Below the pieces are notes generated by a model, which saw nothing but the letters and a program-made list of their open reading frames with translations, ran no database searches and had not been told where the DNA came from. A stretch of 64,000 bases of DNA from Aureimonas pseudogalii (GTDB lineage Bacteria; Pseudomonadota; Alphaproteobacteria; Rhizobiales; Rhizobiaceae), in contig NZ_JACIEK010000002.1 in the NCBI RefSeq assembly GCF_014196835.1, forward strand, positions 124,001-188,000, read 5' to 3'. Below are positions 1 to 64,000 of this stretch, one piece after another; positions within the stretch are counted from its first letter, which is position 1, and every line of letters begins with the position of its first letter. The position numbers were made by a program, and so were the translations under genes.

Positions 1-63
1 TTCGGGATTGGATTCAGGTCGCAGGAGCGGCAAGATTCACCCGAATGACTGCGAGAAGATGAG

Positions 64-139
<76 letters not shown>

Positions 140-299
140 ATCGCGGCCCGAGGGCTGCGTCTCTGCGGGGCCGTTGGGATCGGCCCCGTTCGTCTGAGCG
201 GCTAGGTAGGCGAATGCGCCGGAGGGCGCAAGCGAAAACTTCGCCGGGCCGCTGCGAAATCCCGCGGGGGATCGCGCGGCGGCCCGGCCGGGTTTCGTC

Positions 300-716
300 T
301 CAGACGTCGTCGTCCTCGTCGCGGCCGCCGCCGATGATGTCGGTCATGTCGTCGTCCTCGTCCTCGTCGTCGGGCAGGAACGTGTCGTCGGCGTCGTCCG
401 CCACGTCGTCGTCCTCGTCCCCGTCGACGCCGGGCAGCTCGGTCTTGGCGCCGGCCTCCTCGTCGTCCTCGACCTCGGTGAGCGACACCGTCTCCTCGTC
501 GGCCTCGACCACCTCGACGACCTCCTCCTCTTCCTCGGCCTCGACCTCGGGGGCGGGCGCGGCGCGCGAGGCGCGGGTCGCCTTCACGGTCTCGAAGAAG
601 GAGAGCGGATAGGACTTGCCGGTGTAGGGCGAGACGATCGGATCCTTGCCGAGGTCGTAGAACTTCTGACCGGTCTCGGGATCGACGCGCTTGGTGCCGA
701 GTTCTTCTTTGGACAT
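300..716 (-). CDS. FYDLN-acid domain protein (TIGR02300 family)
   Basis: This is a 138-residue protein of unknown biochemical role that is conserved in Hyphomicrobiales. The N-terminus carries the family signature FYDLGKDPIVSPYTGKSYP at about residues 19-37. From about residue 58 to the end the chain is almost entirely Glu, Asp and Val, ending in acidic blocks such as DEDEDDD, so the C-terminal half is probably disordered and strongly negative. The start chosen is the ATG at 716 because the family begins MSKEELGTKR; the open frame upstream reads Arg/Pro-rich noise. A modest ribosome-binding site (GAGG) lies about 7 bases before it. It is divergent from aroA, as in related genomes. Confidence 0.9.
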   Translation of the reverse strand: MSKEELGTKRVDPETGQKFYDLGKDPIVSPYTGKSYPLSFFETVKATRASRAAPAPEVEAEEEEEVVEVVEADEETVSLTEVEDDEEAGAKTELPGVDGDEDDDVADDADDTFLPDDEDEDDDMTDIIGGGRDEDDDV

Positions 717-2499
<1,783 letters not shown>

Positions 2500-2533
2500 C
2501 GCCGGCCGGGCGGCATCTACGGGAGGCCCGGCG

Positions 2534-3103
2534 TTGAGCAATCTGGCGGCCGCGCTTCTCGCCCTCGTCTTCTTCGCGCCGCTCGCCTTCGTCTACGGCC
2601 GGCAGGTGGCGGGCGGGCTGCACCGCGCGGCCCGTGCGGCGGGGCTGGCCGACGCGCGGGGGCGTCTGGCGCTCGTCTGGCCGAAGCTCGTCCTGCCGCT
2701 CGTGCTCGGGCCGGCCATGCTCTACCGGCTGGCCGGCGCCTCGCCTTTGGCCGGCGAGACCGCCTCGAGCGGCACGCTGCGCACCGCGCTCTCGCTCCTC
2801 TGGTTCGCCGGCTCGATCGCCGCGATCCTCTTCTTCCTGACGATCCCCTTCGTGCTCGGGCGCCTGTTCGGCGTCGCGGCCGCGCTCGCCGGCGCCTTCG
2901 CGGCGGTGCGCGACGAGCCGCTGCGCTTCGGCACGCGAGAGCGGCGGCGCGACCGGCCGGCCGGCGCGGGTGAGGGCGGTGACGGCGGCATCGCCGGCGG
3001 GGCGACGGGCGTGCGCCGGCACGACGAGCCCGCCGCGCCCGACGGCGATGCCTCAGATGGTGGGGATGGCGGCGGCGGGGATGGCGGCGGCGGCGGCGAC
3101 TGA
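2534..3103 (+). CDS. Hypothetical membrane protein with Gly/Asp-rich tail
   Basis: This 189-residue protein starts at TTG 2534, preceded by a good ribosome-binding site (GGGAGG at 2521-2526). It begins 34 bases after aroA and probably belongs to the same transcript. Residues about 4-22 form a hydrophobic segment, about 50-66 a weaker one, and about 86-125 a long hydrophobic stretch likely to cross the membrane once or twice. The last 60 residues are Arg/Asp/Gly-rich and end in a run of Gly and Asp. I do not recognise a catalytic motif or a named family. Its position between aroA and cmk is its only functional clue. Confidence 0.7.
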   Translation: MSNLAAALLALVFFAPLAFVYGRQVAGGLHRAARAAGLADARGRLALVWPKLVLPLVLGPAMLYRLAGASPLAGETASSGTLRTALSLLWFAGSIAAILFFLTIPFVLGRLFGVAAALAGAFAAVRDEPLRFGTRERRRDRPAGAGEGGDGGIAGGATGVRRHDEPAAPDGDASDGGDGGGGDGGGGGD

Positions 3104-3201
3104 TCCCCTCCGGCGATGGACGCAGCGACGCCCGGCGGCTATCCCTGCCGGCGGCCGCGACCCGGCCGAGCGTCGATGCGCCGAAGCTTGAGGATCCGCC
3201 G

Positions 3202-3852
3202 ATGACACCGCTCCCGATCGCCGCGCCGCTGACCATCGCCATCGACGGCCCGGCGGCCGCCGGCAAGGGCACGCTCGCCAAGCGCCTCGCGGCCCATTAC
3301 GGGCTGCCCTATCTCGACACCGGGCTCCTCTACCGCGCCGTCGGGCGGCTCGCCGACGAGCAGGGCGTCGATCTCGACGATGCCGAGGCCGCCGGCGCGG
3401 TGGCGCGCGCGCTCGATGCCGGCGCCATCGACGAGGCGGCATTGCGCGGTCGCGAGGCCGGCGAGCTCGCCTCGCGCGTCGCCGCCCATCCGCCGGTGCG
3501 CGCCGCGCTCGAGGCCTTCCAGCGCGCCTTTGCGGCCGATCCGCGCGGCGCGGTGCTCGACGGGCGCGACATCGGCACGGTGATCTGTCCGGGCGCGCGG
3601 GTGAAGATCTTCGTCACGGCGTCGGCCGAGGTGCGGGCGCGCCGGCGCACCGACGAGCTCGCCGCCAAGGGCCGCACGGTCGAGTACGAGCGCATCCTCG
3701 CCGAGGTGCGCGAGCGCGACGCGCGCGACGCCGGCCGCGCCGCCGCGCCGCTGAAGCCCGCCGCCGACGCGCGCTTGCTCGACACCAGCGAATTGGATAT
3801 AGAGACGGCGTTCCGGGCCGCTTGCGCGATCGTCGATCAGGCGCCACATTGA
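3202..3852 (+). CDS. cmk: (d)CMP kinase
   Basis: Cytidylate kinase transfers phosphate from ATP to CMP or dCMP in pyrimidine nucleotide synthesis. The 216-residue chain has the P-loop GPAAAGKGTLAKRLA at residues 16-30, the substrate-binding LDTGLLYRAVG just after it, LDGRDIGTVICPGA in the middle and the Arg-rich lid RRRTDELAAKG. Length and motif order are normal for bacterial Cmk. The ATG at 3202 follows a GAGGATCCGCCG ribosome-binding context. It lies between aroA and rpsA, a common arrangement in proteobacteria. Confidence 0.97.
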   Translation: MTPLPIAAPLTIAIDGPAAAGKGTLAKRLAAHYGLPYLDTGLLYRAVGRLADEQGVDLDDAEAAGAVARALDAGAIDEAALRGREAGELASRVAAHPPVRAALEAFQRAFAADPRGAVLDGRDIGTVICPGARVKIFVTASAEVRARRRTDELAAKGRTVEYERILAEVRERDARDAGRAAAPLKPAADARLLDTSELDIETAFRAACAIVDQAPH

Positions 3853-4175
3853 CGGGACGGAATGCCAGATGGCCGTCGTTCTCTCGCCACAGGTGAGCGG
3901 AAGGGCGGCGCAAAGGCGTCTCGATGACCGTTTCGAGAGCGTGATCCGCCACGGCGGTTCGGGCTTTCGCCACGCAGACCAACACCGCCAGAGGCCGGTC
4001 CACCGCGCCAAGACGGACGAGGGTTCGCCAAGCGAGCCGCGCTCCGTGTCCTTCGAGATCCACGAGGCTTTCCCTGGGAAGCGGATCCGGGACGGGACCT
4101 GCCCGCGGCACCCGAAACGCGAACCCGATACGGCGCGACGCTTCCGGCTCCGGCCGGAGGTCCCAAGGAGAACGA
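3853..4175 (+). promoter_or_regulatory. Leader region of rpsA
   Basis: This 323-bp stretch between cmk and rpsA has no convincing gene. A 111-codon open frame here runs on past the rpsA start, is Arg/His/Pro-rich and has no ribosome-binding site worth noting. Promoter sequence and an autogenous control element for ribosomal protein S1 are expected in such a leader, but I could not identify a specific fold by eye. The stretch ends with CCCAAGGAGAACGA, the strong ribosome-binding site of rpsA. Confidence 0.45.
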
Positions 4176-5891
4176 ATGTCCAACGCACAAATGTCGCGCG
4201 ATGATTTCGCGTCGCTTCTCGAAGCCTCCTTCCACGAGCACGATGTCGCCGAAGGCGCCGTGGTCAAGGGAACGGTCGTGGCGATCGAGAAGGACATGGC
4301 CGTCATCGACGCCGGCCTGAAGGTCGAGGGCCGCGTCGCCCTCAAGGAGTTCGGCGGCCGCATCGGCGGCGAGCTGAAGGTCGGCGACATCGTCGAGGTC
4401 TATGTCGAGCGCATCGAGAACGCGCTGGGCGAAGCCGTCCTGTCGCGCGACAAGGCGCGCCGCGAGGAGAGCTGGGTCAAGCTCGAGGTCAAGTTCAACA
4501 ACAACGAAAAGGTTGAGGGCCAGATCTTCAACCAGGTCAAGGGCGGCTTCACGGTCGACCTCGACGGCGCCGTGGCCTTCCTGCCGCGCTCCCAGGTCGA
4601 CATCCGTCCGATCCGCGACGTCGGCCCGTTGATGAACACGCCGCAGCCCTTCCAGATCCTCAAGATGGACAAGCGCCGCGGCAACATCGTCGTCTCGCGC
4701 CGCACCGTCCTCGAAGAGTCGCGCGCCGAGCAGCGCTCCGAGATCGTCCAGAACCTCGAAGAGGGTCAGGTCGTCGAGGGCGTCGTGAAGAACATCACCG
4801 ACTACGGCGCGTTCGTCGACCTCGGCGGCATCGACGGCCTGCTGCACGTCACCGACATGGCCTGGCGCCGCGTCAACCACCCGACCGAGATCCTGCAGAT
4901 CGGCCAGACCGTCAAGGTCCAGATCATCCGCATCAACCAGGACACGCACCGCATCTCGCTCGGCATGAAGCAGCTCGAGGCCGATCCCTGGGAAGGCATC
5001 GGTGTCAAGTACCCGATGGGCGTCAAGGTCTCGGGTCGCGTCACCAACATCACCGACTACGGCGCGTTCGTCGAGCTGGAGCCGGGCATCGAGGGACTCA
5101 TCCACGTCTCCGAGATGTCCTGGACCAAGAAGAACGTTCATCCCGGCAAGATCCTCTCGACCTCGCAGGAAGTCGAAGTGGTCGTGCTCGAGGTCGATCC
5201 GGTCAAGCGCCGCATCTCCCTCGGCCTCAAGCAGACGCTCCAGAACCCCTGGGAAGCGTTCCGCGACATGTTCCCGGTGGGCACGCTCGTCGAGGGCGAG
5301 GTCAAGAACAAGACCGAGTTCGGCCTGTTCATCGGCCTGGAAGGCGACGTGGACGGCATGGTCCATCTCTCCGACCTCGACTGGTCGCGTCCGGGCGAGC
5401 AGGTGATCGAGGAGTACAACAAGGGCGACGTCGTCAAGGCGCAGGTCCTCGACGTCGACGTCGACAAGGAGCGCATCTCGCTCGGCATCAAGCAGGTCGG
5501 CGGCGAATCGCAGGGTTCGGCGGCCGGCACCGCTTCGGCGTCCGAGCCGGGTGAACTGCGCCGCGGCGCGGTCGTCACCTGCGAGGTGACGAGCGTCAAC
5601 GAGGGCGGCATCGAGGTCGCGATCGTCGACACCGAGTACACGTCCTTCATTCGCCGCAACGATCTCGGCCGCGATCGCGACGACCAGCGCCCGGAGAAGT
5701 TCCAGGTCGGTCAGAAGGTCGACGCCCGCGTCACCCAGTTCGACAAGAAGGCGCGTCGCGTCGGCGTGTCGATCAAGGCGATGCAGATCGCCGAAGAGAA
5801 GGAGGCCGTGGCTCAGTACGGCTCGACCGACTCCGGCGCCTCGCTCGGCGACATCCTCGCCGCCGCGATGAAGAACCGCGAAGAGCAGTAA
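4176..5891 (+). CDS. rpsA: 30S ribosomal protein S1
   Basis: S1 binds the small ribosomal subunit and mRNA leaders and helps initiate translation. The 571-residue chain contains six OB-fold S1 repeats. Typical repeat cores are seen as VKNITDYGAFVDLGGIDGLL, TNITDYGAFVELEPGIEGLI and VKNKTEFGLFIGLEGDVDGM, each followed by a RISLGLKQ-type strand. The N-terminus (MSNAQMSRDDFASLLEASF) is the usual rhizobial start. The ATG at 4176 is preceded by AAGGAG at 7-base spacing. Codon use is strongly biased, as expected for high expression. A strong terminator follows at 5952-5982. Confidence 0.98.
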   Translation: MSNAQMSRDDFASLLEASFHEHDVAEGAVVKGTVVAIEKDMAVIDAGLKVEGRVALKEFGGRIGGELKVGDIVEVYVERIENALGEAVLSRDKARREESWVKLEVKFNNNEKVEGQIFNQVKGGFTVDLDGAVAFLPRSQVDIRPIRDVGPLMNTPQPFQILKMDKRRGNIVVSRRTVLEESRAEQRSEIVQNLEEGQVVEGVVKNITDYGAFVDLGGIDGLLHVTDMAWRRVNHPTEILQIGQTVKVQIIRINQDTHRISLGMKQLEADPWEGIGVKYPMGVKVSGRVTNITDYGAFVELEPGIEGLIHVSEMSWTKKNVHPGKILSTSQEVEVVVLEVDPVKRRISLGLKQTLQNPWEAFRDMFPVGTLVEGEVKNKTEFGLFIGLEGDVDGMVHLSDLDWSRPGEQVIEEYNKGDVVKAQVLDVDVDKERISLGIKQVGGESQGSAAGTASASEPGELRRGAVVTCEVTSVNEGGIEVAIVDTEYTSFIRRNDLGRDRDDQRPEKFQVGQKVDARVTQFDKKARRVGVSIKAMQIAEEKEAVAQYGSTDSGASLGDILAAAMKNREEQ

Positions 5892-5951
5892 GCCGCAGCC
5901 GCGGCGCCGCGATCCCGCAAGGGGTCGCCACCGATCTTCGTGACTTGAAGG

Positions 5952-5982
5952 AAACCCGCGGTGTCGCCACCGCGGGTTTTTT
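5952..5982 (+). terminator. Rho-independent terminator of rpsA
   Basis: AAACCCGCGGTG (5952-5963) pairs perfectly with CACCGCGGGTTT (5968-5979) around the loop TCGC, and a run of six T follows from 5977. It lies 60 bases after the rpsA stop. It is one of the two strongest intrinsic terminators in the window. Confidence 0.93.
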
Positions 5983-6568
5983 CGTGCGCCGACTTCGGGT
6001 TGAGCCGAACCAGGATCGAAGGCTGCCCACCGATCTCGCGTCGATCGCGTGGGCGACGTTGCCTGCGGTTCGGCGGCCGCCGATGCCGGCGATCCCACTT
6101 CAGGTAGGGTGGCCTGCGCATTGGCCGGCATCGCCTCCCGGCATCGGTCTCGCGCGCGTTGAGCCTCGCCGCCCCAGCGGCGGCCGTCTCCGAGTATGGA
6201 GGGCGCAGGCTCTGCGAGGGTCGATCGGCTGACGGACGGCTTCGTCCCACGCCATTGGCGTGTGGGCGGCTACGAGATCGAACCCGTCGCATGGTGACGA
6301 ACGTCAAAATTCAGGGTTGTGCCGGACGAGACCGAAGCGCAGGAGTTAAATCGTAATTGAGCATTATCGTCAGAGTGTTGCGTTGCGATAAAAATAAATC
6401 GCGCGGTAGGGTAAAAAGCCGCTTACTCCACCCAAACGGGTGATGCCGGGGCCGTATATCACCCCTATCGTTTCCTAGTCGTCGAAGGACATAGAAATTC
6501 TTGTGTTGCGTGTGTCGGTGACCGAAGCCCGTCTGGGAGCGGTCCTGGGAGAAGGAGGCCCTGGCGCC
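5983..6568. other. Intergenic region after rpsA
   Basis: About 590 bases without a convincing gene. Between 6340 and 6500 the GC content drops visibly (for example GATAAAAATAAATC near 6389), which suggests a promoter for the plus-strand genes that follow. Around 6080-6145 the words GATGCCGG and CCGGCATC recur in both orientations and could form a weak stem. Nothing else is recognised. Confidence 0.4.
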
Positions 6569-6745
6569 ATGATCGAGGACATCGAAGGACTGGGGCGCCC
6601 GCTCCTGCGCGCATTCTTCTGGATGGGGTCCGTGGCCCATCGGATCTACCGTGTGATCGCGTTCGTGCCGGCCGCGTTCGGCTCGGCCAATCGAACCCGC
6701 CCGAACCCGGTCCGCTATCCGCTTTCCGAATCGCCAAGGATCTAG
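6569..6745 (+). CDS. Possible small protein upstream of the LuxR regulator
   Basis: This 58-codon frame starts at ATG 6569 behind an excellent ribosome-binding site (AAGGAGG, 6552-6558) and follows an AT-rich probable promoter. The product begins MIEDIEGLGRPLLRAFFWMG and is moderately hydrophobic and basic, possibly membrane-associated. I recognise no family. The ribosome-binding site is the main reason to list it; conservation would have to be shown. The frame stays open upstream to GTG 6503, but that start has no ribosome-binding site. Confidence 0.4.
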   Translation: MIEDIEGLGRPLLRAFFWMGSVAHRIYRVIAFVPAAFGSANRTRPNPVRYPLSESPRI

Positions 6746-6818
6746 TCTTGCGACGAGACCGACATCCGACGAACGTTGCCGCCGCCATGGCCGTCCATCC
6801 CGCCAAGGCGGGAGCGGG

Positions 6819-7661
6819 ATGCCGATGACCGAACGCCCTTCGACCTGCGAGAGCCCGCTGGCCGAGGCGCATCCGGCCGTCGCCTGGGCGGCACGGCCTC
6901 AAGCGTTGTCGGACGAGACCCCCGCGCAGGGCGGTTCGGACGAGGCGGACCGGCACCTGCCGACGCGGCACGTCGAGCGGCGCGACGCGCGACCGGCTGC
7001 CGACGCCGTCGGCGGACCGGGAGGAGGCCTTCAGTGGCGAGCCCGGCTGGAGGACGTCCAGGCCGAGATCGAGGCGCTTCATCAGGCGTTCGACGCGCTG
7101 GCGACGGCCATCGTGACCGCCACGCCCCGAGGAATGGTGCGCTCGGTCAATCAGTTGGCCTCGCAAATTCTGGCGGCGCGCGACGGGCTGCAACTCGAAG
7201 GCGAGCATCTGCGCGCCTCCCATGCGCCGGATCAGCGGGAACTGGACGCGCTTCTGGCGCTCGCGGCCGAGCCGCCCGGCACCGGACCGGTTCAAAGGCC
7301 CGAGATCCGGCTCCGGCGCCGGTCCGGCGCCCCGCCGCTCATCGTCTCGCTGACCGCCGTTCGCCGAGCGCTGGCCAGCGGCCCGGCGATCGTTTCCGAG
7401 GCCACCGTCGTCCTGAAGCTCGAGCGCATGAGCGTCGCGGCGGTGTCGCCGCCCGATCTGATGACGCAGCGGTTCGGGCTGACGCGGTCGGAATCCGAAC
7501 TCGTCGATCTCCTCCTTCTCGGGCGCAGCCTTCGCGAGGTCGCGCGCGAGCGCGGCGTCTCCTACGAGACCGTCCGCTCCCACATCAAGCACGTGTTCAG
7601 CAAGACGGGCACGCATCGGCAGATCGATCTCGTCAACCTCGCGCGCTCGCTGAAGCCGTGA
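6819..7661 (+). CDS. LuxR-type helix-turn-helix transcriptional regulator
   Basis: The C-terminal 60 residues form a GerE/LuxR DNA-binding domain: LTRSESELVDLLLLG, then SLREVARERGVSYETVRSHI and the closing HVFSKTGTHRQIDLVNLAR. The first 80 residues are low-complexity. The middle (about 85-215) looks like a sensory domain, possibly PAS-like, that I cannot place. There is no receiver aspartate, so it is not a standard response regulator and may sense a ligand. The start ATG 6819 follows GGGAGCGGG; ATG 6825 is an alternative. The next gene is an ExoX/SyrA-like peptide 70 bases downstream, so a role in surface polysaccharide or motility control is possible but inferred only from position. Confidence 0.85.
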   Translation: MPMTERPSTCESPLAEAHPAVAWAARPQALSDETPAQGGSDEADRHLPTRHVERRDARPAADAVGGPGGGLQWRARLEDVQAEIEALHQAFDALATAIVTATPRGMVRSVNQLASQILAARDGLQLEGEHLRASHAPDQRELDALLALAAEPPGTGPVQRPEIRLRRRSGAPPLIVSLTAVRRALASGPAIVSEATVVLKLERMSVAAVSPPDLMTQRFGLTRSESELVDLLLLGRSLREVARERGVSYETVRSHIKHVFSKTGTHRQIDLVNLARSLKP

Positions 7662-7731
7662 GGCCTGGCGCGACCCCGCTCGCGGCGGTGCGTTTCGCTG
7701 CCCCACCCACGCCCCCGACGGGAGATGGCCG

Positions 7732-8004
7732 ATGCATGTTCTGACCTTCGCGGTGTCCATGACCCTCGCCATCGCGACCTTCGCGCTCGTCGCCACGGCG
7801 CTCTGGGGCGGCTCCTGGTTCCTGCTGCTCTATGTCGGCATCGCGCTCGTCGTGCTGCAGGCCGGATACCTCGCGCTCGCCTATCTCGTCATCGGCCGGC
7901 GCCGCGACCGGCCGGCACGCGGCGACCCCGGCGCTCCCGAGCCGACGCGGGACAGGATGGCGATGCGCACGCTTCCGGGCCCGGCCTCCGGCGAGCGGCA
8001 CTGA
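7732..8004 (+). CDS. ExoX/SyrA-like exopolysaccharide production repressor
   Basis: This 90-residue membrane peptide has two hydrophobic segments, about residues 5-24 and 29-53, separated by WGGSW. The pattern of two helices with a TALWGGSWF-type turn and LQAGYLALAYLVI matches the small ExoX/SyrA family, which in rhizobia modulates exopolysaccharide synthesis from the inner membrane. The tail after residue 55 is charged and Pro-rich. The start ATG 7732 follows GGGAGATGGCCG. Family membership is by eye; the regulatory role is known for rhizobial relatives and inferred here. Confidence 0.65.
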   Translation: MHVLTFAVSMTLAIATFALVATALWGGSWFLLLYVGIALVVLQAGYLALAYLVIGRRRDRPARGDPGAPEPTRDRMAMRTLPGPASGERH

Positions 8005-8247
8005 GGTTTCACCGGACGAACCGCAGAGCGAATTCCGTCCGGCTTGGCCGCAGAAAAAGCGATCCGGCACGCGCGAAGGGGTCGGTGACATGCCGCCGTT
8101 AGCCCGGAGGGGCGGGTGGAGACTGCCTGTCGGGCGCTCCCGCGGCAGGGCGCGTCGGACACACCATTCTCGATCGATACGCAGGCGAGGACATATGCTG
8201 CCTCGCGGGAATGTCTCCCGCGACATCGCACGCCGGCCGATCAGACC

Positions 8248-8439
8248 TCAAGCGTCGTCGCGAAGCTCGGGTTTTCCGTTCGCGGGAAGCTTCGGTTCTG
8301 CCGCCGCCGCGGGCTCGTGTGCACCACCTGCGGGTTCCCGCCGACCCGGCGGCGTTCGATGCGGCGGGCCGCTGTTCTGGGCTTCCGCGGGTGATGTCGC
8401 GGCGTCGCTCCGCTTCGTCTCGTTCGCGTCCTGGCTCAT
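8248..8439 (-). CDS. Possible small disordered protein
   Basis: This 63-codon minus-strand frame has a strong ribosome-binding site (GAGGAGG about 7 bases before ATG 8439). The product begins MSQDANETKRSDAATSPAEA and is rich in Ala, Pro, Glu and Arg, so it is hydrophilic and probably unstructured. No family is recognised. The flanks (8005-8247 and 8440-8582) hold nothing else that I can support. The strong ribosome-binding site and the low-charge-bias N-terminus favour a real gene, but proof would need conservation. Confidence 0.45.
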   Translation of the reverse strand: MSQDANETKRSDAATSPAEAQNSGPPHRTPPGRREPAGGAHEPAAAAEPKLPANGKPELRDDA

Positions 8440-8582
8440 TGCGTGTCCTCCTCGACGAAGGCCAACCGCCGGGAGCGCGCCGGGTTCCCGTCGGACAAGG
8501 CGGGAGACGAAGGCGCGCTTGCGGCAGCGCGGCGCGCATGCGAAGGCAGCGCCTTCAACGAGCGCGGCCCGCCGGATGTCCC

Positions 8583-9179
8583 ATGGATGAACTTCCCCGT
8601 TTCACCGCCATTCCCCGCGGCAAGGTCTCGGCGATCGCCACGACGCTCGAGATGCGCACACGGCCCGCGCTGCGCCCGGAGCCGCAAGGGCTTCCCGGCG
8701 CGGTGGTGGATCTCGGTGCGGTCTTGCCCCCAGCCTATCTGGCGCTCTACCGCCGGGTCGGCGCCGACCATCTCTGGTTCTCGCGCCTCTACATGGACGA
8801 GGCCGAGCTCGGCGCGCTTCTGGCGCGCGAGACCACCGCGCTCTTCGCCTACCGGGTGGCGGGCGAGGATCTCGGCCTGCTCGAAATGGATTTCAGCGAA
8901 GCCGGCGTCTGCGAGATCAAGTATTTCGGCGTCGCGGCGGCCCTGCAGGGCACGGGTGCCGCGCGCCGGCTGATGAACCACGCCGTGCGCACCGCCTTCG
9001 ATCGCGGCGTCGGGCGCCTGTGGCTCCACACCAACACGCTGGATCACCCGAAGGCGCTGGATTTCTACCGCCGCACCGGCTTCGCGGCGATCGCGCAGGA
9101 GATCGAGATCGCCGACGACCCGCGACTTCGCGGCGTGCTGCCGCGCGAGGCCGCGCCGCAGGTGCCGATCTTCGAATAG
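8583..9179 (+). CDS. GNAT family N-acetyltransferase
   Basis: This 198-residue acetyltransferase should move an acetyl group from acetyl-CoA to an unknown amine. The acetyl-CoA-binding turn is visible as LQGTGAARRLM at about residues 120-130, preceded by the beta-strand EIKYFGVA and followed by LWLHTNTLDHPKALDFYRRTGF, a typical GNAT motif A/B block. The start ATG 8583 (MDELPRFTAIPRG) was chosen because the open frame upstream has low-complexity sequence and the family starts near here; the ribosome-binding site is weak. It stands alone on the plus strand. Confidence 0.88.
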   Translation: MDELPRFTAIPRGKVSAIATTLEMRTRPALRPEPQGLPGAVVDLGAVLPPAYLALYRRVGADHLWFSRLYMDEAELGALLARETTALFAYRVAGEDLGLLEMDFSEAGVCEIKYFGVAAALQGTGAARRLMNHAVRTAFDRGVGRLWLHTNTLDHPKALDFYRRTGFAAIAQEIEIADDPRLRGVLPREAAPQVPIFE

Positions 9180-9230
9180 CGCGCGACGCACTCCCGCCCC
9201 CCCGGATGGAGCGCGTCGGCTCGCCGGCCC

Positions 9231-9569
9231 TCAGTGCGGCGCGGCGGCGCCGACCTCGTAGGTTGCGAAGAGCGCACCCGGCGTCGAGGCCATCGCCATC
9301 GCATAGCGCGTGCGCACCATCTCGACATTCACCGGCGTCGCGCGGAGATCGGCCACCGCCCGGTCGAAGCCGCCGCGCCCGTCGCGGCTGGCGACGCCGG
9401 CATTCATGATGCCCGTGGCGTAGGCTTGCGCCGCCTCGCCGCCGAGGCCGAGATGGCCGGCGGCCCAGAGGCCGACGTCGCGGTCGGCTCGCGCGCGGTC
9501 GCGGAACGAGCGCTCCTCGTGGTGGACGAAGGCGCGCTCGGCGATCTCGTGACGGTCTTCGATGCTCAT
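9231..9569 (-). CDS. DUF1476 protein, ATPase inhibitor subunit zeta type
   Basis: This 112-residue all-helical protein fits the DUF1476 family, whose Paracoccus member is the zeta subunit that inhibits ATP hydrolysis by F1-ATPase. Seen here are an N-terminal amphipathic segment with IEDRHEIAERAFVHHEE, the family block GLWAAGHLGLGGEAAQAYA at about residues 33-51, and the C-terminal helix DLRATPVNVEMVRTRYA. Length is normal. It is monocistronic on the minus strand. Inhibition of the ATP synthase is known for alphaproteobacterial relatives and inferred here. Confidence 0.87.
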   Translation of the reverse strand: MSIEDRHEIAERAFVHHEERSFRDRARADRDVGLWAAGHLGLGGEAAQAYATGIMNAGVASRDGRGGFDRAVADLRATPVNVEMVRTRYAMAMASTPGALFATYEVGAAAPH

Positions 9570-9796
9570 GCCTTCATCCCCTCGATGTCGGACGTCGCGC
9601 GATCATCGCCGCGACCCACGGGAAGAATGGCCCGGGAGGCATGGAGGGAGCGTTCGAGGATTCGCTCCAATTGAAGACAAGTCGAAGAAGATGTGAATGA
9701 AACGTTGCGAACGGGCCACCCGACCGGCGATATCCCGACCCGTTCGCGTGATCCTGCGACACGAACGGGTGATTGCGCGAGCGGCCCGGCGAAGGC

Positions 9797-10420
9797 TCAG
9801 CGCGCCACGGAATGGGAGAAGATGTCCTCCTCGTCCCAGCCGAGGAGATCGAGCTTGGCGCGCGTGGGAAGGTAGTCGAACGAGGCGCGGGCGAGATCCA
9901 GGCGCTCCTCGCGCTCCAGGCGCTTCAGAAGCACGCCCATCATGTCGTGGAGATAGAGGACGTCGGAGGCGGCATAATCGAGCTGCGCCGGGGTCAGCGT
10001 CTCCGCCGCCCAGTCCGAGGACTGCTGCTGCTTGGAGAGGTCGACGCCGATCAGCTCCTTGGCGAGATCCTTCAGCCCGTGCCGGTCGGTGTAGGTGCGC
10101 ACCAGCCGCGAGGCGATCTTGGTGCAGAAGATGCCGTCGGTCATCGTGCCGAAGGCATGGAAGAGTGCGGCGATGTCGAAGCGCGCGTAGTGGAAGATCT
10201 TGGTCTTCGAGCGGTCGGCCAGCAGCGCCTGCAGGTTCGGCGCGGCGCGCTGCCCCTTGGCGATCTGCACGATGTCGGCGGTGCCGTCGCCGGGCGAAAG
10301 CTGCACCACGCAGAGCCGGTCGCGCCGCGTGTCGAGCCCCAGCGTCTCGGTGTCGATGGCGACCGAGCCGGTGTAGCGGGCGAGATCGGGCAGATCGCCC
10401 TTGTGGACGCGGATCGTCAT
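9797..10420 (-). CDS. rnd: Ribonuclease D (short DEDDy 3'-5' exonuclease)
   Basis: This 207-residue enzyme removes nucleotides from RNA 3' ends, mainly in tRNA maturation. The DEDDy exonuclease motifs are seen: Exo I AIDTETLGLD near residue 20, Exo II HYARFDIAALFHAFG near the middle and Exo III LDYAASDVLYL (Tyr and Asp four apart) near residue 145. It lacks the C-terminal HRDC domains of the long E. coli type, as is normal for the alphaproteobacterial form. The ATG at 10420 gives the conserved MTIRVHKGDL start; the upstream extension is Pro/Arg-rich noise. It is divergent from the exporter gene at 10718. Confidence 0.92.
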   Translation of the reverse strand: MTIRVHKGDLPDLARYTGSVAIDTETLGLDTRRDRLCVVQLSPGDGTADIVQIAKGQRAAPNLQALLADRSKTKIFHYARFDIAALFHAFGTMTDGIFCTKIASRLVRTYTDRHGLKDLAKELIGVDLSKQQQSSDWAAETLTPAQLDYAASDVLYLHDMMGVLLKRLEREERLDLARASFDYLPTRAKLDLLGWDEEDIFSHSVAR

Positions 10421-10717
10421 GGAAAACTCCGGGTGGCCCGAGGCGGGTGACCCAAGGCAGGTGGCAGATGGCGACGAGTTGCGGTGCGGCGACGCATCCC
10501 GTGCCCGCTTAGCGGATTTGCACCGGCGGGGAAACGATTTCGACGAGACGAGGGCCGCCGATGCCGCCCCGGCCTCGCCGCCCGGTCGCTGCGTCCCATC
10601 TTGCGCTGGCGGAGGGCGGTGCGCGGGTGTAGGGATCCGGTTCATCAGCCTTCCTTACCGGTTGTGTCCTCCCGCCGGACGACGGGACCGTCCGCGACTC
10701 CATCCGATCGGCTTTCC

Positions 10718-12229
10718 ATGTCCCATCTCCCGACCCGACCCGCCGCCACGCGCCGTCCGCTGATCCTCGCGGCCGTGATGGCCTCGATGGCGATGATCGC
10801 GATCGAGGCGACGATCGTCTCCACCGCCATGCCGCAGATCGCCGGCCAGCTCGGCGACCTCCATCTCTATTCCTGGGTGTTCTCGTCCTTCCTCCTGGCG
10901 CAGACCGCCACCACGGTGATCTTCGGCAAGCTCGCCGACACGTTCGGCCGCAAGCCCGTTCTGCTGGCGGGCATCGCGGTGTTCCTCGTCGGCTCGGTCC
11001 TCTGCGGCTTCGCCTGGTCGATGCCCTCGCTCATCCTCTTCCGCCTGATGCAGGGCATCGGTGCGGGCGCCATCCAGCCGGTCGGCCTCACCGTGATCGG
11101 CGATCTCTACACGGTGGAGGAGCGTGGCAAGATCCAGGGCTATCTCGCCAGCGTCTGGGGCATCTCGTCGGTGGTCGGTCCCTTCGCGGGTGGGCTGATC
11201 ATCGAGGATCTCTCCTGGTCCTGGATCTTCTGGATGAACCTGCCGATCGGGCTTCTCGCCGCGGTCTTCTTTCTGCGCTTCCTGCGCGAGGAGGTGGCGC
11301 CACGCGAGCGCTCGCTGGATTTCGCGGGCGCGGCGCTCTTCACGGTGGCGGTGGCCGCGCTGATGGTGGCGCTGACCGAGTTCGGCAGCGCCGGCGGGGG
11401 CACGGTTCTCGCGGCCTTCGCGCTGTGCCTCGTCAGCGGCGCGGCCTTCTTCTGGCGCGAGAGCCGGGCGCGCGATCCGATGATGGACCTCAAGCTCTGG
11501 GCGCGGCGCACGCTGCTGACGGTGAACGCCGCGACGCTGCTCTCGGGCATGTCGGTGATCGGCCTCACCACCTTCCTGCCGATGTACGTGCAAGGCGTGC
11601 TCGGCCAGTCGGCGCTCATCGCCGGTTTCACGCTCACCGCGATGGTGCTGGGCTGGCCGATCGGGGCGACGGTTGCGGCGAAGAATTTCGGCCGCTTCGG
11701 GCTGAAGCCGACCATGCTCTTCGGCGCCGCCATGCTGCCGATCGGCGCCACCGCCTTCGTGGTGCTGGGCGCTGGCTCCTCGCCGGTCCTCGCTGCCGTC
11801 GGTTCGGCCGTGATGGGCCTTGGCATGGGCTTCCTGTCGACGTCCGCGATCGTCATCGTGCAGGGGAGCGTCGGCTGGAGCGAGCGCGGCGCGGCGACCT
11901 CGTCCAACATCTTCGCGCGCAATCTCGGGAGCACACTCGGCGCGGCGGCGCTCGGCGCGGTGTTCAACGTCGGGCTCGCGAACGCGGCCGGCGGCGCGGT
12001 GGATTTCGAGCGCATCCGCACGCTGCTCGATGGTGCCGGGTCGCTCGCTGCCGACGCGCTCGCGCGCGGGGCGCTGGAGGCCTCCTTGCATCTCACCTTC
12101 TGGGGCGTCTTCGCCATCGCCTGCGCCACGCTGGCGCTGACGCTTCTGGTGCCGCGCGTGGCGCATGCCGCGGCAGCCAAGCCGGCGGCCGCGGCCGAGC
12201 CGGAGGAGGCCCTGAGCGTCGGGCACTGA
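10718..12229 (+). CDS. DHA2-family MFS drug exporter
   Basis: This 503-residue inner-membrane antiporter belongs to the 14-helix EmrB/QacA group of the major facilitator superfamily. Motif A is present as GKLADTFGRKPVLL and motif C-like sequence as VWGISSVVGPFAGGLI. An acidic residue sits in the first helix (IAIEATIVSTAMPQI), as in drug:proton antiporters. Helices are regularly spaced to the end, and the tail is Ala/Pro-rich. The start ATG 10718 was chosen because the upstream frame is Arg-rich and not membrane-like. No membrane-fusion partner is next to it, so it may work alone. Substrates are unknown. Confidence 0.9.
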   Translation: MSHLPTRPAATRRPLILAAVMASMAMIAIEATIVSTAMPQIAGQLGDLHLYSWVFSSFLLAQTATTVIFGKLADTFGRKPVLLAGIAVFLVGSVLCGFAWSMPSLILFRLMQGIGAGAIQPVGLTVIGDLYTVEERGKIQGYLASVWGISSVVGPFAGGLIIEDLSWSWIFWMNLPIGLLAAVFFLRFLREEVAPRERSLDFAGAALFTVAVAALMVALTEFGSAGGGTVLAAFALCLVSGAAFFWRESRARDPMMDLKLWARRTLLTVNAATLLSGMSVIGLTTFLPMYVQGVLGQSALIAGFTLTAMVLGWPIGATVAAKNFGRFGLKPTMLFGAAMLPIGATAFVVLGAGSSPVLAAVGSAVMGLGMGFLSTSAIVIVQGSVGWSERGAATSSNIFARNLGSTLGAAALGAVFNVGLANAAGGAVDFERIRTLLDGAGSLAADALARGALEASLHLTFWGVFAIACATLALTLLVPRVAHAAAAKPAAAAEPEEALSVGH

Positions 12230-12310
12230 GGGCCGGGGCTTCCGCGGCGCCGATCGCCTTTCGGAGATCGCCGTTCCATCGCGATGGGTTTGGCGTCCTC
12301 GGGGTGCCCT

Positions 12311-13534
12311 TCAGGTGCGGAAGAAGCGGGCCAGCAGCGAGGATTTCGGCGTGCTCGCCGCATCGAGCTTGTCGACCACCTTGAGTCGCCGGATCTCGCC
12401 GCGCCGATACGCGGCGAGGAACCGCTTGTAGTCCTTGATCGAGACGCAGCCATTGGAGTCGCCCCGTGGCCCGAGCATGTAGGTGTGGGCGAGCAGGCCG
12501 ACGCGGTTGTGGACGTTGCGCTGGCCGCCCACCGGGTTGAGCCGCAGCGCCTGGACGCCGTGGAACAGGCTCTCGCGCAAGGTGAGGTCGTAGATGTGCG
12601 GCGGCGTCGGTCCGCGCATCTTCTCGCGCACGAAGCGAACGTCGTCGCGCATCGCGCCCAACCCCGAATGGGCCTCCAGGCGCTCCCCGTTCGGCAGATA
12701 GACGGCCGCGGCCGAGATGTCGTAGATCGCCGTGCCCCGCTCCAATCTCGGGTTCTGCGTGCCGGGCGTGGGCGCGAGCTCGATGTCCGGCATCGACAAG
12801 CTTCCCGCATCGGGCCGCGCATAGGCCAGAAGCGGAACGGCGCGCGGCTCGGCCGGCGGAGCCTCTGCGGTTCGGCGCGGGGCGACGGGTTGGGGCGCCG
12901 CCGGAGCGAGGGGGGCCATGACCGGACGACGCGTCGGAAGCGGCACGCTCAGCAGGGCCATCTCGACCTCGCCTGCGACACTGGCACGTGTCGCGTCGGT
13001 GCCTTCCGCCGCCGATGCGGCCGAAATGTCTGCTTGAACCGGCGATGGCCGATCCCGCGCATCCGCCACGACGAAATCGGCGACCGGCGTGCCCGAGATC
13101 GAGGCGAAACGCGCGGCGATCGCGGCATCGGGCCTGTCGAGCCGATGGGTCGCGATTGCCGCGGTGGCCGCGTGGCGCATCGACAGGGTGGTCATCGCGA
13201 GGACGAGGTGCGCGTCGGCCCGAGGCGGCGGGGCGGCGTCAAGCATGGGCGCGGCCCCTTGCGGCGGAAGCACGGCCTGCGCCGGGGAGTGGGGGAGGCG
13301 AGGCGAGCGTCCATTGGACGCCGCGTCGAGAGCGATCGACGATGCCGACCGAGCCATGAGCGCCGAGCGGGTGGGCTCGACGTCGGTCGGCGACGCGCCG
13401 GCCACCATCGCAGCGAGAAGCGCCATCGAACAGGCGGCACCACGCAGTTGGATCGCGGAGCGGGCCGTGCGCTTGCGGGCCTTCGGGCGTCGGGCTTTGC
13501 GCGGAGATGTCGGGATGTCGTGGCTCGGGGTCAT
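12311..13534 (-). CDS. DUF2778 (Tlde1-like L,D-transpeptidase fold) protein
   Basis: About 407 residues. A cytosolic basic N-terminus leads to a hydrophobic segment (about residues 29-46), then a long Ala/Pro-rich linker, and finally a C-terminal DUF2778 domain over the last about 140 residues. The domain is well conserved: TAIYDISAAAVYLPNGE, LEAHSGLGAMRDD, MRGPTPPHIYDLTLRESLFH and HTYMLGPRGDSNGCVSIKDY. The last motif supplies the His and Cys expected at an L,D-transpeptidase-like active site. DUF2778 includes the type VI effector Tlde1, but the rhizobial proteins have an N-terminal anchor and may act on the cell's own peptidoglycan. The start is uncertain: ATG 13534 or ATG 13597; neither has a good ribosome-binding site. 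Confidence 0.85.
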   Translation of the reverse strand: MTPSHDIPTSPRKARRPKARKRTARSAIQLRGAACSMALLAAMVAGASPTDVEPTRSALMARSASSIALDAASNGRSPRLPHSPAQAVLPPQGAAPMLDAAPPPRADAHLVLAMTTLSMRHAATAAIATHRLDRPDAAIAARFASISGTPVADFVVADARDRPSPVQADISAASAAEGTDATRASVAGEVEMALLSVPLPTRRPVMAPLAPAAPQPVAPRRTAEAPPAEPRAVPLLAYARPDAGSLSMPDIELAPTPGTQNPRLERGTAIYDISAAAVYLPNGERLEAHSGLGAMRDDVRFVREKMRGPTPPHIYDLTLRESLFHGVQALRLNPVGGQRNVHNRVGLLAHTYMLGPRGDSNGCVSIKDYKRFLAAYRRGEIRRLKVVDKLDAASTPKSSLLARFFRT

Positions 13535-13815
13535 GGCGTGCGCTGAAAACTCGACCGGTCGGGCTCGGGAGGGAGCCGGTCGAGAATGCGCCGTCATGGT
13601 TAGCGATCCGCTAAGATCGCATTCGGGAGTCGTTGCGAGCGTGCGGGAACGGCTCCGAAGGTGTCGCGCGTCGAAGGACCGTGAGGGCGACGGCGCCGAA
13701 GAGCGGCACCGTCGTCCGTCTCACCGCCCTTCGGCGATCTCTTTGGAACCGGGCGACCGAGCTCGGTTCCCCACGAGTATCGCAGGCTCCCGCGCCACGG
13801 CGAGCCTTTGCGGCC

Positions 13816-14250
13816 TTAGACCTTGATCTCGCCCTCGTCCTCGCCGTCCCACCAGTGCACGCGCGAGGCGTGGACCTTGATGAGGACGATGCCGGGCGTG
13901 TCGATGCCGTCCTTGAACCAGTAGTCGAGATCCTTGGTCCAGTGCTCGGCGAAGGCGGCCTTGTCGCGGATCAGCTCGGCCCGGCCTTCCACGGAGATGA
14001 AGAACGGGCGCTGTCCGACGATGCCCTTGCGGCCGGCGAAGGAGAGGCCGACCTTCGGGTCGCGCTCGATGTCGGAGATCGTGCGGGCGTTGCCGTAGGA
14101 GAAGAAGAACGAGTCGCCGTCATATTCGACGTCGCCGTTGTTCGACATCGGCCGGGACGCGATGTCGCCGCCCTCGGTGCGGGTCGAGAGCATGGCGAAG
14201 TCGATGTCCGCCATCGTCTTCGAGAGGTCGTGCAGCGTGCGGTCGGCCAT
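13816..14250 (-). CDS. Pyridoxamine 5'-phosphate oxidase-fold (general stress) protein
   Basis: This 144-residue protein has the split-barrel flavin-binding fold of the PPOX superfamily. Seen are the N-terminal helix LHDLSKTMADIDFAMLST, a strand with SRPMSNNGDVEYDGDSFFF, the basic segment DIERDPKVGLSFAG and the C-terminal HASRVHWWDGEDEGEIKV. This fits the small general-stress subfamily, which binds FMN or a related cofactor rather than making pyridoxal phosphate. The substrate is unknown. It lies 111 bases downstream of efp on the same strand, so it could be read through from the efp promoter. Confidence 0.87.
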   Translation of the reverse strand: MADRTLHDLSKTMADIDFAMLSTRTEGGDIASRPMSNNGDVEYDGDSFFFSYGNARTISDIERDPKVGLSFAGRKGIVGQRPFFISVEGRAELIRDKAAFAEHWTKDLDYWFKDGIDTPGIVLIKVHASRVHWWDGEDEGEIKV

Positions 14251-14361
14251 CGGGCATCTCCGTTGTTGGACGACCGAAACGCGCGAGACGGTGCCGGGGT
14301 CCAGCGCGGGGCCCCGGAAATTTGTCGGGAGCGGGGAAGGGGGGCTGAGCCCCGCCGCCGC

Positions 14362-14931
14362 TCAGTCCTTGGCGCGCTCGACGTAGGAGCCGTCCGCCGT
14401 CATCACCACGACGCGGGTGCCGACCGCGATGTGCGGGGGAACGAGCGTGCGCACGCCGTTGGAGAGCACCGCCGGCTTGTAGGAGGAGGAGGCGGTCTGG
14501 CCCTTCGTGGTCGGCTCGGTCTCGACCACCTCGAAGGTGACGCGCTGCGGCAGCTCGATCGAGATGGCGAGGCCGTTGTAGAGGGCGACCTGCACCGGCA
14601 TGTTCTCGATGAGATAGGGCGCCTGGTCGCCGACGATGCTCTCGGGCACCGCCACCTGGTCGAACGACTCGGGGTTCATGAAGTGGTAGCCGTCGCCGTC
14701 ATTGTAGAGGAACGTGTGCTCGCGCTCCTCCACGAAGGCGCGCTCCACCTGCTCGGTGGTGCGGTAGCGCTCCGACACCTTCACGCCGTCGGCGATGCGG
14801 CGCATGTCGAGCTGCGTCACCGGCGTGCCCTTGCCAGGATGGATGTTCTCGGCGAAGAGGATGACGTAGAGCTTGCCGTCCTCCCGTTCCACGACGTTGC
14901 CTTTGCGGAGCGAACTGGCGATCACCTTCAC
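14362..14931 (-). CDS. efp: Elongation factor P
   Basis: EF-P binds the ribosome between the P and E sites and rescues stalling at polyproline. The 189-residue chain has the three OB-like domains of normal length. The domain I loop reads [10 protein letters not shown], with Lys34 at the tip where EpmA adds beta-lysine in E. coli. The C-terminal strand [18 protein letters not shown] is conserved. The start ATG 14931 gives the standard [12 protein letters not shown]. It is divergent from epmA-epmB across a 218-bp shared promoter region, which strongly suggests that this EF-P is the substrate of those enzymes. Confidence 0.97.
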
Positions 14932-15149
14932 GGGCGAATTCCTAATCAGATGGCATGGATGGGCGGGTGGCCGCGACGGCCCTCGGACGGGGCCTACAGC
15001 ATCGGCCGGAAAACGGGAATGGATTTTCGGTTCGGATACCCTGGCGACGGCGCCGCGCGGCGCCTCGGCCTCGATCCACCCGCCGCGTCGCTCTCCCGCC
15101 CGCCCCTGCCGATCCCGCCCGTCCTCCTTGCGCCGCGAGCCCTGACGAC

Positions 15150-16202
15150 ATGACCGACGCCTCGCCCTGGTGGACGCCCGCCGTCCATGCCGACCGCCGG
15201 CCGCGGCTTCTCGCGCGCAACCGCATCAAGGCGGCGTTCCGCGGCTTCTTCGCCGCGCGCGGCTTCGTCGAGGTGGAGACCGCCGCGCTGCAGGTCTCGC
15301 CCGGCAACGAGGCCCATCTCCACGCCTTCGGGACGCAGGGGTGGACGCTCGGTGGCGAGCGGCAGGCGCTCTATCTCCACACCTCGCCGGAATTCGCCTG
15401 CAAGAAGCTGCTGGCGGCCGGCGAGCGGCGGCTGGTCACCTTCGCGCCCGTCTATCGCAACGGCGAGCGCACGGCGCTGCACCATCCCGAGTTCACGATG
15501 CTCGAATGGTACCGCGCGGGCGAGCCCTACGAGGCGCTGATGGCGGACTGCGCGGCGCTGCTGGCGCTCGCCGCAAGCGAAGCCGGCGCCACGCGCTTCC
15601 GGTTTCGCGGGCGCGAGGCCGATCCCTTCGCCGAGCCCGAGCGCCTCGCGGTCGCGCAAGCTTTCCGGCGCTTCGCCGGCATCGATCTCCTCGCGACGCT
15701 GGAGCCGGGCGGCGCCACCGACCGTGCCGCGCTGGCGGCCGGCGTGCGCGCCTGCGGCATGCGGCTTGCCGACGACGACACCTGGAGCGACCTCTTCGCC
15801 CGCGTGATGACCGAGCGGGTGGAGCCGCGGCTCGGGCTCGGGCGCGCCACGATCCTCCACGACTATCCGATCGCGGAGGCCGCGCTGGCCCGCCCGAGCG
15901 CCGCCGACCCGCGCGTCGCCGAGCGCTTCGAGCTCTATGCTTGCGGCGTGGAACTTGCCAACGCCTTCGGCGAGCTGACGGACGCCGCCGAGCAGCGCCG
16001 GCGCTTCGCCGCCGAGATGGACGAGAAGGACCGCGTCTACGGCGAGCGCTATCCGCTGGACGAGGATTTTCTCAAAGCGCTCGGCGCCATGCCCGAGGCG
16101 AGCGGCATCGCGCTCGGCTTCGACCGGCTGGCGATGCTCTGCGTCGGCGCCGAGCGGGTCGAGGACGTGATCTGGACGCCGGTGGCGGAGGCCGGGCGAT
16201 GA
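15150..16202 (+). CDS. epmA: EF-P lysine aminoacylase EpmA (PoxA/GenX)
   Basis: EpmA is a truncated class II lysyl-tRNA synthetase that attaches (R)-beta-lysine to Lys34 of EF-P using ATP. The 350-residue chain starts directly with the catalytic domain and lacks the tRNA anticodon-binding domain. Class II motifs are seen: motif 1 region [20 protein letters not shown], motif 2 [20 protein letters not shown], and motif 3 [13 protein letters not shown] near the C-terminus. The lysine-site block [15 protein letters not shown] is also clear. ATG 15150 was chosen because the family starts close to this point; the upstream frame overlaps the promoter region. Its stop overlaps the epmB start (ATGA). 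Confidence 0.93.
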
Positions 16203-17263
16203 GCCCGCCGGCGAGCCCGAAGGCCGGGGCGCCCCTGCGCAGCGTCGCGGCGCTGGCGCAGGCCGGGCTGGTCTCGCCGACGAGCCGCGCCGCCCTGGAG
16301 CGTGTCGCCGAGCGGTACGCCGTTTCGGTGACCGCCGACATGGCGGCGCTCATCGAGCATCCCGACGACGCGATCGGCCGCCAGTTCCTGCCGCGCGAGG
16401 AGGAGCTTCTGGCCGCGCCCGGCGATCTCGCCGACCCGATCGGCGACGAGGCGCATGCGCCGGTGGTGGGCATCGTCCACCGCTACCCCGACCGCGTGCT
16501 TCTGAAGCCGCTGCATGTCTGCCCCGTCTACTGCCGCTTCTGCTTTCGCCGCGAGGTGGTGGGGCCGGGGGGCGCGGGCAGCCTGACCGACGCCGAGCTC
16601 ACGGCGGCGCTCGACTATATCCGCGGCGACGAGCGCATCTGGGAGGTGGTGGTCACCGGGGGCGATCCGTTCGTGCTCTCGCCGCGGCGTCTCGGCGCCA
16701 TCGCCGAGGCGCTGGGGGCGATCGACCACGTGCGGGTGCTGCGCCTCCACACGCGCGTGCCCGTGGTGGAGCCGGCGCGCGTCGACGCCGCGCTGGTGGA
16801 AGCCCTGAAGCGCTTCGGCAGGGCGGTGTTCGTGGCTCTCCATGCCAACCACGCGAGCGAGTTCACCCCCGCCGCGCGCGCGGCGGTGGCGCGGCTGGTG
16901 GATGCCGGCATTCCCATGGTCAGCCAGAGCGTGCTGCTCGCCGGGATCAACGACGACGCGGCGTCCTTGGAGGCGCTGATGCGGGCCTTCGTCGAGAACC
17001 GGGTCAAGCCCTACTACCTGCACCAGGGGGATCTCGCCCCCGGCACCGCGCACCTGCGCACCACGATCGACGAGGGTCAGGCGCTGATGCGCGTGCTGCG
17101 CGGCCGTCTCTCCGGCCTGGCCCAGCCGACCTACGTGCTCGACATTCCCGGCGGCCATGGCAAGGTGCCGGTGGGGCCGGGCTATCTGGCGAGTGAGGGC
17201 GAGGGCTGGCAGGTGGAAGACCCGAACGGCGGGCGTCATCGCTATCCGCCGAAGGTGGACTGA
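16199..17263 (+). CDS. epmB: EF-P beta-lysylation protein EpmB (lysine 2,3-aminomutase family)
   Basis: EpmB is a radical-SAM, PLP-dependent aminomutase that turns lysine into (R)-beta-lysine for EF-P modification. The 354-residue chain has the cluster motif CPVYCRFCFRREVVG (Cys spacing CX3CX2C) near residue 107. It also has the radical-SAM strand VVTGGDPFVLS, the block YYLHQGDLAPGTAHLRT, and the PLP-lysine region DIPGGHGKVPV near residue 330. A free-standing lysine 2,3-aminomutase would look similar, but the ATGA overlap with epmA and the divergent efp make EpmB the better call. The third enzyme EpmC was not seen here. Confidence 0.92.
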   Translation: MSPPASPKAGAPLRSVAALAQAGLVSPTSRAALERVAERYAVSVTADMAALIEHPDDAIGRQFLPREEELLAAPGDLADPIGDEAHAPVVGIVHRYPDRVLLKPLHVCPVYCRFCFRREVVGPGGAGSLTDAELTAALDYIRGDERIWEVVVTGGDPFVLSPRRLGAIAEALGAIDHVRVLRLHTRVPVVEPARVDAALVEALKRFGRAVFVALHANHASEFTPAARAAVARLVDAGIPMVSQSVLLAGINDDAASLEALMRAFVENRVKPYYLHQGDLAPGTAHLRTTIDEGQALMRVLRGRLSGLAQPTYVLDIPGGHGKVPVGPGYLASEGEGWQVEDPNGGRHRYPPKVD

Positions 17264-17562
17264 GGCCGGCGCATCCTCGGCACCGGGCGCTGCGCCAGCG
17301 GGATCAGGCGTTCTCCCGCGCCGTCGCCTGCGGCGGGACGCATCGGACCGGACCGTCACACGTGAAACGCGGTGCTGGGCCCTCCCGGCGACGCGCAGCG
17401 TCGGCATTGCGGCGGCGCGCCTGCGAGACCCCACCGCCCGAGGGCCCGGCGGCCAAAATTTCGACACCTGAACGCCCGTGGCCCGGGATCTCTCTTTATC
17501 GCTTGTGCACCTTCTCGCGTCAGGATCGGTTGACCACGATTCGCGCCTGGAGGGCCGCCGCC

Positions 17563-18417
17563 ATGACCCAGCGAAAGCCGCGCCGGACGGCACCGAAGAA
17601 GAAGACCGGCCGCGCCGCCGGCGCGGCCGGTCGCACCGGCGGCGGCGTCGGCTGGACGTGGTGGCTCGCCGGCTGCGCGGCGCTCGGCTGGATCGGCTTC
17701 GACCACCGCGACGCCGTGATCGCGGCGCCGGCCCGGCTGGAGGCGCTCTGGCGCGCGCCGGACGAGCGCGCCGGCCCGCGTTCGCGCGCGGCCGCGGCGC
17801 CCGAGAGCCGCTCGGTGCAGCCATCCAGGTCGCGGACGCCCGACGCCGCGCCGCCGCGCGGCACGCAGGCCGACGTGCCGAGGGCCGTCGCCTCGGGCGG
17901 CGTGCCCCGGTCCCGGCCGGAGTTGGCGCGCGAGGCGGCCCGCGGCGTTCCCGCGCCGCTCGTCGTTCCCGCGGCGCTGCCCGCTCCGCGCCCGGCCGGG
18001 CCCGCGCGGTCCCCCATGGCGGTGGAGACACGCTCGGACGCCCGGCGCACCGCCACCCCCGTTCCCGCGCCGGCCGCCGCATCCGGGGGGCTGCCGCTGC
18101 GCACGGTGCCATCGGCGGCCGCGCCGGTCTGGACGGTGCTGGAGCCCGGCCGGGCCTGGCGCATCACCGACCGCAAGGGCGACTGGCGGCGGATCGAGTC
18201 GGGCATTCTCACGGGCTGGGTCACCGCCGACCGGGTGGAGCGACCCGTCCCGCCCGCCGCCGCCGCACCCCGCACGCCAAGCGCCGCGCCCGTTCGCGCC
18301 GCCGCCGCAGCGCCGGCTTCCGCGCCGATGGCGCTGCCGGCCCGGCGGACCGAGCCGGCTGCGGCGCGGCGCAGCCAGCCGCTGCCACCGGGCGCGATCC
18401 CGGCGCCGGGTCGCTGA
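17563..18417 (+). CDS. Membrane-anchored SH3-like domain protein
   Basis: A 284-residue protein. The basic N-terminus (MTQRKPRRTAPKKKTGRAAG) is followed by one transmembrane helix (about residues 33-45, VGWTWWLAGCAALGWIGF), so the rest should be periplasmic. After a long Ala/Pro/Arg-rich linker comes a short bacterial SH3-like domain: VWTVLEPGRAWRITDRKGDW then RRIESGILTGWVTADRVE at about residues 187-226. Bacterial SH3 domains often bind peptidoglycan, which would make this an envelope protein. The tail is again low-complexity. The start ATG 17563 follows CTGGAGGG. The 299 bases before it hold nothing recognised. Confidence 0.72.
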   Translation: MTQRKPRRTAPKKKTGRAAGAAGRTGGGVGWTWWLAGCAALGWIGFDHRDAVIAAPARLEALWRAPDERAGPRSRAAAAPESRSVQPSRSRTPDAAPPRGTQADVPRAVASGGVPRSRPELAREAARGVPAPLVVPAALPAPRPAGPARSPMAVETRSDARRTATPVPAPAAASGGLPLRTVPSAAAPVWTVLEPGRAWRITDRKGDWRRIESGILTGWVTADRVERPVPPAAAAPRTPSAAPVRAAAAAPASAPMALPARRTEPAAARRSQPLPPGAIPAPGR

Positions 18418-18644
18418 CGAGAGGCGGGTCGTTCGGAGACAGGTCGGCGCGAGATCGGGGAGGCGGCCGCCGCGGCCGCAGTTCCTCCAGCAGCCCGCGG
18501 TCCCCCGGCGCCGGCAGCGGCCGTTCGCGCCGCGCCGGTCGGCTTGCCGCGCCCGCTGGACGGCGCGGCGTCGGCGTGCACAGTGCGCTCAGGCACCCTT
18601 GCGACGAGGGCGGGCACGCCCATCGAATCGAAAGACGGACGATC

Positions 18645-19673
18645 ATGAAGGCATCCGACACCCGCCGGCTGAAGCGCGCGGCGATCGACCTGACGCTGCT
18701 CGGCATGGGCACCGCGCCGCTCGGCGGGCTCTACACGCCCGTGGCGATCGAGGACGCGCGCGCCGCCATGCGCGCCGCCTGGGACGCCGGCATCCGCCAT
18801 TTCGACACCGCGCCGATGTACGGGCTCGGGCGCTGCGAGCACCTGACGGGCGAGTTGCTGCGCGAGGAGGACCCGTCCTCCTTCGCCGTCTCGACCAAGG
18901 TCGGGCGCCTCATGAGCTTCGAGCGCCCGGGCCGCACCCTGCCGCCCGAGCCGCCGAAGAACGAGTTCGATTCCGGCTGGAACAACGGCCTCTCGTTCCG
19001 CGAGGTCTTCGACTATTCCTACGACGGCGTGATGCGCTCGGTCGACGACTCGCGCCAGCGCACGGGGATCTCCAAGCTCGACATCCTCTTCGTCCACGAC
19101 ATCGGCCGCGTCACGCATGGCGCGCTGCACGACCAGCATTGGGGCGCGCTGACGACGGGCGGCGGCTTCCGGGCGCTGGAGGAACTGAAGGCGGCCGGGC
19201 TGATCGCGGGGTTCGGGCTCGGCGTCAACGAATGGCAGGTGATCTCCGACGCGATGGAGGAGACCGATCTCGACGTCTGTCTCCTCGCCGGGCGCTACAC
19301 GCTGCTCGACGACGACGCGGCGAAGACGTTCCTGCCGAAGGCCCTGGCGCGCGAGGTGGATCTGGTGATCGGCGGCGTCTTCAACTCCGGCATCCTCGCC
19401 TCCTCGTCGGGTCGCAAGAAGTTCAACTACGTCGACGCGCCGGCCGAGATCGTCGCGCGGGTGGAGCGGCTGGAGGCGGCGTGCCGGGCCTTCGAGGTGC
19501 CGCTGGCGGCGGCCGCCATCCAGTATCCGCTGCGCCACCCCGCTGCCACCAACGTGGTGATCGGGGCGAAGAACGCGGCGCAGGTGACGCAGAACGTCGC
19601 CTGGTTCGAGCAGACCATTCCGCCCGAACTCTGGAACGCGCTCGAGGAGGGCGGGCTCATCCCCGCGCTGTGA
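18645..19673 (+). CDS. Aldo/keto reductase
   Basis: This 342-residue NAD(P)-dependent oxidoreductase has the (beta/alpha)8 fold of the aldo/keto reductases. The catalytic residues are visible: Asp and Tyr in RHFDTAPMYGLGRCEHLTGE, Lys in AVSTKVGRL and His in DILFVHDIGR. The cofactor strand NVVIGAKNAAQV lies near the C-terminus. The sequence style resembles the group with pyridoxal 4-dehydrogenase and D-threo-aldose (L-fucose) dehydrogenase, so oxidation of a sugar or of pyridoxal is plausible. The start ATG 18645 gives the expected length. It ends 161 bases before the flavoprotein gene at 19835. Confidence 0.88.
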   Translation: MKASDTRRLKRAAIDLTLLGMGTAPLGGLYTPVAIEDARAAMRAAWDAGIRHFDTAPMYGLGRCEHLTGELLREEDPSSFAVSTKVGRLMSFERPGRTLPPEPPKNEFDSGWNNGLSFREVFDYSYDGVMRSVDDSRQRTGISKLDILFVHDIGRVTHGALHDQHWGALTTGGGFRALEELKAAGLIAGFGLGVNEWQVISDAMEETDLDVCLLAGRYTLLDDDAAKTFLPKALAREVDLVIGGVFNSGILASSSGRKKFNYVDAPAEIVARVERLEAACRAFEVPLAAAAIQYPLRHPAATNVVIGAKNAAQVTQNVAWFEQTIPPELWNALEEGGLIPAL

Positions 19674-19834
19674 GGCGCCGGGCGGCCGGGCCCGGCCGCC
19701 TCGCCGGCAACGGCAACGAGACGAGCTCTGCGACGATTTGGTCGCGCCGCCACTCGCCCATGTCGCAAAGGGAACAGCACGGGGCGCCTTCGCGACGATA
19801 GGATAAGCCCCAGCAACCAGCAGCGAGGGCAGAC

Positions 19835-22396
19835 GTGGCGGAGTTTCCGAAGCAAGCGAAGGTCGTCATCATCGGGCTCGGCGGCATCGTCGGCGCCTCC
19901 GTTGCCCATCATCTGGTCGAGCGCGGCTGGGACGACATCGTCGGCATCGACGCCTCCGGCATTCCGACCGACGTCGGCTCCACGGCGCATGCCTCCGACT
20001 TCTGCTACACGACCAGCCACGACTTCCTGTCGTGCTGGACGACGCTCTACTCGATCGATTTCTTCGAGAAGATGGGCCATTACGCCCGCGTCGGCGGCCT
20101 GGAGGTCGCGCGCGTCGGCGACGACGCGCGGATGGACGAGATCCGCCGCAAGGTCTCCTCGGGCAAGGCCTTCGGCACGCGCGTGCGCCTGATCGAGCCC
20201 GCCGAGATCAAGGAGAAGTTTCCCCTCATCGAGGAAGCCCAGGTGCAGGGCGGCCTCTGGGATCCCGACGCCGGGCTCGTCATCCCGCGCTCGCAGACGG
20301 TGGCCGGCAAGCTGGTCGACCGGGCCGAGGCCGCGGGCAAGCTCAAGGTCTTCGCCAACACGCCGGCGCAGTCGCTCGTCATCGAGAATGGGCGGATCGC
20401 GGGCGTCGTGACGCCGCGCGGCACGATCCGCGCCGAGCACGTCGTGGTCTGCGCGGGCATCTGGGGCCGGCTCATCGCCGAGATGGCGGGCGAGGACCTG
20501 CCGGTCATGCCGGTGGACCACCCGCTGACCTTCTTCGGGCCCTACGAGGAGTTCGCGGGCACCGGCAAAGAGATCGGCTATCCGCTGATGCGCGACCAGG
20601 GCAACTCCGCCTACATGCGCGACACCGGCGACCCCACCACCGCCGAGGGCGGGCAGATCGAGTGGGGCTATTACGAGGAGACGAACCCGCGTCTCTGCCA
20701 CCCCCGCGACATCCTGTCGAAGCGCGAGGCGCGGCTCTCGCCCTCGCAGCGCGACCTCGACATGGAGCAGATCCTCGAGCCGCTGGAGCGCGCCATCGAG
20801 CTGACGCCGATCCTCGGCGAGCTCGGCTACAACGAGAGCCATTCCTTCAACGGCCTCTTGCAGGTCACCTCGGACGGCGGGCCCTCCTGCGGCGAGAGCC
20901 GCACCGTGCGGGGCCTCTGGTACTGCGTCGCCATCTGGGTGAAGGACGGGCCGGCCTACGGCAAGCTCATCGCCGACTGGATGACGGACGGGCGCACCGA
21001 AATCGACCACCACGCGATCGACGTCGCCCGCTTCTATCCGCACCAGCTCACCGAGGAGATGATCCACGAGCGCTGCACCGAGACGGCGAAGAAGATCTAC
21101 AATCCCGCCGTCCACCCGCGCGAACCCTTCTCGCTCGGGCGCGACGTGCGCCGCTCGCCCTTCCACGAACGCGAGGTCGCGCTCGGCGGCCACTTCATGG
21201 AACTCGGCGGCTGGGAGCGCGCCCACGGCTACGCCGCCAACGCGCCGCTGCTGGCGAAATACGGCGACCGCATCCCCGAGCGCACCAACGAGTGGGACGC
21301 GCGCCACTTCTGGCGGGTGTCGAACGCCGAGCAGCTCGCCATGAGCGAGGATGCCGGCATCATCAACCTCTCGCATTTTGCCATGCTGGAGGTCTCCGGT
21401 CCCGACCACGTCGCGCTGCTCGAATGGCTGTGCGCCGCCCGCATCGGCGGGGATGCCAACGTGAACAAGGGCATCTACACCCATTTCCTCGACGACGAAG
21501 GCATGGTGCGCGCCGACCTCACCGTGCTGCGCCTCGCCGACCGCCTGCGCGTGGTGGACGGCGCCGACGCCGCGCCGCGCGACTTCCACTACATCGCCGA
21601 GACCGCGCGCGCGCGCGGCCTCGACGTGACGATCCGCGACCGCACGAGCGAACTCGTCACGGTCGGCATCTGGGGCCCGAACGCGCGCGCCAAGCTGCAG
21701 GGGATCGTCGAGGATCCCGCCGCGCTAGACGCCGCGAATTTCCCCTTCGCGGCGCTGAAGCCGGTGCGCATCGCCGGCGTCGACGTCTTGGCCTTCCGCA
21801 TCTCCTATGTCGGCGAGCAGGGCTTCGAGCTGCACGTCGCCTATGACGACGGGCTCGCGGTGTGGGACGCGCTCGCCTCGACCGGGGCGGTGCCGGTGGG
21901 CATCGAGACCTATGCCAATTCGCGGCGCATGGAGAAGAGCCTGCGCCTGCAGAACGCCGACCTCCTCACCGAATACAATCTCTTCGAGGCCGATCTCGCG
22001 CGCCCGAAGGTGAAGGAGGCCGACTTCCGCGGCAAGGCCAGGCACCTGGAATACCGCGCCCGTGAAAGGCAGCCGGCGACGCTCTGCACCCTCGTGATGA
22101 CCGGCAACACCGACCGCGCCGGCGTCGCGCGCTATCCCGTGGGCATCCTGCCGGTGCTCGATCCCGCCACCGGCGAGACGCTGGTGGACGAACTCGGGCG
22201 CCGCTCCTTCACCACCTCGATCGCCTACGGCCCCTCGATCGGGCGCAACATCGCGCTCGCCTACCTGCCGGCCGATCATGCGGTGCTCGGGCGCGCATTG
22301 GAGGTCGAGTATTTCGGCGAGCGCTACCCGGTGGAGGTGGCGGCCGTGGGCTCGAAGGCGCTCTACGATCCCGAGAACCTCAACCCGCGGAGCTGA
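19835..22396 (+). CDS. Dimethylglycine/sarcosine dehydrogenase-like FAD-GcvT protein
   Basis: An 853-residue flavoprotein. The N-terminal half is a D-amino-acid-oxidase-type FAD domain: dinucleotide motif VVIIGLGGIVGASVAHHLVE at residues 10-29, then GSTAHASDF where relatives bind FAD covalently through a His. A middle domain follows. From about residue 430 on comes an aminomethyltransferase (GcvT-like) folate-binding region with FRISYVGEQGFELHV near residue 650 and a GcvT C-terminal barrel. The plan matches dimethylglycine or sarcosine dehydrogenases, which oxidatively demethylate N-methylglycines and pass formaldehyde to tetrahydrofolate. The exact substrate is unknown. It starts at GTG 19835 after GCGAGGG. 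A strong terminator follows. Confidence 0.87.
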   Translation: MAEFPKQAKVVIIGLGGIVGASVAHHLVERGWDDIVGIDASGIPTDVGSTAHASDFCYTTSHDFLSCWTTLYSIDFFEKMGHYARVGGLEVARVGDDARMDEIRRKVSSGKAFGTRVRLIEPAEIKEKFPLIEEAQVQGGLWDPDAGLVIPRSQTVAGKLVDRAEAAGKLKVFANTPAQSLVIENGRIAGVVTPRGTIRAEHVVVCAGIWGRLIAEMAGEDLPVMPVDHPLTFFGPYEEFAGTGKEIGYPLMRDQGNSAYMRDTGDPTTAEGGQIEWGYYEETNPRLCHPRDILSKREARLSPSQRDLDMEQILEPLERAIELTPILGELGYNESHSFNGLLQVTSDGGPSCGESRTVRGLWYCVAIWVKDGPAYGKLIADWMTDGRTEIDHHAIDVARFYPHQLTEEMIHERCTETAKKIYNPAVHPREPFSLGRDVRRSPFHEREVALGGHFMELGGWERAHGYAANAPLLAKYGDRIPERTNEWDARHFWRVSNAEQLAMSEDAGIINLSHFAMLEVSGPDHVALLEWLCAARIGGDANVNKGIYTHFLDDEGMVRADLTVLRLADRLRVVDGADAAPRDFHYIAETARARGLDVTIRDRTSELVTVGIWGPNARAKLQGIVEDPAALDAANFPFAALKPVRIAGVDVLAFRISYVGEQGFELHVAYDDGLAVWDALASTGAVPVGIETYANSRRMEKSLRLQNADLLTEYNLFEADLARPKVKEADFRGKARHLEYRARERQPATLCTLVMTGNTDRAGVARYPVGILPVLDPATGETLVDELGRRSFTTSIAYGPSIGRNIALAYLPADHAVLGRALEVEYFGERYPVEVAAVGSKALYDPENLNPRS

Positions 22397-22413
22397 TCGT
22401 CCGCGAGGTGCGG

Positions 22414-22459
22414 CCCTCGCCCCCGCGACGGCCGGTCCGGAAGGGGGCGAGGGTTTTTT
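22414..22459 (+). terminator. Rho-independent terminator after the flavoprotein gene
   Basis: CCCTCGCCCCC (22414-22424) pairs perfectly with GGGGGCGAGGG (22443-22453), followed immediately by six T. It lies 17 bases after the flavoprotein stop and insulates the histidine kinase gene. Confidence 0.92.
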
Positions 22460-22564
22460 CACGCGCCGCCCCCGCGTCCCCCCTCTCTGGCGGCACAGCG
22501 GCCCCTATGTTCCGCCTTCAGGCCCGCACGCTTCGTCGCGGCCCAGCTTCAGGTGGAATCCGCG

Positions 22565-24553
22565 ATGACGACGAACCGCTTCTTCGGCGGCACGGGGGAG
22601 ATGGCCGCCCGCTGCCGCTCCTTCGACTGGAGCGAGACGCCGCTCGGGCCCCCCGCCGCCTGGAAACGCTCGCTCAAGACGCTGGTCGGGCTGATGCTCG
22701 CCTCGCGCCAGCCGATGTACGTGACCTGGGGGAAGGAGGGCACGCTCCTCTACAACGACGCCTACGCCGCGCTCCTTCAGAGCAAGCATCCGGCCGCGCT
22801 CGGCCAGCCCTTCCGCGAGGTCTGGGCCGAGATCTGGGGGGAGATCGAGCCGCTGGTGGCCAAGGTCTTTGCCGGCGAATCCGTGCATTTCGACGACATC
22901 ACCCTCTTCGTGGAGCGCAACGGCGCGCTGGACGAGGCGCATTTCGCCTTTTCCTACACCTCGGTCTACGACGAGGGCGGCGAGGTCGTGGGCCTCTTCT
23001 GCGCGTGCAGCGAGACCACGGCGCAGATCCTGGCCGAGCGCGCCGCCCAGGCCGCGCTGCAGGCGGCCGAAGAGGCCAACGTCGCCAAGTCGCAGTTCCT
23101 CGCCAACATGAGCCACGAGCTGCGCACCCCGCTCTCGGCCATCATCGGCTATTCCGAGATGCTGATCGAGGAGGCCGAGGAGGGCGCGGCGGCCGCCGAC
23201 CTCGCGCGCGACATCCGCAAGATCGAGAGCAACGCCCGCCATCTTCTCGGCCTCATCAACGACGTGCTCGACCTGTCGAAGGTCGAGAGCGGCAAGATGG
23301 ACATCTATGTCGAGGATTTCGACGTCGCCGAGATCGTCGCCGACGTCGCGGCCACCGCGCAGCGGCTGGCCGAGAAGAAGGGCAACCGGCTGACCACGCG
23401 GGTCGAGCCGGGCGCCGGCGCCATGCAGTCCGACGTCACCAAGCTGCGCCAGATCCTCCTCAACCTCCTCAGCAACGCCGCCAAGTTCACACAGGACGGC
23501 GAGATCGAGCTGGCCGTCTCGCGCCGCGGCGACACGCTCGTCTTCGCCATCCGCGACACCGGCATCGGCATGACGCCCGAGCAGCTCGAACGCCTGTTCG
23601 AACGCTTCAGCCAGGCCGACGCCTCCACCACCCGCAAGTTCGGCGGCACCGGGCTCGGCCTGTCGCTGACCCGTGCCTTCAGCGCCATGCTCGGCGGAGA
23701 CGTGACGGTGGAGAGCCGCGCCGGCGAGGGCAGCACCTTCACGCTGACGCTGCCCGCGAGCGCGCCGGACCCGGCCGCCGCGATCCTCGACGACCTTGCG
23801 CAGGCGCAGGTTCCCGTGCTCGGCGAAGGGGGCGAGGGCCACGTGGTGCTGGTGATCGACGACGACACCGCGCAGCGCGAGCTGATGACGCGCTTCCTGG
23901 CGCGCGAGGGCTTCGCGACGCTGACCGCCGCCGACGGCGCCACGGGTCTGGCGCTCGCCAAGGAGATGCGCCCGCGCGCCATCCTCCTCGACGTGATGAT
24001 GCCGGGCATGGACGGCTGGACGGTGCTCGGGCGCCTGAAGGCCGACCCGGACCTGGCGGGAATTCCTGTGGTGATGGTGACCTTCGTCAGCGAACAGGCG
24101 CTTGCCTCCTCGCTCGGCGCCGCCGACTACGTCGCCAAGCCGGTGAAATGGGACCGCTTCCGCCAGGTGATGGACCGCTTCCGCGGCGAGGTCGGCGACG
24201 TGCTGGTGGTGGACGACGACGCGGATGCGCGCGGGCGCGTGCGCCATGCGCTGGAGCGCGACGGCTGGACGGTGGCGGAGGCCGGCAACGGGCGCGAGGC
24301 GCTGGAGCGCGTCGCGGCCTCGCCGCCGCGTGTCATCCTTCTCGACCTGACCATGCCGGTCATGGACGGCTTCTCCTTCCTCCATGCGCTGCGGGCGCGC
24401 CCCGACGGCGGCGACATTCCGGTGATCGTGCTCTCGGCCCGCGACCTGACGCCGGAAGAGCGCAGCCGCCTGAAGAGTGCGGCGCAGGTGATGACGAAAG
24501 GCGAGGTGAGCCTTCGCGACGTCACGGCCAACGTGCGCGCGCTGACGCACTGA
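22565..24553 (+). CDS. Hybrid histidine kinase with two receiver domains
   Basis: A 662-residue soluble sensor kinase. Residues about 10-160 form a PAS-like input domain of the type that begins RCRSFDWSETPLGP. The dimerisation box FLANMSHELRTPLSAIIGYS places the phospho-accepting His at 184. The ATP domain shows QILLNLLSNAAKF, DTGIGM and FGGTGLGLSLT. Two receivers follow, with phospho-acceptor Asp at about 476 (ILLDVMMPGMDGW) and about 594 (ILLDLTMPVMDGF). No transmembrane helix is seen, so the signal is cytoplasmic. No output regulator is next to it. ATG 22565 was preferred to GTG 22553 because AGGTGGA lies at the right distance. Confidence 0.92.
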   Translation: MTTNRFFGGTGEMAARCRSFDWSETPLGPPAAWKRSLKTLVGLMLASRQPMYVTWGKEGTLLYNDAYAALLQSKHPAALGQPFREVWAEIWGEIEPLVAKVFAGESVHFDDITLFVERNGALDEAHFAFSYTSVYDEGGEVVGLFCACSETTAQILAERAAQAALQAAEEANVAKSQFLANMSHELRTPLSAIIGYSEMLIEEAEEGAAAADLARDIRKIESNARHLLGLINDVLDLSKVESGKMDIYVEDFDVAEIVADVAATAQRLAEKKGNRLTTRVEPGAGAMQSDVTKLRQILLNLLSNAAKFTQDGEIELAVSRRGDTLVFAIRDTGIGMTPEQLERLFERFSQADASTTRKFGGTGLGLSLTRAFSAMLGGDVTVESRAGEGSTFTLTLPASAPDPAAAILDDLAQAQVPVLGEGGEGHVVLVIDDDTAQRELMTRFLAREGFATLTAADGATGLALAKEMRPRAILLDVMMPGMDGWTVLGRLKADPDLAGIPVVMVTFVSEQALASSLGAADYVAKPVKWDRFRQVMDRFRGEVGDVLVVDDDADARGRVRHALERDGWTVAEAGNGREALERVAASPPRVILLDLTMPVMDGFSFLHALRARPDGGDIPVIVLSARDLTPEERSRLKSAAQVMTKGEVSLRDVTANVRALTH

Positions 24554-24689
24554 GGCGTCGCCCGGCGGGCGGACGAGGGCAAGCCATGCTTGACGGGCCG
24601 GGCGGGTTCGACCCATCAGTCGCCCATGAAGAGGGCACGCGGCGAGACGGCGGCCCCGCGGGATCGCCGATCGGCACGAAAGGCATGGC

Positions 24690-25016
24690 ATGGCACGCAA
24701 GAACCGGGACGAGCCCTGGGTCACCGAAGAGGCGGAGCGGGCCGCGCCGGCTGAGCCCTGCTGGCTCTGCGGGCGCCCGCTCGGCAAGACGGTGGATCGC
24801 TTCCACCCCATTCCGAAGAGCCGGGGCGGGCGCGACACGGTCGCCGTGCATCCGATCTGCCGCGAGACGATCGACGCCAACTTCACGGCGAGCGAGCTCG
24901 TGCGACATGCACAGGGGGGCATTCCGCTCACCGACAACGAGACGGTGGCCCGCTTCGTGAAATGGGTGGCGGGCAAGCCCGCCGACTTCCACTCCGCCAC
25001 CAAGGCGGGGCGCTAG
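24690..25016 (+). CDS. Small HNH-type zinc protein
   Basis: This 108-residue protein has the layout of a minimal HNH domain: a zinc pair CWLCGRPL at about residues 24-31, then RFHPIPKSRGGRDTVAVHPIC at about 37-57, which supplies the histidines and the second Cys side, and ETIDANFT after it. HNH domains are usually nucleases, but many tiny chromosomal ones have no known substrate. It stands alone after the hybrid kinase. The start ATG 24690 (MARKNRDEPW) follows CGAAAGGC. The second zinc pair appears incomplete (single Cys), so catalytic activity is uncertain. Confidence 0.7.
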   Translation: MARKNRDEPWVTEEAERAAPAEPCWLCGRPLGKTVDRFHPIPKSRGGRDTVAVHPICRETIDANFTASELVRHAQGGIPLTDNETVARFVKWVAGKPADFHSATKAGR

Positions 25017-25059
25017 CGGGCGCCCCGGCCGCGAAGGGGCCGCACCGACGCGGGGGAGG

Positions 25060-27252
25060 CTAGAACCGGTAGCGCAGCGAGCCGATGACGTTTCGGCCCT
25101 CGTCGCGGTAGCAGAAGCCGCCCTGGCAGCTGTCGGCGCGCTTGTCGAAGAAGTTCTTGGCGTTGATCTGCGCGCTGACGCCCTCGAGCTTCGCGTTGGC
25201 CTTGCCGAAATCGTAGGAGAGCGAGGCGTCGATCAGGATGCGAGAATCGTTGCGGAACGTGTTGGTGTCGTCGCCCCAGCTCGTGCCGAGATAGCGCAGG
25301 CCCGCCCCGAGCCCAAGCCCGTCCGCCGCGCCGCTCTGCACGGTGTAGCCGCCCCAGAGCGAGAACTGGTGGGCGGGAATGCCCGACGGCGTGTTGCCCG
25401 CGTTGTCGCCCTCGGTGATCTCGAGGTCGAGATAGGTGTAGGCCGCCGTCAGGTCGAGGCCGGCGGCCAGGCTCGTGGTCGCCTCCAGCTCGAAGCCGCG
25501 CGACTCCACCTCGCCGCGCTGGATCTGGAAGTTGATGTAGTTGGGATCGCTGGCGAGGACGTTGGTCTGCGTGATGCGGAAGAGCGCGGCGTTGACCGAG
25601 AGGTTCACGTCGCTCGGCGCGTACTTCACGCCGATCTCCTCCTGCTCGCCTTCGGACGGACTGAAGGCCGCACCGCTGAAGCTGTTGCCGATCACCGGGG
25701 CGAACGAGGTGGAGTAGCTGACATAGGGCGCGAGGCCGTTGTCGAAGAGATAGGAGAGGCCCGCCCGGCCCGAGAACTTGTGGTCGTCCTGCTCGCTCGT
25801 CGTGACGGCGAGCGTGTTGAAGGCCGACTGGCTGAGCCAGTCGTAGCGCCCGCCGAGCGTCAGCACGAAGCGCTCGTATTCCAGCTGGTCCTGCAGGTAG
25901 ACGCCGGTCTGGCTCTGGCGCGTCGTGGTGTCGACGAAGTCGAGCGCCGGCGAAGCGATGAACTGCTGGCCGTAGTTCAGCGTCACGAGGTTCAGGTCCG
26001 GCGCGAAGCCGAGCCCGATCTTGTCGTCGACGTCGACATGGTTGTAGTCGAGCCCGCCGAGCAACGTGTGCGCCACCGCGCCGGTGTCGAACTTCAGCTC
26101 GGCCTGGTTGTCGACGGCGATCGAGTCGAGGTCGTCGACGATGCGGCCGGTGGAGCGGCTCGCGGTCAGGCCGTCCGCCGAGATCGCACCGATCGAGGTG
26201 TATTTCACGTCGGCGTCGATATGGGCGTAGCGCAGGTTCTGGCGGATCGTCAGCGTCTCGTCGAAGCGGTGCTCGAACTCGTAGCCGACGCGCCCCTGCT
26301 GCTGGTCGAAGTCGCCGAAGGCGGGATCGCTGGATTCCAGGTTCGACGGGCGGCCGTTCCGGCTGAAATAGGTGGCGTTGCCGCCCGTGGTGATGTCGGC
26401 ATATTCGCCGAGGATCGTCAGATGCGTGTTGCGGTCGTCGGAGCGCAGCGTCAGCGCCGGCGCGATGAAGGTGCGGTCGTCCGGCACGCTGCGAAGGTCG
26501 GTGTCGGCGTCGCGCGCCAGGCCCGTGATGCGGTAGAGCACGTTGTCGTTGCCCGCCAGCGGGCCGGAGGCGTCGAACTGGGCCTGGACGCGGCCGTTGT
26601 TGCCGACCTGCGTCTCGATCTCGCGGAAGGGCGCGTCGGTGGGGCGCTTCGAGGTGAGGTTGACGATGCCGCCCGGCGAGCCGCCGCCGTAGAGCACCGA
26701 ACTCGGCCCCTTCAGCACGGCGATGCCCTGCAGGCCGTAGGGCTCGGTCTTGAAGATCGAGAAGTTGCCGGTGAGCTCGCGCAGCCCGTCGCGATAGACG
26801 CCGTTGTAGACCACGTCGAAGCCGCGGATGGAGAAGCTGTCGAAGCGCGGGTCGAAGCCGAAGGCGCCGACGCGCACGCCCGGCGTGTAGGTGAGCGCCT
26901 CCGAGAGGGTCTGGACCTTGCGGTCCTCCAGCTGCCGGCTGGAGACCACCGAGATCGACTGCGGCACCTTCTGCAGCGGCGTGTCGGTCTTGGTGCCGAC
27001 CCGCGCGGCCTTCGCGACGTAGCCGTCCGTCTCGAGGCCGCTGCCCTCGCCCTCGCCGGGCGTCGCGGTGCCCCCGCCGCCCTCCACCGTCACCGTGTCG
27101 AGCACCACGGTGTCCTGCGCCCCCGTGCCTTGCGCCCCCGTGTTCTGGGCTCCCGTGTTCTGGGCCCATGCCGCCGGCAGGCCCGCGGCCGTCAGGCAGG
27201 AGCCGGAGAGAAGCGCGACGGCGAGGGTGCGGGCAAGGCGGGGCGGGGACAT
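25060..27252 (-). CDS. TonB-dependent siderophore receptor
   Basis: This 730-residue outer-membrane receptor imports a ferric siderophore using TonB energy. A signal peptide covers residues 1-29 (cut near PAAWAQ). A short repeat of Asn-Thr-Gly-Ala-Gln units follows, then a TonB-box-like DTVVLDTVTVEGG. The plug domain shows VPQSISVVSSRQLEDRKVQT and VLKGPSSVLYGGGSPGGIVN, typical of the FhuA/FpvA-type siderophore group. The barrel ends in YRF with the terminal Phe required for outer-membrane insertion. ATG 27252 was chosen because it starts a clean signal peptide after AAGGAT. It is divergent from an esterase gene, which suggests a catecholate or ester-type siderophore. Confidence 0.95.
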   Translation of the reverse strand: MSPPRLARTLAVALLSGSCLTAAGLPAAWAQNTGAQNTGAQGTGAQDTVVLDTVTVEGGGGTATPGEGEGSGLETDGYVAKAARVGTKTDTPLQKVPQSISVVSSRQLEDRKVQTLSEALTYTPGVRVGAFGFDPRFDSFSIRGFDVVYNGVYRDGLRELTGNFSIFKTEPYGLQGIAVLKGPSSVLYGGGSPGGIVNLTSKRPTDAPFREIETQVGNNGRVQAQFDASGPLAGNDNVLYRITGLARDADTDLRSVPDDRTFIAPALTLRSDDRNTHLTILGEYADITTGGNATYFSRNGRPSNLESSDPAFGDFDQQQGRVGYEFEHRFDETLTIRQNLRYAHIDADVKYTSIGAISADGLTASRSTGRIVDDLDSIAVDNQAELKFDTGAVAHTLLGGLDYNHVDVDDKIGLGFAPDLNLVTLNYGQQFIASPALDFVDTTTRQSQTGVYLQDQLEYERFVLTLGGRYDWLSQSAFNTLAVTTSEQDDHKFSGRAGLSYLFDNGLAPYVSYSTSFAPVIGNSFSGAAFSPSEGEQEEIGVKYAPSDVNLSVNAALFRITQTNVLASDPNYINFQIQRGEVESRGFELEATTSLAAGLDLTAAYTYLDLEITEGDNAGNTPSGIPAHQFSLWGGYTVQSGAADGLGLGAGLRYLGTSWGDDTNTFRNDSRILIDASLSYDFGKANAKLEGVSAQINAKNFFDKRADSCQGGFCYRDEGRNVIGSLRYRF

Positions 27253-27476
27253 CGGGCGATCCTTCTGCGGGGCACGGCGGGCACCGGCTGACGGAAGCGG
27301 TAGAAAAACATGACGAGACGAGTCAAGAATGCGCCGGTGCATTCCCGTTCCACCGCGAAATGGACGACGCGGAAAATCGTCGATTGAAAGCAACGAGTTG
27401 CGTCGTCGCAGGGCGAAGCCACCTCGGAATGCATCGTAGGTATGCCCTAGCAATAGCGGCAGAAAGGACACAGACA
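27253..27476. promoter_or_regulatory. Divergent promoter region of receptor and esterase
   Basis: These 224 bases hold the promoters for both the siderophore receptor (minus) and the esterase (plus). On the minus strand TTGACT at 27326-27321 could be a -35 box, with a poor -10 candidate (CTACCG) 17 bases on. Iron control (RirA, Irr or Fur) is expected for such genes, but I could not identify a confident operator by eye. Confidence 0.4.
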
Positions 27477-28361
27477 TTGGACCCGTTCCACGAACGCGCC
27501 CCGGGGCAGGCGGCGACCCTGCCGCACACGAGCCTGCATGATCTCGGGGCGGCGGGTGCCGATCCCTGGCGGCTGCACGTCCATGTGCCGCCGGGCGAGC
27601 CGCCGGCGGCAGGCTGGCCGCTGCTCGCGATCACCGACGGCAACGCGATGATCGCCACGGCGGTGGACGCGCTGCGCGTCCAGTCGGCCTATCCGATGGG
27701 CACGAATGTCGAGCCCGGAATGATCGCCGCGATCGGCTATCCGGTTGAGGGCGCCTACGATCCGCTGCGGCGCTCGTTCGACCTGTCGCCGCCACCCGGC
27801 CGCTCCTATCCGCCCTTCACGCAGGGCGGCCTGCCCGTCGTCACCGGCGGAGCCGACCGGTTCCTGGCCTTCATCGAAGAGGAGGCCCTGCCGTTCCTCA
27901 ATACCCTCGCGCCGGTCGATCCGGCCCGCCGGACCCTGTTCGGCCATTCCTTCGGCGGCCTCTTCGCGCTCCATGCGCTGTTCTCGGGCTGCCGGTCCTT
28001 CTCGCGCTTCGTCGCCGCCAGTCCGACGATCTATTGGGAGGACGGGCTGCTGCTCGAGAGCGAGCGGCGCTTCTCGGCCCGGCCATTGGAGCGCGAGGTC
28101 GTGGTTCACTTCTCGGCGGGCGAGTTCGAGGGTGAGACGCTGGCACCCTTCCAGTATGGGCGCGAGGACACCGAGACGCGCCTGGCGGCTGCCCGCACGG
28201 CGCGCACGCTCGATCGCACGCGCGAGATGGCGGCGCGGCTGGGAGCGCTGGCCAACGCCCGCGTCGTCTACGAGACCTATCCCGGCGAGACGCACATGAC
28301 GATGCTGCCGATCGCGGTCTCGCGCGCGGTGCGCATCGCCTTCGAAATCCCGAGCGCCTGA
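27477..28361 (+). CDS. Alpha/beta hydrolase, IroE/Fes-like siderophore esterase
   Basis: This about 294-residue hydrolase has the nucleophile elbow TLFGHSFGGLFALHALF, with the catalytic Ser in GHSFG, and a C-terminal ETHMTMLPIAV that supplies the His. RSYPPFTQGG and YWEDGLLLESE are typical of the enterobactin-esterase (Fes/IroE) group, which cut the ester backbone of ferric siderophores to free iron. It is divergent from the siderophore receptor, which supports that role. TTG 27477 is preferred because AGAAAGGA lies just upstream; ATG 27429 in the same frame lacks a ribosome-binding site. No signal peptide is seen, so it should act in the cytoplasm. Confidence 0.85.
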   Translation: MDPFHERAPGQAATLPHTSLHDLGAAGADPWRLHVHVPPGEPPAAGWPLLAITDGNAMIATAVDALRVQSAYPMGTNVEPGMIAAIGYPVEGAYDPLRRSFDLSPPPGRSYPPFTQGGLPVVTGGADRFLAFIEEEALPFLNTLAPVDPARRTLFGHSFGGLFALHALFSGCRSFSRFVAASPTIYWEDGLLLESERRFSARPLEREVVVHFSAGEFEGETLAPFQYGREDTETRLAAARTARTLDRTREMAARLGALANARVVYETYPGETHMTMLPIAVSRAVRIAFEIPSA

Positions 28362-28604
28362 CCGCCCGCTTCGCCGCCCCCGGCGCCTCCACCAGGACCG
28401 GCGAGCCCGCCGGCGGCGCAAGCCTGCGTCGGCATCCGGGGAGCGGCCCGGCCGGCCCTTGGAGGGCATGATCCCGGCGGCCATGCTCGCCGACTCGTGA
28501 TGGTGATGCGCCGGCTCTCGATTCCTGCTAAAAATTACTTAGCATCCCTTAACAAATGATAGAGCAGTCCTAGTCTGTGTTCGAGCCAGAGCAGGAGTTC
28601 TCCC

Positions 28605-29141
28605 TTGGACGCTCCCCATGCATCCTCCATCCAGATCGCAACGACGAAGATTCTCGGCGCGTGGAACTGGAACGTGGAGGCCGACACGATCGTGATGTGC
28701 ACGACGTTGGCCCCCCTGTTCTCGATCAGCGACGAAGAGGTGAACAAGGGCATCTCCCTCTATCATTTCCTGTCGCTGATCCATGTCGACGACATGAGGC
28801 GCATCCGCTTCAGCATCGGCCATGCGATCGGCTCCAAGCTGCCGTTCGAGGAGGTCTATCGCGTCGTCGAGGAGGGTGTCGGCACGCGCTGGGTCCGCTC
28901 GAAGGGGCGATGCTACTACGATGCCGAAGGCTCGCCGGTGCACATGACGGGTTTCACCATCGAGGCGGTCCCGGGGCTCAGCACGCTTCATGCCTCGATC
29001 GTCGACCGTCTGCTGGAGGCACGCACGCTGGCCGTCGCCGCGAACGAACGCATGCTGATCAAACTCATCGACGCCGTCGCCCTGGAGGCGGGCCTGCAAC
29101 TGGCCGCGGCGATGAAAGGCCTGAAGGACGGGCGATCCTGA
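28605..29141 (+). CDS. Stand-alone PAS domain protein
   Basis: This 178-residue protein is essentially one PAS domain. ILGAWNWNVEADTIVMCTTL starts the fold, followed by LYHFLSLIHVDDMRRIRFSI and GTRWVRSKGRCYYDAEGSPV with the closing strand MTGFTIE. A C-terminal helical part (about residues 128-178) could pair with another protein. No kinase, cyclase or DNA-binding domain is attached. The start is TTG 28605 after GCAGGAG. The 100 bases upstream are AT-rich (CTAAAAATTACTTAGCATCC), a likely promoter. It precedes a Crp/Fnr gene by 225 bases on the same strand. Function is unknown; ligand or redox sensing is possible. Confidence 0.72.
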   Translation: MDAPHASSIQIATTKILGAWNWNVEADTIVMCTTLAPLFSISDEEVNKGISLYHFLSLIHVDDMRRIRFSIGHAIGSKLPFEEVYRVVEEGVGTRWVRSKGRCYYDAEGSPVHMTGFTIEAVPGLSTLHASIVDRLLEARTLAVAANERMLIKLIDAVALEAGLQLAAAMKGLKDGRS

Positions 29142-29366
29142 TGCCGCCGGCATCGCCCGTTCGCCGTTTCGAGAAGGCGACGAAGCGTTTTCCGCCCTTC
29201 GCATCGCGATTCGTTTGACAAATGTGAAAGCGCGTCCGCCCTGTTTTGATAAGGCAGGGACGAGCCCGTCCGCGAGCGGCCGGGATGCGACACGCCAGAG
29301 GGGTCGGACGTCCGGGTCGCTCGCAGCTGCCGAACGGCGGATACGGAAAGCGAGGGTAGGAACGAC

Positions 29367-30113
29367 GTGCCGAACGCTTTCATTCGCAGACTTGAAAGCT
29401 TCCAGCCCCTTCAAGCTGACGAACGAGAGTTGTTGGAAGGCGTGTCGCGGCGCGTCAGAGACATCGACGCGAACCAGGATCTCATCAGCGAGGGCGACAG
29501 TCCCGAAGACGTCCACCTGATCCTCGAAGGGTTCGCGGTCCGCTACAAGCTCACCACCCAGGGCCGGCGGCAGATCCTCGCCTACATGATCGCCGGGGAT
29601 TTCTGCGACGTGCACGTCACGCTTCTCAGGCGGATGGATCACGGCATCCGGACCTTGCGCCCGAGCCGGGTGGTGAGAATTTCCCCCGGCACCCTCCTCG
29701 AAATCCTCGAGCGGCAGCCGGCGATCGCCCGCGCGATCTGGCTCTGCGGCCTCGTCGACGAGGCGACCCAGCGCGAATGGCTGGTCAATGTCGGCCAGCG
29801 CAGCGCGCCGCAGCGGATCGCCCATCTCTTCTGCGAGATGCACGTTCGGATGGGCATCGTGGGGTTGACGTCGAACGGCTCGTTCGAACTCCCCCTGACC
29901 CAGGAGGAGCTCGGCGACACGATGGGCCTCTCGAACGTCCATGTGAACAGAAGCCTGAAGGAACTGCGCGAGTCCGAACTCGTCACCCTTCGCAACGGGC
30001 AGATCGTCATCTCCGACGTCGATCGCCTGAAGGCCTTCTCCGGCTTCGATCCGAGCTACCTGCATCTCGAGCGCACCGCGCCGTTCGCTCCCGCCGACAC
30101 GGACATCGCTTGA
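29367..30113 (+). CDS. Crp/Fnr family transcriptional regulator
   Basis: A 248-residue regulator with an N-terminal cyclic-nucleotide-binding-like barrel (residues about 15-125: LISEGDSPEDVHLILEGFAV, AYMIAGDFCDVHVTL) and a C-terminal winged helix (about 150-225) containing LTQEELGDTMGLSNVHVNRS. The FNR cysteine cluster is absent, so it does not carry an oxygen-sensing Fe-S centre, and the cAMP-contacting residues are not obvious. The ligand is unknown. It starts at GTG 29367. GC content is a little lower than in neighbouring genes. Targets are not known; the iron-uptake genes lie on both sides. Confidence 0.9.
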   Translation: MPNAFIRRLESFQPLQADERELLEGVSRRVRDIDANQDLISEGDSPEDVHLILEGFAVRYKLTTQGRRQILAYMIAGDFCDVHVTLLRRMDHGIRTLRPSRVVRISPGTLLEILERQPAIARAIWLCGLVDEATQREWLVNVGQRSAPQRIAHLFCEMHVRMGIVGLTSNGSFELPLTQEELGDTMGLSNVHVNRSLKELRESELVTLRNGQIVISDVDRLKAFSGFDPSYLHLERTAPFAPADTDIA

Positions 30114-30117
30114 GGCT

Positions 30118-30354
30118 CTAGGCGTTCAGGCCGTGGTGGTCGGTGCGAAAGCTGACGCTGAAGACGATGGTGCCGCTCTCGTCCGCCACGATCATCTGCC
30201 AGGCATCGCCTTTCCAGCCCTGAACGCCGTGGCTGAGCATCTGGCCGGACGCGCGGATGGTTTCCGATCGAACCTCGGCCATGCTGGCGAACTCGACGCC
30301 GACGTCGTCCACCAGCATCTTGCCGTTCAGCGTATGAAAGAAATAGCGAGCCAT
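30118..30354 (-). CDS. DUF6894 family small protein
   Basis: This 78-residue protein begins MARYFFHTLNGKMLVDDVGV and continues with AEVRSETIRASGQMLSHG and the strand WQMIVADESGTIVFSVSF. The pattern fits the small DUF6894 family, common and often multicopy in Hyphomicrobiales and of unknown function. ATG 30354 is used because this Met starts the conserved domain; the longer frame upstream (to 30546) looks unrelated. Its stop lies 4 bases from the Crp/Fnr stop (convergent). Confidence 0.72.
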   Translation of the reverse strand: MARYFFHTLNGKMLVDDVGVEFASMAEVRSETIRASGQMLSHGVQGWKGDAWQMIVADESGTIVFSVSFRTDHHGLNA

Positions 30355-30542
30355 GTCCGTGCCGCTCCCGTGAACCGGCGAAAGCACGAAGCCTCTCTCT
30401 GTCCCAGCTCGCCACGAAAGAGCGCTGATGATCCGTCCATAGACACCCTGGCCGCGCCAATAGCGATCGATATGTTGGCAGCGCGGCGGCGAGCCGTGCC
30501 CCAGGCGCGTCTCGAACGGCTCGGCGATGCCGGACGCGCGGA

Positions 30543-31364
30543 TCATTGTGCCGCCATCTGCCTTCTCGAAGCGGCCGATGCGGCGGCACGCCCCATCGGT
30601 TGCACCACGGGCGAGCCGCGGCTGTCGTGCAGCACCTCGACCTCGACGCCGTAGACGGAGCCGATCAGGTCGGGGGTGACGAGGCTTCGCGGCGGGCCGG
30701 AGGCGCGCAGCGTTCCGTCCGCGACGACCAGGAGATTGTCGGCATAGCGGCAGGCGAGGTTGAGATCGTGCAGCACCACGACCGTCACCCGCTCCGTGGC
30801 GCGCGTCTCGCCGCGCACGACGTCGAGCAGCGCGATCTGATGCTTGAGGTCGAGCGCGCTGACCGGCTCGTCGAGAAGCAGGGCCAGGGGATCGCGCATG
30901 AGAACCTGCGCGAACATCGCCATCTGGCGCTGGCCGCCGCTGAGCGAGCCGATTTCCCGATCGGCGAGATGGGCGATGTCCGCGGCGTCGAGGCGCGCCA
31001 TCGCCGCCTGCAGCGTCTCGTCGTCGACATGGAACTGCAGCCGGCCGAGGCGCCCGAGCACCACCACCTCGAGAACCGTCATCGCGAGGTCGGCGCTGCT
31101 GTCCTGGGGCATGTAGGCCAGCGCGTCGCGCCAGGCCTTGCGAAAGGGAGAGCCGAGGCGCCCGGGGCCCATCCGCCGTCCGGCCATCTCGATGCCGCCG
31201 GCCGAGAGGGGGAGATCGCCGAAGAGCGCGCGCAGCAGCGTCGTCTTGCCCGCGCCGTTCGGGCCGATCACCGCATGGACGAGACCGGGCTCGAGCGTGG
31301 CGTTCACGCCTCGCAGGATCGGCTGCCCGCCCCGCGACACCGCGACGTCGTCCAGCCGGATCAT
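30543..31364 (-). CDS. Iron-siderophore ABC transporter ATP-binding protein (FecE/FepC type)
   Basis: This 273-residue ATPase powers a type II (vitamin B12/siderophore-like) importer at the inner face of the membrane. Walker A is IGPNGAGKTTLLRAL (about residues 33-47), the signature is LSGGQRQMAMFAQVL, Walker B is LALLLDEPVSALD and the H-loop is VVVLHDLNLA. The start overlaps the permease stop (ATGA), so the two are translationally coupled. It is the third gene of the operon substrate-binding protein, permease, ATPase. Confidence 0.93.
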   Translation of the reverse strand: MIRLDDVAVSRGGQPILRGVNATLEPGLVHAVIGPNGAGKTTLLRALFGDLPLSAGGIEMAGRRMGPGRLGSPFRKAWRDALAYMPQDSSADLAMTVLEVVVLGRLGRLQFHVDDETLQAAMARLDAADIAHLADREIGSLSGGQRQMAMFAQVLMRDPLALLLDEPVSALDLKHQIALLDVVRGETRATERVTVVVLHDLNLACRYADNLLVVADGTLRASGPPRSLVTPDLIGSVYGVEVEVLHDSRGSPVVQPMGRAAASAASRRQMAAQ

Positions 31365-32413
31365 CGTCCGACCCTGCGCGGTGCGAAGATCAGCCAGAGG
31401 AGAAAGGGCACGCCGACGATCGCCGTGACGATGCCGACGGGGAACAGGGCACCGGGCACGAGCGACTTCGACAGCACCGAGGCGACCGACAGGAGCAGCG
31501 CACCGCAGAGCATGGACAAGGGCAGGAGGAAACGCTGGTCCTCGCCCACGCTCATCCGCGCGATGTGCGGCGCCACGAGGCCGACGAAGCCGATCACCCC
31601 GACGAAGCTCGTGGCCGTCGCCGTCATGACCGCGACGATCACCAGCACCTTCATGCGCAGGCGCCGCACGTCGACGCCGAGGCTCGTCGCCCGCGTCTCG
31701 CCCATGCGCAGCGCCGCGAGCTTCCAGGAGTCGCGCAGGAGCAGCAGGCCGCAGACGGCGGTGACGCCCGTGGTCAGCCAGAAGGTCGGCCACGTCGCCT
31801 TGGTCAGGCTGCCGAAGAGCCAGAACAGGATCTGCTGCGAGAGCTCGGGCGAGGACAGGAACTGGACGAGCGACAGCAGCGACTGGAACAGGAAGAGCAG
31901 CGCGATGCCGCCGAGAATGATCGTGTCGCCGCGGATCCGCCGCATGGAGGCGAGCGCGAAGAGGAAGAGGGCCGCGAGCATGGCGAAGACGAAGGCGCCG
32001 ATCGGCACGGCGATCATCGCGTCGAGCCCGAAGCCGCCGAACGCCAAGACCAGCGCGGCGCCGAAGCCGGCGGCCGCGGCCATGCCGAGCGTGTAGGGAC
32101 TGGCCATCGGGTTGTCGAGAATGGTCTGCATCTGCGCGCCGCCGGCGCCGAGCGCCGCGCCCACGCTGATCGCCATCAGAGCCATCGGCAGGCGCAGATC
32201 CCAGACGATCGTGTCGGTCATCGCGGCGCGCTCGCCGAGGCGCGTCAGCGAGCGCAGCACCTCGCCCGGCGACAGGAGCGAGGGGCCGGTCGCCACGTCC
32301 AGAACGAAGCTGGCGCCGGTGATCAGCGCGAAGATCGCCACGGCGCGCCACCGCCGCCGCTCCCGGCGGCGGTGGCTGGCGATCGCATCGGCATGGGGCG
32401 TGGCGGATGTCAT
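31361..32413 (-). CDS. Iron-siderophore ABC transporter permease (FecCD family)
   Basis: This 350-residue permease has about nine to ten hydrophobic helices in the FecCD/BtuC pattern. Family motifs are present: RLPMALMAISVGAALGAGGA, MQTILDNPMASPYTLGMAAA, and GVIGFVGLVAPHIARM, the loop that couples to the ATPase. Only one permease gene is present, so it should act as a homodimer. The start ATG 32413 is 47 bases after the substrate-binding gene ends. Confidence 0.93.
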   Translation of the reverse strand: MTSATPHADAIASHRRRERRRWRAVAIFALITGASFVLDVATGPSLLSPGEVLRSLTRLGERAAMTDTIVWDLRLPMALMAISVGAALGAGGAQMQTILDNPMASPYTLGMAAAAGFGAALVLAFGGFGLDAMIAVPIGAFVFAMLAALFLFALASMRRIRGDTIILGGIALLFLFQSLLSLVQFLSSPELSQQILFWLFGSLTKATWPTFWLTTGVTAVCGLLLLRDSWKLAALRMGETRATSLGVDVRRLRMKVLVIVAVMTATATSFVGVIGFVGLVAPHIARMSVGEDQRFLLPLSMLCGALLLSVASVLSKSLVPGALFPVGIVTAIVGVPFLLWLIFAPRRVGR

Positions 32414-32460
32414 GGCATGTCCATCGGGCCGAGGGCGGGACGCCGCGTTCGTGGCCCGCC

Positions 32461-33585
32461 TTACTTCTGCACGCCGATGGCGAACGTGCCCTGCGGCGTC
32501 ACCGGCAGGTATTTCGCGTAGTAGCCGAGATAGTTCGCCACCGGATCGACGTCGGCGAAGGCGGCGGGATAGAGTTGCTTGGCGATGAACTGGACCATGG
32601 CGAAGTCGGACAGGGTGCGGGACGCGCCCTGATAGACGCCGAAGAGCCGGCCGTCGCGGATGGCGGGAAGCCCGGACCAGCCGGGGCGTCCCTCGAAGGC
32701 CTTCAGCGTCTCGTGCGCCTGATCCGACCCGACGCCCTGGCCCATCGCGAGGGCCGTGGGGTTGGCGTTGTTCTCGCGGCCCGAGATGAAGATCGCGTCG
32801 GGCTGGGCGGCGAGAACCTGCTCGGGATTGATGACGCCCCACCATTCCACGAAGGGAGCGGCGACGTTGTCGCCGCCGGCCGCGGTCGCCATCGCGCCCC
32901 ACATGTTCTTGCCGTAGGTGAAGGAGGGCTCCGAGGGCCCCTTGTTGCCGAACTCCATGTAGACTTTGGGCTTGGGCTGGCCGCTCGCCGCGATCCGGTC
33001 GGCGACGTCCTTCAGCGCACCTTCGTAGAAACCGGCGATCTCGTCCGCCCGCGCTTCCTCGCCCGTGACCGCGCCGAGAACATGCGTCGAGGCGACGTGG
33101 CGCTCCACGGTCTGCGCGTTGTAGTCGACGACGGCGACGGGGATGCCGGCGGTCTCGATGCGCTGCGCGTCGAGGCCGAGCGCCTTGTACTGCCAGTCGG
33201 CGAGGACCACGAGATCGGGCTGCAGCGCCAGCACCTTCTCGACCGAGAAGGTCTGCGCGTCGATCTCGCCGACGTCCGGGATCTCGGCCAGCGAGGGCCG
33301 GTGCGCCAGATGCATGGCCCAGTTGGCGGGAACCTTGCCGACCCAGGCCTCGCGCGAGAGGCCCACCACGTGATCGAAGGCCTTTTCGCCGCCGATCGCC
33401 ATGTAGTCCTCGAAGTAGAAGCCGAGGACGACGCGCTTGGCGGGCAGGTCGGCGGTGACCTCGCGGCCGATGACGTCGGTGAAGGTGCGGGGTTCGGCGT
33501 GCCCGAGGCTCGGCGCGGCGAGACCGAGGCCGAGGGCGGACATGGCGAGGGTCGCGGTCGCGAGGCGCCGCAAGGACTGGATCAC
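32461..33585 (-). CDS. Iron-siderophore ABC transporter substrate-binding protein
   Basis: This 374-residue periplasmic binding protein belongs to the type III (FecB/BtuF-like) group. A signal peptide covers about residues 1-30 (cut near LGHAEP). The mature part opens with TFTDVIGREVTADLPAKRVV, a standard start for this family, then has two lobes joined by a long helix near the middle, with VLALQPDLVVLADWQ in the first lobe. GTG 33585 was preferred to GTG 33609 because GGAG lies 9 bases before it and the signal peptide starts cleanly. It heads the operon that delivers the iron chelate to the permease. Upstream is a half-match to an iron-control motif. Confidence 0.9.
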   Translation of the reverse strand: MIQSLRRLATATLAMSALGLGLAAPSLGHAEPRTFTDVIGREVTADLPAKRVVLGFYFEDYMAIGGEKAFDHVVGLSREAWVGKVPANWAMHLAHRPSLAEIPDVGEIDAQTFSVEKVLALQPDLVVLADWQYKALGLDAQRIETAGIPVAVVDYNAQTVERHVASTHVLGAVTGEEARADEIAGFYEGALKDVADRIAASGQPKPKVYMEFGNKGPSEPSFTYGKNMWGAMATAAGGDNVAAPFVEWWGVINPEQVLAAQPDAIFISGRENNANPTALAMGQGVGSDQAHETLKAFEGRPGWSGLPAIRDGRLFGVYQGASRTLSDFAMVQFIAKQLYPAAFADVDPVANYLGYYAKYLPVTPQGTFAIGVQK

Positions 33586-34170
33586 GTTGGTCTCCGGAAA
33601 GGTCGGCACGGGCCTGTCGTCTACCGCACGGTAAAACTGGATTCAACCAGTATACTTTAGAACGGCACCAATCTGGTCGCCGCGAAATTCGATCGCGAGG
33701 TTGCCGTCCACTTCGCATGCGGGTGCGATCGACTGTCGAAAACTTCGGAACGTTCCCCAGCGATCGAAGGGCGGCCCGCCGGGGACGCGGCATCGGAGCC
33801 TGCCGCCGGGTCGCGCGGCGAACCGCCCCCGGATCGGTCTCGGCGTTGCCGGGGGACGGGTGTACCGAACCGCCCATCGAACCGCCCTTGCCGGAGACCC
33901 CTGCGATGCCGATCCGCCCCGTCGATCGTTGCGCCGGCCGGCTCCTGGCAAGGGAGGCAGGGGGGCGGGGGGCAAGGGCCAAGCGAGGGGCGCCCGCCCG
34001 GCCCCGACGCAGGGCCGGGAGGCGGACTCCGTTGCGTCGGCAGGCCCGGGAGGGCGGGATCACGCGTTCCGATCCTCCGGGTTCGGTAAGCACTGCTTTC
34101 AATAAGTCATACAAACAATATTAATTGTCGAGCGATTAGATGGTGTCAGAAATCACCTCCCGGACACCAC
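33586..34170. other. Intergenic region between the iron operon and the Tad-like genes
   Basis: These 585 bases hold the promoters of two divergent groups and no gene that I can support. At about 33653-33660 the word CTTTAGAA resembles half of the Irr/ICE iron-control box known from rhizobia (TTTAGAA facing TTCTAAA); the second half is not seen. At 34100-34140 the sequence becomes AT-rich (CATACAAACAATATTAATTG), probably the promoter of the pilus-like genes. Frames such as 33643-33975 on the minus strand are Arg/Pro-rich and rejected. Confidence 0.4.
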
Positions 34171-35508
34171 ATGGACCGCCTTGCAAAGACAGACATCGGC
34201 CGCCTGGCGCGATGTCGCCGTGGAAACGTCTCGATCATCGTGGCGCTGACGATCATGCCGCTGACGATCATGGCGGGATCGGCCGTCGATCTCGTTCGCT
34301 TCGAGCGGGCGAGGATATCCCTGCAGACGGCGCTCGATCGCGGAACGGTCGCCGCCGCGTCCCTGACGCAGATGAGCGAGCCCAGACCCGTCGTCGAGAG
34401 CTTTCTCGGAGCCGTCTACACCGAAGACCAGAAGCTACGTCTCGATGTGACGTCGAACGTGACGTTGAATTCGAGAAAGGTGACGGCGAGCGCCACGGTG
34501 ACCTTGCCGACGTTCTTTCTGCATCTGGCCAACGTCGCTCAACTGACCGTCCACGCCAGATCCGTTGCCGAGGAAGCGCGCAAGAACGTCGAGCTGTCCA
34601 TGGTCCTAGACATTTCGGGTTCGATGGTGAGCAACGGAGGACTGGCGCAGCTGAAGCCGGCGGCCAAGAGCTTTCTCGATATCGTTCTGAAGCCCGAATT
34701 GGCCGCGCAGACCTCCGTGAGCATCGTGCCGTTCTCGGGAGAGGTGAATGTCGGCCAGCGGGTCTTCGACCATCTGGCGGGCAGCGGCAACCCGCGCCAG
34801 CATCTCCATTCGTCCTGCTTCGAAATGGGCGCGGGCGATTTCAACGAGAACCCTCCCGATTTCACCAGAGCGGCCCAGGTTCCGCATTTCAACCGCGACT
34901 TCACCTACAAGGGCACCCGGATGCCGTGGTGTCCGCAGGAAGAAACGTCGATCGCCTATTTGCAGAACGACAAGAACGGCCTGAAGCGCAAGATCGACGA
35001 ACTGGTCCCGTATGACGGAACGGGAACGATGTACGCGATGAAATGGGGGGAGATGCTGCTGAACCCGAAGTCGAACGGTCTGGTGAACGCCATCATCTCC
35101 AAGAAGCTTGCGCCCATCCAGGCCGATTTCGCGGACCGACCCTTTCCGTTCGACGACGAGCGAACCCTGAAATTCATTCTGCTGATGACCGATGGCGACA
35201 TCGTGGATCAACCACGACCGACGAAGCCCAATCCGATCGCCAACATGCTGGGGATCCGAGGCCAAGAATTCGAGACCATCTACTCCAGCAAGACCGCCTA
35301 TTCCCTGTTCGACAAGGTCTGCGACTACGCCAAGGCCAAGAAGATCAAGATCTTCACCATCGCCTTCAAGGTGAACGAGACGATCGCGAAAAATATTGCG
35401 AAATGTGCGAGCAACAGCTCGTATGCCTACCGGATCGACGGGCTCGACATGAACGCCGCGTTTCAGAACATCGCGACGACGATGCAGAAGCTGCGGATCG
35501 TCGAATGA
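34171..35508 (+). CDS. TadG-like pilus assembly protein with VWA domain
   Basis: This 445-residue protein has a short basic leader and one hydrophobic segment (VSIIVALTIMPLTIMAGSAV, about residues 21-40) of the TadE/TadG type, so most of it lies outside the cytoplasmic membrane. A von Willebrand A domain follows, with the metal site DISGSM at residues 147-152 and FILLMTDGDIVD further on. In Flp/Tad systems TadG is a pseudopilin-like adhesin or assembly factor. It is the first of three overlapping genes. GC content is clearly lower than in the surroundings, and codon use is less biased. Confidence 0.85.
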   Translation: MDRLAKTDIGRLARCRRGNVSIIVALTIMPLTIMAGSAVDLVRFERARISLQTALDRGTVAAASLTQMSEPRPVVESFLGAVYTEDQKLRLDVTSNVTLNSRKVTASATVTLPTFFLHLANVAQLTVHARSVAEEARKNVELSMVLDISGSMVSNGGLAQLKPAAKSFLDIVLKPELAAQTSVSIVPFSGEVNVGQRVFDHLAGSGNPRQHLHSSCFEMGAGDFNENPPDFTRAAQVPHFNRDFTYKGTRMPWCPQEETSIAYLQNDKNGLKRKIDELVPYDGTGTMYAMKWGEMLLNPKSNGLVNAIISKKLAPIQADFADRPFPFDDERTLKFILLMTDGDIVDQPRPTKPNPIANMLGIRGQEFETIYSSKTAYSLFDKVCDYAKAKKIKIFTIAFKVNETIAKNIAKCASNSSYAYRIDGLDMNAAFQNIATTMQKLRIVE

Positions 35509-36035
35509 TGGGCCGCACGTCCTGCCGCAGGTTCGCACGGGAGACGTCCGGCGCCTCGGCGCTCGAGTTTGCCATCATTGCCCCTCTCTTCTTCGCCATT
35601 CTGTTTTCGGTGGCGGAAGCCGGCTGGATGATGACGCGCGCCATTCTCCTCGATCGCGCCCTCGACCTCGCGGTTCGCGAGCTTCGCGTCGACAGCTCCG
35701 ACAGCCTCACGGCCGACGCCGTTCGACGGCTGATCTGCGACGAGGCGATGGTCATTCCGAACTGCGCCCGGTCGATCGCGGTGGAACTGTCGCGGATCCA
35801 GTCCGATGCGGACTTCCCATCGGCGTCGCCGACCTGCGTCGACCGGAACGCGGGTTCCGCGCCTTCGCCGCAATTCTACGGCAGCGCACGGGCGACGATC
35901 ATGCTGATCCGCGTCTGCGCGACGGCCACGCCCCTGACCCCGCTGCTCGGGATGGGGCTGAACATGCACAAGGACGGGAACGACGACTACAACCTCGTCT
36001 CGAGCTCGGCCTTCATGACGGAGCCGGGAACGTGA
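35505..36035 (+). CDS. TadE-like pseudopilin (first copy)
   Basis: A 176-residue protein with a type IV pilin-like N-terminus: GASALEFAIIAPLFFAILF at about residues 15-33, in which the Glu after the small residues is the TadE hallmark. A periplasmic domain with two Cys pairs follows. Its ATG overlaps the stop of the VWA gene (AATGATGG; either of two adjacent ATG codons could be used), and its own stop overlaps the next start. TadE proteins are minor pseudopilins cleaved by TadV. No tadV, tadA or flp gene is in the window, so the partners must be elsewhere. Confidence 0.83.
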   Translation: MMGRTSCRRFARETSGASALEFAIIAPLFFAILFSVAEAGWMMTRAILLDRALDLAVRELRVDSSDSLTADAVRRLICDEAMVIPNCARSIAVELSRIQSDADFPSASPTCVDRNAGSAPSPQFYGSARATIMLIRVCATATPLTPLLGMGLNMHKDGNDDYNLVSSSAFMTEPGT

Positions 36036-36577
36036 AGCGCCATGGACGCCGAAGCGCACGGCGCCGTTTCACCGATGCGAGCGGCATCGCCTCCATCGAG
36101 TTCGCGTTGCTGGCGCCGTTGCTGATCGTGTTGCTGCTCGCCTCCGTCACGCTGTTCGATCTCTATCGAAGTGCCAAGACCGCCGAGGCGGCCAGCTTCA
36201 ACGTCTCGGACATCCTGTCGCGCCAGTTGGAGGTGAACAACGGCTTCCTCGCCATGACCTACAAGATCTTCCTGCGATCGACCGGGCGCTCCGAGGCGTC
36301 GGTGCGCTACCGGGTCACCAGCATCAAGACGGTCGAAGGCGCGGCGGTGATCGACTGGTCCTATGCGGTCTCTCCGAGCGTGAAGATGACGGCGGCCGAT
36401 CTCAAGACGCTCAAGCTGCCGCTCTTGTCCAAGAACGACTCGGTCGTTCTCGTGGAGACATGGTCGAAGCAGAGCCCGCTGTCCGAGATCCTCGGCCGGG
36501 TCTTTTCGGACCTCTACCTCCCCGTCTTCGCGCGCCCGCGGTACACCTCGTCGATAACGATGAAGACGGGATCGTAG
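36032..36577 (+). CDS. TadE-like pseudopilin (second copy)
   Basis: A 181-residue protein with the same pseudopilin start, SGIASIEFALLAPLLIVLLL at about residues 17-36, and a beta-rich extracytoplasmic domain. It starts at GTG 36032, which overlaps the previous stop (GTGA), so the three genes are translationally coupled. The pair of TadE-like proteins plus a VWA TadG is the usual minor-pilin set of alphaproteobacterial Tad loci. Confidence 0.83.
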   Translation: MKRHGRRSARRRFTDASGIASIEFALLAPLLIVLLLASVTLFDLYRSAKTAEAASFNVSDILSRQLEVNNGFLAMTYKIFLRSTGRSEASVRYRVTSIKTVEGAAVIDWSYAVSPSVKMTAADLKTLKLPLLSKNDSVVLVETWSKQSPLSEILGRVFSDLYLPVFARPRYTSSITMKTGS

Positions 36578-36593
36578 GATTCGCCGGCATCGA

Positions 36594-36995
36594 TCAGGCG
36601 GACGCGTCGGATCGACGTTGGCTCTCGCGCAGGCCGCGCAGCGGCGCGGCGACCAGGGCGTGATCCTGCGTGTCGGAAAGCCTGCCGATGGTTGCGACCC
36701 CGACCATGCCGCTCCGGCGCAGCACGATGGGCACCGCGCCGCCGCTCGCCGCGAAGTCGCCGCCGGACGCTGGTCGCGCGGCGAACTCCACACCCTTCGC
36801 CTCGCACAGGCGGCACGGAGAGCGAACGATGGTGGAAGCGCGGCGCGACCGCACGCTCGCGCCGAAGCGGATCGACATGGTCGGGCGTCGATCCCGGCAG
36901 CCGCGACAGGAAGACCGGCGCGGTTCCGTGAGAGATGTCGATGCCGACCGGCTGGCCGTCCTGCCACGGGCAAGCCGAAAAACCGCATTCTTCAC
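36594..36995 (-). pseudogene. Frameshifted remnant of a UPF0303 / HbpS-GlcG-like heme-degrading domain protein
   Basis: Two minus-strand frames together spell a broken UPF0303-type protein. From about 36957 down to 36816 one frame reads GQPVGIDISHGTAPVFLSRL, PGSTPDHVDPLRRERAVAP and RFHHRSLSV, which matches the family pattern PVAIDI, LPGTTPDN, RRKR, RF-x-SSY. From about 36815 the next frame takes over with CEAKGVEFAARP, FAASGGAVPIVLRRSGMVG and ATIGRLSDTQDHALV, matching the family's AAHGG-FPI and GLPQ-DHALV blocks. The switch near 36815-36830 needs a single-base shift. The N-terminal 30-40 residues of the family are not recognisable. It is either a decayed gene or a sequencing error; the missing N-terminus and altered conserved residues favour decay. 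Confidence 0.65.
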
Positions 36996-37180
36996 CCATC
37001 GGAGTCAGAACCGAACGGCCCGACAAACGCTCAAGGTACGAGTGGGATGCGCTCGACGAACCGAACGTGTTGAGCGACGTTGCGGTGCAACGCAAACCTG
37101 CGCCTGCACAGCGATCCACCACAACTCCGCGGCACGCCTTCCGGCTCTAGACTGGCTGCGATCGCTGAACTATCAGGCTT

Positions 37181-37196
37181 CCCTGACGTATCAGGG
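37181..37196 (-). terminator. Hairpin just 3' of tRNA-Leu
   Basis: CCCTGA (37181-37186) pairs with TCAGGG (37191-37196) around a 4-base loop, and the stem can be extended with one bulge. It lies 5 bases beyond the CCA end of tRNA-Leu on the minus strand. There is no good T-run, so it could be a terminator or a processing stem. Confidence 0.4.
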
Positions 37197-37200
37197 GAAT

Positions 37201-37285
37201 TGGTGCCCAGGAAAGGACTCGAACCTTCACGTCTTGCGACACACGGACCTGAACCGTGCGCGTCTACCAATTCCGCCACCTGGGC
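37201..37285 (-). tRNA. tRNA-Leu (anticodon CAG)
   Basis: Read on the minus strand, this 85-nt sequence is a class II tRNA. The acceptor arm GCCCAGG pairs with CCTGGGC, followed by A and the encoded CCA. The D-arm is GGCGGAATTGGTAGACGC, the anticodon stem CACGG/CCGTG carries loop TTCAGGT (anticodon CAG), and a long variable arm and T-arm GGTTCGAGTCC follow. It reads CUG leucine codons. Confidence 0.97.
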
Positions 37286-37327
37286 ACTGCGGGGGTGAAT
37301 AGGGATCCCGCGGGCGGCTGTCAATCG

Positions 37328-37408
37328 TGTTTGCGGGCGAAGGTCGCCCACGGGCCATGTTTGCGGGCCAAGGCTGTTTGCGGGTCAGGGCTGCTCGCGG
37401 GCGATGGT
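37328..37408 (+). repeat. Imperfect 17-bp tandem repeats (TGTTTGCGGGC-type)
   Basis: The word TGTTTGCGGGC or a near copy begins at 37328, 37358, 37375 and 37392, each followed by GAAGG, CAAGG, CAGGG or GATGG. The last three are spaced exactly 17 bases apart. The array sits in the 302-bp gap between tRNA-Leu and the NDUFA9-like gene (37286-37587), where both promoters must lie. No gene is supported in the gap. The function is unknown. Confidence 0.7.
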
Positions 37409-37587
37409 TCGTCGGGCGGGGCTGCGGGCGGCGTCCCGCGGCTTGCGGGCGGGGCGACGATCGGGCTCGGCCGCGTGGGGCGGTGGCGGCTTTTCCCGGG
37501 GGGCGATTGCCGCTAAAGCCTGACGCCACAGATGAGGCTCGGCGTCCCCCGCGCGGAGCGGACCGTCCCTCTAGGCGAGGCATTCCC

Positions 37588-38613
37588 ATGGCAGTCGACA
37601 CGAAGAAGCAGATCACGGTGTTCGGAGGGTCGGGCTTTCTCGGCCGCTACGTCGTCCATGCGCTCGCCAAGCGCGGCCACCGCATCCGCGTCGCCTGCCG
37701 CCGGCCCGATCTCGCCTACCATCTGCAGATCGCGGGAACGCTCGGGCAGATCCAGGCGGTGCAGGCGAACCTTCGCTATCCCTGGTCGATCGACCGGGCG
37801 GTGGAGGGCTCCGACCACGTCGTGAACCTCGTCGGCATCCTGACCGAGGCCGGCAAGCAGGACTTCACGGCGCTGCAGGCCAAGGGCGCCGGCCTCGTTG
37901 CGGAAGCCGCCGCCAAGCGAGGCCTGCCTGTCGTGCAGATGTCGGCGATCGGGGCGGACGCCGCGTCGCCTTCCGAATATGCCCGCACCAAGGCCGAGGG
38001 CGAGGCGCGGGTGCTGGCCGCCGTGCCGGAGGCGGTGATCCTGCGGCCCTCGATCGTCTTCGGCGCCGAGGACCAGTTCTTCAACCGCTTCGCCGACATG
38101 GCGCGCCTCTCGCCCTTCATCCCGCTGCTCGGCGGCGGGGCGACGCGCTTCCAGCCGGTCTTCGTCAACGACGTCGCGCTGGCGGTGGCCGGCGCCGTGG
38201 AGGGGGCGGTCGCGGGTGGCCGGGTCTACGAGCTCGGCGGCCCCGAGGCGTTGAGCTTCCGCGAGATGATGGAGGAGATGCTGCGCGTCGTGGAGCGGCG
38301 CAAGCGCTTCCTCTCCATCCCCTTCGGCGCCGCGGTGCGCCTCGCCGAGTTCGCCCAGTACCTGCCGGGCAGCCCGCTGACGCCCGACCAGGTGGTGCAG
38401 CTGCAGATCGACAACGTGGTGTCGGCCGAGGCCGAGGCCGAGGGGCGCACCTTCGCCGCCTTCGGCATCCGGCCCCGCACGCTCGAGGCGGTGCTGCCGA
38501 CCTATCTCGTGCGCTTCCGCCCGCAAGGGCAGTTCACCAAGCCGCAGGATCACGACGACCGCCCGGCCGAGGACACGAGCCTGCCCGGCGACGACGGCGT
38601 CGCCAAGGCTTGA
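37588..38613 (+). CDS. Complex I NDUFA9-like NAD(P)H-binding protein
   Basis: This 341-residue protein of the atypical short-chain dehydrogenase type has an N-terminal Rossmann motif TVFGGSGFLGRYVVHALAKR at about residues 10-29, the strand VVNLVGILTEAG, and RPSIVFGAEDQFFNRFADMA in the middle. It fits the family that includes the NDUFA9 accessory subunit of respiratory complex I and related quinone- or lipid-linked proteins in alphaproteobacteria. Membership in complex I here is not shown by the context. ATG 37588 follows GCGAGG. The last codons are duplicated just downstream of the stop (see the direct repeat). Confidence 0.87.
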   Translation: MAVDTKKQITVFGGSGFLGRYVVHALAKRGHRIRVACRRPDLAYHLQIAGTLGQIQAVQANLRYPWSIDRAVEGSDHVVNLVGILTEAGKQDFTALQAKGAGLVAEAAAKRGLPVVQMSAIGADAASPSEYARTKAEGEARVLAAVPEAVILRPSIVFGAEDQFFNRFADMARLSPFIPLLGGGATRFQPVFVNDVALAVAGAVEGAVAGGRVYELGGPEALSFREMMEEMLRVVERRKRFLSIPFGAAVRLAEFAQYLPGSPLTPDQVVQLQIDNVVSAEAEAEGRTFAAFGIRPRTLEAVLPTYLVRFRPQGQFTKPQDHDDRPAEDTSLPGDDGVAKA

Positions 38614-38642
38614 AAAGGAGCTGACGACGGCGTCGCCAAGGC
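38590..38642 (+). repeat. 20-bp direct repeat spanning the 3' end of the NDUFA9-like gene
   Basis: GACGACGGCGTCGCCAAGGC occurs at 38590-38609, just inside the stop of the NDUFA9-like gene, and again at 38623-38642 beyond it, a period of 33 bases. A third partial copy (CGACGACGGCGCC) follows. It looks like a local duplication of the gene end. Confidence 0.85.
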
Positions 38643-38828
38643 CCGACGACGGCGCCGGCCGACGCACCGTCGCCCCCGCTCGCCGGAAGGAGGGCGCCTC
38701 CTCGACGCGCACCGCGAGGGAGGCGCGTCGAACGTCGGCGCGCTCCGCGGCCGGGCTCGCAGGGACGCAGGCGTGGCCCATCGCCGCTCGGCGCCCGGTC
38801 TGCTTCCTCCCCACGAGGACCGCCGCGA

Positions 38829-39755
38829 TCAGATCGCCGGCGTCGCGGCGGGCTGCAGCGAGGCCACCAGCGGCGGATTGCCGGGGGGCACGAGGCGCAC
38901 GACCTTGAAGCCGCGCCGTTCCAGGCCCGCGAGGAGCCCCGGCAGCATGGCGGCCGTGCGCTCGTGGATATCGTGGAAGAGGATGATGCCGCGCCCGTGC
39001 ATCTCCAGCGAGAGCAGCGTGCGGTCCTTCACCGCGTCGGGCGTCGCGTGGAAATAGTCCTTGGAATCGACGTCGACGTCGATCGCCACGATCCCCTCTT
39101 CGGAGATGCGCTGGCGCAGCGACGGGCGGTCGGCGAGATAGGGGAAGCGGAAGAAGGGCGCGGGCTCGAAACCGGCGGGCGCCAGCGCCGCCGCGACGCT
39201 GCGCTGTCCCGCACGGATCTCGGCCATCGCCGCCTCGTCGCTCAGGTGGGCGAGGTTGCGGTGGCTCTGCGTGTGGGTGCCGATCGTGTGGCCGCGCGCG
39301 GCGACCTCGCGCGCGATCGCGGGATAGGCGTTCGCCATGGCACCGACCATCAGGAAGGTCGCGCCGACGCCGGCCTCGTCGAGCGCCGCGAGGATCCGCC
39401 GCGTCTTGCCGGGAACGGGGCCGTCGTCGAAGGTCAGCACGACCTCGCGGTTCTCCAGCTTGATGTCGGAGAGGCGCGAGACGGGGATGGAGCGTCCGGC
39501 GAGCTTGGAAGCGAAGGCGGGGCGGAACGACTGGCGCAGCGGAAACGCGTCGTCGACCTTGGGCGCGGTGGCGGCGAAGCCGAGGGCGGGCACCGAGGTG
39601 CCGGGCCGGCCAGTCTGTGTCGGAGCGGCCGGGGTTGCTGGGGCCGCCGCAGCTTGCGGCTTGCGGATGGCGAGGCTCGAGGCCTGGTTCCCGGCGCAGG
39701 CCGACAGGCTCAGCGCCAGCGCGCCGGAGAGGAGGAGGGGGACGGCGCGAACCAT
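38829..39755 (-). CDS. Polysaccharide deacetylase lipoprotein (NodB domain)
   Basis: A 308-residue exported enzyme. The N-terminus is a lipoprotein signal peptide with lipobox LSACAG near residue 20, so it should be lipid-anchored. A Pro/Ala linker leads to a NodB carbohydrate-esterase 4 domain with the metal motifs TFDDGPVPGKTRRIL, THTQSHRNLAHLS (His-x3-His) and FRFPYLADRPSL, and a C-terminal MHGRGIILFHDIHERTAAML that supplies the last catalytic His. It would deacetylate an N-acetylated glycan such as peptidoglycan or an exopolysaccharide. ATG 39755 was chosen because the lipoprotein signal begins there. Confidence 0.9.
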   Translation of the reverse strand: MVRAVPLLLSGALALSLSACAGNQASSLAIRKPQAAAAPATPAAPTQTGRPGTSVPALGFAATAPKVDDAFPLRQSFRPAFASKLAGRSIPVSRLSDIKLENREVVLTFDDGPVPGKTRRILAALDEAGVGATFLMVGAMANAYPAIAREVAARGHTIGTHTQSHRNLAHLSDEAAMAEIRAGQRSVAAALAPAGFEPAPFFRFPYLADRPSLRQRISEEGIVAIDVDVDSKDYFHATPDAVKDRTLLSLEMHGRGIILFHDIHERTAAMLPGLLAGLERRGFKVVRLVPPGNPPLVASLQPAATPAI

Positions 39756-39990
39756 GGGGACACTCGGCAAGGGATGGTGCGCGAGTGGTAAAGGAACGGG
39801 GTTAGTGGCCGGTTAAGGGTGCCGGGTGCGGGGTGTTCGGCCGGCGTGCGGTGCGTGTGAAAAGGCGCTTCTCGCGGGGGACGAGGGATGCAGCAAGGCC
39901 CCGCAACCCGCCGGGCGGGGGCCTGACGCGCGCACCGGGAAACCCAGGCCCGCCGCCGCTCTCCCGCGCTCTCCCCGCCGGGAGCCGGGC

Positions 39991-40797
39991 TCAGCGATAG
40001 GCGAGGATCACGCCGATGCCGATCGCGCCCACCACGATGCGCCACCACGCGAAGGGGGCGAAGCCGTAGCGCGAGACGAAGCCGAGCAGCGACTTCACCA
40101 CCACGAGCGCGGCGAGGAACGAGACCACGAAGCCGATGGCGATGAGCGCGGCGTCGTCCATGGTCAGCAGCGCGCGGTTCTTCAGGAGGTCGTAGGCGAA
40201 GGCGCCGGCCATGGTGGGCATGGCGAGGAAGAACGAGAACTCGGCCGCCGAGCGCTTGTCGGTGCCGAGCAGCAGCGCCCCGGCGATGGTGGCGCCCGAG
40301 CGCGAGGTGCCGGGGATCATCGCCAGGCACTGGAAGAAGCCGATCTTCAGGCAGAGCGACAGCGGATACTCCTCCACGTCGCGGTAGCGCGGCACCAGCG
40401 GCAGACGGTCGATCACGAGGAGCACGAACCCGCCGAGGACGAGCGCCACGCAGATCGTCATCGGCGACTCGAAGAGCACGGTCTTGATGAAGTCGTGGGC
40501 GATGGCCCCGATCACCGCCGCCGGCAGGAAGGCGAGGAGAATGCCGCCGACGAAACGCCGGCTCTTCGCCGAGGAGGGCAGCGTCACGGCGAGATGCCAG
40601 AGCCGGCCGAAATAGACCGAGAGCACGGCGAGCACCGCGCCGAGCTGGATCAGCACGGGGAACGTGTCGCCCGAGGTGCGGAAGCCCAGGAGTTCGCCCG
40701 CCAGAAGCAGATGCGCGGTGGAGGACACCGGAATGAACTCGGTCAGACCCTCGATCAGGCCGAGGATGATCGCGTCGAGATACTGGATGGCATCCAT
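39991..40797 (-). CDS. uppP: Undecaprenyl-diphosphate phosphatase (UppP/BacA)
   Basis: This 268-residue integral membrane enzyme recycles undecaprenyl diphosphate to the monophosphate carrier used in peptidoglycan and O-antigen assembly. The family motifs are present: [20 protein letters not shown] near the N-terminus (catalytic Glu-rich segment) and [18 protein letters not shown] in the middle (PGTSRSG phosphate-binding loop). Helices are evenly spaced to the C-terminus. It stands downstream of nothing on its strand; the deacetylase that follows is 235 bases away. Confidence 0.96.
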
Positions 40798-41135
40798 GGC
40801 GGCGTCCTGTGGCGCGACCCCGCGGCGGCGGATCGCTGGTCGGTTGCGGGACAGGCCGAAGCCGGCGGCCCGCCATCATGGGCTCTTGAACCTTTCCGCA
40901 CGATGACGGCAAGGCCCGGCGTGCGAGAAAGCCGACTTGCGCATTCGGCCGATTGAATTATGTGCACCCACACGATCGGATAGGGCCGCGATCGGACGAC
41001 GGTGCGGAGCCTTTACGTTTGGCTAAGCCTGTCGCTGTTAGGCTCGCCCCTTGCCCCGCGCGGAGCCGTCGTCCCGCCGCAGCCCGAGGATCGGATCTTG
41101 CGTCCGCGCCTCGAACACCCGAGTGTCTGCCCTTC
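40798..41135. other. Intergenic region between uppP and the glutathione transferase
   Basis: These 338 bases separate divergent genes. A mildly AT-rich word (TGAATTATGTGC) near 40954 may belong to a promoter. No gene, repeat or clear hairpin is seen. Confidence 0.4.
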
Positions 41136-41828
41136 ATGCTCACCCTCCACCAACACCCGATGTCCGCCGCCTCCCGCTTCGTCAGGCTGGTTCTCGGCGA
41201 GTATGGCGAGCGGGCCGAACTGGTGGACGAGCGCCCCTGGGAGCGGCGTCCCGAGTTTCTGGCGATGAACCCGGCCGCGACGCTGCCCGTGCTGGTGGAG
41301 GGCAAGGGGCCGCCGGTGGTGGGCGGCACCGTGGTGGCCGAATATCTCGACGAGACGCGCGGCGCCTTCCAGCGCGAGCGCCGGCTGTTGGCCGAACAGC
41401 CGAACGAGCGCGCCGAGATCCGCCGCCTGACCGAGTGGTTCCTGGTGAAGATGGACGGCGAGGTGACGCGCTATCTCGTGCGCGAGCGCGTGTTCAAGCT
41501 GGAGATGCGCACGAACGAGGGCGGCGGCTCGCCCGACGCCTCCGCCATCCGCGCGGCGCGCGCCAATCTCAAGAACCACATGCGCTACATCGGCTGGCTG
41601 GCGGAAAGCCGCAACTGGCTGTCGGGGCCGAAGCTCTCCTATGCCGATCTCGCGGCGGCCTCGGCGGTGTCGATCCTCGACTATCTCGGCGAGGTCGCCT
41701 GGGACGAGGAGCCGTCGGCCAAGGAATGGTACATGCGGATGAAGTCGCGCCCCTCGTTCCGGCCCTTCCTCGCCGAGCGCGTGCGCGGCATTCCGCCGGT
41801 GGCGCACTACGCCGAACTCGATTTCTGA
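41136..41828 (+). CDS. Glutathione S-transferase family protein
   Basis: This 230-residue protein has the two-domain GST layout. The thioredoxin-like N-terminus reads LTLHQHPMSAASRFVRLVLG with Ser residues where glutathione binds, then MNPAATLPVLVEGKGPPVVG, the conserved cis-Pro region, and VVAEYLDE. The all-helical C-terminal domain ends in SYADLAAASAVSILDYLGEV, the N-capping box typical of GSTs. The substrate is unknown. It precedes queG by 92 bases and may share a transcript. Confidence 0.9.
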   Translation: MLTLHQHPMSAASRFVRLVLGEYGERAELVDERPWERRPEFLAMNPAATLPVLVEGKGPPVVGGTVVAEYLDETRGAFQRERRLLAEQPNERAEIRRLTEWFLVKMDGEVTRYLVRERVFKLEMRTNEGGGSPDASAIRAARANLKNHMRYIGWLAESRNWLSGPKLSYADLAAASAVSILDYLGEVAWDEEPSAKEWYMRMKSRPSFRPFLAERVRGIPPVAHYAELDF

Positions 41829-41920
41829 GCGCAGGCGCCAGGCGGGGCCTGTCCGCACGCCGGGGCGGCGCGGGCGAAATCGCCGCGCTAGCCGCGCCGA
41901 TGCGCTAGACTGCGCCGGGT

Positions 41921-43135
41921 ATGGCCGATCCTCTCTCCCCCGCGGCGCTCCGACGCTTTCTCGACGACGACGCCCGGCGCCTCGGCTTCGGCGCGGTGGG
42001 GGTGACGCGCGCGAGCGCCGACGCCCTGCAGGGCGAGCGGCTCGACCGGTTCATCGCCGAAGGCCATCACGGCACGATGGACTGGCTGCCCGAAACGGCC
42101 GCGCGCCGGCGCTCGGTGGAAGCGCTGTGGCCCGATGCCCGCTCGGTGATCGTGCTCGGCCTCAACTATGGCCCCGACGAGGATCCGCTCGCCATCCAAG
42201 CCCGCCGCGACCGGGGGGCGATCTCGGTCTATGCCCGGCACCGCGATTATCACGACGTGGTCAAGGGCAAGCTGAAGGAACTCGCCGGCCGGCTCGTCGC
42301 CCGCGCGGGGCCCCGTGACGACGGCGGGCTTCACGACGCCAAGGTCTTCGTCGACACCGCGCCCGTCATGGAGAAGCCGCTCGGCGAGGCGGCGGGGCTC
42401 GGCTGGCAGGGCAAGCACACCAATCTCGTGTCGCGCGAGTTTGGCTCGTGGCTGTTTCTCGGCTCGGTGGTCACCACGATCGATCTTGCGCCCGACGCGC
42501 CCGGCCGCGATCTCTGCGGCTCCTGCCGCGCCTGCCAGGACGCCTGCCCGACCGACGCCTTTCCCGAGCCCTATCGGCTGGATGCCCGCCGCTGCATCTC
42601 GTATCTCACGATCGAGACGCGCCGCCCCGTGCCGCGCGCGTTCCGCCGCGCGATGGGCAACCGGATCTACGGCTGCGACGACTGCCTCGCCGTCTGCCCG
42701 TGGAACAAGTTCGCGGTGGAGGCGCGCGAGGCCAAGCTCCGGGCGCGCGAGGATCTGAAATCCCCTCCGCTCGCCGAGCTGCTCGTGCTGGACGACGCGG
42801 CGTTCCGCGCGCTCTTTTCGGGCTCGCCGGTGAAGCGCGTCGGCCGGGCGAAGTTCGTCGCCAACTGCCTGATCGCGGCCGGCAATTCCGGCGAGGCGGT
42901 GCTTCTGCCCCGTGTGGAGGCGCGGCTCGACGACGAGGCGCCCGGCGTGCGGGCGATGGCGGCCTGGGCACTCGGGGAACTCGCGCCGGCGCGGGCCATC
43001 GTGCGGGCGCGCGAGGCGCTGGCCCTTGACGGCGAGGCGTTCGAGCCGGACGAAGAGGTGCGGGGCGAATGGGCCGCCATCCTGCAGGGCCGCCCGGCCG
43101 ACGAGACGGCCCCGCCACCACCTCGAGGAGCGTGA
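41921..43135 (+). CDS. queG: Epoxyqueuosine reductase
   Basis: QueG carries out the last step of queuosine synthesis in tRNA, reducing epoxyqueuosine with a corrinoid and iron-sulfur clusters. The 404-residue chain has the N-terminal DUF1730 domain (LGFGAVGVTRASAD, LNYGPDEDPL, KVFVDTAPVMEKPLGEAAGL), then two 4Fe-4S motifs: CGSCRACQDACPTDAFPEPY at about residue 199 and CDDCLAVCPWNKFA at about 253. A C-terminal HEAT-like repeat region follows (VRAMAAWALGELAP). The stop overlaps the next start (TGATG). Confidence 0.95.
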   Translation: MADPLSPAALRRFLDDDARRLGFGAVGVTRASADALQGERLDRFIAEGHHGTMDWLPETAARRRSVEALWPDARSVIVLGLNYGPDEDPLAIQARRDRGAISVYARHRDYHDVVKGKLKELAGRLVARAGPRDDGGLHDAKVFVDTAPVMEKPLGEAAGLGWQGKHTNLVSREFGSWLFLGSVVTTIDLAPDAPGRDLCGSCRACQDACPTDAFPEPYRLDARRCISYLTIETRRPVPRAFRRAMGNRIYGCDDCLAVCPWNKFAVEAREAKLRAREDLKSPPLAELLVLDDAAFRALFSGSPVKRVGRAKFVANCLIAAGNSGEAVLLPRVEARLDDEAPGVRAMAAWALGELAPARAIVRAREALALDGEAFEPDEEVRGEWAAILQGRPADETAPPPPRGA

Positions 43136-44094
43136 TGCCCGTGACGAAGCCCCCGGCCGACAACGACGATCGCCGCTCCCCCGACCCGCAGCACCCCGAG
43201 CCGCAGAGCCAGCCCGGAGAGGGCCCGCGCGCCGGCAATCCGATGCGCCTCTTCGTGTTCGGCTGCGGCTTCTCGGCCCGCGCCTTCACCGACACCCTGG
43301 CGCACGGACTGGTGAGCGGCGTCACCACGCGCACGCCCGAAAAGGCGGCCAGTCTCGCCGCGCACGGGCTGAAGCCCTTCGTCTTCGACGGCGAGCGGCC
43401 CGGCCCCGGCATCGACGCCGCGCTCCATCGCACCACGCATCTCCTCGTCTCGATCGCGCCGGGCGAGGCGGGCGATCCCGTGCTGCGCTGCTACCGCGAC
43501 GCCATCGTCCACGCGATGCCGCGTTTGCGCTGGATCGGCTACCTCTCCACCGTCGGCGTCTACGGCGACCACGGCGGCGGCTGGGTGGACGAGACGAGCG
43601 AGTTGAAGCCGGTGTCGCAGCGCTCGCGCGAGCGCGTGGCGGCGGAGGCGGCCTGGGGAGAGGCGGCGGCCGAGCGCGGCGCCGCTCTGGCGGTGCTGCG
43701 CCTGTCGGGCATCTACGGTCCCGGCCGCAACACGTTCGAGAACCTCAAGGCGGGCCGCGCCCGGCGGCTGGTGAAGCCCGGCCAGGTGTTCAACCGGATC
43801 CACGTCGCCGACATCGCGGGCGCTCTCGGCCTGATGGCGCGCAACGAGATCTCCGGGGTGTTCAACGTCACCGACGACGAGCCCGCCCCGCCGCAGGACG
43901 TGGTGGCCCATGCCGCCCGGCTCGGCGGTTTCCCGCTGCCGCCGGAGGTCGATTTCGACACCGCCGATCTCACGCCGATGGCACGATCTTTCTACGGAGA
44001 GAACAAGCGCGTGGTGAATCACCGCCTGAAATCGCTCGGATACGAATTTATTTTCCCAACGTTTCGTGAAGGGCTGGCGGCGTTGAAACCCTGA
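43135..44094 (+). CDS. NAD(P)-dependent epimerase/dehydratase-like (atypical SDR) protein
   Basis: A 319-residue Rossmann protein. After a 36-residue low-complexity leader the fold starts [19 protein letters not shown], followed by [40 protein letters not shown] and [12 protein letters not shown]. The Thr-Val-x-x-Tyr spacing fits an extended or atypical SDR, close to the YeeZ-like group. The substrate is unknown. The start ATG 43135 overlaps the queG stop and has AGGAG just before it, so the two are coupled; ATG 43243 would start at the fold itself. A hairpin terminator follows at 44100. Confidence 0.85.
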
Positions 44095-44099
44095 CGGGC

Positions 44100-44127
44100 A
44101 AGGGTTGCGATCACGCAACCTTTCATT
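44100..44127 (+). terminator. Probable terminator of the GST-queG-SDR run
   Basis: GGTTGCG (44103-44109) pairs with CGCAACC (44114-44120) around ATCA, with flanking A-T pairs, and is followed by TTTCATT. It lies 6 bases after the SDR stop. Confidence 0.6.
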
Positions 44128-44263
44128 AAGATGTCTTAAGAATATATTCCGTGATGGAACCGCCGTCTTTTGGCCTTCTCCGGCCGGCACTTGGCCCCTG
44201 TCGATCGGCGGGGGCCACGAGGGAATTTCCAAAAGGAATTCAAGAGGCTCGGTCCCTGTCCGC

Positions 44264-44677
44264 ATGAAACTGGACAGGTTCGGACCTTTGAAGAAGACGA
44301 CGCTCGCAGCCGCTGCCCTGGTGGGTCTCTCCGCTCTCTCGATCGGGCCCGCTCAAGCGGTGCCGCGCGTGAAGACCACCTGCGGGGGCGCTTCGTGGTA
44401 TGCGCTGACCTCGCGGACCGCGTCCGGCGAGCGCATGAACCCGATGGGCATGACCGCCGCCCACAAGACGCTGCCGCTCGGCTCGAAGGTCAAGGTCACG
44501 AACCTGCGCAACCAGCGTTCCGTGGTGGTGCGCATCAACGATCGCGGCCCCTTCGTGAAGGGCCGCATGATCGACCTCTCGAAGGGTGCTGCCCAGAAGC
44601 TCGGCTTCATCTCGTCGGGCCACACGCAGGTCCAGATCGAGCCCGTCGACGGCTCCTCGGCCGGCGGCTGCGCCTGA
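44264..44677 (+). CDS. RlpA-like double-psi beta-barrel protein
   Basis: This 137-residue exported protein has a signal peptide ([20 protein letters not shown], cut near AQAVPR) and a double-psi barrel of the septal-ring lytic transglycosylase RlpA group: [38 protein letters not shown] and [20 protein letters not shown]. The barrel has the conserved Asp of DRGPF. It lacks the SPOR domain of E. coli RlpA, as do many short alphaproteobacterial versions. A role in trimming glycan strands at the septum or cell surface is inferred. The upstream 90 bases contain an AT-rich probable promoter (GTCTTAAGAATATATTCC). Confidence 0.9.
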
Positions 44678-44780
44678 CGCCACCTTGCGCCCGAAACGCG
44701 TCGCGGGGTCACCGTTCCATCTCGTTTTATTCGCCTGGAGATTGTAGGGTCCGGCCTAGAGGCGAGCAGAAGGCGTAGCC

Positions 44781-45743
44781 GTGCAAGACCCAACTCGAAC
44801 GCCCGATGTCGATCCTTTGCTGGATGAAACCATCCCCGACATGGATCCGCCTCGAGCGCCGACGCTCGTCGCGAAGATGCCGGACGAGACGATCGGCGAC
44901 CTGATCGAGCGTTTCGAAGCTGCGGGTCATACCGATGTCGAGGGGCACGAATACTGGTTCGCGCGTGATCTGCAGACGCTCCTCGATTACGCCAAGTGGG
45001 AGAATTTCCTGACGGTCATCGAGCGGGCACGGATTGCCTGCGAGATGTCGGGCCACGACCCTGCGGACCATTTTCCTGACGTCGGGAAAATGGTCACGCT
45101 CGGCAGTGGTGCCGAGCGTGAGATCGAGGACATCGCCCTCAGCCGTTATGCCAGCTATCTGGTGGCGCAGAATGCCGATGGCCGGAAAAGACCTGTCGCG
45201 TTCGCCCAGACTTACTTCGCCATCCAGACACGCCGGGCCGAACTCAACGACCAAGCCGCCGTGCCGGCCCCCGTTCTCTCCGAAGACGAGCGGCGATGCC
45301 CGCTTCGCGACGAGATCAAGAAGCACAACAAGAGCCTTGCGAGCACGGCCAAGACTGCCGGGGTCGACACTCCCTTCGACTTCTTGGTCTTCCGGACCCA
45401 TGGCTACAAGGGCCTTTATGGCGGTCTCGACGTCGCTGGCATTCAGCGCCACAAGGGATTGAAGCCGAAGCAACCCATCCTCGATCACATGGGCAGCACC
45501 GAGCTCGCCGCGAACCTCTTCCGGGCGACACAGACCGAGGAGAAGCTAAGGCGCGACGGTATTCGTGGGAAAGAAAAAGCCAATCAGACCCACTATGACA
45601 TCGGTTTGAAGGTCCGCCAGACCATTGCCGAGATCGGCGGTACGATGCCGGAGGCGCTTCCCGTCGCCGAGGATATCAAGAAGGTCAATCGGCGCGTCCA
45701 AAAGTCGGGTCCCGATCTCCTGACCGACGAAGGCGGAGATTGA
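44781..45743 (+). CDS. dinD: DNA damage-inducible protein D (DinD)
   Basis: This 320-residue protein is a clear DinD: EYWFARDLQTLLDYAKWENF, DVGKMVTLGSGAEREIEDIA, LSRYASYLVAQNADGRKRPV, TPFDFLVFRTHGYKGLYGG, ILDHMGSTELAANLFRATQT and EKLRRDGIRGKEKANQTHYD. In E. coli DinD is SOS-induced and inhibits RecA filaments. GC content is visibly below its neighbours, and the family is sporadic, so acquisition by transfer is likely. It starts at GTG 44781 after AGAAGG. No clean LexA box (GTTC-N7-GTTC) was found upstream. The stop is only a few bases from the stop of the convergent ATP-grasp gene. Confidence 0.93.
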   Translation: MQDPTRTPDVDPLLDETIPDMDPPRAPTLVAKMPDETIGDLIERFEAAGHTDVEGHEYWFARDLQTLLDYAKWENFLTVIERARIACEMSGHDPADHFPDVGKMVTLGSGAEREIEDIALSRYASYLVAQNADGRKRPVAFAQTYFAIQTRRAELNDQAAVPAPVLSEDERRCPLRDEIKKHNKSLASTAKTAGVDTPFDFLVFRTHGYKGLYGGLDVAGIQRHKGLKPKQPILDHMGSTELAANLFRATQTEEKLRRDGIRGKEKANQTHYDIGLKVRQTIAEIGGTMPEALPVAEDIKKVNRRVQKSGPDLLTDEGGD

Positions 45744-45747
45744 GGTC

Positions 45748-47202
45748 TCACGTCCGCTCCAGCCGGTCGATGAACCAGCGGGTGAGGCGGGTCCAGACCT
45801 CGTCCTTCTCGGCGGCGTCTTCCACGCCGTGCTCGAGATTGGGATTGTCGTTGACCTCGATGAGGAAGACGCCGCGGTCGGTCTCCTTGAGATCGACGCC
45901 GTAGAGCCCGTCGCCGATGCAGCGGGCCCCGCGCAGCCCGGCATCCAGCACCTGCGCCGGCGCGTCGGCGAGCGCGAAGGCGGTGAAGCCGCCCTCCATC
46001 GGGCGCCCGCCCGCGTCGTGGTTGATGATCTGCCAGTGCGCCTTGGCCATGTGGTACTGCACGGCGAAGAGCGGCTTGCCGCCGAGGACGCCGATCCGCC
46101 AGTCGAAGCGCGTCGGCATGTATTCCTGGGCGATGAGGAGGTCGGAATCCTCCAGCCATGCGCCGGCGAGCGCTTCGAGCGCGGCCATGGTCTCCAGCTT
46201 CTTCACGCCGCGCGAGAAGGATCCGTCGGGGATCTTCAGCACCATCGGGAAGCCGAGCTCGTCGGCGGCCTTCACGAGGTCCTCGCGGCCCCCGATCATC
46301 ACCGAGCGGGGCACGCAGACCCCGTTCGCCGTCATCAGTTCGTTCAGATAGACCTTGTTCGTGCAGCGGATCATCGACACGGGATCGTCGATGACGGGCA
46401 TGCCCTCCTGCATCGCGCGCCGGGCGAAGCGGTAGGTGTGGTTGGAGAGCGAGGTCGTCTCGCGGATGAAGAGCGCGTCGAAATTGGCGAGGCGCGGCAG
46501 GTCGCGCCGGGTGATCGGCTCGACGTCGACGCCCATGCGCGCGGCGATCTTGGCCCAGTGGCGCAGGCTCTCCACCGAGGAGGGCGGCAGTTCGTCCTTG
46601 GGGTCGAAGAGGGTGGCGAAGGAATATTTCGCCGGCGTCTTGGTGCGTGCGTCCCGCCATTCGCGCGCCGTGTAGCGCTCCAGCGCCTCGAGGAAGCGGC
46701 GCTTCTCGGGCTCGTTCATCTTGCCCACCGACAGGAAGCCGATGCGCTTGATGCGCACGCCCTCGCGCATCTCCAGCGTCACCTCCAAGGCGGGGGCGCG
46801 GAACCAGTCGAACAGGAGCTTGGCGAAGCGCTCCAGCCGCGGTTCGGGCGCCTGGCCGAAATAGACGCGGATCGGCTCGGCCGGCAGCGGGTGGCGATCG
46901 AACACCTTGGCGAGCACCGCCTCCAGCTCCGGCAACGCGTTCTCGTGGAGCTTGCGCTCGGAGAGGTCGATCATCGTCTCCACCGAGGGGATGACCCGGT
47001 GGCCGCGCGCCCCTGCCAGCAGCGAGGCGTAGTAGCCCCGGCTCTGGTAGGCGTAGGAGCGGCAGAGATTGATGATCTTCGGCCGCTGCCCCCCGAAGAG
47101 CGCGGGGCGGGCGAGATAGTCCCGGCTCGTCATGATCTTGTGCGGGGTCGAGGCGTTGTCGAGGTCGGACGCGCGGCCGACCAGAATGACCCATTGGGAC
47201 AT
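45748..47202 (-). CDS. RLAN-domain RimK-type ATP-grasp ligase
   Basis: This 484-residue enzyme has an N-terminal RLAN domain (residues about 1-165: VILVGRASDLDNASTPHKI, RPKIINLCRSYAYQSRGYYA, LLAGARGHRVIPSVETMIDL) and a C-terminal RimK-like ATP-grasp domain. ATP and metal motifs are FPMVLKIPDGSFSRGVKKLE, LLIAQEYMPTRFDWRIGVLG and GVFLIEVNDNPNLEHGVEDA. Such enzymes ligate an amino acid or peptide to a carboxylate using ATP. It is the last gene of an operon with a GNAT/C39-peptidase fusion 62 bases upstream, an association known for RLAN proteins. The acceptor and the added amino acid are unknown. Confidence 0.9.
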   Translation of the reverse strand: MSQWVILVGRASDLDNASTPHKIMTSRDYLARPALFGGQRPKIINLCRSYAYQSRGYYASLLAGARGHRVIPSVETMIDLSERKLHENALPELEAVLAKVFDRHPLPAEPIRVYFGQAPEPRLERFAKLLFDWFRAPALEVTLEMREGVRIKRIGFLSVGKMNEPEKRRFLEALERYTAREWRDARTKTPAKYSFATLFDPKDELPPSSVESLRHWAKIAARMGVDVEPITRRDLPRLANFDALFIRETTSLSNHTYRFARRAMQEGMPVIDDPVSMIRCTNKVYLNELMTANGVCVPRSVMIGGREDLVKAADELGFPMVLKIPDGSFSRGVKKLETMAALEALAGAWLEDSDLLIAQEYMPTRFDWRIGVLGGKPLFAVQYHMAKAHWQIINHDAGGRPMEGGFTAFALADAPAQVLDAGLRGARCIGDGLYGVDLKETDRGVFLIEVNDNPNLEHGVEDAAEKDEVWTRLTRWFIDRLERT

Positions 47203-47264
47203 CGGGGAAGACGACTTTCGAGGGGCCGGAGGGCGGCCGGAGGGCGGGAGGCGCGGCGGCCGGG

Positions 47265-48521
47265 TCAGGCGCCGCGGGCGCCACGTCGTTCGAGGAATAC
47301 GGCGGCCTTGAGGCCGACCTTGCCGAAGCGCGCGATGCGGGCGAAGGCGGCGTAGGGGATCGGCAGGTTGGCCGCGTCCGCCATCGACTCGCCCCGCTCG
47401 TCGGCGACCCAGGGATCGTGGATCACGAGGTGCCGCCCGTCGTCGCCATGCACCAGCACCCAGTGCGGCACCTTCTGGCCGAACATGTGATAGCCGGAGA
47501 TCAGCACGGTCGCGGTCCGGCCGGCGGCGACGGCGGCGCGCAGATCCTCGATCGTGAAGGGCCGGATGGTGACGGGAATGCCGTACTCCTCGGCGCGCGC
47601 GCGGAAATCCTCCTGCGCCAGCGCCATGACGCGCTGCTTCTCGGGGCTTCGCACCCCGTCGAGAAAGAGATCGCCGGGCTCGGAGACGTGGATCGCGGCG
47701 TCGAGGCCCATCTCGTGCGCGGTGACGGCGAGGCCGTAGGGCTCGCAGCCGCCCGGCCCCGACATCATGAAGATCGTGGTGGCCTGGCGCCAGAGGCGCA
47801 GCTCCAGCACCGGGCTCATCGCGACGCCCGCGCCGTCGCGCGCCAGCGCCATCATCAGGCAGCAGGCGCCGCAGGTGAAGTCGGTGGTCTGCTCGTAATA
47901 GGGCACGCCGGTGTCGAGCGGGTGGTCGCCGCGCAGCGTCTTCTCGAAGCGGATGGCGCTCGTGTGGTCGGCGTAATAGTCGAGATAGCGCCCGATCGGC
48001 CGGTAGCCGGCGCGCCGGTAGAGCGCAATGGCGCGAGAATTGTCCTCGCGCACCTCCAGCCGCAGGCCGATGCGGTCGCGCTCGAAGGCCTCGTGCTCGG
48101 CGCGCGCCAGCAGCGCTGCGCCGACGCCGCGCCCCGCCGCCTCGCCCGCCACCGCGATGGAGTAGAGCCGGGCGAGCGCGGTGCCGGCGCGAAACAGGAT
48201 CGCGGCATAGCCGGCGAGCCCGCCCACATCGTTCATCGCCGCGATCACCAGCGCCGAGCGCGACTGCAGGAGATTGCGGAAGGAGCGGCGCGAAATACGG
48301 TCGGCGTCGAACGCGGCGCATTCGAGCGCCGCCAGCGCGTCGAGATCGTGGAGCGTCGCGGGCCGGAGCGTCGCCGACGGGCGAGCCCCGTGAGCCTCGA
48401 CCGGAGGCGGTGCGGGGGAGGATGCGGAGGCGGCGGGAGCGGCATGGGGCATGGCGGCAGGGATCATCGAGGCGCCGGCGGCGATCGCGACGGCGTCGTG
48501 ATCGCGGGCTTTCGCTCTCAT
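47265..48521 (-). CDS. GNAT acetyltransferase / C39-like peptidase (DUF3335) fusion
   Basis: A 418-residue two-domain protein. After a 50-residue low-complexity leader, residues about 51-195 form a GNAT domain (TLHDLDALAALECAAFDADR, the acetyl-CoA loop GRGVGAALLARAEHEAFE, and SRAIALYRRAGYRPIGRYLD). Residues about 205-410 form a C39-like papain-fold peptidase: EQTTDFTCGACCLMMALA with catalytic Cys217 and VPHWVLVHGDDGRHLVIHDP with the His/Asp. Neither domain has a signal peptide, so both act in the cytoplasm. Pairing with the RLAN ATP-grasp ligase suggests they make, trim and acetylate a peptide-like product. ATG 48521 is uncertain; Met codons at 48467 and 48452 are alternatives. Confidence 0.88.
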   Translation of the reverse strand: MRAKARDHDAVAIAAGASMIPAAMPHAAPAASASSPAPPPVEAHGARPSATLRPATLHDLDALAALECAAFDADRISRRSFRNLLQSRSALVIAAMNDVGGLAGYAAILFRAGTALARLYSIAVAGEAAGRGVGAALLARAEHEAFERDRIGLRLEVREDNSRAIALYRRAGYRPIGRYLDYYADHTSAIRFEKTLRGDHPLDTGVPYYEQTTDFTCGACCLMMALARDGAGVAMSPVLELRLWRQATTIFMMSGPGGCEPYGLAVTAHEMGLDAAIHVSEPGDLFLDGVRSPEKQRVMALAQEDFRARAEEYGIPVTIRPFTIEDLRAAVAAGRTATVLISGYHMFGQKVPHWVLVHGDDGRHLVIHDPWVADERGESMADAANLPIPYAAFARIARFGKVGLKAAVFLERRGARGA

Positions 48522-48566
48522 ATAGCGCCGCCGCCGCGCCGCCGCGAGGGGCGCTCCGTCTTCCCC

Positions 48567-50048
48567 CTACGCGAGAACGGGGGTGATGTGCGGCGCGAGG
48601 CGCACGATCGGCGCCACCGTCGCGGCGACCGGCACGAGATCGGGCGCGAGCTCGCCGAGGGCGCGGCGCAGCGCCGCGAAGCATGTCGCGTCGATGGCGG
48701 TGCCGACGTCGCGCTCCATGATGGCGAGCGCCTGGCTCACCGGCATCGCCGCGCGGTAGGGCCGGTCGGCGGTGAGCGCGTCGAAGATGTCGGCCACGGT
48801 GACGATGCGCGTCTCGAAGGAGATGGCCTCGCCCTTGAGGCCATCGGGATAGCCTCGGCCGTCCAGGCGCTCGTGATGGGCGCCGCCCACCGCCGCGATC
48901 TCGGCGAAGGCGGGAATGCGGGCGAGGATCGTGCGGCTGTGGCTGGCGTGCCGGCGCATCTCCATCCACTCGGCCTCGTCGAGCTTGCCCGGCTTGTCGA
49001 GGATGGTGTTGGAGACGCCGAGCTTGCCGACGTCGTGCAGGAGCGCCGCGCGCTTCATCCAGCGCCGCTTGGCCGCGTCGAGCCCGAGGCTCTCGCCGAT
49101 GAGGTCGGTGACGGCGGCGACGCGCTGGCAATGGCCGGACGTGTAAGGGCTCTTGGAATCGACGATCTCGGCGAAGGCCTCGGCGATGTCGTCGAGATAG
49201 TCCTCGTCGGGGCGTGCGTCGCTCTCGTCGAAACGTTCGAGCAGTCCGTCCTGCGGGCCTTCGAGCCGCTCCCAGAACGCCGGATCGGCGGCGATGCGGG
49301 CGAAGGCGAGGGCGAGGACTGGATCGAACCAGCGCCCGGTGCGCTTGGCGGCTTCCGCCAGCGCGGCCCCGCGGCCCCCGCCCTGATGGACGACGTCGAC
49401 GACCTGCGCCAGAAGGGCGATGCGCGAGAAGAGCGGGATCGCCTCGCCGGCGAGCTTCGCCGGCTTGCCGCCGCCGTCCCAGTGCTCGTCGAGCGAGGCG
49501 ACGCCCTCGGCCACGGCTTCCGAGAAGCGCAGCTTGCGCGCGATGGCCGCGCCGCGCCCGCAGCGCGTCTCGATCAGCTCCTGCGCGATCTCGCCGCCGT
49601 TGCGCACGATGTGGACGATGGCGCGCAGCCGCTCGGCGAGGCCGGACTTCAGGCCAGTGTGGCCGATCACGAAGCGCAGCACCTCGGGCAGGCCGTCGTC
49701 GATGCGCTTGAAGGCCTGCTTGAAGCCGAGATCGTCGGTCAGGTAGAGCTGGCAGAGCCGCGCGGCGTTGGAGGAGCAGCCGAGATCCTTGAGCAGCAGC
49801 GTGTAGCGCAGGTCGTGCAGCGCCGCTTCGCCGAGGCCGACCGCCGCGCCGATGCGCGTGCCGATGAAGGCCGAGCGGATGCAGTGGCCCGGCGGCTGGC
49901 CCTCCGTCATGTCGAGCGCGTGGCTCAGCGCCTCGATGATCTCCGACAGACGAGGCCCCGAAGGCGCGGTGCTCGAACCGGCATTCGACGGGAAGGCGAG
50001 GACGGGTGCGAAGGCCGGCAGCCGGCGGTTCGGGGCGAGCGCGCTCAT
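48567..50048 (-). CDS. HD-GYP domain phosphodiesterase with N-terminal HD-like domain
   Basis: A 493-residue protein. The C-terminal half is an HD-GYP domain with HDVGKLGVSNTILDKPGKLD (His338, Asp339) and AHHERLDGRGYPDGLKGEAI at about residues 390-410, the signature of cyclic-di-GMP phosphodiesterases. The N-terminal half (about 36-260) has a second, divergent HD-like helical region (LRYTLLLKDLGCSSNAARL, VASLDEHWDGGGKPAKLAGE) where the fold seems kept but the GYP is replaced by GGKP. No membrane helix or receiver is present. It is the first gene of the operon ending in the ATP-grasp ligase (spacing 45 bases), which links it by position to that pathway. Confidence 0.88.
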   Translation of the reverse strand: MSALAPNRRLPAFAPVLAFPSNAGSSTAPSGPRLSEIIEALSHALDMTEGQPPGHCIRSAFIGTRIGAAVGLGEAALHDLRYTLLLKDLGCSSNAARLCQLYLTDDLGFKQAFKRIDDGLPEVLRFVIGHTGLKSGLAERLRAIVHIVRNGGEIAQELIETRCGRGAAIARKLRFSEAVAEGVASLDEHWDGGGKPAKLAGEAIPLFSRIALLAQVVDVVHQGGGRGAALAEAAKRTGRWFDPVLALAFARIAADPAFWERLEGPQDGLLERFDESDARPDEDYLDDIAEAFAEIVDSKSPYTSGHCQRVAAVTDLIGESLGLDAAKRRWMKRAALLHDVGKLGVSNTILDKPGKLDEAEWMEMRRHASHSRTILARIPAFAEIAAVGGAHHERLDGRGYPDGLKGEAISFETRIVTVADIFDALTADRPYRAAMPVSQALAIMERDVGTAIDATCFAALRRALGELAPDLVPVAATVAPIVRLAPHITPVLA

Positions 50049-50187
50049 CGGTTCCTTCGAGCGTTGACAGCCCCATCAGTTTCGCAGGCCTGCCTTAAAA
50101 TCGCGTCTCGCCCATCCCTAAAATTGGCGCACGATGGCTGCCGGCGCCCGAGATATGAGATATCAGGAGCGGGAAGAGGAGAGGGCG

Positions 50188-51606
50188 ATGGTGCAGGACG
50201 AAGCGAGAGAGCGGCTGGTCGCGGGGCTCGGGGCCGCGATGGTGCTGACCGAGCCGGACGACGTCGCCCGCTACTGCCGCGACTGGCACGGCGACGTCCA
50301 GACCTCGGCCGTGGCGGTGTTGCGGCCGGGCTCGACAGCGGAGGTCTCGGCGGCGGTGAGGCTCTGCGCCGAGCTCGGCCTCGCGCTCGTGCCGCAGGGC
50401 GGCAACACCGGCCTCGTGCTCGGCGGCATTCCCGACGAGGCGGGGGCCGAAGTGGTGCTCTCGCTCGACCGGATGACGCGCATCCGGCGCATCGACCCCG
50501 ACGACTTCTCGGCCGTGGTGGACGCCGGCTGCGTGCTCGAGACAATCAAGGCGGCGGTGGAGGCGGAGGATCGGTTCTTTCCCCTGTCGCTGGGGGCGCA
50601 GGGCTCCTGTCGGATCGGCGGCAACGTCTCCACCAATGCCGGGGGCATCAACGTCCTGCGCTACGGGATGACGCGCGAGCTGGTGCTCGGCCTCGAAGTG
50701 GTGCTGCCCGACGGCACGGTCTGGGACGGGCTCTCGACGCTTCGCAAGGACAATCGCGGCGTCGATCTCAAGCAGCTCTTCATCGGCGCCGAGGGCACGC
50801 TCGGCATCGTCACGGGCGTGGCGCTCAAGCTGCTGGTGAAGCCGACGCAGGTCGAGACCGCGCTTCTGGCGCTCGGCAGCGTCGAGGAAGCGATGGCGCT
50901 CTACCGGCGCGCGCGCACCGACTGCTGCGACCTCATCAGCGCCTTCGAGCTCATCGGCCCCGAGGCGGTGGCGCTGGCGCAGATCGCCCATCCCGATCTC
51001 GTCGATCCGCTGCCCGGCGCGCACCCCGCCTACGTGCTGATGGAACTCGCCGGCACCGGCCTCGTCGACATCCGCGCCCTGCTCGACCGCTTCCTCGAAG
51101 GGGCGATGGAGGAGGGGCTGGTGCTCGACGGCGTGGTGGCGGCCTCGCGGGCGCAGGCGCTGCAGCTCTGGCGCATCCGCGAGGGCATGAACGACGGGCA
51201 GGCGATGCTGGGGGCGCATCTGCGCACCGACGTCTCGGTGCCGCTCTCGCAGGTCGCGCGCTTCGTCGCCGAGGCGCATGCGGCGGTGGCGCGTGATCTC
51301 CCCGACTGCCGCTCCGTCGCCTACGGCCATGTCGGCGACGGCAACATCCATTTCAACGTGCTGCCGCCGCAGGAGGGTGGCCCTGGCGCGGTGGCGGCGC
51401 GCATCAAGGCGGCCAAGGAGACGGTGAACGCCGTGCTCGACCGGTTCGGCGGCTCGATCAGCGCCGAGCACGGCATCGGCCGCCTGAAGCGGGCGGATTT
51501 CGAGGCCCGGCTCGGCGGCGTGCAGGAGGGGCTGCTCCGGGCGCTGAAGGGCGCGCTCGACCCCGCCGGCCGCATGAACCCCGGCTGCCAGCTGCACCGG
51601 CGATAG
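50188..51606 (+). CDS. FAD-binding 2-hydroxyacid dehydrogenase (D-lactate/D-2-hydroxyglutarate type)
   Basis: A 472-residue flavoenzyme of the vanillyl-alcohol-oxidase fold. The FAD domain shows LVPQGGNTGLVLGGIPD and LGAQGSCRIGGNVSTNAGGI, and the C-terminal cap has YGHVGDGNIHFNVLPPQ and SAEHGIGRLKRADFEARLGG, with the metal-binding His. This is the group with D-lactate dehydrogenase, D-2-hydroxyglutarate dehydrogenase and the GlcD subunit; the substrate is not decided by sequence alone. ATG 50188 follows an excellent GAGGAGAGG, so it is preferred to ATG 50134. The next gene on the strand, 54 bases on, is an L-lactate/malate-type dehydrogenase. Confidence 0.88.
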   Translation: MVQDEARERLVAGLGAAMVLTEPDDVARYCRDWHGDVQTSAVAVLRPGSTAEVSAAVRLCAELGLALVPQGGNTGLVLGGIPDEAGAEVVLSLDRMTRIRRIDPDDFSAVVDAGCVLETIKAAVEAEDRFFPLSLGAQGSCRIGGNVSTNAGGINVLRYGMTRELVLGLEVVLPDGTVWDGLSTLRKDNRGVDLKQLFIGAEGTLGIVTGVALKLLVKPTQVETALLALGSVEEAMALYRRARTDCCDLISAFELIGPEAVALAQIAHPDLVDPLPGAHPAYVLMELAGTGLVDIRALLDRFLEGAMEEGLVLDGVVAASRAQALQLWRIREGMNDGQAMLGAHLRTDVSVPLSQVARFVAEAHAAVARDLPDCRSVAYGHVGDGNIHFNVLPPQEGGPGAVAARIKAAKETVNAVLDRFGGSISAEHGIGRLKRADFEARLGGVQEGLLRALKGALDPAGRMNPGCQLHRR

Positions 51607-51659
51607 GCGATCTCCGCGCGTTCGGGGTCGGCGACGATTTTCAGGGAAGGAACGGGACG

Positions 51660-52700
51660 ATGCAGAACGAGGTGCGGATCGTGGGAACGGCGCGGCTCGA
51701 GGCGGCGGTGCGCGCGGCGCTGGAGGCCGCCGGCGCCGACGCGCCCTCGGTGGCCGCTACGACGCGCGCGGTAATGCACGCCTCGCGCCACGGCGTCGAC
51801 AGCCACGGCGTGCGGCTGGTGCCGCACTATTGCAAGGTGCTGCGCGGCGGGCGGGTGAACCCGACCCCTGCGATGACGCTGCGCCGCACCTCGCCGGCGG
51901 CCTTTTCGCTCGACGCCGACGACGGGCTCGGCCACGGCGCGGCCTACCGGGCGATGGAGGTGGCCTGCGAGGCCGCGGGCGAGGTCGGCATCGCGGCGGT
52001 CGGCATTCACCGCTCGTCGCATTTCGGCGCGGCGGGCGCCTATGCGCTGGCGGGCGCCGAGGCGGGCCGCGTGGCGCTCGCCATGGCCAACAGCGATTCG
52101 GTGGTGGCGCTGCACGAGGGCGCCCAGCCCTTCCACGGCACCAACCCGTTCGCGGCGGGCGTGCCGGTGGCAGGGACAGGGGCAGGGGCGCGCCCCTGGC
52201 TCCTCGACATGGCGACCTCCTCGGTGCCGCTCAACCGGGTCTATCTCTACCGCGCGCTCGGCTTGGCCCTGCCCGCCGACGTGGCGGTGGATGCCGGCGG
52301 CGCGATGACCGCCGATCCGCACGCGGCGGCCATGCTGATGCCGGCCGGCGGCTCGCAGTTCGGCTTCAAGGGCGCCGCGCTCGGCGGGCTGATGACCATC
52401 CTCTCGGCGGTGCTGACGGGCGCCACCGCCGACCCGTTCGTGATCCCGATGGACGGCGAGGAGATCGCGACGCCCCGCAACATCGGCCATTTCGTCATCG
52501 CCATCGATCCCGCCTTCTTCGGCGGGGCCGAGACCTTCCAGTCGGCGCTCAGTGCCTACCTCGCGGCGCTGCGCGGCTCGACCCCGCGCGAGGGCGGCAC
52601 GGTGATGGCACCCGGCGACCGCGAATGGGCGGTGGAGCGTCAGCGGGCCTGCGACGGGATCCCGGTCGATCTCGCCACCGCCGACGCGCTCGGCCTCTGA
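51660..52700 (+). CDS. Ldh family NAD(P)-dependent oxidoreductase (type-2 malate/L-lactate dehydrogenase)
   Basis: This 346-residue enzyme belongs to the LDH2/MDH2 family, unrelated in fold to the classical lactate dehydrogenases. Seen are ASRHGVDSHGVRLVPHYCKV with the catalytic His, HRSSHFGAAGAYALAGAEAG and LLDMATSSVPLNRVYLYRA. The family reduces 2-oxo acids such as pyruvate, malate, ureidoglycolate or delta-pyrroline-2-carboxylate; the exact substrate is unknown. ATG 51660 follows CAGGGAAGGAACGGG. It probably forms an operon with the FAD enzyme upstream, so a shared hydroxy-acid pathway is inferred. Confidence 0.88.
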   Translation: MQNEVRIVGTARLEAAVRAALEAAGADAPSVAATTRAVMHASRHGVDSHGVRLVPHYCKVLRGGRVNPTPAMTLRRTSPAAFSLDADDGLGHGAAYRAMEVACEAAGEVGIAAVGIHRSSHFGAAGAYALAGAEAGRVALAMANSDSVVALHEGAQPFHGTNPFAAGVPVAGTGAGARPWLLDMATSSVPLNRVYLYRALGLALPADVAVDAGGAMTADPHAAAMLMPAGGSQFGFKGAALGGLMTILSAVLTGATADPFVIPMDGEEIATPRNIGHFVIAIDPAFFGGAETFQSALSAYLAALRGSTPREGGTVMAPGDREWAVERQRACDGIPVDLATADALGL

Positions 52701-53047
52701 CACTGTGGCCGATCGATCTCACCGACCTGTGATTTTAACGCCCGCCAATCGATCTCGGACGATGGATCGGCGGGTGTACTGCCGAAGAGTCATTTGATCG
52801 CAACAAGTTACGCGACAAACGAGCATCTCCGGGCAGCAGAACTCCCGCCTCCGGCGCTCGTTGCACGCGAGCAACAGCGGCTTCCAAGACGTTCCGGACG
52901 GTCTTGAGATGACGGATGGTTTGCCCTCCTTATGAGGGCAAGACGGACGCCACGGCGCAGAAGATGCCGGACCGATCGTTTCGCTGAAGTTCGTGCGCCC
53001 GCAGCGGTCGGTTCCTTCCGATCCCGGTCGCCGCTGGAGATCCCGCC
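52701..53047. other. Intergenic region upstream of the Omp25-like gene
   Basis: These 347 bases have a lower GC content than the surroundings. CCCGCC (52741-52746) can pair with GGCGGG (52769-52774), and the inner bases pair with two mismatches; there is no T-run after it, so a terminator of the dehydrogenase pair is possible but weak. The rest should hold the promoter and leader of the outer-membrane protein gene. No gene is seen. Confidence 0.4.
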
Positions 53048-53872
53048 ATGACGCGTCTTTCCCTGCTCCTCGCCTCCGCCGCGACGCTCGCCTTCGCCGT
53101 GCCCGCTCTCGCTGCCGACGTCGTCTACGAAGAGCCGGCCGCGCCGATGGTGGCGATGCCCGCTCCGACCTGGACCGGCCTCTATCTCGGCATCCAGGGC
53201 GGCGGCGCCTTCAACCCCGACAATGGCGACAACCTCGCCGTGGTCCCGAACTTCGCCGGCGCCGGCGCGACGTTCCTCACGAACGCCTTCGGCAACAGCT
53301 TCTCCTCCGAGTTCGACTCGTCCTTCATCGGCGGCGGCCATGTCGGCTTCGACTACCAGGCCGGCCAGTTCGTGGTGGGCGTCCTCGCCGACATCAACGC
53401 GCTCGACGTGTCGCAGACCGCCAGCGCCTTCTCCAACACCCCGGCCTTCTACACGGCCGAGCGCAGCCTCGACTACCTCGTCACCGGCCGCGTGCGCGCC
53501 GGCTACCTGGTGACGCCGACGGCGCTCGCCTACGCCACGGGCGGCGTCGCCTACGGTGAGGTCGACTACGGCTTCTCCTCCAACAGCCCGGCGATCAACG
53601 CCACCTTCCCGGCCCTCCTCAACGAGGACGAGGACGAGTTCGGCTACACGGTCGGCGGCGGCATGGAAGTGAAGGTCACGAACAACATCTCGTTCGGCGC
53701 CGAATACCTCTACACCAACCTCGGCGGCGGCGACTCCTCGACCCGCCTCAACGGCGGCCCCTTCGACGGTTCGGGCTCCTCCGTGGTCGCCGGCCAGTTC
53801 ACCGACTTCAAGTCGAGCGGCGACTTCGACTTCCACACCGTCACCGCGAAGCTCTCCTATCGCTTCAACTGA
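53048..53872 (+). CDS. Omp25/Omp31-like outer membrane beta-barrel protein
   Basis: A 274-residue outer-membrane protein. The signal peptide (MTRLSLLLASAATLAFAVPA, cut after ALA at about residue 22) leads to DVVYEEPAAP, a short Pro-rich segment and WTGLYLGIQGGGAF, the usual start of Omp25-type barrels. Alternating strands follow, such as VTGRVRAGYLVTPTALAYAT and SFGAEYLYTNLG, and the chain ends FHTVTAKLSYRFN with aromatic residues near the end. These proteins link the outer membrane to peptidoglycan or form small pores in rhizobia. It is monocistronic, with a hairpin terminator downstream. Confidence 0.9.
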   Translation: MTRLSLLLASAATLAFAVPALAADVVYEEPAAPMVAMPAPTWTGLYLGIQGGGAFNPDNGDNLAVVPNFAGAGATFLTNAFGNSFSSEFDSSFIGGGHVGFDYQAGQFVVGVLADINALDVSQTASAFSNTPAFYTAERSLDYLVTGRVRAGYLVTPTALAYATGGVAYGEVDYGFSSNSPAINATFPALLNEDEDEFGYTVGGGMEVKVTNNISFGAEYLYTNLGGGDSSTRLNGGPFDGSGSSVVAGQFTDFKSSGDFDFHTVTAKLSYRFN

Positions 53873-53928
53873 CGCTTGGCGCGCGCCGGCCCGGTTCCAG
53901 TCCCGGGTCGCCGCAACGCCAGCTCTGC

Positions 53929-53966
53929 GCCCGTCCCGGTCGTCCCGGGGCGGGCGTCTTGCGTTT
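53929..53966 (+). terminator. Probable terminator of the Omp25-like gene
   Basis: GCCCGTCCCGG (53929-53939) pairs over 11 bases (one G-T) with CCGGGGCGGGC (53945-53955) around a 5-base loop, followed by GTCTTGCGTTT. The T-run is weak, but the stem is strong and it lies between convergent genes. Confidence 0.6.
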
Positions 53967-54093
53967 GGTGCGGAGGCAGGCGGCGTCGGTTCGCCTGCGG
54001 CCTTGATTGGCATGAGTTGGGTGGCAAGGCGTCGGGACGGTCTGGATGCCGACGATTCCGGCGACGGGCTCGGAGCCCGCGTGCCCCAACCCC

Positions 54094-55008
54094 TCAGAAC
54101 GTCTTGGCGCCGTTCACGGCGACGTGGACGGAATAGAGCGAGGTCGTGCCGCAGATGAAGAGCCGGTTGCGCTTCGGGCCGCCGAAGCAGACGTTGGCGA
54201 CGACCTCGGGCACCAGGATCTTGCCGATCAGCGTGCCGTCCGGGTCGTAGCAATGGACACCGTCGCCGGCCGAGGTCCAGATCCGGCCGTCCTCGTCGAC
54301 GCGCAGTCCGTCGAACAGTCCTTGCGTGCAGTCGGCGAAGACCTCGCCGCCCGTCAACCGTCCGTCCGGCCCCACCCGGAAGCGGCGCATGTGGGCGGGG
54401 TGCTCGGCCCCATGGGTGCGCCCGGTGTCGACGACGTAGAGGAGGCTCTCGTCGGGCGAGAAGGCCAGGCCGTTCGGCTTGACGAAATCGTCGCAGACCA
54501 CGCGCAGCTCGCCCGAATGCGGGTCGATGCGATAGACGTAGGACGCGCCGATCGCGCTCGGAGCCTTGTGGCCCTCGTAGTCGCTGTCGATGCCGTAGGT
54601 CGGGTCGGTGAACCAGATCGCGCCGTCGCTCATCACCACCGCGTCGTTGGGCGAGTTCAGCGGCTGGCCCTCGTAGCGCTCGGCGAGAACGGTGATGCGG
54701 CCGTCGTGCTCGGTGCGCGTGACGCGTCGGCCCCCGTGCTCGCAGGTGACGAGCCGCCCCTCCCGATCCACCGTGTTGCCGTTGGAATAGCGCGCCGGGC
54801 TGCGGAAGACGCCCGTCTGCCCCGTCGTCTCGTCGAAGCGCAGCATCCGGTCGTTCGGAATGTCGGAAAAGACGAGCGTGCGGCTGGCGGGAAAATAGGC
54901 CGGCCCCTCCGCCCAGTGCGCGCCCTGATAGAGGCGATGCACATGGGCAGTGCCGAAGACGAGACGGCGGAATCGATCGTCGAGGATGACGTAGTCGGAT
55001 GCGGCCAT
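54094..55008 (-). CDS. SMP-30/gluconolactonase family protein
   Basis: This 304-residue six-bladed beta-propeller hydrolyses sugar lactones in relatives. The metal-site motifs are seen: GAHWAEGPAYFPASRTLVF with the conserved Glu, LNSPNDAVVMSDGAIWFTDP with Asn, and KPNGLAFSPDESLLYVVDTG with Asn and Asp. Its gene is the last of the minus-strand sugar ABC operon (54 bases after the permease), so it should act on the lactone of the imported sugar or of its oxidised form. Confidence 0.91.
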   Translation of the reverse strand: MAASDYVILDDRFRRLVFGTAHVHRLYQGAHWAEGPAYFPASRTLVFSDIPNDRMLRFDETTGQTGVFRSPARYSNGNTVDREGRLVTCEHGGRRVTRTEHDGRITVLAERYEGQPLNSPNDAVVMSDGAIWFTDPTYGIDSDYEGHKAPSAIGASYVYRIDPHSGELRVVCDDFVKPNGLAFSPDESLLYVVDTGRTHGAEHPAHMRRFRVGPDGRLTGGEVFADCTQGLFDGLRVDEDGRIWTSAGDGVHCYDPDGTLIGKILVPEVVANVCFGGPKRNRLFICGTTSLYSVHVAVNGAKTF

Positions 55009-55061
55009 GGCCTGAAAGCTCTCCCTGTCGTCGTTCGAGAATAGGGCGCCCCGGCGATGCC

Positions 55062-56033
55062 CTAGCGGGTGCCCTCGCGCGAGCCGGTGGCAGCGATCGC
55101 GGCGATGATGATGAGGCCGGTGAGAACGTCGCGCAGCCCCGAGCCGAAGCCGGCCGTGTTCAGAAGCGTCGAGATCATGAACAGGAACAGCGCCCCGCCC
55201 CAGAGGCCGGTCACCACCGCCCGCCCGCCCGCCACCGACGTGCCGCCGAGCACCACCACCGCGATCGAGGCGAGGAGGTATTCCCGCCCCATCGAGAGCG
55301 ACGAGCCGCCCGAGAAGCCGGCGAGCAGCGCGCCGCAGAGCGCGGCGAGCGCGCCAGAGAGGATGTAGGTGAGAAGCCGCGTGCGCCCGACCGCGAGCCC
55401 GGCGAGGCGCGCGGCGCGCATGTTCTGCCCGGTGGCCGAGACCGTGCGCCCGTAGATCGTGCGGTGAAGCACCAGCCCGGCGAGCAGCGAGAGGATCACC
55501 GCGGCCGGAAACAGGATGGGCACGCCGGCGATCCGCGCCAGCGTGAACTCGGTGAAGGCCGGCGGCGGCTTGATCTGCAGGCCGCGTCCGTAGGAAATGC
55601 CGACCGACTGGATGATGAAGCTCGCCGAGAGCGTGGCGATGATCGGCGGAATGCGCAGCAGCCAGATGAGGAGATAGTTGAAGGCGCCGATGGCGACCCC
55701 CGCGCCGAGCGCGGCGAGGAGCCCGACCGCGATCATCCCGTCGGCACCATCCATCACCTTCATCGCCACCGCGCTGGCGAGGCCGATATTGGCGGGGATC
55801 GAGAGGTCGATATTGCCGGGGCCGAGCGTCACCACGGCCATCTGCCCGAGGCCCACCATCACGGTGAACACCGAGAAGGCGAGCGCCGTGGTCAGCATGC
55901 CGCCGGCGCCCTGGCCGGCCACCGCGACGGAGAGGCCCCAGACGAGCGCGGCGCCGACGAAGCTCCAGAGCCAGACGGGCGCGACGAAGCGCGATGCGGA
56001 GGTGGTCGCGGGGATCGGCGCAGGGGCGGTCAT
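55062..56033 (-). CDS. Sugar ABC transporter permease (CUT2/RbsC type), second
   Basis: This 323-residue inner-membrane permease has about 8 to 10 helices of the ribose/xylose importer family: LGPGNIDLSIPANIGLASAV, GISYGRGLQIKPPPAFTEFT and GREYLLASIAVVVLGGTSVA with the conserved loop GGTSVAGGR. Its start overlaps the stop of the first permease (ATGA), so the two probably form a heterodimer. Confidence 0.92.
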   Translation of the reverse strand: MTAPAPIPATTSASRFVAPVWLWSFVGAALVWGLSVAVAGQGAGGMLTTALAFSVFTVMVGLGQMAVVTLGPGNIDLSIPANIGLASAVAMKVMDGADGMIAVGLLAALGAGVAIGAFNYLLIWLLRIPPIIATLSASFIIQSVGISYGRGLQIKPPPAFTEFTLARIAGVPILFPAAVILSLLAGLVLHRTIYGRTVSATGQNMRAARLAGLAVGRTRLLTYILSGALAALCGALLAGFSGGSSLSMGREYLLASIAVVVLGGTSVAGGRAVVTGLWGGALFLFMISTLLNTAGFGSGLRDVLTGLIIIAAIAATGSREGTR

Positions 56034-57043
56034 TTCTCGCTCCGGCCGATGAGGGCGCGCGCGGCGAGGATGGCGATGAGGAACACCCCTTGCGCGCCGA
56101 CCTGCCATTCCTGTGGGATGCGGCCGCCCGGCAGGAACGGCACCTGGAAGAAGTTGAGCGCCGAGGAGGCGAGCTGCAGCACGAGGGCGCCGATCACCGC
56201 GCCGATCGGCGAGATGCGCCCGCCCACGAACTCGGCGCCGCCGATCACCGCGCCGGCGATGGAGAGCAGCGTGTAGCCGCCGGCCATGTTGGCGTCGGCC
56301 GAGGAGGAGACGCCGACGAGCGCCATGCCGGCGAGGATGCCGAAGATCGCGGCGAGCGCGAACATCGCCATCTTGGCCTTGAGGATCGACCAGCCGGCGC
56401 GGTCCACCGCGCGGGCGTTGCCGCCGACGCCGCGCAGCACCGCGCCGTAGGAGGAGCGCATGAGGAGGAGATGCGTGCCGAGCGCCAGGATCACCGCGAG
56501 GATCACCGGCAGCGGCACGAAGGGCGTCTTCAGCCCCATGATCGCCTTGAGGAAGTCCGGCGCCGCGCCGCCGGGCGTCGGGCGGATGATGAGTGCCAGC
56601 CCGCCCCAGACGAAGGACAGCCCGAGCGTGACGACGATCGAGGGCACGTTGCGCCAGTGGATGATCGCCGCCGCCGCCATGTAGGCGACGACCCCGCCGG
56701 CGAGGATCAGCGCCGCCAGCGCCGGCTCGCCCGGCATGTAGGTGGCGGTGACGCAGGCCGAGAAGCCGACGAAGGCGCCGATCGAGAGGTCGAGCTCGTT
56801 GGTGGCCATCACGCACATCTGCGCCACCGTCGCGAGCGCAACGGGCACCGCGAGGTTCAGCATCAGGTTGAAGCCGAGATAGGAGATGGCGCGCGGGTTG
56901 AACCACCAGATCGCCGCGATCACCAGCACCAGCGAGATGGCGGGGAGCGCCGCGCGGGCGAGGCGCTGGCGCCGCGCCGCCGCGCCGCCGGGCATGCGGA
57001 CCTTGAGCGGGTCGGCGGTGCCCGTGCCGAGACCCGAGCTCAT
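56030..57043 (-). CDS. Sugar ABC transporter permease (CUT2/RbsC type), first
   Basis: A 337-residue permease of the same family as its neighbour. [20 protein letters not shown] and [20 protein letters not shown] (the coupling region) are typical, and [20 protein letters not shown] near the C-terminus carries the conserved Gly-rich loop. Its start overlaps the stop of the ATPase gene upstream and its stop overlaps the second permease, which shows a tightly coupled operon. Confidence 0.92.
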
Positions 57044-58554
57044 GCCGCCGCCCGGTCGCCGAAGGAGGAGCCGACCACGGCCGCCTCGGTGATCTCCGCG
57101 CCTGCGAGCTCGCGCACGATGCGCCCGTTGTGGAAGACGTAGACCCGGTCGCAGACCTGCAATTCCTCGAACTCCGTCGTGTACCAGAGGAAGGTGCGTC
57201 CGCCCGCGGCCTCCCGCCCGATGATGTCGTAGACCTCGAGCTTGGTAGCGATGTCGACGCCGCGCATCGGGTCGTCCATCAGCACGATCGTCGAGGTGGT
57301 GGCGAGGGCGCGCGCGAAGAGCGCCTTCTGCTGGTTGCCGCCCGACAGCGAGAGGATGGGATCCTCGAGGCTCGGCGCCTTGATGCCCATGCGCCGGCCC
57401 CAGCTCGTCGCGAGGTCGCGCTCGCGCGCCGGCGACAGGAGGCCGCGCGAGCGCAGCGCCTTCAGCGAGGCCACCGCGATGTTGTCGCGGATCGACCAGA
57501 GCGGAAACACGCCGTCGGCCTGCCGGTCTCCCGCGACGATCGAGACCTCGCCGCGAAGGACGAGCGCGCCCGCGCGTCGGGAGCCCTTGCGGGCCGCGTC
57601 GAAGATGCGCACGAGGAAGTCGGTCTGCCCATGTCCGGCAAGTCCCGCCAGGCCGACGATCTCGCCGCGCCCGGCACGAAAGGCGACGCCGGCCTCGCCC
57701 GCGGGCGCCTCGACGCTTGCGGCCTCGTTGGCCGTGGGCCGGATGCGCGCCTGCACACGCCGCTCCGCATGTTCGCCGCCGCTCATGAGATCGACGAGGC
57801 TCGTGCGGTCGAACCCGGCGGTCGGCCCGGCGGCGACGACCTGACCGTTCTTCATCACCACGATTTCGTCGGCGGTGTCGAGGATCTCGCCGAGCATGTG
57901 CGAGATGAGGATGCAGGCGAGCCCCTCCTTCATCGCCTCGCGCACGAAGCGCAGCAGCTGCCCGGCGGTGGCCGCATCCAGCGAGGAGGTGGGCTCGTCG
58001 AGGATGACGAGGCGCAGCGGCGTCTCTGTCACGGTGAAGGCGCGCGCGATCTCGGCCATCTGGCGCCGACCGATCGAAAGGTCGGCGACGATCGTGTCGG
58101 GCGAGATGTCATGGCCGGGGAAGATGCGGTCGAGCATGTCGCCGACGAGCCGCCCGGCGCGCCGGCGCCAACCCCAGCCGCGAATCGAGGGATGCAGGAT
58201 GCGGGTGTTCTCGGCCACCGTGAGGTTGGGGCAGAGCGAGAGTTCCTGGAAGACGCAGCGCAGCCCGAGGCGCTGGGCCTGCGCCACGCTGTAGCGCTCC
58301 GCCACCGTGCCGCCCACGGCGATCTCGCCGGCATCGGGGCGAAGCGTGCCGGCGAGGACGTGCATCAGCGTCGACTTGCCGGCGCCGTTGTGGCCGACGA
58401 GCCCGACGCAGCGCCCCGGCGCCACCGCCAGATCGACGCCGGCGAGCGCGCGAACCGCGCCGAAGGCGCGCGAGACGCCGCGCAGCTCGACGGCCCGCGC
58501 GGGCGAGTTGCCGGATGCGAGCCCGGCGCGGGCCCCGGAGGGGAGCGATGTCAT
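57040..58554 (-). CDS. Sugar ABC transporter ATP-binding protein (RbsA/XylG type, two NBDs)
   Basis: A 504-residue duplicated ATPase. The first domain has an intact Walker A ([20 protein letters not shown]), signature [15 protein letters not shown] and Walker [13 protein letters not shown]. The second has a degenerate Walker A ([18 protein letters not shown]), signature [16 protein letters not shown] and Walker [13 protein letters not shown], as is usual in this family, where the second site is less active. It follows the substrate-binding gene by 31 bases. It powers uptake of a pentose, hexose or sugar alcohol. Confidence 0.94.
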
Positions 58555-58585
58555 GGGTAGCAGTCCCCCCGGGGTGCTCGCTCGG

Positions 58586-59608
58586 CTACTTGGCCGCGAT
58601 GGCGGCGACCGCCTCGTCCTGCGTGTATTCCTTGTTGGCGACGCCCCCGGTGGGCGTGTCCTTCAGGGCGGCATCGAGGGTCGCGGAGGTCACTTCGAGG
58701 AAGGGAACCGTCACGTCCTTGGGGATCTCCTTGCCGTCGAGGATCTGCTGGGCCACCCAGAAGGCCAGCGTCGAAACGCCCGGCGCCACGGTGGCGGACC
58801 AGGTCTCGTAGCCGTTGGCGTCGTGCTGCTCCTTCCACCAGGCGAGCTCGTCCTGGCGGTTGCCCATGATGATGATCGGCGTGTCGCGCCCGGCCGCCTT
58901 GAAGGCCTGCGCCGCGCCGAAGCCGTCGCCGCCCTGATCGACCACCGCCGCAACGGGGGGCAGCGAGGGCAGGACGGTGGAGACCGCGCGCTGCGCCGTC
59001 GCCTGATCCCAGTTGCCGGTGGCCTCGCCCACGATCTTGAAGTTCGGATGCTTGGCGACGCCCGCCGCGATGCCCTCGTGGATGAGGTTGTCCACCGAGG
59101 TGCCGGCTAGGCCTCGGATCTCCAGGAGGTTGCCGCCCTCGGGCAGGCGCTTGGCGAGATAGTCGACCTGCTGCTCGCCGAGCGCCTTGAAGTCCACCGC
59201 CACGCGCCAGGCGCAGGGCTCGCTCACCACGCCGTCGAACGACACCACCACGATGCCGGCGTCGCAGGCCGCCTTCACCGCGCCGTTCAGCGCGTCGGGC
59301 GAGGCGGCGTTGATGACGATGGCATCATAGCCCTGCAGGATGAGGTTCTGGATCTGCGCGGCCTGCGTCGGCACCTCCTGATCGGCGGTGGTGAACGTGT
59401 CGGCGGCCGCGACGATCCCGTCGGCCACGGCCTTGTCGCCGACCTTCGCCCAGCTCTGCAGCATCGCCTGGCGCCAGGAATTGCCGGCGTAGTTGTTGGA
59501 GAGCGCGAGCCGCTTGCCCGCCGTTTCGGCGAAGGCCGAACCTGCGAGGGCCGTGGCTGCGAGCGCGGTGGTGGCGGCGAACGCCAGGATGCGCGTGGTG
59601 GTGGTCAT
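58586..59608 (-). CDS. Sugar ABC transporter substrate-binding protein (RbsB-like)
   Basis: A 340-residue periplasmic protein of the type I (pentose/glucose) group. The signal peptide ([20 protein letters not shown], cut near AFAETA) is followed by [39 protein letters not shown] and [19 protein letters not shown], then [20 protein letters not shown] in the second lobe. The internal Cys pair is unusual but could be structural. It heads the operon transcribed away from the GntR gene. The ligand is unknown. Confidence 0.92.
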
Positions 59609-59810
59609 CGATGATCCTCCCGGTGACCGCGACGCATCGAGCGGTCGCGGGGGCCTCGTTCGCGGCGGCGGACAGGGAGCCGGCGGGCCCCGCGTCCGGC
59701 GCTTCGAGCGCCCGCGGTCCCGCCGATCTCCCGCGCCTCCCAGCGCAACCGTCGCGAAGTCTTCGTCCGAGCGATTGCTAGAGCCAAACCGAGGCTGGCG
59801 TCAAGCAGCC

Positions 59811-59849
59811 GGTATATGAGATACGAGAACTATCGTCCGGACTGTACCG
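59811..59849. promoter_or_regulatory. Possible operator between the sugar operon and the GntR gene
   Basis: GTAT-ATGAG-ATAC (59812-59824) is an interrupted palindrome, and CCGGTA near 59809 faces TACCGG near 59845. Such repeats in the divergent promoter are good candidates for the binding site of the FCD-type GntR regulator encoded next to it. No experimental match is known to me. Confidence 0.45.
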
Positions 59850-59874
59850 GTCATTGCTGGGAGACCATCGCCGC

Positions 59875-60555
59875 GTGGAACTGGAGCGCGCCAAATCGCT
59901 GACCGTTCTGGCCTTCGAGCAGGTTCTGGAGGGAATCGTCGAGGGGTCGATCCCCTTCGGCACGCTGCTCAGCGAAAAGGCGCTGGCGGCCTCGTTCGGC
60001 ACGAGCAAGACGCCCGTTCGCGAGGCCTTCGTGCAGCTGCAGGCGTTGAAGCTCGTCGAGATCCTGCCGCAGCGCGGCTGCCTCGTGCTGACGCCCGGCA
60101 TCGGCGAAGTGCGCGAACTCTGCGAGTTCCGGCTGGAGCTGGAATGGACGGCGCTGCGATTCTCGCTGGAGCGTGCGCCCGAGCGGCTCGTCGCCGAGCT
60201 CGACTCGGTCCTGGCGCGTATGGACGGGGCCCCGCTGCGGGGCGGGCCGGAGAGCTATCACGCGCTCGACGACCGCTTCCACCGAGCCTTCTTCGCGGCA
60301 AGCGCCAACGCGTTGCTGGAAGGTGCCTATCTGGCACTGTCGCCGCGCATCCAGGCGCTGCGGGCCAATCTCTCGACGCCGAACGCGGCGATCGTGGAGG
60401 CGTCGCGGCGCGAGCACGCGGCGATCCTGGCGCTGGCAAAGGCAGGTGATCGCGAGGCGCTGCACACCGAACTGGTGTGCCACATCCAGCGCATCAGCGA
60501 CGCCTATAGCCGCTCGATCGAGACCGAGGCGGCGAAGGCGCCCGGCGGCGCCTGA
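59875..60555 (+). CDS. GntR family regulator, FCD (FadR) subfamily
   Basis: This about 226-residue regulator has a winged helix at the N-terminus (FEQVLEGIVEGSIPFGTLLS, EKALAASFGTSKTPVREAFV, QLQALKLVEILPQRGCLVL) and a C-terminal all-helical FCD ligand domain with the metal-site residues in CEFRLELEWTALRFSLE, YHALDDRFHRAFFAAS and SRREHAAILALAKAGDREAL. It is divergent from the sugar ABC operon, so it most likely controls that operon in response to the sugar or its acid. The start is either GTG 59875, which has GGGAG 11 bases before it, or TTG 59854. Confidence 0.88.
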   Translation: MELERAKSLTVLAFEQVLEGIVEGSIPFGTLLSEKALAASFGTSKTPVREAFVQLQALKLVEILPQRGCLVLTPGIGEVRELCEFRLELEWTALRFSLERAPERLVAELDSVLARMDGAPLRGGPESYHALDDRFHRAFFAASANALLEGAYLALSPRIQALRANLSTPNAAIVEASRREHAAILALAKAGDREALHTELVCHIQRISDAYSRSIETEAAKAPGGA

Positions 60556-60607
60556 GGGCGCCGCCGCGAGAGGCGGGGCGCGGGAAGAGGCCCCCCGCGC
60601 CGGTGCA

Positions 60608-61138
60608 TCAGGCGTCGGCCTTGGCCTTGCGGCCCTGGCGGCGCTTGGGGGCCGGCTCCATCTCGGCTTCCGGCTCGTCCACGACCTCCGGCTCCATCTC
60701 GATTTCGGGAGCCGCGTCCTCCACGGGCTGGGCCTTGCGGCCGAGGCCGATCGACTTGGCCAGTTCCGAGCGCTTGGCCGCGTAGCTCGCCGCCACCATC
60801 GGATAATCGGCCGGCAGGCCCCACTTCTGGCGATAGGCCTCCGGCGTCAGGTCGTAATGCGTCATCAGGTGGCGCTTCAGCGACTTGAACTGCTTTCCGT
60901 CCTCCAGGCAGATCAGATAGTCGGGCGTCACCGACTTCTTCACGGGAACGGCCGGAACCAGCGGCTCGGCGGGCGCGGGCGCGGCCTGCGAGGGCTGGTC
61001 GAGCTTCAGCGCGTCGTAGACGATGCCGATCAGCAGCGGAAGGTCGTCGCGCGGCACGTGGTTGTTGCTGACATAGGCCTTGACGATCTGTGCCGCCAAT
61101 GCGCGCCGCGACGTCGATCCGTCCATCGGTTCATCCAT
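60608..61138 (-). CDS. mucR: MucR/Ros family transcriptional regulator
   Basis: A 176-residue zinc-finger regulator that in rhizobia and brucellae controls exopolysaccharide, motility and virulence genes. The prokaryotic zinc finger is complete: Cys77, Asp80, His90 and His94 in CLEDGKQFKSLKRHLMTHYD, followed by LTPEAYRQKWGLPADYPMVA and SYAAKRSELAKSIGLGRK. The N-terminus (ALAAQIVKAYVSNNHVPRDD) is the oligomerisation part. The C-terminal 45 residues form an unusually long acidic then basic tail. The start is ATG 61138 or 61126. Its leader contains a GC-rich tandem repeat. Confidence 0.92.
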   Translation of the reverse strand: MDEPMDGSTSRRALAAQIVKAYVSNNHVPRDDLPLLIGIVYDALKLDQPSQAAPAPAEPLVPAVPVKKSVTPDYLICLEDGKQFKSLKRHLMTHYDLTPEAYRQKWGLPADYPMVAASYAAKRSELAKSIGLGRKAQPVEDAAPEIEMEPEVVDEPEAEMEPAPKRRQGRKAKADA

Positions 61139-61156
61139 CGGTCATAGTCTCCATCA

Positions 61157-61223
61157 TCTTGCGCGGGGCGCAGCGGGCATTCTGCGCGGGGCGCATCGGG
61201 TATCTTGCGGGAGGCGAATCGGG
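61157..61223 (-). repeat. Tandem GC-rich repeat in the mucR leader
   Basis: Three imperfect units of 21-24 bases follow each other: TCTTGCGCGGGGCGCAGCGG (plus GCAT) at 61157-61180, TCTGCGCGGGGCGCATCGGG (plus TA) at 61181-61202, and TCTTGCGGGAGGCGAATCGG at 61203-61222. They lie 20-85 bases upstream of the mucR start. The 292-bp gap 61139-61430 holds no gene. Confidence 0.8.
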
Positions 61224-61430
61224 TCGGCCGATCCAGTCTTCCCCGCCTCATTCTTCGAATGCTATGTTTCGATGTTGCTTTCAAGGCAAGATCACGTCCT
61301 GCCTTCGGCGTGGCGATACGCTGTCCCACCAGTCTTGCTGCCGCATTGGAGCCGCGACGATCCGATCTCGACTGTGGAACGCCACCGAAAACGTTTCATG
61401 CGACCGCAGATGGGAGGTGGAAACCAATCT

Positions 61431-62159
61431 TCAATGGAGAAGAAGGCGCAGAAGCGGCGGGAGAATCACCGAGGTGACGATCGCGTTGAGTGCCATGGCG
61501 ACCCCGGCGAAGGCGCCGGCGACCGGATCCACCGCCAATGCGCGGGCCGTGCCGATGCCGTGCGACGTCAGCCCGACCGCGAAGCCCCGCGCCGCGAAGT
61601 TGCGGATGCCGAGCGCGTTCATCAGCGGCGTCACGACCACGGCGCCGCCGATGCCGGTGACGATGCACAGAACCGCCGTCAGCGCCGGCTCGCCGCCGAG
61701 GCGTTCCGACAGGCCCATCGCCACCGCCGCGGTGACGGATTTCGGCGCCAGCGAGACGATCGCCTCGCGCGGAATGGCGAAGGTGAGGGCGAGACCCACT
61801 GCCGACACCACCGCCGTGAGCGAGCCGATTGCAAGGGCGGCGACCAGCGGCAGCAGATGGCGGCGTACGAGCGCGCGGTGGCGATGGAGCGGCACCGCGA
61901 GCGCCACCGTGGCGGGGCCGAGTAGGAAGTGGACGAACTGCGCGCCGGCGAAATAGGCGGCGTAGCGCGTGCCCGTGGCCTCCAGCAGCAGCGCCATGAA
62001 GAGGATCGTCAGCGCCACCGGGTTGGCGAGGGGATGACCGCCGAAGACCTGCGAGACGCGGCCTGCCGTGAGGAAGGCGAGCACCGTCGCGGTCAGCCAG
62101 AAGAGCGGCGTGGTGGAGAGATAGGCCCAGAGGGCGAAGGCGCCGGCGGGCTCGCTCAT
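61431..62159 (-). CDS. lrgB: LrgB family membrane protein
   Basis: This 242-residue integral membrane protein fits the LrgB/CidB family: FLLGPATVALAVPLHRHRAL with the conserved Pro-Leu, AIVSLAPKSVTAAVAMGLSE, and TSHGIGTARALAVDP near the C-terminus. LrgA-LrgB pairs have been linked to murein hydrolase control and, more recently, to pyruvate or glycolate transport. Its start overlaps the stop of the lrgA-like gene (ATGA), so the two are coupled. Confidence 0.93.
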   Translation of the reverse strand: MSEPAGAFALWAYLSTTPLFWLTATVLAFLTAGRVSQVFGGHPLANPVALTILFMALLLEATGTRYAAYFAGAQFVHFLLGPATVALAVPLHRHRALVRRHLLPLVAALAIGSLTAVVSAVGLALTFAIPREAIVSLAPKSVTAAVAMGLSERLGGEPALTAVLCIVTGIGGAVVVTPLMNALGIRNFAARGFAVGLTSHGIGTARALAVDPVAGAFAGVAMALNAIVTSVILPPLLRLLLH

Positions 62160-62572
62160 GCCGCGTCGTCGCCGGAGCGAGCGACGCGACGTGCGACGAG
62201 GAGAAAGGTGAAGACGGTGAGGAGCAGCGTCGCCAGCATCGACACGAGGAGGATCGCGGCGAGTGCCCAGCCATGGGCCGCGAAGAGGCCGAGATGATCG
62301 ACGATGCCGACGCCGGCCGGCACGAAGAGCAGGCCGAGCATCGCCAGCAGCCCGTCGGCGGCGCGCCCGAGCGGTGCGTCGGGGGCGGCGTCGAGCGAGG
62401 CGAGGGCATCGGCGCGCCGGCGCCGCAGCCGATCGCGCAGGAGCAGCAGCGCGAAGAGGAGCCCGAGCCCCAGCACCGGACCGGGCACCGGCAGCGCAAG
62501 CGCGCGCGCGATGGTCTCGCCGGCGAGCTGGCAGACGAGGAGGACGGCGAAAGCCTTCAGCATGGGCGGCAT
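62156..62572 (-). CDS. lrgA: LrgA/CidA family membrane protein
   Basis: A 138-residue protein with four hydrophobic segments. The family core is seen in FAVLLVCQLAGETIARALAL, PVPGPVLGLGLLFALLLL and GLLAMLGLLFVPAGVGIVDH. LrgA resembles holins and works with LrgB. The start could be ATG 62572 or 62563. The frame is longer upstream, but that part is Arg/Ser-rich and not membrane-like. The tail RRVARSGDDAA ends in the lrgB overlap. Confidence 0.9.
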   Translation of the reverse strand: MPPMLKAFAVLLVCQLAGETIARALALPVPGPVLGLGLLFALLLLRDRLRRRRADALASLDAAPDAPLGRAADGLLAMLGLLFVPAGVGIVDHLGLFAAHGWALAAILLVSMLATLLLTVFTFLLVARRVARSGDDAA

Positions 62573-62693
62573 GCCTCTCGCGGGGGGTGGGGCAGCATTT
62601 CCGGGCCAGGCGAACGCGGCAGGCCGGCGTCCGGCCCGGTTTGAAACGAGCGGGCCGTCGGCGTCAACCGCGTGCGGTTGGACGAGCGCCGGG

Positions 62694-63365
62694 TCAGTCG
62701 CCGGCCGCGTCGAGCCCCATCTGCCAGAAGTCGCGCTCCATGCGGCAGGCGGCGGCAAAGCTCGCGGCGAGCTCGTCGAAGCGCGCCTCCGGCATGAAGC
62801 GCAGCGCCAGCGCGTCGAGCCGGCCGCGTGCGGCCTCGGCCACCGCGCCGTACTCGGCGCCGGCATAGTCGGCGATCCATTCGCGATAGGGATGGTCGGG
62901 CGCGATCGCGTCGATCCCGCGCGGCGCGAGCGCCCGGCCGATCTCGGCATAGCCGACGACGCAGGGGCTGAGCGCCACCTGCAGGGCGAGTAGATCGCCC
63001 GCCGCCCCGCAATCCAGAACGAAGCGCGTGTAGGCGATCGTCTCGCGCGCCTCCGGCTCGCGGTCCAGCGCCTGTGGATCGAGGCCCCAGCGCGCGCAGA
63101 TCCGTTCGTGAAGCCGCAGCTCGGTGTCGAGGATCGCCGACAGCGAGGCCTGCGCGGCCCGCATGTCGGGGAGCGTCCGGCTCTTGTAGACGCCGAGCGC
63201 GTTGGCCCGCGCGAACTGGATGAGGAAGAGATAGTCCTGCACGAGATAGCGCCGGAAGGCGGCCTCGGGCAGCGTGCCCGCGCCGAGCCGGCGCACGAAT
63301 TCGTGCTCGGCGTAGTCGGTCCAGTCGCTCCCGGCGGCGTCCTTCAGGCGGGCGAACAGCGTCAT
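62694..63365 (-). CDS. tenA: TenA family protein (thiaminase II, TenA_C type)
   Basis: A 223-residue all-helical TenA. LVQDYLFLIQFARANALGVY is the family's second helix, and ALSPCVVGYAEIGRALAPRG carries Cys135, the same number as the catalytic Cys of Bacillus subtilis TenA. RFDELAASFAAACRMERDFW closes the fold with its conserved Glu. TenA_C enzymes hydrolyse aminopyrimidine from degraded thiamin for salvage. Its start overlaps the stop of the preceding paralogue (ATGA), so the two form a pair. Confidence 0.92.
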   Translation of the reverse strand: MTLFARLKDAAGSDWTDYAEHEFVRRLGAGTLPEAAFRRYLVQDYLFLIQFARANALGVYKSRTLPDMRAAQASLSAILDTELRLHERICARWGLDPQALDREPEARETIAYTRFVLDCGAAGDLLALQVALSPCVVGYAEIGRALAPRGIDAIAPDHPYREWIADYAGAEYGAVAEAARGRLDALALRFMPEARFDELAASFAAACRMERDFWQMGLDAAGD

Positions 63366-64000
63366 CGGCCGATCTCCGCCGCGCCGTCGCCCTCATAGGC
63401 GGCGTCGAAGAAGCGGCGCTCCAGCGCGACGGCCCGGCCGAAGAAGAACTGGCAGAGCGCGGCCTCGGCCGGGCCGACGCGGTCGAGCTCGCCGCGCAGG
63501 AAGGCGACGAATTCGCGGAAGTCCGGATTGTCGTGCAGCGTGATCCACTCGGCATGGACGAAGCTCGTCGGGAGCGGCTTCGGGGCTTTCGAGGCCCAGT
63601 CGAGATAGAGCCATTCGGCGACGGTGAGCACGCAGAGCGCGGCTGCGTAGGAGCGTGTCGCGGCGGCCTCGCGCATGATCGCCTGGAAGCCGGCGGTGGC
63701 GTCGGAATCGGGCGCGGTGCGGCGGGTTTCGGAGGTGACACCCAGCGTCGCGAAGGCGCGCTCGAAATAGGTGTTCTCCTCGCCCGCCACCGCGCCGGCG
63801 AAGCGCGCGAGGCGCAGCCGCGCCTCGAACCGGTCGGTCCCGGCCATGGCGGCGCCGAGAAGCGCCAGGAACGCGTCGAGGAAGCGATGGTCCTGCACGA
63901 GATAGCGGGCCATCACGCGGGGCGCGATCGTACCGGCGCCGAGCTCCGTCACGAAGCGATGGCCGCTCGCGGCCTGCCAGTCGTCCCTGGCTGCCTCGCG
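63362..64000 (-). CDS. TenA family protein, second paralogue (partial, 5' end outside window)
   Basis: At least 212 residues; the frame stays open through position 64000, so the true start lies beyond the window. HRFVTELGAGTIAPRVMARY is followed by LVQDHRFLDAFLALLGAAMA, GEENTYFERAFATLGVTSET and ALCVLTVAEWLYLDWASKAP. The Pro-Cys of the catalytic loop in the neighbour is replaced here by LCVLTVAEW, which resembles the TenA_E type that lacks the active-site Cys position. The C-terminal FFFGRAVALERRFFDAAYEG keeps the Glu. It is translationally coupled to the TenA_C gene and probably acts in the same thiamin salvage path. Confidence 0.88.
   Translation of the reverse strand, partial: REAARDDWQAASGHRFVTELGAGTIAPRVMARYLVQDHRFLDAFLALLGAAMAGTDRFEARLRLARFAGAVAGEENTYFERAFATLGVTSETRRTAPDSDATAGFQAIMREAAATRSYAAALCVLTVAEWLYLDWASKAPKPLPTSFVHAEWITLHDNPDFREFVAFLRGELDRVGPAEAALCQFFFGRAVALERRFFDAAYEGDGAAEIGR

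Follow-up and report, generated by a model that had tools for sequence, protein, structure and literature searches.

The conserved unit at this locus consists of two genes, one for an RLAN/RimK-type ATP-grasp ligase and one for a GNAT protein with or without a fused C39-like domain (DUF3335). The constant partner of the ligase is the RimI/Ard1-like GNAT, not the C39-like domain, and the adjoining HD-GYP gene looks like a lineage-specific local neighbour. With a probability of about 0.43, the pair would form a cytosolic module that builds, caps and cuts a soluble N-acetylated short peptide, the HD-GYP gene standing outside it. The locus belongs to Aureimonas pseudogalii (GCF_014196835.1, contig NZ_JACIEK010000002.1, positions 124,001–188,000), and the whole 64,000 nt stretch that was analysed is called the window below.

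Table 1. Genes of the locus, with positions counted within the window
Feature	Position	Strand	Length	Place in the unit	Basis
RLAN + RimK/LysX-type ATP-grasp carboxylate-amine ligase	45748..47202	-	484 aa	core of unit	Pfam
RimI/Ard1-like GNAT fused to C39-like papain-fold domain (DUF3335)	47265..48521	-	418 aa	core	Pfam, NCBIfam
HD-GYP protein, degenerate N-terminal HD domain	48567..50048	-	493 aa	neighbour outside conserved unit	Pfam

The sequence-only reading of this DNA had described three minus-strand genes separated by 45 bases (HD-GYP to GNAT-C39) and 62 bases (GNAT-C39 to ligase), which the coordinates in Table 1 confirm. The start codon of the GNAT-C39 gene is uncertain (48521, 48467 or 48452), because its relatives do not share roughly the first 50 residues and in-frame ATGs lie at 48467 and 48452; with a start at one of these, the HD-GYP gene would be 99 or 114 bases away. 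As to a terminator or promoter dividing the HD-GYP gene from the pair, which had also been considered, a consensus scan of 45500–50300 gave no site resembling a terminator, where chance alone would yield 1.2, and no promoter-like site on the same strand; the single promoter-like site, at 50095–50124, is on the opposite strand, and promoters of other types may exist.

Across genomes, 80 of 82 RLAN ligase loci in a first survey and all 80 in a second have a GNAT gene of one and the same family no more than 4 kb away, the two surveys overlapping in some genomes so that their counts are not additive. This gene nearly always adjoins the ligase, with a gap above 1 kb only at L056 and L218. Two loci lack it: the genome of L099 carries a GNAT-C39 gene on a different contig, and at L064 a contig end leaves the C39 part alone. 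Ligase and GNAT are fused in three genomes of one genus (Pfam was run on two of the three). RLAN itself occurs in 72 of the 398 genomes that represent the window's phylum in the sample. The earlier view of the ligase and the GNAT(-C39) protein as a genuine, widely conserved pair is upheld. The C39-like domain is less central than that view assumed. It is not obligatory for the module, since it is absent beside 23/82 and 31/80 of the ligases, where GNAT stands alone, and 15 of the 72 RLAN genomes have no DUF3335 at all; on the ligase tree, its gain or loss requires at least 14 events. Conversely, RLAN is present in 57 of the 58 sampled genomes that carry DUF3335. One extra DUF3335 gene adjoins oligopeptide transporter genes and an AstE/AspA-type gene, while other lone or extra copies adjoin a phospholipid-methyltransferase-type gene (L137), a patatin-type gene (L135), or an oxidoreductase and a histidine kinase (L139), these three giving no hint of peptide chemistry.

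The domain calls for both proteins are supported by Pfam. In the ligase, RLAN (PF14401; E 4.4e-43, 146.9 bits against a cut-off of 25) and the RimK domain (E 1.5e-07, 31.6 bits against 21) both pass; RLAN lies outside the region covered by the RimK matches, and a search by sequence found no solved structure covering it. LysX is the best profile match, RimK being matched as well, and on the RimK family model TIGR00768 the ligase scores 86 bits, below the NCBIfam subfamily cut-off of 143.4, which no gene of the window's genome reaches. Its fold matches comprise D-Ala-D-Ala ligases, one of which is the top single match, RimK and LysX, with the graspetide ligase PsnB at rank 50. It has been reported that R64, R189 and N262 of RimK contact a poly-glutamate chain (PMC10092738). 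These align with R247, R369 and N451 of the ligase, which are invariant in both ligase alignments, assuming that the P. aeruginosa numbering also holds for the aligned E. coli chain; the comparison covered these three of the reported contact residues, which further include S7, R8, S14 and S68. The RimK loop bearing R, N and H reads HWQI in the ligase instead, closer to HWITN of LysX, and for this reason glutamate is not indicated as the substrate.

In the GNAT-C39 protein, the acetyltransferase part matches Acetyltransf_1 (E 2.6e-13), and its closest family model is RimI (TIGR01575, E 3.5e-19), where its 69.3 bits fall below the equivalog cut-off of 86.4. A second gene of the window's genome scores 83.9 bits on the same model, likewise below the cut-off. 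The profile search places Ard1 and other N-terminal acetyltransferases nearest, and RimI and Ard1 occupy most of the top ten fold matches. This proximity by family model, profile and fold points to the N-terminus of a peptide or protein as the likely substrate. The C39-like part passes its Pfam model by a wide margin (DUF3335/Peptidase_C39-like, PF11814; E 4.8e-77, 258.5 bits against a cut-off of 25). Cys217, which had been noted as intact, is indeed invariant, together with His353 and Asp369, across the 34 sequences of the alignment (alignment numbers plus 49). Papain-fold domains are not necessarily proteases, and a PDB profile search with the C39-like domain gave no significant match.

The reactions, their order, the cytosolic location and the product are what we infer from these domains. 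Like RimK and LysX, the ligase would use ATP to activate a carboxylate, to which it would couple an amino acid, so lengthening the C-terminus of a short peptide; the GNAT would acetylate the free N-terminus of the peptide; and the C39-like domain, where present, would hydrolyse or trim the product, the pair acting in the cytosol. The product would most likely be a soluble N-acetylated short peptide of ordinary amino acids, made by a logic comparable to that of N-acetylglutaminylglutamine amide (NAGGN). A pathway that builds, trims and caps had been suggested before; it persists as an economical reading that includes the conserved pair, without the proposed HD-GYP control and without a C39-like domain as a constant component.

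Proteins are the classical substrates of RimI/Ard1-like GNATs and RimK/LysX-like ligases, and a protein tag fits these relationships equally. By analogy with the action of RimK and RimB on ribosomal protein S6 (RpsF), the ligase could lengthen a host protein at its C-terminus, while acetylation of a protein N-terminus could fall to the GNAT and removal of the tag to the C39-like domain, a reading that is consistent with the lack of a gene at the RimK family cut-off in the window's genome but that we regard as rather unlikely. No candidate target gene was seen among the conserved neighbours or small ORFs near the pair, and RLAN is an extra domain outside the RimK matches. DUF155, the family of RMND1, which is linked to mitochondrial translation, occurs at 12 of 162 loci and would suit a protein target, but it recurs in few lineages only and was rejected as a part of the system. 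DUF2817 was rejected likewise (14/162 loci, again recurrent in few lineages), and its matches are found in 85 of the 398 genomes, many of them without RLAN. A precedent for tagging exists in the combination of RimK with the protease RimB and the phosphodiesterase RimA (PMC7343187). ATP-grasp ligases, GNATs and C39 leader peptidases also occur in the ribosomal-peptide field (PMC13039773), and by analogy with microviridins the ligase could cross-link a precursor, the C39-like domain remove its leader and the GNAT acetylate the core. The presence of PsnB among the fold matches would agree with such a graspetide-like set, but the ligase is closer to LysX and RimK, and no transporter with a C39 domain is present among nine Pfam-annotated neighbour families. 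In addition, among 4759 ORFs of 20–110 aa within 1.5 kb of the pair (162 loci), none of the 15 largest similar sets is conserved across genera, 14 being confined to Mesorhizobium-type Rhizobiaceae loci and one to DUF2817 loci, and no precursor-peptide gene was found among them; the graspetide reading is quite improbable. Somewhat less improbable is a role of the C39-like domain as an acyl- or amidotransferase that moves a ligase-made group to an acceptor. Papain-fold families take in acetyltransferases and deamidases (PMC10318531), and BtrH-type domains appear in the profile search, but at a non-significant E of 0.075, behind five other non-significant rows; no such domain is matched significantly, and the frequent absence of the C39-like domain is incompatible with an essential transfer step.

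The same neighbourhood surveys bear on whether all three genes form one cyclic-di-GMP-controlled system, as the sequence-only reading had proposed. The HD-GYP protein passes HD_5 (PF13487; E 2e-53, 181 bits against a cut-off of 27.2), and its C-terminal domain reads HDVGK and HHERLDGRGYP, which we take to be the HD-GYP motif residues of a predicted phosphodiesterase; one HD domain is degenerate, as had been stated, but it is the N-terminal one (KDLGCSS) and not the second. The three genes are co-oriented and close together in the window and in the congeners L085 and L086, and it has been reported that a RimK-type ligase can respond to cyclic-di-GMP in RimABK (PMC7343187). Of 52 pairs, 6 have a GGDEF gene at a distance of up to 3 kb, where 2.3 would be expected (p 0.028), but the p values for 1, 5 and 8 kb are 0.23, 0.075 and 0.11, and the counts are lower bounds in five genomes, so that the p values are somewhat too small; a general link by way of these genes is weak. 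The survey of HD-GYP attachment that had been suggested found it rare, at 4/82 and 0/80 loci (3/77 and 0/66 where 2 kb is available on both sides), all four in the window's genus. Among 21 genomes of that genus, four have both, two the pair alone, seven the HD-GYP gene alone and eight neither (p 0.64); three congeners without the pair keep the HD-GYP gene at the same flanking genes, two retain the pair without it, and the closest relative has a gene on the opposite strand between them. On neighbourhood, presence/absence and synteny the HD-GYP protein was rejected as a component of the system, control by cyclic-di-GMP as part of the system is unsupported, and the full trio is the most improbable of the readings. 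A decay of the HD-GYP gene in G008 and G010, suggested by stop codons, was dropped since these may be natural frame ends. A role in anti-phage defence was also set aside: the HD domain gives no more than weak matches to Cas3 HD models, and the pair gives none.

RLAN-RimK ligases and GNAT-DUF3335 protein families were reportedly described by Iyer et al. in 2009 (Mol BioSyst 5:1636); the window carries the same Pfam families and the same fusion, no difference in kind can be demonstrated, and the HD-GYP neighbour is local to its genus. LysX/ArgX-LysW systems resemble the pair in that the ligase matches LysX best by profile and has the HW-I motif in common with it, but RLAN is added here, and the conserved neighbours and the small ORFs (15 largest sets) showed no gene for a carrier protein. 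NAGGN synthesis combines a GNAT/ATP-grasp synthetase with an AsnO-type amidotransferase and a peptidase of a class that differs from C39-like. A GNAT, an ATP-grasp ligase and a peptidase thus occur together in both, and GNAT and ligase are fused in one genus here, but the GNAT half reaches only 24.2 bits on TIGR03103 against a cut-off of 569 and the ligase has no match at E 0.001, so that the resemblance is limited to parts. The GNAT-DUF3335 fusion was already in print (PMC10318531). RimABK of Pseudomonas, in which a RimK-type ligase, the protease RimB and the cyclic-di-GMP phosphodiesterase RimA share one cluster (PMC7343187; see also PMC10092738, PMC4741518 and PMC11957791), resembles the window in this combination and in the three retained chain-contact residues. 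The window's ligase differs in its RLAN domain and acetyltransferase partner, the protease-like domain is papain-like and not retropepsin-like as in RimB, and no HD-GYP phosphodiesterase is conserved beside the ligase.

The survey reduces the question to two genes, with the acetyltransferase as the constant partner, and ranks the cyclic-di-GMP hypothesis last. RLAN is widespread in the phylum with a near-constant GNAT partner, yet no product for the ligase and GNAT(-C39) pair was found in the literature searched, in agreement with the earlier statement that none was established. RimI is known to act on S18 and RimK on S6, two proteins that are neighbours on the ribosome. It is possible, if somewhat doubtful, that the pair represents a widespread uncharacterised pathway whose product, an N-acetylated short peptide or a removable N-acetylated peptide tag, is built by a RimK-like enzyme, capped by a RimI-like one and removed by a C39-like one; in a bolder form of that pathway, the pair may mark the ribosomal proteins S18 and S6.

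As shown in the table below, the HD-GYP, GNAT-C39 and ligase genes described by the sequence-only reading are present as claimed, separated by 45 and 62 bases; the N-terminal HD domain, not the second as that reading had it, is the degenerate one. Later ATGs in the GNAT-C39 gene would leave 99 or 114 bases between it and the HD-GYP gene. A consensus scan around the three genes gave no terminator-like site, and its sole promoter-like site is on the other strand. The ligase frame stays open through the other two genes; its part upstream of 47202 is taken as a high-GC shadow frame because the conserved ligase starts at 47202.

Features of the window and of the compared loci
Feature	Location	Strand	Remark
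HD-GYP gene	window 48567-50048	-	domain match far above chance
GNAT-C39 gene	window 47265-48521	-	domain match far above chance; start codon uncertain
RLAN/RimK ligase gene	window 45748-47202	-	domain match far above chance
Open ligase frame	window 45748-50076	-	1442 codons
DinD-like gene	window 44781-45743	+	between ligase gene and rlpA; NCBIfam DNA damage-inducible protein D, 2.5e-118
GGDEF gene	L091 (closest relative) 11340-12671	-	convergent, near ligase 3' end
GNAT-ligase fusion gene	L066 9374-11371; L072 9065-11062; L077		GNAT N-terminal to RLAN ligase
Extra DUF3335 gene region	L138 7616-15297		DUF3335 after oligopeptide-type ABC transporter and AstE/AspA-type genes
DUF2817/DUF155 loci	L136 9508-12809; also L047, L052, L064, L115, L120, L121 and others		
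~90-codon ORF examples	L067 11414-11698; L165 8477-8749; others		just downstream of ligase

Of 61 relatives, own genome counted, 13 have RLAN; among 398 genomes sampled from the phylum, 72 do. Two locus sets were compared: 82 loci (the window itself, the short locus L027 and 80 stretches no longer than 20 kb, three genomes contributing two loci each and five match-bearing genomes, G111, G115, G156, G182 and G256, being left out), and the best 80 of 587 confirmed named loci, in which near relatives are favoured; the sets share some genomes, so their counts are not additive. In 80/82 loci, and in all of the best 80 of 587, the ligase has a GNAT of the window's family no more than 4 kb away. The exceptions are L099, which has no nearby GNAT but carries a GNAT-C39 gene on another contig of the same genome, and L064, where a contig end cuts the locus and just the C39 part remains; L056 and L218 are the only loci with a gap above 1 kb. 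Relative to the ligase, the GNAT of the first set is same-strand upstream (41), divergent (30), same-strand downstream (6) or fused (3); among the best 80 of 587, 79 are same-strand upstream and one is divergent. Three genomes of a single genus, G305, G415 and G419, carry GNAT fused to the ligase N-terminus, and next to the fusion gene lies a further gene for GNAT-C39 (Pfam run on two of the three genomes).

The C39-like domain is more variable. Of the 398 phylum genomes, 58 carry DUF3335 and 57 of those RLAN as well; 15 RLAN genomes show no DUF3335. These counts include a first look that scored at most seven candidates per genome, and Fisher p for co-occurrence is 1e-53, not to be taken literally since the genomes are related. 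Beside the ligase, the domain is fused to GNAT in 57/82 and 49/80 loci, and GNAT lacks it in 23/82 and 31/80. A quick maximum-likelihood tree was built from 99 ligases (thinned from 158 rows at 85% identity, with L064, L085, L099 and L217 left out); on it, presence or absence of the domain changes at least 20 times, or at least 14 times on well-supported branches only; because the C39 state changes repeatedly, the core unit is ligase plus GNAT. Cys217, already noted as intact, is invariant in 34 sequences, as are His353 and Asp369.

The HD-GYP gene had been proposed as part of the system, which it would place under c-di-GMP control. It directly adjoins the ligase-GNAT pair in 4/82 loci (window, L085, L086 and L091), all of the window's genus, and in none of the best 80 of 587 named loci; where at least 2 kb is available on both sides (77/82 and 66/80 loci), the counts are 3/77 and 0/66. 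In two further loci an HD-GYP-type match lies farther off, at about 3.4 and 5.3 kb. A set of 21 genomes from the genus divides into 4 with both RLAN and a full-length HD-GYP orthologue, 2 with only RLAN, 7 with only HD-GYP and 8 with neither (Fisher p 0.64). In the HD-GYP-only genomes G012, G016 and G019 the gene adjoins rlpA and two genes past it, and in G004, G008, G010 and G015 no window flanking gene was found near it; G003 and G007 have the pair beside two of the window's flanking genes, and HD-GYP was absent from both genomes at the threshold used. In the closest relative, G001, whose ligase is 92% identical to the window's, an opposite-strand metallo-beta-lactamase-fold gene separates HD-GYP from GNAT. 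By counts, genus distribution, synteny and this intervening gene, HD-GYP and the pair therefore occupy a common region independently of each other. Close to the pair, any excess of GGDEF genes is slight at most.

At the ligase 3' end, L091 has a GGDEF gene and the window has the DinD-like gene, which was not found in the 25 related loci compared. In a few lineages, genes for DUF2817 and DUF155 (RMND1-family) proteins turn up repeatedly, in varied arrangements, next to the ligase gene or the GNAT-C39 gene; in G066 they follow a GNAT-C39 gene away from the ligase. Nine loci (L073, L075, L195-L200 and L214) share a gene family that precedes GNAT-ligase on the same strand by a median of 12 bases; the only annotated member carries amino-acid kinase and PUA domains, as does glutamate 5-kinase. 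In 13 Mesorhizobium-type loci the ligase is closely followed by small ORFs resembling one another, some 90 codons long. By Pfam, the extra DUF3335 protein of L138 has no GNAT.

A 2009 amidoligase paper reportedly describes RLAN neighbourhoods. According to a passage of PMC10318531, which cites the 2009 paper, DUF3335 frequently forms fusions with GNAT domains, and these might act as peptide ligases or acetylate. The GNAT-DUF3335 fusion is therefore already in print, and the window pair is a further example of a known, uncharacterised kind.

The AlphaFold2 models have a mean pLDDT of 90.5 for GNAT-C39 and 88.5 for the ligase, whose pTM of 0.61 leaves its domain arrangement unsure. The top fold match of the GNAT half is an acetyltransferase (PDB entry name bS18-alanine N-acetyltransferase), and RimI and Ard1 make up most of the first ten. 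The ligase matches D-Ala-D-Ala ligase first, then RimK, LysX and ArgX entries, and by profile LysX and RimK lead. RimK R64, R189 and N262, reported in PMC10092738 to contact poly-glutamate, correspond to ligase R247, R369 and N451, all invariant, these three contact residues being the ones compared. Where RimK has a loop with R, N and H, the ligase has HWQI, nearer the HWITN of LysX. It has been reported that a five-residue motif influences LysX/ArgX substrate choice, the passage concerned (PMC10433800) leaving unstated whether HW is included.

The favoured product of the pair is an N-acetylated short peptide, a reading drawn from the linkage, the fusions, the enzyme types and the lack of any conserved small ORF found near the pair. 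G256 has an extra DUF3335 gene among oligopeptide ABC transporter and AstE/AspA-type genes. Against the peptide reading, other DUF3335 genes adjoin unrelated kinds of genes (L135, L137, L139). The main rival is protein tagging of the RimABK kind, RimABK being the Pseudomonas RimK-type ligase, protease RimB and c-di-GMP phosphodiesterase RimA. Under the favoured N-acetylated-peptide reading, the ligase would make a short peptide, the GNAT would cap it by N-acetylation, and the C39-like domain may turn over the acetylated product.
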